Source of the DNA: a virus
IMG/VR virus record: IMGVR_UViG_3300030110_005295
Location: 1-22,551 of that record
Length of the DNA: 22,551 bases
Direction: 5' to 3' (one strand)
A program made the translations under genes and the position numbers. This document shows positions 1-22,551 of the stretch, in pieces; within the stretch, counting starts at the first letter, position 1; every line of letters starts with the position of its first letter. Under the pieces are notes generated by a model. That model did not search any database. It saw only the letters and a program-made list of their open reading frames with translations, and was not told the origin of the DNA.

Positions 1-1
1 C

Positions 2-328
2 GCTTATTTTTCTATGGATTCCGCTTTAGACACAAATTACGCTCTTTCACAATCCGCAATTGCGGCTGGACGTGGACAATCCGACCTAACTGGATTACTT
101 GGAACATTTGTCGGAGACGTATCTCAATCATTATTTGTCTCCCAATCATTTGATACTGATAATGGTAATCCAAAAAACCAATCTCCAATTTCAAGTTACT
201 CTTTTTCAATAAGACAAGATGTTGGTAATGGTGCTGGATCATTTAATTATTCTCCTGCTACAACCGTACCTGCTGAATCATATTACCTAAAATCAACTGG
301 TCATATGACATTAAGTATAACATCGTAA
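2..328 (+). CDS. C-terminal end of a gene starting before the window, probably virion structural protein
   Basis: The reading frame is open from the first bases of the window (codons for A-Y-F-S precede the first ATG at 14) and ends at TAA 326-328, so this is most likely the last 108 residues of a longer protein rather than a 104-residue gene starting at 14. The residues are rich in Ser, Gln, Thr, Asn and Gly, with alternating polar and aromatic residues towards the end (SSYSFSIRQDV near the middle, HMTLSITS at the terminus), which looks like beta-rich tail or capsid decoration material. No known domain is recognised. It is followed by a 110-base intergenic region with a hairpin and a promoter-like site, so it ends a transcription unit. 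Structural role is inferred from composition only. Confidence 0.6.
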   Translation, partial: AYFSMDSALDTNYALSQSAIAAGRGQSDLTGLLGTFVGDVSQSLFVSQSFDTDNGNPKNQSPISSYSFSIRQDVGNGAGSFNYSPATTVPAESYYLKSTGHMTLSITS

Positions 329-361
329 TATATACGTATTTAAATATTAATATATGTAGAA

Positions 362-391
362 GGGAGACCTTTCGAGAGAGGCTTGGCTTCC
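362..391 (+). other. Imperfect hairpin after the partial gene; possible terminator or RNA processing site
   Basis: CCTTT at 368-372 pairs with AGAGG at 377-381 around a CGAG tetraloop (one G-U pair). GGGAG at 362-366 can extend the stem with CTTCC at 387-391 across an asymmetric bulge. It lies 34 bases after a stop codon, where a terminator would be expected, but no run of T follows. It overlaps the promoter-like site at 382-413, so folding and promoter use could be linked. Weak evidence; no folding energy was computed. Confidence 0.25.
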
Positions 392-413
392 TGAATTATC
401 TTTCGTATATTAC
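382..413 (+). promoter_or_regulatory. Promoter-like site A, upstream of the T5orf172 gene
   Basis: CTTG at 382-385 is followed after exactly 20 bases by TATATTAC at 406-413. This resembles the Bacteroidota pattern TTTG-N20-TAnnTTTG. It can also be read as a sigma70-like pair, TTGGCT and TATATT, with a 17-base spacer. The site shares ATCTTTCGTATATT with site B at 898-929 at identical internal spacing. Expected transcription start is near 420, giving a leader of about 20 bases before the ATG at 439. No experimental data. Confidence 0.55.
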
Positions 414-438
414 ACACATAAACAAAAATTAAGGTTAC

Positions 439-894
439 ATGCAAAAAATCACTATTGAAGAATCTAAACAATTTTTTCCTGCTAAAAGCTCTCGAGATGC
501 TTCTTATTTTACTTTTTCCCCTTCTTCTAGAGGTGAAGGTTGGGAAGATGTAAATTATTTTACAAATCGTAGAAAACTTTCTTATACAAATAGGAATGAT
601 GATCATAACTCATGGGTATATATTTTATCAAATCCCGCTCAACCCGGAATACTAAAAATAGGTTATACTAATAGTGCTCCCGAAGAAAGAGCAAGACAAT
701 TATCAAATGCAACAGGTGTTGCTTTACCTTATGAAGTTGAATTTGCTTATAGTTGTTGGAATGGAAATGATTTAGAAAAAGACGTTCATGAAAGATTAGA
801 TGAATATCGTTTAAGCAGCCAACGTGAGTTTTTTCAAGTTGACTTAGAAGAAGCTAAGGAAATTATTGAAGAAATAGGTGAAGCTTATGTGTAA
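439..894 (+). CDS. T5orf172 / GIY-YIG-like nuclease-domain protein
   Basis: A 151-residue protein. Residues 1-57 are a charged, low-complexity leader with no recognised domain. Residues 59-151 look like the T5orf172 domain, a divergent branch of the GIY-YIG nuclease fold: VYIL at 60-63, KIGYT at 73-77, an Arg at 84 in ERARQL, a His at 117 in VHERL, and REFF at 129-132 whose Glu130 fits the metal-binding position. If active it would cut DNA; in phages such proteins can be stand-alone homing-type endonucleases or host-DNA degradation factors, but the substrate is not known here. It has its own promoter-like site upstream and a near copy directly after its stop, so it sits as a separate cassette. 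The leader ends with AAGGTT just before the ATG. Catalytic activity is inferred from motif resemblance. Confidence 0.72.
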   Translation: MQKITIEESKQFFPAKSSRDASYFTFSPSSRGEGWEDVNYFTNRRKLSYTNRNDDHNSWVYILSNPAQPGILKIGYTNSAPEERARQLSNATGVALPYEVEFAYSCWNGNDLEKDVHERLDEYRLSSQREFFQVDLEEAKEIIEEIGEAYV

Positions 895-897
895 ATA

Positions 898-929
898 TTT
901 GGATACCCAGGAGATCTTTCGTATATTTA
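898..929 (+). promoter_or_regulatory. Promoter-like site B, upstream of the 961-2572 gene pair
   Basis: TTTG at 898-901, then exactly 20 bases, then TATATTTA at 922-929, matching five of six fixed positions of TTTG-N20-TAnnTTTG. As a sigma70 reading it is TTGGAT, 17 bases, TATATT. The spacer contains the palindrome AGATCT at 912-917. The site starts immediately after the stop of the preceding gene and would drive 961-1296, the DNA ligase and probably the following small genes. The leader ends in AAGGTT directly before the ATG, as at site A. Confidence 0.6.
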
Positions 930-960
930 CGGTATATTAATAATAAAAAAAATAAAGGTT

Positions 961-1296
961 ATGACTAAACAAGAAGTTAAAAATTTTAGAGGAGATTTTC
1001 AAAACGCAGTTGCACAATTAGAAAAGCAATATGGTGTTAATATTAATTTAGGTACTATTTCTTTTAATAGTGAAGAATTAAGAGCTAAAATGACAGCTAG
1101 AAAAGGTGAAAAAATTGAAATATTAAGTAAAGATGATTTTAATGTTGGTGATATGGTAAGTATAAATCATAAATCAATAGATTCTAATACAAAATTTAAA
1201 ATTATAAAAATTAATAAGAAAAATATTAAGGTTCAAGGTTATGGAACTACCACCAGAGATATTTATACAGTTTCACCAAGTTTATTAGTAAGATAA
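961..1296 (+). CDS. Conserved phage protein of unknown function, 111 residues
   Basis: It starts with MTKQEVKNFRGDFQ, followed by a predicted amphipathic helix and a statement-like motif YGVNINLGTISF at about residues 24-35. The second half (from residue 50) is strand-rich and basic, with a KOW/SH3-like feel (VGDMVSINHK near 61-70, FKIIKINKKNIKVQGYG near 80-96), which could mean nucleic-acid or protein binding. From memory, proteins with a similar N-terminal half occur in marine T4-like phages without an assigned function. The stop is one base before the ligase start, so the two are co-transcribed and perhaps translationally coupled. No function is assigned. Confidence 0.75.
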   Translation: MTKQEVKNFRGDFQNAVAQLEKQYGVNINLGTISFNSEELRAKMTARKGEKIEILSKDDFNVGDMVSINHKSIDSNTKFKIIKINKKNIKVQGYGTTTRDIYTVSPSLLVR

Positions 1297-1297
1297 T

Positions 1298-2572
1298 ATG
1301 ACAAAATTAAATCAATTTATAGAAGATATGCGTGCTACAAGTAGTAGTACGCAAAAAGTTCAAATAATAAAGAACGCAAGTTCACATATTCATAAAATAT
1401 TAGAATATACTTATAATCCATTTAAACAATACTATGTTACAAGTAAAACTTGTAAAAAAAATAGCCATTTAGTTAAGGAACAATGGAGTAGAGGATATAG
1501 AGATATTTTCCATTTATTGGATGATCTAACGAATAGAAAATTTACAGGACATGATGCTATAGCACTTATAAATGGATGTGCTAATTCACATGATGATAAT
1601 CAATTAATATATAAGATTATTGATAAAAATTTAGACATCAGAGCTGGTGATAAGGTTATTAATAAAGCTATACCAAATTTAATTCCTACTTTCTCCGTTG
1701 CATTAGCTCAAGAATATAAAGGTAAATGTGATTGGGATGATAGATGGTATGCTTCAAGAAAACTTGATGGGGTTAGATGTTTAGCCGTGGTTGATGAGAA
1801 TAGAGTTTGTACATTATATTCTAGAATGGGTAAAGAATTAACTACATTAAATAGAGTAAAAGAATCTATTGAAAATACAGGTATTATTAATCATGTATTT
1901 GATGGAGAGATTTGTTTATTAGATGAAAATGGTAACGAAGATTTTCAGGGTGTAATGAAAGAACTTAGACGTAAAGATCACCAAATTGAAAATCCTAGAT
2001 TTATGATATTTGATATGATGCATAAATCAGAATTTGATGCAGGAAAAGGTAATACACCATTAACTGAAAGATTACGTATGTTAAGAGCTTGGCAAGGTGG
2101 TAGATTTACGTGTGGTCAAACCTTACAATATGTAGACCAAGTTCAAATAAATGATGATGATCATTTTGAAACATGGAATAAAAAATCACTTGAAAAAGGT
2201 TGGGAAGGATTTATGTTACGTAAAAATGTAGGTTATGAAGGTAAACGTAGTAAAAACCTAGTTAAAGTTAAAAAATTCCATGATGCTGAGTATGAAGTAA
2301 TTGATTATGATACAGATACAGCTGAGGTTGTTAGAAATGGTAGATCAGAAACTATTGAAATGTTATCTCAAGTATGGATTGAACATAAAGGTCATAAAGT
2401 AAAAGTTGGTAGTGGTTGGACTCATGATCAACGTTTACAATATATGGATGGTTCAATTGTAGGTAAGGTAATTACAGTACAATATTTTGAGGAAACTAAA
2501 AATGATAAAGGTGGCATATCATTAAGATTTCCAACAGTAAAAATAGTACATGGAGATAAAAGAGAAGTATAA
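1298..2572 (+). CDS. ATP-dependent DNA ligase
   Basis: A 424-residue protein with the nucleotidyltransferase ligase motifs in order. Motif I is KLDGVR at 155-160, so Lys155 is the expected AMP-accepting residue. Motif III is FDGEI at 201-205, a conserved FMIFD follows at 235-239, motif IV is EGFMLRK at 303-309, and motif V is LVKVKKF at 321-327. Residues 1-150 form a helical N-terminal DNA-binding-type domain, as in T4 gp30-like ligases. The C-terminal 90 residues fit the OB fold, with GKVITVQYFE near 390-400 and LRFP near the end. The length is between T7 ligase (about 360) and T4 ligase (about 490). It would seal nicks during replication, recombination and repair. It lies one base after the preceding gene. 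All key motifs are intact, so it should be active. Confidence 0.95.
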   Translation: MTKLNQFIEDMRATSSSTQKVQIIKNASSHIHKILEYTYNPFKQYYVTSKTCKKNSHLVKEQWSRGYRDIFHLLDDLTNRKFTGHDAIALINGCANSHDDNQLIYKIIDKNLDIRAGDKVINKAIPNLIPTFSVALAQEYKGKCDWDDRWYASRKLDGVRCLAVVDENRVCTLYSRMGKELTTLNRVKESIENTGIINHVFDGEICLLDENGNEDFQGVMKELRRKDHQIENPRFMIFDMMHKSEFDAGKGNTPLTERLRMLRAWQGGRFTCGQTLQYVDQVQINDDDHFETWNKKSLEKGWEGFMLRKNVGYEGKRSKNLVKVKKFHDAEYEVIDYDTDTAEVVRNGRSETIEMLSQVWIEHKGHKVKVGSGWTHDQRLQYMDGSIVGKVITVQYFEETKNDKGGISLRFPTVKIVHGDKREV

Positions 2573-2588
2573 TTATAATAAAATTAAA

Positions 2589-3068
2589 ATGGAAAAAAAA
2601 GAATATAAGGAAAATAATGATACGTTAATTACTTTTGGGGAAGAAGCTTATACAATGCGTAAAGATGATCCACGTACAAAAGAAGCTATTAAAAAATCAA
2701 AAGAATTAAAAGAAGAAAAAATGAAAGAATGGATTAAATCCGGTGAAGTATCTATGTTTGTAGGTCTTGATATGAAAAATGCTAGGGGTGAAGATGAAGA
2801 TTTTGAAGATTATAAAGCACGTCAAAAAATGAATAAAAATCTTGAGAAAATTTATAAAAAATTAGGACCAGAAGAATGTAAAAAACAGTTCCCAATGGGG
2901 TTTAAATATGCAATTATTCAGGATATTGAAAACACGAATAAAAATAATGAAGAAAAAGTGAATACTCCATTAAATCTTAAAAAGGGACAAGAATTAACAG
3001 CTGTTGTAACGGATATGGATGGTAATGTATTAGATATACCAGTAGAAATTAATAACGATAAAAATTAA
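2589..3068 (+). CDS. Hypothetical charged protein, 159 residues
   Basis: The frame is open from an ATG at 2550, but that start lies inside the ligase gene and adds a lysine-rich stretch with no upstream spacing. The ATG at 2589, 16 bases after the ligase stop, gives the more natural start MEKKEYKENN. The protein is highly charged (Lys/Glu-rich), with a helical first half and a motif MFVGLDMKNARGEDEDFEDY near residues 56-75, then KQFPMGFKYAIIQDIE near 100-115. The last 40 residues are strand-like (LTAVVTDMDGNVLDIPVEI). No known domain is recognised. Its position between the ligase and the tRNA marks it as an accessory gene of the same transcription unit. Confidence 0.75.
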   Translation: MEKKEYKENNDTLITFGEEAYTMRKDDPRTKEAIKKSKELKEEKMKEWIKSGEVSMFVGLDMKNARGEDEDFEDYKARQKMNKNLEKIYKKLGPEECKKQFPMGFKYAIIQDIENTNKNNEEKVNTPLNLKKGQELTAVVTDMDGNVLDIPVEINNDKN

Positions 3069-3071
3069 ACT

Positions 3072-3227
3072 ATGGCAAACGAAAAATCACAACCTATTAC
3101 TATGGAAGAAATGAATCAATTACATGATGAGTGGTGGGCAAGTTTAACAAATGAAGATAAAGAAAAACTATATAATGAAATGGTTGAGTCTGAAGCTCAA
3201 TATTATAGTGATAAAGCAGATAAATAA
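3072..3227 (+). CDS. Small acidic hypothetical protein, 51 residues
   Basis: ATG at 3072 follows the previous stop by three bases and the frame runs 51 codons to TAA 3225-3227. The sequence begins MANEKSQPITMEEMNQLHDE, contains WW at 21-22, and ends in EAQYYSDKADK. It is acidic and likely helical. The close packing between the preceding gene and the tRNA and the codon use like its neighbours argue that it is a real gene. A later start at Met11 or Met14 is possible. Function unknown. Confidence 0.6.
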   Translation: MANEKSQPITMEEMNQLHDEWWASLTNEDKEKLYNEMVESEAQYYSDKADK

Positions 3228-3233
3228 ATAAAT

Positions 3234-3307
3234 GGGGAATTAGCTCAGCTGGCTAGAGCGCCTGCCTTGCACGCAGGAGGTCATCGGTTCGACTCCGATA
3301 TTCTCCA
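3234..3307 (+). tRNA. tRNA-Ala (anticodon UGC)
   Basis: Full cloverleaf: acceptor GGGGAAT (3234-3240) pairs with ATTCTCC (3300-3306) with one G-U pair; discriminator A at 3307. D stem GCTC/GAGC (3243-3246 and 3256-3259). Anticodon stem CCTGC/GCAGG (3261-3265 and 3273-3277) with TGC at 3268-3270. T stem ATCGG/CCGAT (3283-3287 and 3295-3299) with loop TTCGACT. The CCA end is not fully encoded (CAA follows A3307), so the host enzyme must add it, as is usual in Bacteroidota. It would read GCA and other GCN codons, which are common in the Ala-rich structural repeats downstream. It lies seven bases after the preceding small gene. Confidence 0.97.
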
Positions 3308-3331
3308 CAATTATAACTAAATATATAAGAA

Positions 3332-3790
3332 ATGAAGTTGAAGAATATGTATAATAAGATGATTGATATGACTAATATATTTGGATTATTTATACCAGGT
3401 GAAGAACTTGATGGTACCCAAACTGTTACTAACCTAGATGAATTAAAGAAAAAACCTATATTTCATGTAGGTATGTATAAAAAATTGATCCTAAATCATT
3501 TAAATTTTAACACTAAAGTTTTAAATTTTTTTAAACAATCTAACCAAGAATTTGATGTTAATGATATTAAAGAAGCAGGAGAATATGTTGTATATAACAG
3601 AGCTTGGAATTATATATCTAACGTAGATATTAAAAATGAAGGTTATATAAACGCAATTAAACATTATTCTGACGAGCAATTTTATGCGACTCTTGATATG
3701 GGAATTGAGTTCTTTCAAAAAGATGAATTATATGAAAGATGTGCGTTTTTACTCAAAATAAAGAAAAAATCATTAAAACTTAAAAAATAA
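3332..3790 (+). CDS. Conserved hypothetical phage protein, 152 residues
   Basis: It starts at MKLKNMYNKMIDM, 24 bases after the tRNA; downstream Mets at 6, 10 and 13 are alternatives. The protein is mainly helical, with conserved-looking stretches KKLILNHLNFNTKVLNFF near residues 50-67, EYVVYNRAWNYI near 84-95 and a C-terminal basic tail (KKKSLKLKK). From memory, related proteins with a YxRAWxYI motif are found in marine T4-like phages near DNA-metabolism genes, with no known role. It ends a transcription unit, because a promoter-like site begins immediately after the stop. No function is assigned. Confidence 0.75.
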   Translation: MKLKNMYNKMIDMTNIFGLFIPGEELDGTQTVTNLDELKKKPIFHVGMYKKLILNHLNFNTKVLNFFKQSNQEFDVNDIKEAGEYVVYNRAWNYISNVDIKNEGYINAIKHYSDEQFYATLDMGIEFFQKDELYERCAFLLKIKKKSLKLKK

Positions 3791-3822
3791 TTTGGATCCC
3801 CAAAGATCTTTTATTAAATTCG
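3791..3822 (+). promoter_or_regulatory. Promoter-like site C, upstream of the 3912-5992 genes
   Basis: TTTG at 3791-3794, exactly 20 bases, then TAAATTCG at 3815-3822 (four fixed bases plus the terminal G of TAnnTTTG). As a sigma70 reading it is TTGGAT, 17 bases, TAAATT. The spacer contains the perfect 10-base palindrome AAAGATCTTT at 3802-3811, sharing AGATCT with site B. It begins directly after a stop codon, as site B nearly does. Downstream, 3823-3911 is a purine-rich leader of about 80 bases with GGTACA repeated at 3873-3878 and 3882-3887; no gene is seen in it. Confidence 0.5.
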
Positions 3823-3911
3823 ATATACAGGGATTTAAAGAAATGAGAGAATAAGGGATATGGAGATAAAGGGGTACAGAAGGTACAAAACATTAATTAA
3901 ATAAATATAAT

Positions 3912-4106
3912 ATGGCATTACGCAACCCAGAGACAATTGTTCGTCTTACAAACAGAATACAGGGCAACTTAACTAATCTAAAATTAATAGTAAAAACTCA
4001 GCAACCAGTTGAAGAATTTATTAAAAAGGTAGAAGATACAGAAGATATCCTTAGAGATTTAGAATCTACATTAGAAAGGGAACATGCAGGATTAAGAAAC
4101 GGATAA
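3912..4106 (+). CDS. Small helical hypothetical protein, 64 residues
   Basis: Starts MALRNPETIVRLTNRIQGNL and is predicted to be two amphipathic helices (about residues 6-28 and 32-58) with many charged residues, suggesting a small coiled-coil or helical hairpin protein. It is the first gene after promoter-like site C and precedes the HD-domain gene by 15 bases. No known domain is recognised. Codon use matches the neighbours, and the tight spacing supports a real gene. Confidence 0.65.
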   Translation: MALRNPETIVRLTNRIQGNLTNLKLIVKTQQPVEEFIKKVEDTEDILRDLESTLEREHAGLRNG

Positions 4107-4121
4107 AATAAAATAATAGTT

Positions 4122-4895
4122 ATGAGTATACCAGCAGAACAAATATCATCGAATTGGCAAACATTCCAATCTTATATTAAAAAATATATTAAGGGAGATA
4201 GAAAAGACCAATTATTAGAATTTTACAATCAACACCAGGAAGAATTAGTATTGATGCCTGCTTCACATAAAAAAGCATATCATAATGCGTTTCCAGGAGG
4301 GTATATTGATCATGTTAATCGTGTTATAGAATGTGCTTTACAATTACATAATGTATGGGGCAAAATGGGAGCAGATACTACTACATATACTGTAGAAGAA
4401 TTAGTATTTGCCGCTATTAATCATGATTTAGGTAAAATGGGTGATGGAGAAGAATATGCTCATATACCTTCTAAAGATGAATGGAGGAAAAAGAATATGG
4501 GTGAAATGTATCAATTCAATAAAAAGATTGCATATATGTCAGTTCCAGATAGGTCAATTTTCTTATTAACTCAAGCAGGTATTAAATTATCTTATAATGA
4601 ACATTTAGCAATTAAATTACATGACGGATTATATGACCCAGCTAATGAATCATATTTTAAAAGTTTTATGGTTGAAACAAAACCAAGAACTTCATTAATT
4701 TATATTATACACCATGCTGATATGATGGCTTCAAGAATTGAATTTGAAAAAGAATGGTTACCAACATTTAAAAATAATGTGGATGAACCAAAAAAGAATT
4801 ATACATTGAAGTCAAATAAAAAAACAAGCACTAAATCTAAAGCTTTAAATACTATAAAAAGCGAAGGACTTAAAAATTTATTTGATAAATTATGA
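4122..4895 (+). CDS. HD-domain phosphohydrolase
   Basis: A 257-residue protein with the metal-binding signature of the HD superfamily: His64 in GGYIDHV, the doublet His101-Asp102 in NHDLGK, and Asp200 in HHADMM (197-202). HD proteins hydrolyse phosphate esters of nucleotides or nucleic acids using a metal ion; the substrate cannot be told from this sequence. Possible roles include dNTP or signalling-nucleotide hydrolysis during infection. The C-terminal 40 residues are lysine-rich and likely disordered. The gene ends in an ATGA overlap with the small membrane protein, and lies two genes before the late sigma factor, so it is expressed with that group. The family is well supported; the biological role is open. 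Confidence 0.85.
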   Translation: MSIPAEQISSNWQTFQSYIKKYIKGDRKDQLLEFYNQHQEELVLMPASHKKAYHNAFPGGYIDHVNRVIECALQLHNVWGKMGADTTTYTVEELVFAAINHDLGKMGDGEEYAHIPSKDEWRKKNMGEMYQFNKKIAYMSVPDRSIFLLTQAGIKLSYNEHLAIKLHDGLYDPANESYFKSFMVETKPRTSLIYIIHHADMMASRIEFEKEWLPTFKNNVDEPKKNYTLKSNKKTSTKSKALNTIKSEGLKNLFDKL

Positions 4896-5167
4896 TAACA
4901 GCAATAGTAATACTGTCAGTAATAGTCGTGGTTTTAGGATTTACGACTATTAATTTATTACGTAAAAATGAAAAACAAGAAGATATTCTATTAGGGTATC
5001 TTAAATATTTAGATAATATATCTAGAGTAATCGAGGTTTCGGATGAAAAAATTAAAAAAACAGATATTAAGGGTTCATTTGAAGGCGACGACGAAGTAGG
5101 TCATTTCTTTAAAACAATTAAACAAATACAAGCAATTCTTAATGATTTTAATATTAAAAAAATCTAA
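4892..5167 (+). CDS. Small single-pass membrane protein, 91 residues
   Basis: ATG overlaps the stop of the HD gene (ATGA). Residues 2-24 are strongly hydrophobic (ITAIVILSVIVVVLGF at the start) and form one predicted membrane segment, followed by basic residues (RKNEK), which suggests that the C-terminal part is cytoplasmic. Residues 28-91 are charged and helical, with EGDDEVGHFFKTIKQIQ near 64-80. From memory, similar short membrane proteins with a DEVGxFFK motif occur near late-gene regulators in marine T4-like phages, but no function is known. Its overlap with both neighbours fits one operon. Confidence 0.7.
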   Translation: MITAIVILSVIVVVLGFTTINLLRKNEKQEDILLGYLKYLDNISRVIEVSDEKIKKTDIKGSFEGDDEVGHFFKTIKQIQAILNDFNIKKI

Positions 5168-5173
5168 GAATAA

Positions 5174-5992
5174 ATGGATCATATAATTGAGAAGAATAAA
5201 AGAGAAAGAAAAGGACGAGTATATTTTTCAAAAGAAACAGAAGCAAATATAGTTAAATATAATAGTTTAGACCCTATTAAAGATGCTAATGAAAGAAGTG
5301 ATATATATCAAGATCATATACATTATCCTTTTTATAAGCTAACCCAAAATATAATCCATACATTTAAGTTTTATTATACTGAAGTTGAAAATTTAGAACA
5401 TTTACAACACGAATTAATGGTTTTTTTATTATCAAAAATTCATTTATTCAACCCAGAAAATGGTGCCAAAGCTTATTCTTATTTTGGTACTATAGTTAAA
5501 CGATGGTTGATAGTATATAATACTAAAAATTATGGTAAAAAAATAAAAAATATCCAAATAACAGATTTAGCTAATTATTCTAATTTAGATTCAAACGAAC
5601 CAGGTTTTATATCATCTCAAAAAATGGATGAAAGTGTAGATAAAGTAATAGAAGGTGAATTTGAAGGTGACGAATTGTCTAATAAGGGATATAAATATGA
5701 AGATAAATTATCTATTTTTATAGATCAGTATGTTGAAGAATGTACTGAGAGAATTTTTGAAATATTTCCTAAAGGTAATGATGCTAAAATAGCAGACGCT
5801 ATATTAGAATTATTTAGAAAAAGAGATGCTATTGATGTTTTTAATAAAAAAGCACTTTATATCTACATTAGAGAAATGATTGATGTTAAAACCCCAAAAA
5901 TTACTAAAATTGCCAATGTTTTATATGGTATTTTTAAGAAAAAATATCTATTTTATTTAGATCAAGGTTATTACCCTACCTCAAAGATTTAA
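5174..5992 (+). CDS. gp55: Late-transcription sigma factor, gp55-like
   Basis: A 272-residue protein. Residues 44-126 resemble sigma70 region 2 as seen in T4 gp55: an aromatic helix FKFYYT (65-69 region), HELMVFLLSKIHLFNPE near 79-95, and AYSYFGTIVKRWLI near 100-113, corresponding to gp55's helix with FDE/Y-AYITQACFNAFVQR. Residues 227-262 (YIYIREMIDVKTPKITKIA and onwards) look like a helix-turn-helix and could be a region 4-like part that T4 gp55 lacks. It would bind host core RNA polymerase and redirect it to late promoters. Its place just before the baseplate cluster supports this. It is longer than T4 gp55 (185 residues), as in other divergent marine phages. Assignment rests on pattern resemblance; a profile search would confirm it. 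Confidence 0.68.
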   Translation: MDHIIEKNKRERKGRVYFSKETEANIVKYNSLDPIKDANERSDIYQDHIHYPFYKLTQNIIHTFKFYYTEVENLEHLQHELMVFLLSKIHLFNPENGAKAYSYFGTIVKRWLIVYNTKNYGKKIKNIQITDLANYSNLDSNEPGFISSQKMDESVDKVIEGEFEGDELSNKGYKYEDKLSIFIDQYVEECTERIFEIFPKGNDAKIADAILELFRKRDAIDVFNKKALYIYIREMIDVKTPKITKIANVLYGIFKKKYLFYLDQGYYPTSKI

Positions 5993-6018
5993 TTTTTTTA
6001 TATTTATAACCAAAAATT

Positions 6019-6360
6019 ATGAGCCAATTAGATTCAATTGTATTTGGGGATAAAAAATTTTCTGACCTTTTAGAAGAAATTTATAATAACCAAAAGAAAA
6101 AATCAGAACAAGTAACAGCTTTAATTTCGGAATTAAAACCTTTAGTACAAGAAATAGGAGATGCTACTCTTATAGTACCATTAATCAAAGAATATATGGA
6201 AATCGGTGTAAAAAATGATGATGCTTTAATTAAGATGGCTACTATTATTCAAAGAGTAGTTAATAATTCTAGTGAAGATGGAGGTTTAGGAATAACTGAG
6301 GATGAAAAAGATGCATTACTTGCAGAAATGGAAAAAATACAAAGTAAAAAAGAAGATTAA
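6019..6360 (+). CDS. Conserved helical phage protein, 113 residues
   Basis: It begins MSQLDSIVFGDKKFSDLLEE and is almost all helix, with ISELKPLVQEIGDATLIVP near 36-54 and EYMEIGVKNDDALIKMATII near 59-78, then an acidic tail with EKDALLAEME. Very similar short proteins are, from memory, common in marine T4-like phages next to tail genes, with no known function; a chaperone or adaptor in tail assembly, or a late transcription cofactor, are possible but unproven. Its TAA overlaps the ATG of the spike gene (TAATG). An ATATTTATAAC sequence lies about 10 bases before the start and may be part of a late promoter. Confidence 0.75.
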   Translation: MSQLDSIVFGDKKFSDLLEEIYNNQKKKSEQVTALISELKPLVQEIGDATLIVPLIKEYMEIGVKNDDALIKMATIIQRVVNNSSEDGGLGITEDEKDALLAEMEKIQSKKED

Positions 6361-7613
6361 TGCCTAAATTACCTTTTTTTAGTTCAAAAACTCAAGGTAC
6401 CTCAAATAATGCAGGTGGTGGCGGTGGTGCTGGAGGAATAGTCCCTGTTAGAGTTATAAAAACTTTACTTGAGGGTGAAACTCACCCTGAAGTGTTTAAA
6501 CAGTTTGGTGAATATCAAGCTATTGGAGGAATATTCTACAGCGTATTAACAAATTCAAACCCAATACCAGATTTTACTTCTAATTCATTTGCTCTTCCTT
6601 TATTTCCTAATTTATCACAAGTGCCATTAGAAAATGAAGTAGTTTATATAATAGATTTACCTAGTAATAACGTTCAAGCTATACCAAATAGTGTAAATAC
6701 ATATTATTTTCAAGCTGTTAATATTTGGGGCAGTGTTCACCATAACGCTATACCAGACCCAATTCAATCTTTCTTAAAAGGTGATAAAGCAGCACAAACA
6801 AGAGATTACCAACAAATAGATGGAGGTTTAGTACGACAGGTTACAGATGGGGGTACAGAAATAGATTTAGGGGATACTTTTAATGAAAGGATAGATGTAA
6901 GAAATCTTCAACCTTATGAAGGAGATATTATACATGAAGGTAGGTGGGGCCAATCAATAAGATTTGGATCTACAGTATCGGGAAGTATAATACCTAATTC
7001 ATGGTCTAACTCAGGGTTAAATGGTGATCCTATAACAATAATTAGAAATGGACAACATGAAGAAGATAAAGAACCATGGATCCCACAAGTAGAAGATATT
7101 AATAAAGATGCTTCAAGTATTTATTTAACATCTACACAACTAATTCCAATATCGGGTTCATCAACTATTTATGATTCTTATTTTTTCCCACCTACGAAAT
7201 TAAATGAATATTCAGGAGAACAAATAATATTAAATTCTGGTAGACTAGTTTTAAACTCTAAATCAGATTCAATTATGTTAAGTTCATTTAATACAATAGG
7301 TTTAAATTCAGTTAAAAGTGTAAATGTAGATTCACCATCAACAGTAATTAAATCAAAAAGTATAGCTTTAGGAGATAAAAATGCATCTGAACCAATGATA
7401 TTAGGTAATAAATTCTTATCAGATTTTGAGGATTTATGTAATGCCTTAAGTACAATGGCAGATGTATTAGCAAAAAACCCAGTAGGAGGACCTGGGAATA
7501 TATCAATTCCTATAGTACCTTTAACACCTGCAGCAACTAAATTATCAACTTTAGCTGCTAATATGTTAAGTAGAATAACAGAGTATAAATCAAAAACAAC
7601 AACAAGTAAATAA
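6360..7613 (+). CDS. Baseplate central spike-like protein (no lysozyme domain)
   Basis: A 417-residue protein. Residues 10-27 are a Gly/Asn/Ser-rich linker (GGGGGAGG at 19-26). Residues 30-205 contain an OB-type region ending in the motif EGDIIHEGRWGQSIRFGS (187-204), typical of phage spike/hub proteins. Residues 286-337 are short repeating strands (QIILNS, RLVLNS, SIMLSS, TIGLNS, VNVDS) suited to a triple-stranded beta-helix needle. Residues 350-417 are helical. T4 gp5 has a lysozyme domain between the OB fold and the needle; none is recognised here, so peptidoglycan digestion must come from another protein or is not needed. It starts by TAATG overlap with the preceding gene and overlaps the next gene in the same way, indicating a tail operon. 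Confidence 0.72.
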   Translation: MPKLPFFSSKTQGTSNNAGGGGGAGGIVPVRVIKTLLEGETHPEVFKQFGEYQAIGGIFYSVLTNSNPIPDFTSNSFALPLFPNLSQVPLENEVVYIIDLPSNNVQAIPNSVNTYYFQAVNIWGSVHHNAIPDPIQSFLKGDKAAQTRDYQQIDGGLVRQVTDGGTEIDLGDTFNERIDVRNLQPYEGDIIHEGRWGQSIRFGSTVSGSIIPNSWSNSGLNGDPITIIRNGQHEEDKEPWIPQVEDINKDASSIYLTSTQLIPISGSSTIYDSYFFPPTKLNEYSGEQIILNSGRLVLNSKSDSIMLSSFNTIGLNSVKSVNVDSPSTVIKSKSIALGDKNASEPMILGNKFLSDFEDLCNALSTMADVLAKNPVGGPGNISIPIVPLTPAATKLSTLAANMLSRITEYKSKTTTSK

Positions 7614-10213
7614 TGGGTTTAGATGCTATAGCTCTTGCGCAAGTATATCAAATAGTTAAAAACTCAGACAAAATGTCTAAGGGCCTGGATGCTGCTGAAA
7701 AAGCAATTATAAATAAAGGTTTAGAATTAATTGAAGAAGCTGGGGTAGATCCTAATACATTACCTTTTGATGTTCGTGCTCTTTTAAGAGGTGAACTACC
7801 AGCTGCAGATCCTAGTGCCTTACTTACTCCAGAAATAATATGTGCTCAACCCTTAATGACTGTTCAACAGAAAGAAAAAGTAACAAGGTTAGTAAATAGT
7901 GGCCAAGATAAAGTTCAAGATCTTGTTGATTTAACAGATAGTATATCTAACACAGTTTTAAAATTACAAGAACCAGTAAATAGATTACAACAAAAAATTA
8001 TACCAGCTGAAGAATCTATAACTTTAACATCTGAAATAGTACAAATACTAAAACTATTAGCTTTGCCTACATCTATAGGAACAGTAGGACAACCAAATTC
8101 TGTAAATAATACTTTTGCTTCTATATTAATTACTTTATCAGAATATCTTCAAACAGGATCAGCAAACATTAAAACGGTTCAAGCCGCTCTAGGAACAATG
8201 ACATCTACTATTAATGATGTTTCATCCCAAGTAAATGCTGTAAGTGTGGTAGTTAATCCATTTACTACTTTATTAACTATGGTTCAATCTATAGCAAATT
8301 TACAAGATCAATGTCCTATAGTAAGTCAAGGAGAAATAGATGCTATTGGAAATAATTTAGCTAATAATATTGAAGGAAATTTAGCTTTAGCTGATTTTAT
8401 AAGTAACCCATTTGCAGATTCTTTAGTAGCATTAGAAGAAAGCTTACAACCAAATTCCCCAAATCCTGTAGTTTATAAGAATTTTAAGTTTATATTAGAA
8501 TATGATCCGGATCAATATATTGAACGTGTAGATGAAAACCCAGATTCACCTACCTTTGGAGAAACATTTACAGTACAAAGATTTTCATTTCCATCAAGAA
8601 GAATAAAAGCAGTAAGAGAAAATAGTGTTGGTGTAAATGATGGTATACCTGGATATGGTAGTGATATTATTGTTTATAATAGTAACCCTCAAATCAACCC
8701 TGATTTTCCTAATGGAGCATACTCATATGCTAAAAATGTTAGAGTATTAATTGATGAAGCAAAATTTGCTGTTGATGTTTATACTGCAAATATTACATTG
8801 TGGGTAGCTCCTCCTGTAAGAGATAGAATACAGCAAACATCATCATTATCAATATCTTATAACACATTAACACCAGCACAACAAGAACAATATCGTGAAT
8901 TATACGGTGAAGTACCTCCTGGTCAAGGAAATAGATCACTCCCACAGTATATATTATATGGTGGTAATAGTGTTAATTTAAATAGTTCACCAACAGATAT
9001 AGAATTTGGATCAAATGCCTTAGTACAAGGATCATCAGCTTATAATACTCAAGGTCTTACAATTTCTTCATATATTACATCTGGAACTATTCAAATAAAT
9101 TCTCCTATAAGTATAGAAATGACTACTTTTGGAGGAAATGGTAATTCAAATCAAACAGGTGCTGATGGTGGTGGAAATTTAGGATTTACAGAAGCTTTAT
9201 TTACTCTAAAAAGATCTACTGCTATACAAGATAATATTAACCCTTTTACAGGAAGAAGAAAAGATGTTAATCAAGATGCTATAACACAATTTACAGATGA
9301 GTTTGGATTAGATGTTTTACCTTTTATGGAAACTTTTTACCAAACATTAACAGAAGATACTTTAACTGAAAATGGTTTAGCCCAATCACCTTTTAATAAT
9401 ACACTAGCAGGGTTTGAGCTAACAGGTTTATCATATTTTGAAAAATTACAATATATTCAAGATGAATATTTTGGTCAAAGAGGAACAAGTGTTTCTTCAA
9501 TGCCCTATAGACAAGGTGGTTTTAGACAAGTATTAGCTAGTGGAGCTATAGCAAATCCAAATTCTAAACCAGAAGGTATAAATCAAGCAATAGAAGTATT
9601 ATTTAACAAAACAAAACCTCTTCTTTTTAATCAAAGTGCACTTGGAATATCAAGGAGATTAAAAGGTAGAAAATGGCAGTTATCTGATAGTTCTAACCCA
9701 GGAGATCAAAGTAATAGATGGATTATATTATATAGTAATGAAAGTGATTGGTTAGTTGGTAAAAATTATTATGAGATGGCTAGAAGAAATTCTGTTGATG
9801 AACAGCGAGCACTTGATACTGGAGATATAACATCTAAAGCTGTAACACTTGCTATGTTTAGAAGTTTTTTATTTTATATAAAAAATAAATATGAATCATT
9901 ATTTGGAGGGAATAGTAATGACTATAATAATGGGGCATGGCTTGGAGGATCAACTTCAATCCCACTTATACCTACATCTATTTCATCTAGTGAAGACGTC
10001 CAAGTAATTCAAATATCCCAAACAGCAGGTAGAGATGAAACAATAAGAGAAAATATTGGTGGTGTTGAAATACTAGGAACATATACCTACCAACTAGAAA
10101 TAATTGACAGTATCCCTGAAGTAGGAGGGGCAGAAACTAATTATCCTACTAATTTTACAAAATTTAAGATTGAACCTGTAAATGAATCAACAGAGTCACT
10201 TAATTTTACATAA
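7613..10213 (+). CDS. Large virion structural protein, probably baseplate hub or wedge, 866 residues
   Basis: The first 285 residues are mostly helical with heptad-like stretches (residues 90-140 around DKVQDLVDLTDSISNTVLKL), giving a long helical or coiled-coil arm. From about residue 291 (FKFILEYDPDQYIERVDE) the protein is strand-rich, with FPSRRIKAVRENS and YAKNVRVLIDEAKFAVDVYT segments like those of phage baseplate assembly domains. Residues 425-540 are Asn/Ser/Gly-rich, and the C-terminal 300 residues mix helices and strands (RRLKGRKWQLSDSS near 680-693). No enzymatic motif is seen. It lies between the spike and gp25, so a baseplate role is likely; a hub, a wedge or a tape-measure-linked part cannot be told apart. 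Confidence 0.7.
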   Translation: MGLDAIALAQVYQIVKNSDKMSKGLDAAEKAIINKGLELIEEAGVDPNTLPFDVRALLRGELPAADPSALLTPEIICAQPLMTVQQKEKVTRLVNSGQDKVQDLVDLTDSISNTVLKLQEPVNRLQQKIIPAEESITLTSEIVQILKLLALPTSIGTVGQPNSVNNTFASILITLSEYLQTGSANIKTVQAALGTMTSTINDVSSQVNAVSVVVNPFTTLLTMVQSIANLQDQCPIVSQGEIDAIGNNLANNIEGNLALADFISNPFADSLVALEESLQPNSPNPVVYKNFKFILEYDPDQYIERVDENPDSPTFGETFTVQRFSFPSRRIKAVRENSVGVNDGIPGYGSDIIVYNSNPQINPDFPNGAYSYAKNVRVLIDEAKFAVDVYTANITLWVAPPVRDRIQQTSSLSISYNTLTPAQQEQYRELYGEVPPGQGNRSLPQYILYGGNSVNLNSSPTDIEFGSNALVQGSSAYNTQGLTISSYITSGTIQINSPISIEMTTFGGNGNSNQTGADGGGNLGFTEALFTLKRSTAIQDNINPFTGRRKDVNQDAITQFTDEFGLDVLPFMETFYQTLTEDTLTENGLAQSPFNNTLAGFELTGLSYFEKLQYIQDEYFGQRGTSVSSMPYRQGGFRQVLASGAIANPNSKPEGINQAIEVLFNKTKPLLFNQSALGISRRLKGRKWQLSDSSNPGDQSNRWIILYSNESDWLVGKNYYEMARRNSVDEQRALDTGDITSKAVTLAMFRSFLFYIKNKYESLFGGNSNDYNNGAWLGGSTSIPLIPTSISSSEDVQVIQISQTAGRDETIRENIGGVEILGTYTYQLEIIDSIPEVGGAETNYPTNFTKFKIEPVNESTESLNFT

Positions 10214-10244
10214 AAAACATAATAATTTAATATTTATAAATAAA

Positions 10245-10595
10245 ATGAAGACATCAGCACTTAAAACAATAATAAAAGAAGCCGTTAAAGAGGCTATTCA
10301 AGAAGAATTGAAGGAAATTTTATTGGAAGCTGTTAAAACTCCAAAAGTTATAACTCAACCAACATACACAGCTCCTGTAACAGAAAATAAAGAACCAATA
10401 GTTCGCCAAACACCAACAATGACGGCAGATGCTAAAAGAGCAGCGTATGAAAATATATTAGGTGATACAGCAGCTAGTTTTAATAGTAGTAATGCTCAAA
10501 CATTTAGACCACAAGCTGGAATGGACGTAGCAAATGGCACATTACCACCAGGAGAGGTAGATTTAAGTCAAATAGCGGGATTAATGAATAAATAA
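10245..10595 (+). CDS. Small helical phage protein, 116 residues
   Basis: The frame is open from ATG 10182, but that start lies inside the preceding gene; the ATG at 10245, 31 bases after the stop, gives the sensible N terminus MKTSALKTIIKEAVKEAIQE, an amphipathic helix of about 30 residues. The rest is low complexity, rich in Thr, Pro, Ala and Gln, and probably disordered, with MTADAKRAAYENILGDTA near residues 60-77. Short proteins starting with such a helix are, from memory, found beside gp25 in marine T4-like phages. A chaperone or connector for baseplate assembly is conceivable, not shown. TATTTATAAATA directly precedes the start. Confidence 0.7.
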   Translation: MKTSALKTIIKEAVKEAIQEELKEILLEAVKTPKVITQPTYTAPVTENKEPIVRQTPTMTADAKRAAYENILGDTAASFNSSNAQTFRPQAGMDVANGTLPPGEVDLSQIAGLMNK

Positions 10596-10597
10596 TA

Positions 10598-11005
10598 ATG
10601 GCAAGAATAATACAAAGTGAATTTCCAATTGATCTTACTCCTAGTGTAGCAGTAGGGTATGGTTTTCCTTTAGATGGAAATGCTGTGTTTATTCCAACAT
10701 TTACTACAAGAGAACAATTAAAAGCTAATTTAGTTAATTATTTATTAACTAATAAAGGTGAAAGATTATTTAGACCAGACTTTGGGGGTGATTTAAGAAA
10801 TTTATTATTTGAAGCTATATTAGACTCAACAACAGATGCACTACAAATAAGAATACAAAATGATATTAATTTATTTTTTCCTGAAATAGTAGTAAAACAA
10901 ATAGAATTTATAAATGAACCTGATAGAAATGAAATAACTTTTAATCTAGTATATCAAATAGAAAATTTTGGTATTGAAGATGAAATAACCATAGAATTAG
11001 AATAA
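10598..11005 (+). CDS. gp25: Baseplate wedge protein, gpW/gp25 family
   Basis: A 135-residue protein, the usual size for gp25 (T4 gp25 is 132). The family hallmark is LLTNKGERLFRPDFGGDL at 49-66, including the conserved Gly-Glu-Arg and P-x-F-G-G, followed by LRNLLFE. The C-terminal half has the IQNDINLFFPEIVVKQIEF strand-helix pattern and ends in strands (FNLVYQI, DEITIELE). gp25 forms part of the wedge inner ring and is related to the sheath-initiating protein in contractile systems. It starts three bases after the preceding gene and overlaps gp6 by one base (TAATG), the same order as gp25-gp6 in T4-like phages and related contractile tails. Confidence 0.93.
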   Translation: MARIIQSEFPIDLTPSVAVGYGFPLDGNAVFIPTFTTREQLKANLVNYLLTNKGERLFRPDFGGDLRNLLFEAILDSTTDALQIRIQNDINLFFPEIVVKQIEFINEPDRNEITFNLVYQIENFGIEDEITIELE

Positions 11006-12882
11006 TGGCCCAATTAGATAGAGACATAAGATATACAGATAGAGATTTTAATACTATTAGAAGTCAACTAATAGATTATTCAAAAACCTATTTCCCAAAT
11101 ACATTTAATGATTTTACAGAAACTTCTACAGGTATGCTATTTATTGAAATGGCAGCTTATGTAGGAGATGTAATGTCTTTTTATCTAGATAATCAAATTC
11201 AAGAAACATTTATACAAAAAGCTAGACAAACTCAAAATTTATATGCTTTAGCTTATTCATTAGGTTATGTTCCAAAAGTAACAACAGTTGCTACTACTTT
11301 TGTTGATTATTATCAACAAGTACCATCTATAGTAAGTGCAAGTATTTACGTACCAGATTATAGTTATGCTTTATTAATACCAGAAAATACATCTATTACA
11401 GCTAATAATGATTCATCTACTAAATTTTTAACAGAGGATGTAGTAGATTTTTCAGCATCAAGCTCTTTAGATCCAACAACAGTATCAGTTTACCAAATTA
11501 CAAACGGTAACCCAACATATTATTTATTAAAGAAAAGTAGAAAAGCTACATCATCAGAAATAATATCAACTAGTTTTACATTTACAAATGCTAAAAAATT
11601 CGATAGTGTTAATATAAATGATGCTAATATTATAGGAATATTAGATGTATTTGATTCTAATGGTAATCAATGGTATGAAGTACCTAATTTAGCTCAAGAA
11701 AATGTTTATAATACTATAAGAAATACAGATACAAATGATCCAAATTTTATAAATGACCCAGAAGTTCCTTATTTGTTAGAATTAAAAACAGTACAAAGAA
11801 GATTTGCAGCTAGATTTATAGATTCAGGATCATTACAACTTCAATTTGGAGCTGGTAGTACTAGATCTACAACAGAAGAAATAATACCTAACCCAGATAA
11901 TGTAGGTTTAGGTTTACCTTTTGAACAAAATAAATTAACAACAGCATTTTCCCCAACAAATTTTGTATTTACAAACACTTATGGAATTGCACCTTATAAT
12001 ACTACTTTAACAGTAAGATATTTAAAAGGAGGAGGAGCATCAGCTAATGTAGAAGCAGGAACATTAACTGGAGTAGATAATACTAATGTAACTTTTGTTA
12101 ATCAACCTATAATAACTACTCCTGCTGTCACAAATGCTCTAGCAAATCAAATATTTAATTCATTAACTTCAAATAATCCTTTAGCAGCTGATGGTGGTAT
12201 GGATGGAGATACTGTTGAAGAATTAAGACAGAATGCTTTAGGTAATTTTCAAAATCAATTAAGAGTAGTAACTACACAAGATTATTTAGTTAGAGCATTA
12301 TCAATGCCTTCTAAATTAGGTACTATAGCTAAAGCACACGCTCAACCTCAAAAAATAGGAGATTACCAATCAGGTGAGTTACCATCTGTATTGGATTTAT
12401 ATATTTTATCTTTTAATTCTAATAAACAATTAAGGACAGCATCTGTTACTTTAAAAAGAAATTTACAAACTTATCTATCAGAATATAGAATGATAAATGA
12501 TTCTATTAACATAAAAGATGCTTATATAATTAACATACAAGTTAATTTTGAAATAGTAGTTAATCCTAATTATAATAATAGTGAAGTACTAACTAATTGT
12601 ATAGATTCATTACAAGCTTATTTTGATATAGATAAATGGCAAATTAATGAACCTATTATAATGAAAGATATATTTGTAAGATTAAGTAAAATAGAAGGAG
12701 TTCAAATTGTAAAAAACATAGTAATAAGTAATCTAACAGGAGAAAGTAAGGGATATAGTAATTTTTCATATGATACTACAGCTGCAACTATAGATGATGT
12801 TTTATATCCATCTTTAGACCCAATGGTATTTGAAGTAAAATATCCTAATCAAGATATTATAGGTAAAGTAGTAGCAATATAA
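11005..12882 (+). CDS. gp6: Baseplate wedge protein gp6 (baseplate J-like)
   Basis: A 625-residue protein, close to T4 gp6 (660). The N terminus, YTDRDFNTIRSQLIDYSK (10-27) and TSTGMLFIEMAAYVGDVMSFYL (40-61), is the typical start of this family, followed by a helix carrying RQTQNLYALAYSLGYVP (74-90). The J-like core includes AADGGMDGDTVEELRQNA near 394-411 and TTQDYLVRALSMPSKLGTIA, and the C-terminal third is alternating strands and helices (INDSINIKDAYIINIQVNFE). gp6 dimers join wedges and control sheath contraction. It overlaps gp25 by one base and precedes the 870-residue structural protein by 12 bases. No insertion modules of the type seen in the next genes are apparent. Confidence 0.92.
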   Translation: MAQLDRDIRYTDRDFNTIRSQLIDYSKTYFPNTFNDFTETSTGMLFIEMAAYVGDVMSFYLDNQIQETFIQKARQTQNLYALAYSLGYVPKVTTVATTFVDYYQQVPSIVSASIYVPDYSYALLIPENTSITANNDSSTKFLTEDVVDFSASSSLDPTTVSVYQITNGNPTYYLLKKSRKATSSEIISTSFTFTNAKKFDSVNINDANIIGILDVFDSNGNQWYEVPNLAQENVYNTIRNTDTNDPNFINDPEVPYLLELKTVQRRFAARFIDSGSLQLQFGAGSTRSTTEEIIPNPDNVGLGLPFEQNKLTTAFSPTNFVFTNTYGIAPYNTTLTVRYLKGGGASANVEAGTLTGVDNTNVTFVNQPIITTPAVTNALANQIFNSLTSNNPLAADGGMDGDTVEELRQNALGNFQNQLRVVTTQDYLVRALSMPSKLGTIAKAHAQPQKIGDYQSGELPSVLDLYILSFNSNKQLRTASVTLKRNLQTYLSEYRMINDSINIKDAYIINIQVNFEIVVNPNYNNSEVLTNCIDSLQAYFDIDKWQINEPIIMKDIFVRLSKIEGVQIVKNIVISNLTGESKGYSNFSYDTTAATIDDVLYPSLDPMVFEVKYPNQDIIGKVVAI

Positions 12883-12894
12883 TTATATTAAGAA

Positions 12895-15507
12895 ATGGCA
12901 AATAGAAAAATATTCCCTTTAAAAGATGCAACAATGTATACTTTCTCCCAAAGTAGAAATACTGGGTTAGATGAGATATTAGAAGCTACTACAATATTAG
13001 AAGAAGATTCTCCTCAGGTAAGTAGATATTTACTTAAATATTCTCAAGATGAAATTAATACTTGGGTTACTTCTAGTGTATCAGGTTCAGTTACAGGCAC
13101 AACAGCTGGTGTTATGGTACTTAATGATCCAAATTTAATAAGACCAGAATCATATCAAAATTTCGAAACTAAAGGATTATCCTATCCTACAAGTTCAAGA
13201 AATAAATTTGATGCTATAGTAGAGCCATTATACTCAGGTAGTCAAAATCCAAATGAACCTATATATGCAGGTGGAAGTGGAACAGGTTTACAACTTTATT
13301 TATCAACAGGAGCAGCATATTTTAAACCAGGTGTTAGTTTAAGTGCATCAATAGCAACAAGTAATGCAGGTGGTCAACCAGCGGATAATGGTTGTAGAAT
13401 GACAGCTCCAGACGGTAATTATGGTCCATTTGCATTTAATAGAGGTGCAACAGGTAATTTAGAAGCAGATACACAAGGTGCAACTGTAACACTTGTAGTT
13501 AAAAATAACAGATTTGAAGATGCTTTTGTAGGTACAACAGCATTAACTTCAGGTGCTTCATTATTTGGTTCAGATGCTGAAACAGGTGCTACTCCTTCTT
13601 ATGGAGACTCTAATGCAGCAACAATGGCTGTTTTAGCTGCAGATTTAATAGCTGCAGGAATACAACTCGAATCAGGTGGATTAGTTGCAGGTCAAAATGT
13701 TTTAGCACAAACAGGAGGAGCAGCAAAAACAGCAATAGGTAACGTAACAGGACCTTTTGAAATTGATTTAAGTGGAGCAGGTGTTACTGTAACAGGTGGA
13801 ACACAACAAACAGGTAATGGTGGGGCTTTAACATTAACTGGTGATGGAGCAGGTAATGTATCAGCAGCTACAATTCCTAGTCTTGGTCAGGGTCAACAGT
13901 ATGTAGTTGGTAATATAATAACAATACCACAAGCTAATTTAATAGCAGCTGGTTTTACAGGTACTGTAGGTGTATTAACACTTACTTTAGGAGCAAGTAA
14001 TATAACTGCTGATGTAGCAAATAATGATGTTTCGTTTAATAATGGGTTTGGTAGTTTAGATGATGATTGGGGTGTATTTCCAATTACTTCATTAATAGCA
14101 GGTTATGATCCTAAATTATCTAGAGGTAAAGGATATAAATTTTCAGATAGATTATATATTCCTTCACAGTCATTCCATGGTTCAGATGATTATTATTTCG
14201 AATTAGATAAAGTAAATTCAGGAGCTAGTCCTAACACACAAAATTTTGAACCAGTTGAACATCAAATTACAATGGATAATTATGCTGCTGTAGTTACTGG
14301 TCTAGGAATGGATCAAAATTTAAAAATATACCCAGTTTCAGGAAGTTGGAATATGGGAACAGGTAGATTAGCTGACAACCCAATGACATCAAATGGTGTA
14401 AGTTGGAAATTTAGAAACTACTCAGGTTCAGCAGCTGAAGGAGCTTTAAATTGGGCTGAATCAGGAGCTATGACTACTGCAGCTGATCAACAAATAATAT
14501 CTACAACAGTAGGTACTATTAATGCTTCATTAACTAATATAGCAGGAAATGGAAGTAGAGGAGGAACAGGAGCACAATTTACAATTACAACCACAGGAGC
14601 ACAATTTACAATAACAACAGTAACTTGTACTACAGCGGGAACAGGATATATACCAGGAGATACAATTACAATAGCAGCAGCAGATTTAACTGGTGGGGCA
14701 ATAGGAACAGTAACAACTGATTTAGTATTTAAAGTTACTACAGTTGATGGTTTTGGAGCTTTTTCTGAAGCATCATATTCAGGATCAGATGTAGCTGGAG
14801 GAGGAAATTGGTATACAGGATCAAATGTAGGATTAGATGTAATACAAGAAAGAGTATTTAGTTATGGATCTGGAATTGATATAGAAGTAGATGTAACTGA
14901 TACTGTAAAAACCTGGTATACTTACTCACTAGCATCTATAACAAAAGGATTTCCAAATGATGGATTTTTAGTTAAACAATCAAGTTCAAGAGAATTTGTT
15001 GATAATAGAAATTTTCAATCCACATTTAAATATTTTTCAATAGACACAAATACAATATACCCACCTGCATTAAATTTAAAATGGAATGATTATTGTTTTT
15101 CTACAGGATCAACTAATCAATCAGTATTAAATACACAAGAATCATTTGTTAGCATTTATAATAATGCAGGTACATATTACTCAGAAAGTGTACCTAGATT
15201 AAGAGTAGCAGCAATACCAAAATATCCTGATGTAGTGTTTCAAACGGCTTCGTTATATACTAATAACCATTACTTACCATATACTTCATCATTTTATGCT
15301 ATTAAAGATACAGATACAAATGAGTATGTAGTTCCATTTTCAGACCCTTACACTAAAATAAGTGCAGATAGTATATCTAGTTATTTTGATGTAGAAATGG
15401 CTGGGTTGGAACCTGAAAGATATTATACTATATTGATTAAATCCACAGTAGGTGGTACAGTAAAAGTATTTGATGAAGATATAATGTTTAAAGTAATTAA
15501 TGGATAA
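12895..15507 (+). CDS. Large virion structural protein with inserted Gly/Thr-rich modules, 870 residues
   Basis: Residues 1-60 (KIFPLKDATMYTFSQSRNTG, then SRYLLKYS) resemble the start of a DNRLRE-like beta domain of cell-surface and phage proteins. The C-terminal half, from about residue 618, has FKYFSIDTNTIYPPALNLKW and FYAIKDTDTNEYVVPF and ends with ERYYTILIKSTVGG and FDEDIMFKVING; from memory this is a widespread phage structural family located after gp6. Residues about 150-370 and 540-617 differ: they are Gly/Ala/Thr-rich, repeat-like and contain GQQYVVGNIITI (334-345) and GTGYIPGDTITI (582-593). They interrupt the family-like parts, for example between an NW at 480-481 region and GNWYTGS near 635. 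A 27-base tandem duplication lies inside the second insert. Likely on the baseplate or fibre network; exact position unknown. Confidence 0.78.
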   Translation: MANRKIFPLKDATMYTFSQSRNTGLDEILEATTILEEDSPQVSRYLLKYSQDEINTWVTSSVSGSVTGTTAGVMVLNDPNLIRPESYQNFETKGLSYPTSSRNKFDAIVEPLYSGSQNPNEPIYAGGSGTGLQLYLSTGAAYFKPGVSLSASIATSNAGGQPADNGCRMTAPDGNYGPFAFNRGATGNLEADTQGATVTLVVKNNRFEDAFVGTTALTSGASLFGSDAETGATPSYGDSNAATMAVLAADLIAAGIQLESGGLVAGQNVLAQTGGAAKTAIGNVTGPFEIDLSGAGVTVTGGTQQTGNGGALTLTGDGAGNVSAATIPSLGQGQQYVVGNIITIPQANLIAAGFTGTVGVLTLTLGASNITADVANNDVSFNNGFGSLDDDWGVFPITSLIAGYDPKLSRGKGYKFSDRLYIPSQSFHGSDDYYFELDKVNSGASPNTQNFEPVEHQITMDNYAAVVTGLGMDQNLKIYPVSGSWNMGTGRLADNPMTSNGVSWKFRNYSGSAAEGALNWAESGAMTTAADQQIISTTVGTINASLTNIAGNGSRGGTGAQFTITTTGAQFTITTVTCTTAGTGYIPGDTITIAAADLTGGAIGTVTTDLVFKVTTVDGFGAFSEASYSGSDVAGGGNWYTGSNVGLDVIQERVFSYGSGIDIEVDVTDTVKTWYTYSLASITKGFPNDGFLVKQSSSREFVDNRNFQSTFKYFSIDTNTIYPPALNLKWNDYCFSTGSTNQSVLNTQESFVSIYNNAGTYYSESVPRLRVAAIPKYPDVVFQTASLYTNNHYLPYTSSFYAIKDTDTNEYVVPFSDPYTKISADSISSYFDVEMAGLEPERYYTILIKSTVGGTVKVFDEDIMFKVING
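13801..13995 (+). repeat. Gly/Thr-rich beta module 1 in the 870-residue structural protein
   Basis: Residues about 303-366. Pattern: GGALTLTGDGAGNVSAATI, a spacer, QYVVGNIITI, then a second strand pair ending GVLTLTL. The order L-T-L-T, G-x-G-x-V, A-x-I, Y-x-x-G-(D/N)-x-I-T-I also appears at 18091-18303, which reads GGTLTLTSNGAGEITTATL and GYTTDTVITI. The two modules are in different genes. Confidence 0.65.
14560..14745 (+). repeat. Gly/Thr-rich beta module 2 in the 870-residue structural protein
   Basis: Residues about 556-617, with GTGYIPGDTITI at 582-593. The DNA around 14637-14650 (GGGAACAGGATATA) is almost identical to 21474-21487 in the giant downstream gene, about 6.8 kb away, so similarity extends to the nucleotide level. 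Confidence 0.65.
14566..14619 (+). repeat. 27-base in-frame tandem duplication
   Basis: Two adjacent copies, 14566-14592 and 14593-14619, each encoding TGAQFTITT (residues 558-566 and 567-575). They differ at two third-codon positions (ATT/ATA and ACC/ACA). It adds nine residues in frame to the edge of module 2 and looks like a recent slippage or unequal recombination event. Confidence 0.9.
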
Positions 15508-15959
15508 TGGCAAAAACAAAAGATCTTAAATCAGTCATATTATCTGATGATGTTAAAAGAGGAAGAGGTAGTGGTGCTGGTGAAACTGTAAGTTTAAAAC
15601 GAGAAGCATTTAATAGAAAACAGTTTGATGATACTGTAAATACTGAATTTACAGAATTAGGACAATCTAACATAGAAAAAGATTTAAGTTTTTTTGATCC
15701 AAGCTTGGCTACTGTAGGAGATTTTTTTACTATATATAATACCTTATTTTATCAAATACCAAAAGAAGGAGAAATTAATTCACATATTTTTTTAATTAAA
15801 GAAAGTACTAATTATACTCAATATGAAGCACAAAGAGAAGAAATAGATGCTTTACAAGAAGAAATAGATCAATTAAGAGCACAAAATGTACAATTAGTTG
15901 AAGATTTAACAAATACAATAAATGCATTAACTAACTCAATAGGAAATATAGATGGATAA
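15507..15959 (+). CDS. Small structural protein with C-terminal coiled coil, 150 residues
   Basis: The first 35 residues are basic and Gly/Ser-rich (VKRGRGSGAGETVSLKREAF), then FDDTVNTEFTELG and a region with SLATVGDFFTIYNTLFYQIP near 66-85 that looks like a conserved structural core. Residues 104-145 are a strong coiled coil (EEIDALQEEIDQLRAQNVQL), suggesting trimerisation or bundling. It starts by TAATG overlap with the 870-residue gene and its end overlaps the next gene by eight bases (ATGGATAA), so all three are translationally coupled and probably form one sub-assembly. A fibre connector or adaptor is possible; no known family is recognised. Confidence 0.78.
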   Translation: MAKTKDLKSVILSDDVKRGRGSGAGETVSLKREAFNRKQFDDTVNTEFTELGQSNIEKDLSFFDPSLATVGDFFTIYNTLFYQIPKEGEINSHIFLIKESTNYTQYEAQREEIDALQEEIDQLRAQNVQLVEDLTNTINALTNSIGNIDG

Positions 15960-18900
15960 AAATGTAACATATTCTTCTTCTTTAGAAATCATTAACCCAG
16001 AAACATTATTTACTGATGGGTATGAGTTATCTAATCAAACTGTTATTCAAAGCCAAGAGTATATAGGTTCTTTTTTACCAGATGAAAATAACATTGAATT
16101 TTATATATATGATGCTAATAAAACTATAATTTATTCTGATTATTTCTTTCAAAATTATAGAATTAATGAAAATTATAACCCAACTAAATCATTAAATAAA
16201 AAAACACAACAGTTACAAATTTCAACTTCACAAATTAATTTAACTCCTGAGAGTGATGTAGCTACTCAAGGTTTTACTAATGGTGATTTATATGCTGTAT
16301 ATAATTTTATTAACCTAGAATTAGGCTCTAGTCCAAACATACCTTATTATTTAGCAGAAATCTCATCAGATAGAACAGAAATAAGATTAAAATCAAATTT
16401 TATTTCAACAAGAACAATGAAACAAACATCAGTTTCATTAAAACAAAAAATATCAAAAGCAGATTATTTTGATGAAGTTTATATTTCATTTGGTAATAAT
16501 GAATATCATATTGGGGTAAATATAAAATATGATGATTCAATTGAACAATCAACTACAGCTCAATCAGCAAATAATGTAAAATCAGGTAATGCTATTGGTC
16601 AATCTTCAATATTGATTAAATTATATGATCCTCTACCAATAAAATATGATTTATTAGATGAATTATATGTTGTAACTAAAACAGCAGAATCACAAGGTTA
16701 TTTAGTAAAATTTGTTAATGATTATTTAAATAATTTTGATAATATTGTATCTATTAAAGGCCCAAATTCTAATTTAAAGTTAAATGAATTTGTTAATGAT
16801 GATTCAATTAATAAAAATAAAAATAAATTATTAGGAACTAAATCATCGGGGTCAAAAGATCAATTATTAAATAGATTAGCTCAAGATGGGGTACAATTAT
16901 CACCTAATTACTCAACAGGTTCTTTTGAAGAATTTGTTAATTTTTCATCTGCAAAAGAGCAAGTAAGTAATTTTGTAGAAAAAATATCAAGAATACAAGC
17001 TTATGAAGCTGATATAGATACTTTATCATTTACCACATCATCAAACCCAGGAAGTGTTCCTATATCAGAAAGTATAGCTTCTTTATATACAAAAATAGAA
17101 AATGAAATAACAGCATTTTCAGGATTTGATTATTATCAATATTATGCTACATCATCTGATGCCTACCCAAAAACAGGTGATGTTTTTCCATTACAATTGT
17201 TAGCAACTTCATCTGCAACAGCACAAACTTGGATAACAGGAGCGGAATCAGCTGGTGAGGATTTTGATGGTAATAATCAAAATTGGTTATATTACACTGT
17301 TCCTGATTTTATTAAAAATAATACTTCTAACAATAATTATTTAGATTATGTAAATATGATTGGTCAATCATTTGATGAAGTATGGTTATATACTAAAGCT
17401 ATAACTGAAAAATTAAACACTACAAATAATTTAGATAAAGGTATTCCTTTACAATTAGCTGATGATGTAATAACATCTTTAGGATATACTGGGTTTGGAA
17501 ATAATTATAATAATCAAGATAATTTTATAGGTTTAATTGGTAGTGATAATGGATTATTTGTGCCTCCAACAGGAAGTGAATTAATAAATCATTATATAGC
17601 AATTAATGGTCCTGGTGGAATTATAAATTATTGGGAAGATGGATATTCATATGAGGATTATGTAGAATCATTTAAAAATTTAGGTTTTCCTTATCCAATT
17701 GATAAAGTAAGTAAAGAAATATTTAAACGTCTTTATCATAATATGGCTTATCTTGTAAAGAAAAAAGGTACAGTAGCAGGATTAAGACAGTTAATTAATA
17801 TTTGGGGTATACCTAATACAATATTAAGAATAAATGAATTTGGAGGTAAAAATAAAGATGAAGAAAACGACTATGATTTATGGTATCAAAGATATAGTTA
17901 TGCTTTTAGCCCTGTACCAGCAGGAACTAACTATGCAAGTGCATCTGTAAGAGTACCATGGCAACCTTTATATAGAAATTATATTCATTCCCATAATAAA
18001 TTAGTATCAACTTCAACTATAACAGCTGGAGGTACTACTTTAACTGGAGCAGCAGCAGGTCAAACATCCGCAGCATACGGTATAGATACACAATTTACAG
18101 TAACAGGAGGGGGAAGTGGAGGTACATTAACATTAACTTCAAACGGAGCAGGTGAAATAACAACTGCTACCTTAACACAAGGTGATTCTGGAGGATATAC
18201 AACAGACACAGTAATAACAATTACAGCAGCCCAAGTAAATGCTTTAAATGATGCTAATTTAGGTACATCTGTAGCAGGTGGAGCAGCTACATTTTCTGTA
18301 GCAAATGGTAATTTAGGAGCTGAACAAATAGTACCTGATGGTATAGGATTTAGATTTAAAACAACTGGTTATCCATCTTCTTCATTTGCTGGTACTTTTG
18401 ACTCGCAATCATTACTAATTAAAAAATCTACTAACACAGCTACTGATGCTGATTTTGGTATAGCATTATATTATACAGGTTCAACATCAGGTTCACATTT
18501 AGGTTCAACAAGTAGTAAGTATGTTGATTATGGTGAAATGAGATTTTTTATAAAAGGAGATGCTAATGGAGGAGGAACAGCAATGTCAGATCCTATTTAT
18601 TTACCTTTCTTTGATAAAGGGTGGTGGTCAGTTTTATTACAAAGAGATCAACATCCTATTACAACTGATAATGATCAAAATACTACTTATACTTTATATG
18701 CAGCAAATAAAATTTATGACGGTGCTGATGGTAATCAAATAGGATTTCAAGGATCAGCTAGTATATATGTAAACATAAATAATGGAAGTCCACCTTCATT
18801 TGGACACCCAGCTAATGTTGACTCAGCATCTGTAAACTCATCATGGAATAGTTTTTCAACTGATATAGCAACTTATGGAGCAGGTTTATATTTAGGTGGA

Positions 18901-21900
18901 TGGGGTAATACATTAACAGCAGGAACAACCGGTAGTATAGGAACATTATCTGTAGGAGGAACAAAAGGTGTTCAAAATGCAGGTAAAAATTTCTCTGGAT
19001 CACTTCAAGAATTTAGATATTATTCGCATGATATAAGCCAATCAGTATTTAATGATTTTGTAATGAATCCTGAATCAATTGAGGGTAATAATATTACAGG
19101 TTCAGAATCATCATTTGATATAGTAAACTTTAGAGCTCCGTTAGGTAATGAATTGGAAAATAAATTTACATCATCTCAATATTTAACTCAATACGATAAA
19201 CAATACCCTTCAGTTCACCCTGCAATTACAGGTTCATCACCTTTAGTAATAACAGCTTCATTTTATGATGTAAATCAAGCTACAATAAATGATGCAGATT
19301 TAACTTCTAGTTATGATGTAACTTTTAATGTTAATTCATCAACTAGAACTTATAGTGATACAAATGTAGAAACTTACTTTTTAGATCAACCTTCAATAGG
19401 ACTTAGAAATAGAGTAAGTAATAAAATAAAATATTCTACTAATTTAAATTTTGGCACAACTTTATCACCAAAAGTTAGTATACAACAAGATCCACCTGTA
19501 AGTCAAAGTTATACAGATAATATTAATTCATTAGAAGTAGCATTTTCACCTACTGAAGAAGTAAATGATGATATAATTCAAGCTTTAGGTTACGGTGCTA
19601 TACAAGAAGTAATAGCAGATCCTAGATTTAGATCATCATCAGATGATTATTATCCAGGTTTAAGAAATATATCAAAAGATTATTTTAAAAAATATCAAAA
19701 TCGTAGCCAAGTTGATTATTTAAGGTTAATTAAATATTTTGATGATTCATTATTTAGAGCGATTAAGAATTATGTACCTGCACGTACAAGTGTGTCTACA
19801 GGTATTGTAATTAAACAACACATGCTTGAACGTAATAGATACCGAGAGCCGCAAGTTGACATAGTTACTACACAATCTTACGCACCTTTTAATCAACCAT
19901 TAACATTTAAAAATTTAGAATTAACAGGTTCAGCTAATACACACCAATTATGGGATCCTATAAAACAAACAACATATTATTCATCTTCATTTGTATATGA
20001 CATTGAAGGTGGTCCCGGAGGAAGTGTTAATCAATATAATATATTAGAAGAAGGAGGTTCATTGTTTATATTAGAAAGTGATGATTTAGCTTTAACAGCA
20101 ACTAAACAATCAATATTTGAAGCAGTACCTTTAGAAGAAGTAAACCAAGATATAACTCTAGTAGATGCTGGTCCTGTACAAGCTCAAGGAACAGTAACTA
20201 TTGATTTTGGAGACAGTGTTCAAACAATAGCTGCTGGTTCATCTAATGATGCTCACTCTATACAAATTGTAACCATTAACCCTAGTGATGGATCACCTAT
20301 TACTAAAAAATATTGCTCATCAACAGGAACAACAGGTGCTATTGGAAATACAGATTTTACATTATTTAATGGAACAGGAGCAGCAGCTGATAAAGCTACA
20401 CAATTTGCAGCAGCTGTAAATTCTGTTAATGGTCAAGGTAGTTTAGCTGCTACTCCAACTGTAAGAGCTATAGTAGATCCTAGTGATAGTACTCAAGTTA
20501 TATTAACACAATTATATGGAGGTACAGATGGTAATACTACAGTTACTTATGGTACTAATGTAGCAAATAACTTTACTAATGGTTTACCTTTAACATTTAA
20601 CAATGTCCAGGGTGGAAATACTTTAGCTGTTGGACCTCAAAATAATAGAAATACAAGTATAACAGATCTAAAAGTAAACGTAACATTTACAGGAAGTGGA
20701 CCTACATTTAATATTAGTACAGTTACTCTAAATTCATCTACAACAAATAGTCAAAGTACAGTAGGTGATTCGTTTACAATTACAGTATTCGCAGGTGGAG
20801 GTAGCCCAGGTGCAGATGTAGCGACTGTAGATACTGTAGTAAGAACTGCTGCAAGTTTTACAGGCGGTACTAGTAGATTTTCAAATACATTTTTAAATGT
20901 TGATAAATCATTAAGAACTCCAATTTATGTTGAATATGATTTTGAAACAGCACCTGCACCTAGTGTTGCAGTAACAATAGAAGCATCTTCAAGTATAAGG
21001 GGAGTAGTTTATACTAATACAACAACTTACACAGACCAACTACCAGTGGGTAGTATTTTATTAGATGCAGCAGGAGAAAAACAATATTTAACAATTCACC
21101 CAGAAGAAGATATGTATTTACTAATATCTTCAACCCCATCAATAACAGTTGATGATTATCAAGTAATATTAGGAGAAAACATATTAATTACAACAGCTTT
21201 AGCTGCTCAATCTACAACAGCTTCTCCAACTTTATTACTAGATACTTTTAGTAATGGTGAAATACCATCAGTAGGTTCTGTAGTAACAGGACGAGATATA
21301 AAAGCTGGAGTAGTAACTGTTTTAGGAGCAGTAACTGCTGCTGGGACAGGATATACTCCTGGTACTTCAGTTTTAGCTACAACAGGAGCTGGAGGGAATA
21401 ATTTAACATTAACAGTTACAGCAGACGCTAATGGTAATGTTACAACAGCAGCTATATCAGGAGCAGCCAATCCAGGAACAGGATATACTTCAGGTGATAT
21501 AGTTACTATAGTAGGAGGTAATAATGATGCTAGAGTTGAAATTACAACAGCTACTTCCTTAACTATTGTAGTTAATGCTTTTGATCCTACAAATGATCAA
21601 GTAACATTTAACGAAAACCAAACAGTAACAGATAATTCAAAAATTACATTTACAGAAACAGCTATTCCTGATGCAGATACAGAGCCAGTATCACAACAAG
21701 GTAGTTGGAATTATAATGTAACAACTTTAGGTATTGATACTACTTGGGATGATACACAAGAACAATTTTATGATGGTGCTTATAGTGGTAGTAATTTTAG
21801 TGCTGGTCAATATTATAATAGTCAATATAACCCATATAGAAAAGTAAAACCTAATTCAACTACTTTATTACCTACTACTAAGATAATTACTCCTGGTCCT

Positions 21901-22551
21901 ATTTCAATAGTAGGTTTAGGAACTGGTTTTAGTTTTGATACTCTAGCAGGTAGTGGAGTAGATCAATATTATATGTTAGGTATTACTGATACAGACATTG
22001 TACCTTATCAAATTTATAATATAGAATATGATGTTTCAATTACAACAAATGCTGGTACTGGACAAAAAGTAGGAATGTTCCTACAAAATTATGATCCAGT
22101 AACTAATACACTATTAACACCTCAAATAGTATCTAAAACTACAAATTTTGTTGCAGGTACAGGATATTCAATGAATGGGAATGTAGCTACAACTTCAGGT
22201 GGTTCAGGAACAGGATTAACAGTAGATATACTTGAAGTTAACTCCGCTGGTGCTATTCAAGAATTTGTTATAGATGACCCAGGTGATGGAAATTATGCTT
22301 TAGGTGAAACAGTTACAATAAGTGGAGGTGATGGAAATTCTACGTTTACAGTTGCAAGAAATTCAACAATACACACTAATGGAGTACCAGAAAGTGCTTT
22401 AACAGATGAAACATCTAAAAAAATAAGATTTTCATTTAGATTTCTTCCAAACCTTGATGGTGATACATCACCTAGTGCTCGTTATGATTTAGGATTCCAA
22501 ATAGATGGGTTAATTGTAGGTTCCATTTCAAATATTAAAGTAACAGCAGAA
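15952..22551 (+). CDS. Giant baseplate/tail-fibre protein with LamG domain and repeat modules (partial, no stop in window)
   Basis: The frame from ATG 15952 is open for 2200 codons to the last base; the end lies beyond the window. Residues 1-660 are a tail scaffold; RLYHNMAYLVKKKGTVAGL (594-612) and LINIWGIPNTILRINEFGG (614-632) resemble, from memory, a motif of phage baseplate proteins of the gp7 / P2 tail protein I kind. Residues about 686-790 are a Gly/Thr-rich insert. Residues about 793-1045 fit a LamG/concanavalin-like fold, ending SGSLQEFRYYSHDISQSVF, which may bind glycans. Residues about 1200-1303 return to the scaffold, with YLRLIKYFDDSLFRAI and VPARTSVSTGIVIKQHMLER. Beyond 1303 come display modules: a fold with ATQFAAAVNSVNGQG (about 1409-1550) and GTGY repeats at 1798, 1842 and 2069. 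It is likely host-contacting and baseplate-anchored. The start overlaps the preceding gene by eight bases. Exact gp7 equivalence is unproven. Confidence 0.85.
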   Translation, partial: MDKNVTYSSSLEIINPETLFTDGYELSNQTVIQSQEYIGSFLPDENNIEFYIYDANKTIIYSDYFFQNYRINENYNPTKSLNKKTQQLQISTSQINLTPESDVATQGFTNGDLYAVYNFINLELGSSPNIPYYLAEISSDRTEIRLKSNFISTRTMKQTSVSLKQKISKADYFDEVYISFGNNEYHIGVNIKYDDSIEQSTTAQSANNVKSGNAIGQSSILIKLYDPLPIKYDLLDELYVVTKTAESQGYLVKFVNDYLNNFDNIVSIKGPNSNLKLNEFVNDDSINKNKNKLLGTKSSGSKDQLLNRLAQDGVQLSPNYSTGSFEEFVNFSSAKEQVSNFVEKISRIQAYEADIDTLSFTTSSNPGSVPISESIASLYTKIENEITAFSGFDYYQYYATSSDAYPKTGDVFPLQLLATSSATAQTWITGAESAGEDFDGNNQNWLYYTVPDFIKNNTSNNNYLDYVNMIGQSFDEVWLYTKAITEKLNTTNNLDKGIPLQLADDVITSLGYTGFGNNYNNQDNFIGLIGSDNGLFVPPTGSELINHYIAINGPGGIINYWEDGYSYEDYVESFKNLGFPYPIDKVSKEIFKRLYHNMAYLVKKKGTVAGLRQLINIWGIPNTILRINEFGGKNKDEENDYDLWYQRYSYAFSPVPAGTNYASASVRVPWQPLYRNYIHSHNKLVSTSTITAGGTTLTGAAAGQTSAAYGIDTQFTVTGGGSGGTLTLTSNGAGEITTATLTQGDSGGYTTDTVITITAAQVNALNDANLGTSVAGGAATFSVANGNLGAEQIVPDGIGFRFKTTGYPSSSFAGTFDSQSLLIKKSTNTATDADFGIALYYTGSTSGSHLGSTSSKYVDYGEMRFFIKGDANGGGTAMSDPIYLPFFDKGWWSVLLQRDQHPITTDNDQNTTYTLYAANKIYDGADGNQIGFQGSASIYVNINNGSPPSFGHPANVDSASVNSSWNSFSTDIATYGAGLYLGGWGNTLTAGTTGSIGTLSVGGTKGVQNAGKNFSGSLQEFRYYSHDISQSVFNDFVMNPESIEGNNITGSESSFDIVNFRAPLGNELENKFTSSQYLTQYDKQYPSVHPAITGSSPLVITASFYDVNQATINDADLTSSYDVTFNVNSSTRTYSDTNVETYFLDQPSIGLRNRVSNKIKYSTNLNFGTTLSPKVSIQQDPPVSQSYTDNINSLEVAFSPTEEVNDDIIQALGYGAIQEVIADPRFRSSSDDYYPGLRNISKDYFKKYQNRSQVDYLRLIKYFDDSLFRAIKNYVPARTSVSTGIVIKQHMLERNRYREPQVDIVTTQSYAPFNQPLTFKNLELTGSANTHQLWDPIKQTTYYSSSFVYDIEGGPGGSVNQYNILEEGGSLFILESDDLALTATKQSIFEAVPLEEVNQDITLVDAGPVQAQGTVTIDFGDSVQTIAAGSSNDAHSIQIVTINPSDGSPITKKYCSSTGTTGAIGNTDFTLFNGTGAAADKATQFAAAVNSVNGQGSLAATPTVRAIVDPSDSTQVILTQLYGGTDGNTTVTYGTNVANNFTNGLPLTFNNVQGGNTLAVGPQNNRNTSITDLKVNVTFTGSGPTFNISTVTLNSSTTNSQSTVGDSFTITVFAGGGSPGADVATVDTVVRTAASFTGGTSRFSNTFLNVDKSLRTPIYVEYDFETAPAPSVAVTIEASSSIRGVVYTNTTTYTDQLPVGSILLDAAGEKQYLTIHPEEDMYLLISSTPSITVDDYQVILGENILITTALAAQSTTASPTLLLDTFSNGEIPSVGSVVTGRDIKAGVVTVLGAVTAAGTGYTPGTSVLATTGAGGNNLTLTVTADANGNVTTAAISGAANPGTGYTSGDIVTIVGGNNDARVEITTATSLTIVVNAFDPTNDQVTFNENQTVTDNSKITFTETAIPDADTEPVSQQGSWNYNVTTLGIDTTWDDTQEQFYDGAYSGSNFSAGQYYNSQYNPYRKVKPNSTTLLPTTKIITPGPISIVGLGTGFSFDTLAGSGVDQYYMLGITDTDIVPYQIYNIEYDVSITTNAGTGQKVGMFLQNYDPVTNTLLTPQIVSKTTNFVAGTGYSMNGNVATTSGGSGTGLTVDILEVNSAGAIQEFVIDDPGDGNYALGETVTISGGDGNSTFTVARNSTIHTNGVPESALTDETSKKIRFSFRFLPNLDGDTSPSARYDLGFQIDGLIVGSISNIKVTAE
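18091..18303 (+). repeat. Gly/Thr-rich beta module inserted before the LamG domain
   Basis: Residues about 714-784 of the giant protein: FTVTGGGSGGTLTLTSNGAG, ITTATL, GGYTTDTVITI, then an Ala/Asn-rich stretch and ATFSV. It is the closest match to the module at 13801-13995 and lies between the scaffold segment (VPWQPLYRNYIHSHNK) and the start of the LamG domain (GIGFRFKT), where it looks like an insert. Confidence 0.65.
21328..21534 (+). repeat. Tandem GTGY modules in the giant protein
   Basis: GTGYTPG at residues 1798-1804 and GTGYTSGD at 1842-1849, 44 residues (132 bases) apart, enclosing NNLTLTVTADANGNVTTAAI. The DNA reads GGGACAGGATATACT at 21343 and GGAACAGGATATACT at 21475. The second unit continues IVTIVGG and a closing strand. 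Tandem units of about 44 residues are typical of beta-stranded fibre or display domains. Confidence 0.75.
22147..22359 (+). repeat. Third GTGY module pair in the giant protein
   Basis: GTGYSMNG at residues 2069-2076, then SGTGLTVDILEVNSAGAIQE, and GDGNYALGETVTISGG at about 2111-2126. It again shows a spacing of about 44 residues between the two Tyr positions (2072 and 2115). It is more diverged than the pair at 21328-21534. Confidence 0.65.

Follow-up and report, generated by a model that had tools for sequence, protein, structure and literature searches.

Phage Ig-like domains are described as promiscuous accessories of many unrelated virion proteins, for which weak adhesion has been proposed (Fraser et al. 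2006, cited in PMC9230969 and PMC10276861), and crAss-like phages are described as carrying BACON repeats, putatively carbohydrate-related, in variable copy number within a structural protein (PMC6949934). On a more general level, a survey of domain mosaicism describes homologous fragments common to otherwise unrelated phage proteins, including those of tail, baseplate, and neck (PMC10684548). In the sheath protein gp18 of phage T4, domain II is interrupted by domain I, which protrudes outward without forming sheath–sheath contacts; domain I binds the baseplate as well as the retracted long tail fibres, and three mutations located in this domain stop fibre retraction (PMC3004832).

The locus compared here with these systems is a 22.5-kb virus record (22,551 nucleotides, the whole stretch of DNA that was analysed and hereafter called the window), whose genes belong to the baseplate region of a marine T4-like myovirus. 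The gp25-like and gp6/BaseplateJ-like genes come first; p1 and p2 follow, separated by a gene for a predicted coiled-coil protein of 150 aa. The gp25-like gene (10598–11005) and the gp6/BaseplateJ-like gene (11005–12882) were assigned as baseplate wedge genes by PHROG 261/43 and 219/10646 and by Pfam PF04865; they are encoded on the plus strand, as are p1, p2, and all features of these two genes given below. The scaffold protein p1 (12895–15507, 870 aa), which follows the gp6-like BaseplateJ gene, was delimited by its open reading frame and homologues; the giant structural protein p2 (15952–22551), delimited by its open reading frame and relatives, comprises more than 2200 aa, is open at the window end, and reaches a full length of 3049 aa in the relative L003/L059. 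Named relatives of p1 and p2 come from Flavobacterium phage immuto, Microcystis phage Mel-JY01, and an uncultured phage, and many IMG/VR contigs are closer. A suspicion, raised by eye, that the scaffolds are DNRLRE-, LamG-, or CBM-like received no confirmation from Pfam. Elsewhere in the window, an ATP-dependent DNA ligase gene (1298–2572) lies near the tail gene cluster and is immediately preceded by a gene for a small T5orf172/MUG113 (GIY-YIG-like) protein (439–894).

We propose, with a probability of about 70%, that Gly/Thr-rich modules found in p1 and p2 represent a promiscuous accessory domain that has been inserted repeatedly into virion-protein loops of marine T4-like myoviruses.

Definition of the module family

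A sequence-only reading of this DNA had placed five modules of a single family in two different structural genes. All five are present, in frame, at the positions it had given, and their homology across p1 and p2 is supported by profile searches. An iterated profile that was started from the five segments converged on a family whose core spans about 46 residues, or about 80 once the flanks are counted, and whose consensus is GTGATATVTVTSAGTITSITITTGGTGYKPGDVITI. Because circularity had to be avoided, an independent profile was restricted to 21 module sequences that all lie outside the window's clade. This profile recovers exactly five modules: m2 (33.5 bits; p1 aa 543–615, 14521–14739) and m1 (30.9 bits; p1 aa 303–378, 13801–14028) in p1, as well as m3 (23.2 bits; match at p2 aa 703–787), m4 (15.4 bits; match at p2 aa 1795–1885), and m5 (12.2 bits; p2 aa 2062–2133, 22135–22350) in p2. 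As controls, the best of 500 locally shuffled p1+p2 sets reached 9.5 bits, and the best among 13 other window proteins tested reached 7.2 bits. A sixth region, which the sequence-only reading had not listed, may be a degenerate copy (p1 aa 409–468, 14119–14298; RGKGYKFSDRLYIPSQSF); with 9.6 bits it is borderline relative to the shuffle maximum. This region adjoins the point at which the p1 scaffold resumes, and module-like residues occur there in L015, L061, L023, and L039 as well. The modules measure about 75–85 residues and share the core G-T-G-A..V.V...G.I.S..I...G-T-G-Y..G-D.I-T-I.

Neither Pfam nor NCBIfam offers a confident model for the modules, and a comparison of 22 modules with Pfam gave no match at E ≤ 1 to an Ig-like family such as Big_2, I-set, or FN3. 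A tblastn search of phages with the consensus module returned no match, the low-complexity query having probably been filtered. Among solved structures matched by sequence, most entries were antibody chains, which we attribute to composition, and two were DUF4465 entries (E 0.003 over 40 residues), which we take as chance; the next were six T4-type sheath entries.

Filled and empty loops in p1 and p2

The suggestion that the modules interrupt otherwise family-like scaffolds was borne out by alignment to module-free homologues, which have short loops or no residues at all at the corresponding sites. Homologues of p1 range from 350 to more than 1035 aa in length. In the window, the conserved parts of p1 are an N part (aa 1–62) and a C part (aa 460–521 and 622–870), and two loops are expanded, as judged from loop lengths and, for loop A, the alignment: loop A (aa ~63–459, 13081–14271) and loop B (aa ~522–621, 14458–14757), the latter holding m2. 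We measured both as the interval between conserved blocks in 41 aligned homologues. Loop A comprises 9–20 residues in lineages without modules, 107–121 in a clade with one module, 247–271 in another clade, 393–399 in the window's clade (~397–399 in the window itself), and 608 in the relative L007, which yields a length ladder of about 10, 110, 250, 397, and 608 residues. Loop B comprises 5–8 residues in homologues outside the window's clade and 100 within it. At both sites the modules are thus found in a loop of their host virion protein (9–20 versus 107–608 and 5–8 versus 100 residues). Relative to the window, loop A of L007 has ~211 extra residues with further modules inside, and the DNA on either side of them is ~89–92% identical between the two. 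About 230 loop A residues contain no recognisable module. For many close p1 homologues (L008–L014 and L016), the contigs end within loop A, which looks as though this variable region interrupts assembly.

The stepwise growth of loop A and its large share of unrecognisable sequence, together with the simple, repetitive composition of the modules and the existence of degenerate copies, would also be expected if the modules were structural padding, that is, Gly/Thr-rich beta inserts under little constraint that bind nothing, make the baseplate longer or more stable, and have spread because loops tolerate insertions. We regard this main rival explanation as unlikely on three grounds: First, m2 is conserved among close relatives (84.9–97.3% amino acid identity) with a dN/dS of 0.10–0.53, which resembles that of the scaffold and corresponds to purifying selection rather than hypervariability. 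Second, the GTGY..GD motif is preserved in very different host proteins. Third, relatives with empty loops exist, which makes the inserts dispensable for the scaffold. Compared with L005, L006, and L007, m1 shows 51–68% identity and a dN/dS of 0.66–1.07, and the flanking parts of loop A are ~80–99% identical; given the few sequences and the insertion beside m1 in L007, the greater divergence of m1 relative to its surroundings is suggestive only.

In p2, the insert with m3 (aa 686–790, 18007–18321) is present in the window, L002, L057, and L058, and it is cleanly absent in L059 and in all more distant homologues. The scaffold tree groups L058 and L059 as sisters (support 1.000), so that the minimal history of m3 comprises a gain and a loss or else two separate gains. 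The 160-residue insert with m4 (aa 1743–1902, 21178–21657) is missing in both L058 and L059. Its flanks, ~50 residues before and 17–35 after the module, are not module-like. Perhaps m4 is nested in another inserted domain; a search for an empty version of such a domain returned none, and inspection of the insertion edges of m3 and m4 revealed no obvious duplication. The domain that hosts m5 occurs in L062 and L067 without a recognisable module and in L015 with one. Moreover, L015 and L060 carry two modules at another place of the same p2 scaffold.

The reverse history, in which these proteins contained the modules from the start and the short forms arose by loss, draws on the absence of m3 in L059, for which loss is the simplest explanation because the sister L058 carries m3, and on some module-like residues in loop A of several clades. 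It is made very improbable by the short loops, which are shared by numerous divergent lineages, immuto and Mel-JY01 among them, by loop B, which is filled in the window's clade only, and by the module sites, which differ between clades on the same p2 scaffold. Modules that are ancestral and present everywhere had been named beforehand as an outcome that would refute the sequence-only reading; what we found are empty loops and cleanly absent inserts in relatives.

Exchange between genes and distribution among phages

The sequence-only reading had also taken shared nucleotides as a sign of recent exchange between genes, a claim that did not hold, as codon sharing is close to what codon bias predicts. 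The 13-mer GGRACAGGATATA, on which the claim was based, does have three matches in the window compared with 0.08 expected in shuffled DNA, but the first of them starts at 14638 and not at 14637. Given the G-T-G-Y motif and the codon usage of this phage, identity at all 12 coding bases would arise in about 10% of cases, and the 13-mer therefore says little about exchange. Within the window, an identical codon is used at 122/212 shared amino acids versus 109 expected from codon usage, and across all contigs compared, whose pairs are non-independent, at 463/808 versus 417. Between the two genes of the window, DNA similarity does not extend beyond ~43 nt (79% identity) at the GTGY..GD motif. The strongest DNA match across genes connects m2 of p1 with a p2 module of L005 (~84% over 62 nt; 36/66 aligned amino acids). 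If recombination at shared motifs such as this 13-mer were now carrying module copies from one gene to another within a genome, the occurrence of the 13-mer at three sites and the match to L005 would be accounted for. Such ongoing copying is nevertheless highly unlikely in view of the near-expected codon identity, the ~10% chance of the 13-mer per GTGY, and the fact that the cross-gene DNA matches of the window end at the motif. The DNA comparisons instead indicate that cross-gene copying occurred too long ago to have left clear DNA identity.

The scope of the family turned out to be wider than the two genes originally named, extending to two downstream genes in relatives and, in cyanophages, to genes for neck, sheath, baseplate, and fibre proteins. 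The two module-bearing genes downstream of p2 are located at L059:21325–23532 and L059:19883–21334. A downstream protein of 484 aa is homologous to proteins of immuto and Mel-JY01, and its module region is common to S-PM2 and other cyanophage structural proteins. Among Synechococcus myoviruses, a whole-record profile search with a threshold of E ≤ 0.01 gave 16 matches in S-PM2, 17 in S-H9-2, 15 in S-MbCM7, and 18 in S-B43, and it gave no match in immuto or Mel-JY01. Whole-record searching also gave five matches in P-SSM2 and two in Pelagibacter phage HTVC008M but none in KVP40, phiKZ, lambda, P-SSP7, or HTVC010P, and a 142-kb contig with the p1/p2 scaffold holds no module.

Among the annotated module hosts of S-MbCM7 and S-PM2 are neck protein gp14, sheath protein gp18, a fibre protein, a gp7-like protein, and the giant protein encoded after gp6. 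The gp14 protein has 292 aa in S-PM2 and 372–374 aa, with an insert of ~80 aa, in S-H9-2 and S-MbCM7; in the gp14 neck proteins of two cyanophages (NC_023587.1 98207–99331, MW147367.1 47201–48319), the insert carries the module motif. Conversely, gp18 has 743 aa with a module (33 bits) in S-PM2 and 636 aa without one in S-MbCM7. Presence and absence of modules between conserved flanks was accordingly observed in the comparisons of p1, p2, gp14, and gp18. In PHROG profiles, module members match virion structural, baseplate wedge, Hc2, and fibre families, and the same domain is found in many unrelated virion proteins.

Relation to gp18 domain I and other known systems

In five out of five T4-type genomes (T4 and four others), the best genome-wide match of the module profile is gp18 domain I. 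T4 gp18 scores 19.0 bits, versus a maximum of 11.8 in 5000 shuffles and at most 3.3 for other T4 tail proteins, and hhalign assigns a probability of 90% to the match between module and gp18 domain I over 22 columns; the alignment to domain I spans only ~18–36 residues. The curated cut-off of 27 bits for PF22639 (Gp18_dom_I), a model that gives T4 gp18 domain I 131 bits, was not reached by the modules, 3/22 of which match at E ≤ 1 (best E 0.0056). In computational models, the module folds into five strands and a short helix (mean pLDDT 71.6), with the order strand-strand-strand-strand-helix-strand in m2. A Foldseek search with the module model revealed no convincing PDB neighbour and did not return gp18; likewise, a fold search with the p1 model yielded nothing convincing, loop A being poorly modelled (pLDDT <50 over aa 77–266). 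The published substitution G106S (PMC3004832), if its numbering omits Met1, would affect the first Gly of a shared G-x-N-Y motif. Taken at the level of sequence, common descent of the modules and gp18 domain I is likely.

For the accessory-domain reading we envisage the following course: A domain of ~75–85 residues, for which modelling suggests a small beta fold and a single short helix, would repeatedly enter loops; it would owe its spread to duplication and recombination of old date, among virion genes as well as among phages, rather than to recent gene conversion in this genome. The copies would fold independently on the particle exterior, where extra domains could be tolerated without disturbing assembly and may add weak binding. 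Their putative role would be weak adhesion to host surface polymers, along the lines suggested for phage Ig-like domains (PMC9230969), or a docking of fibres to the tail as for gp18 domain I. Judging from the insertion into loops and from the gp18 case, the modules are probably surface-exposed, and we infer an accessory binding or docking role. An interchangeable display of modules, as had been envisaged for baseplate and fibres, is plausible. A more far-reaching version holds that all copies within one phage, whether they sit in neck, sheath, baseplate, or fibre proteins, have a common partner, either fibres or a host surface polymer, that phages tune fibre stowage or adhesion by gain and loss of copies in loops, and that gp18 domain I is a relic of this arrangement; we consider this speculative and improbable.

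The findings trace many giant structural proteins of marine T4-like phages, so far uncharacterised, to one unnamed domain family, which gives as many as 18 profile matches in a single genome. They also suggest a tentative link to T4 gp18 domain I, which alone has been studied well. Scaffolds that occur with zero, one, or several modules are natural experiments on what inserted virion domains do. In practice, the modules can be masked when such proteins are annotated or used for tree building.

The principle behind these observations is known, and the module family and its accretion in loops seem new with respect to the literature searched, of which coverage was partial. The accessible part of the mosaicism survey (PMC10684548) describes the principle and does not identify this family. 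BACON domains are unrelated to the modules by Pfam and, as far as the available account goes, stand in tandem within one protein, whereas the modules are dispersed as single inserts or short arrays. With phage Ig-like domains the modules share their occurrence across many unrelated virion proteins; they differ in being inserted into internal loops and in being found mainly in marine T4-like phages within the set of genomes searched. The closest parallel is T4 gp18 domain I, a domain of ~90 aa that forms a six-stranded beta-barrel with one helix: like the modules, it is inserted in a loop of a virion protein and contains the G-x-x-Y-x-x-G-D strand-turn, but it is one domain in one protein, whereas the modules recur across many.
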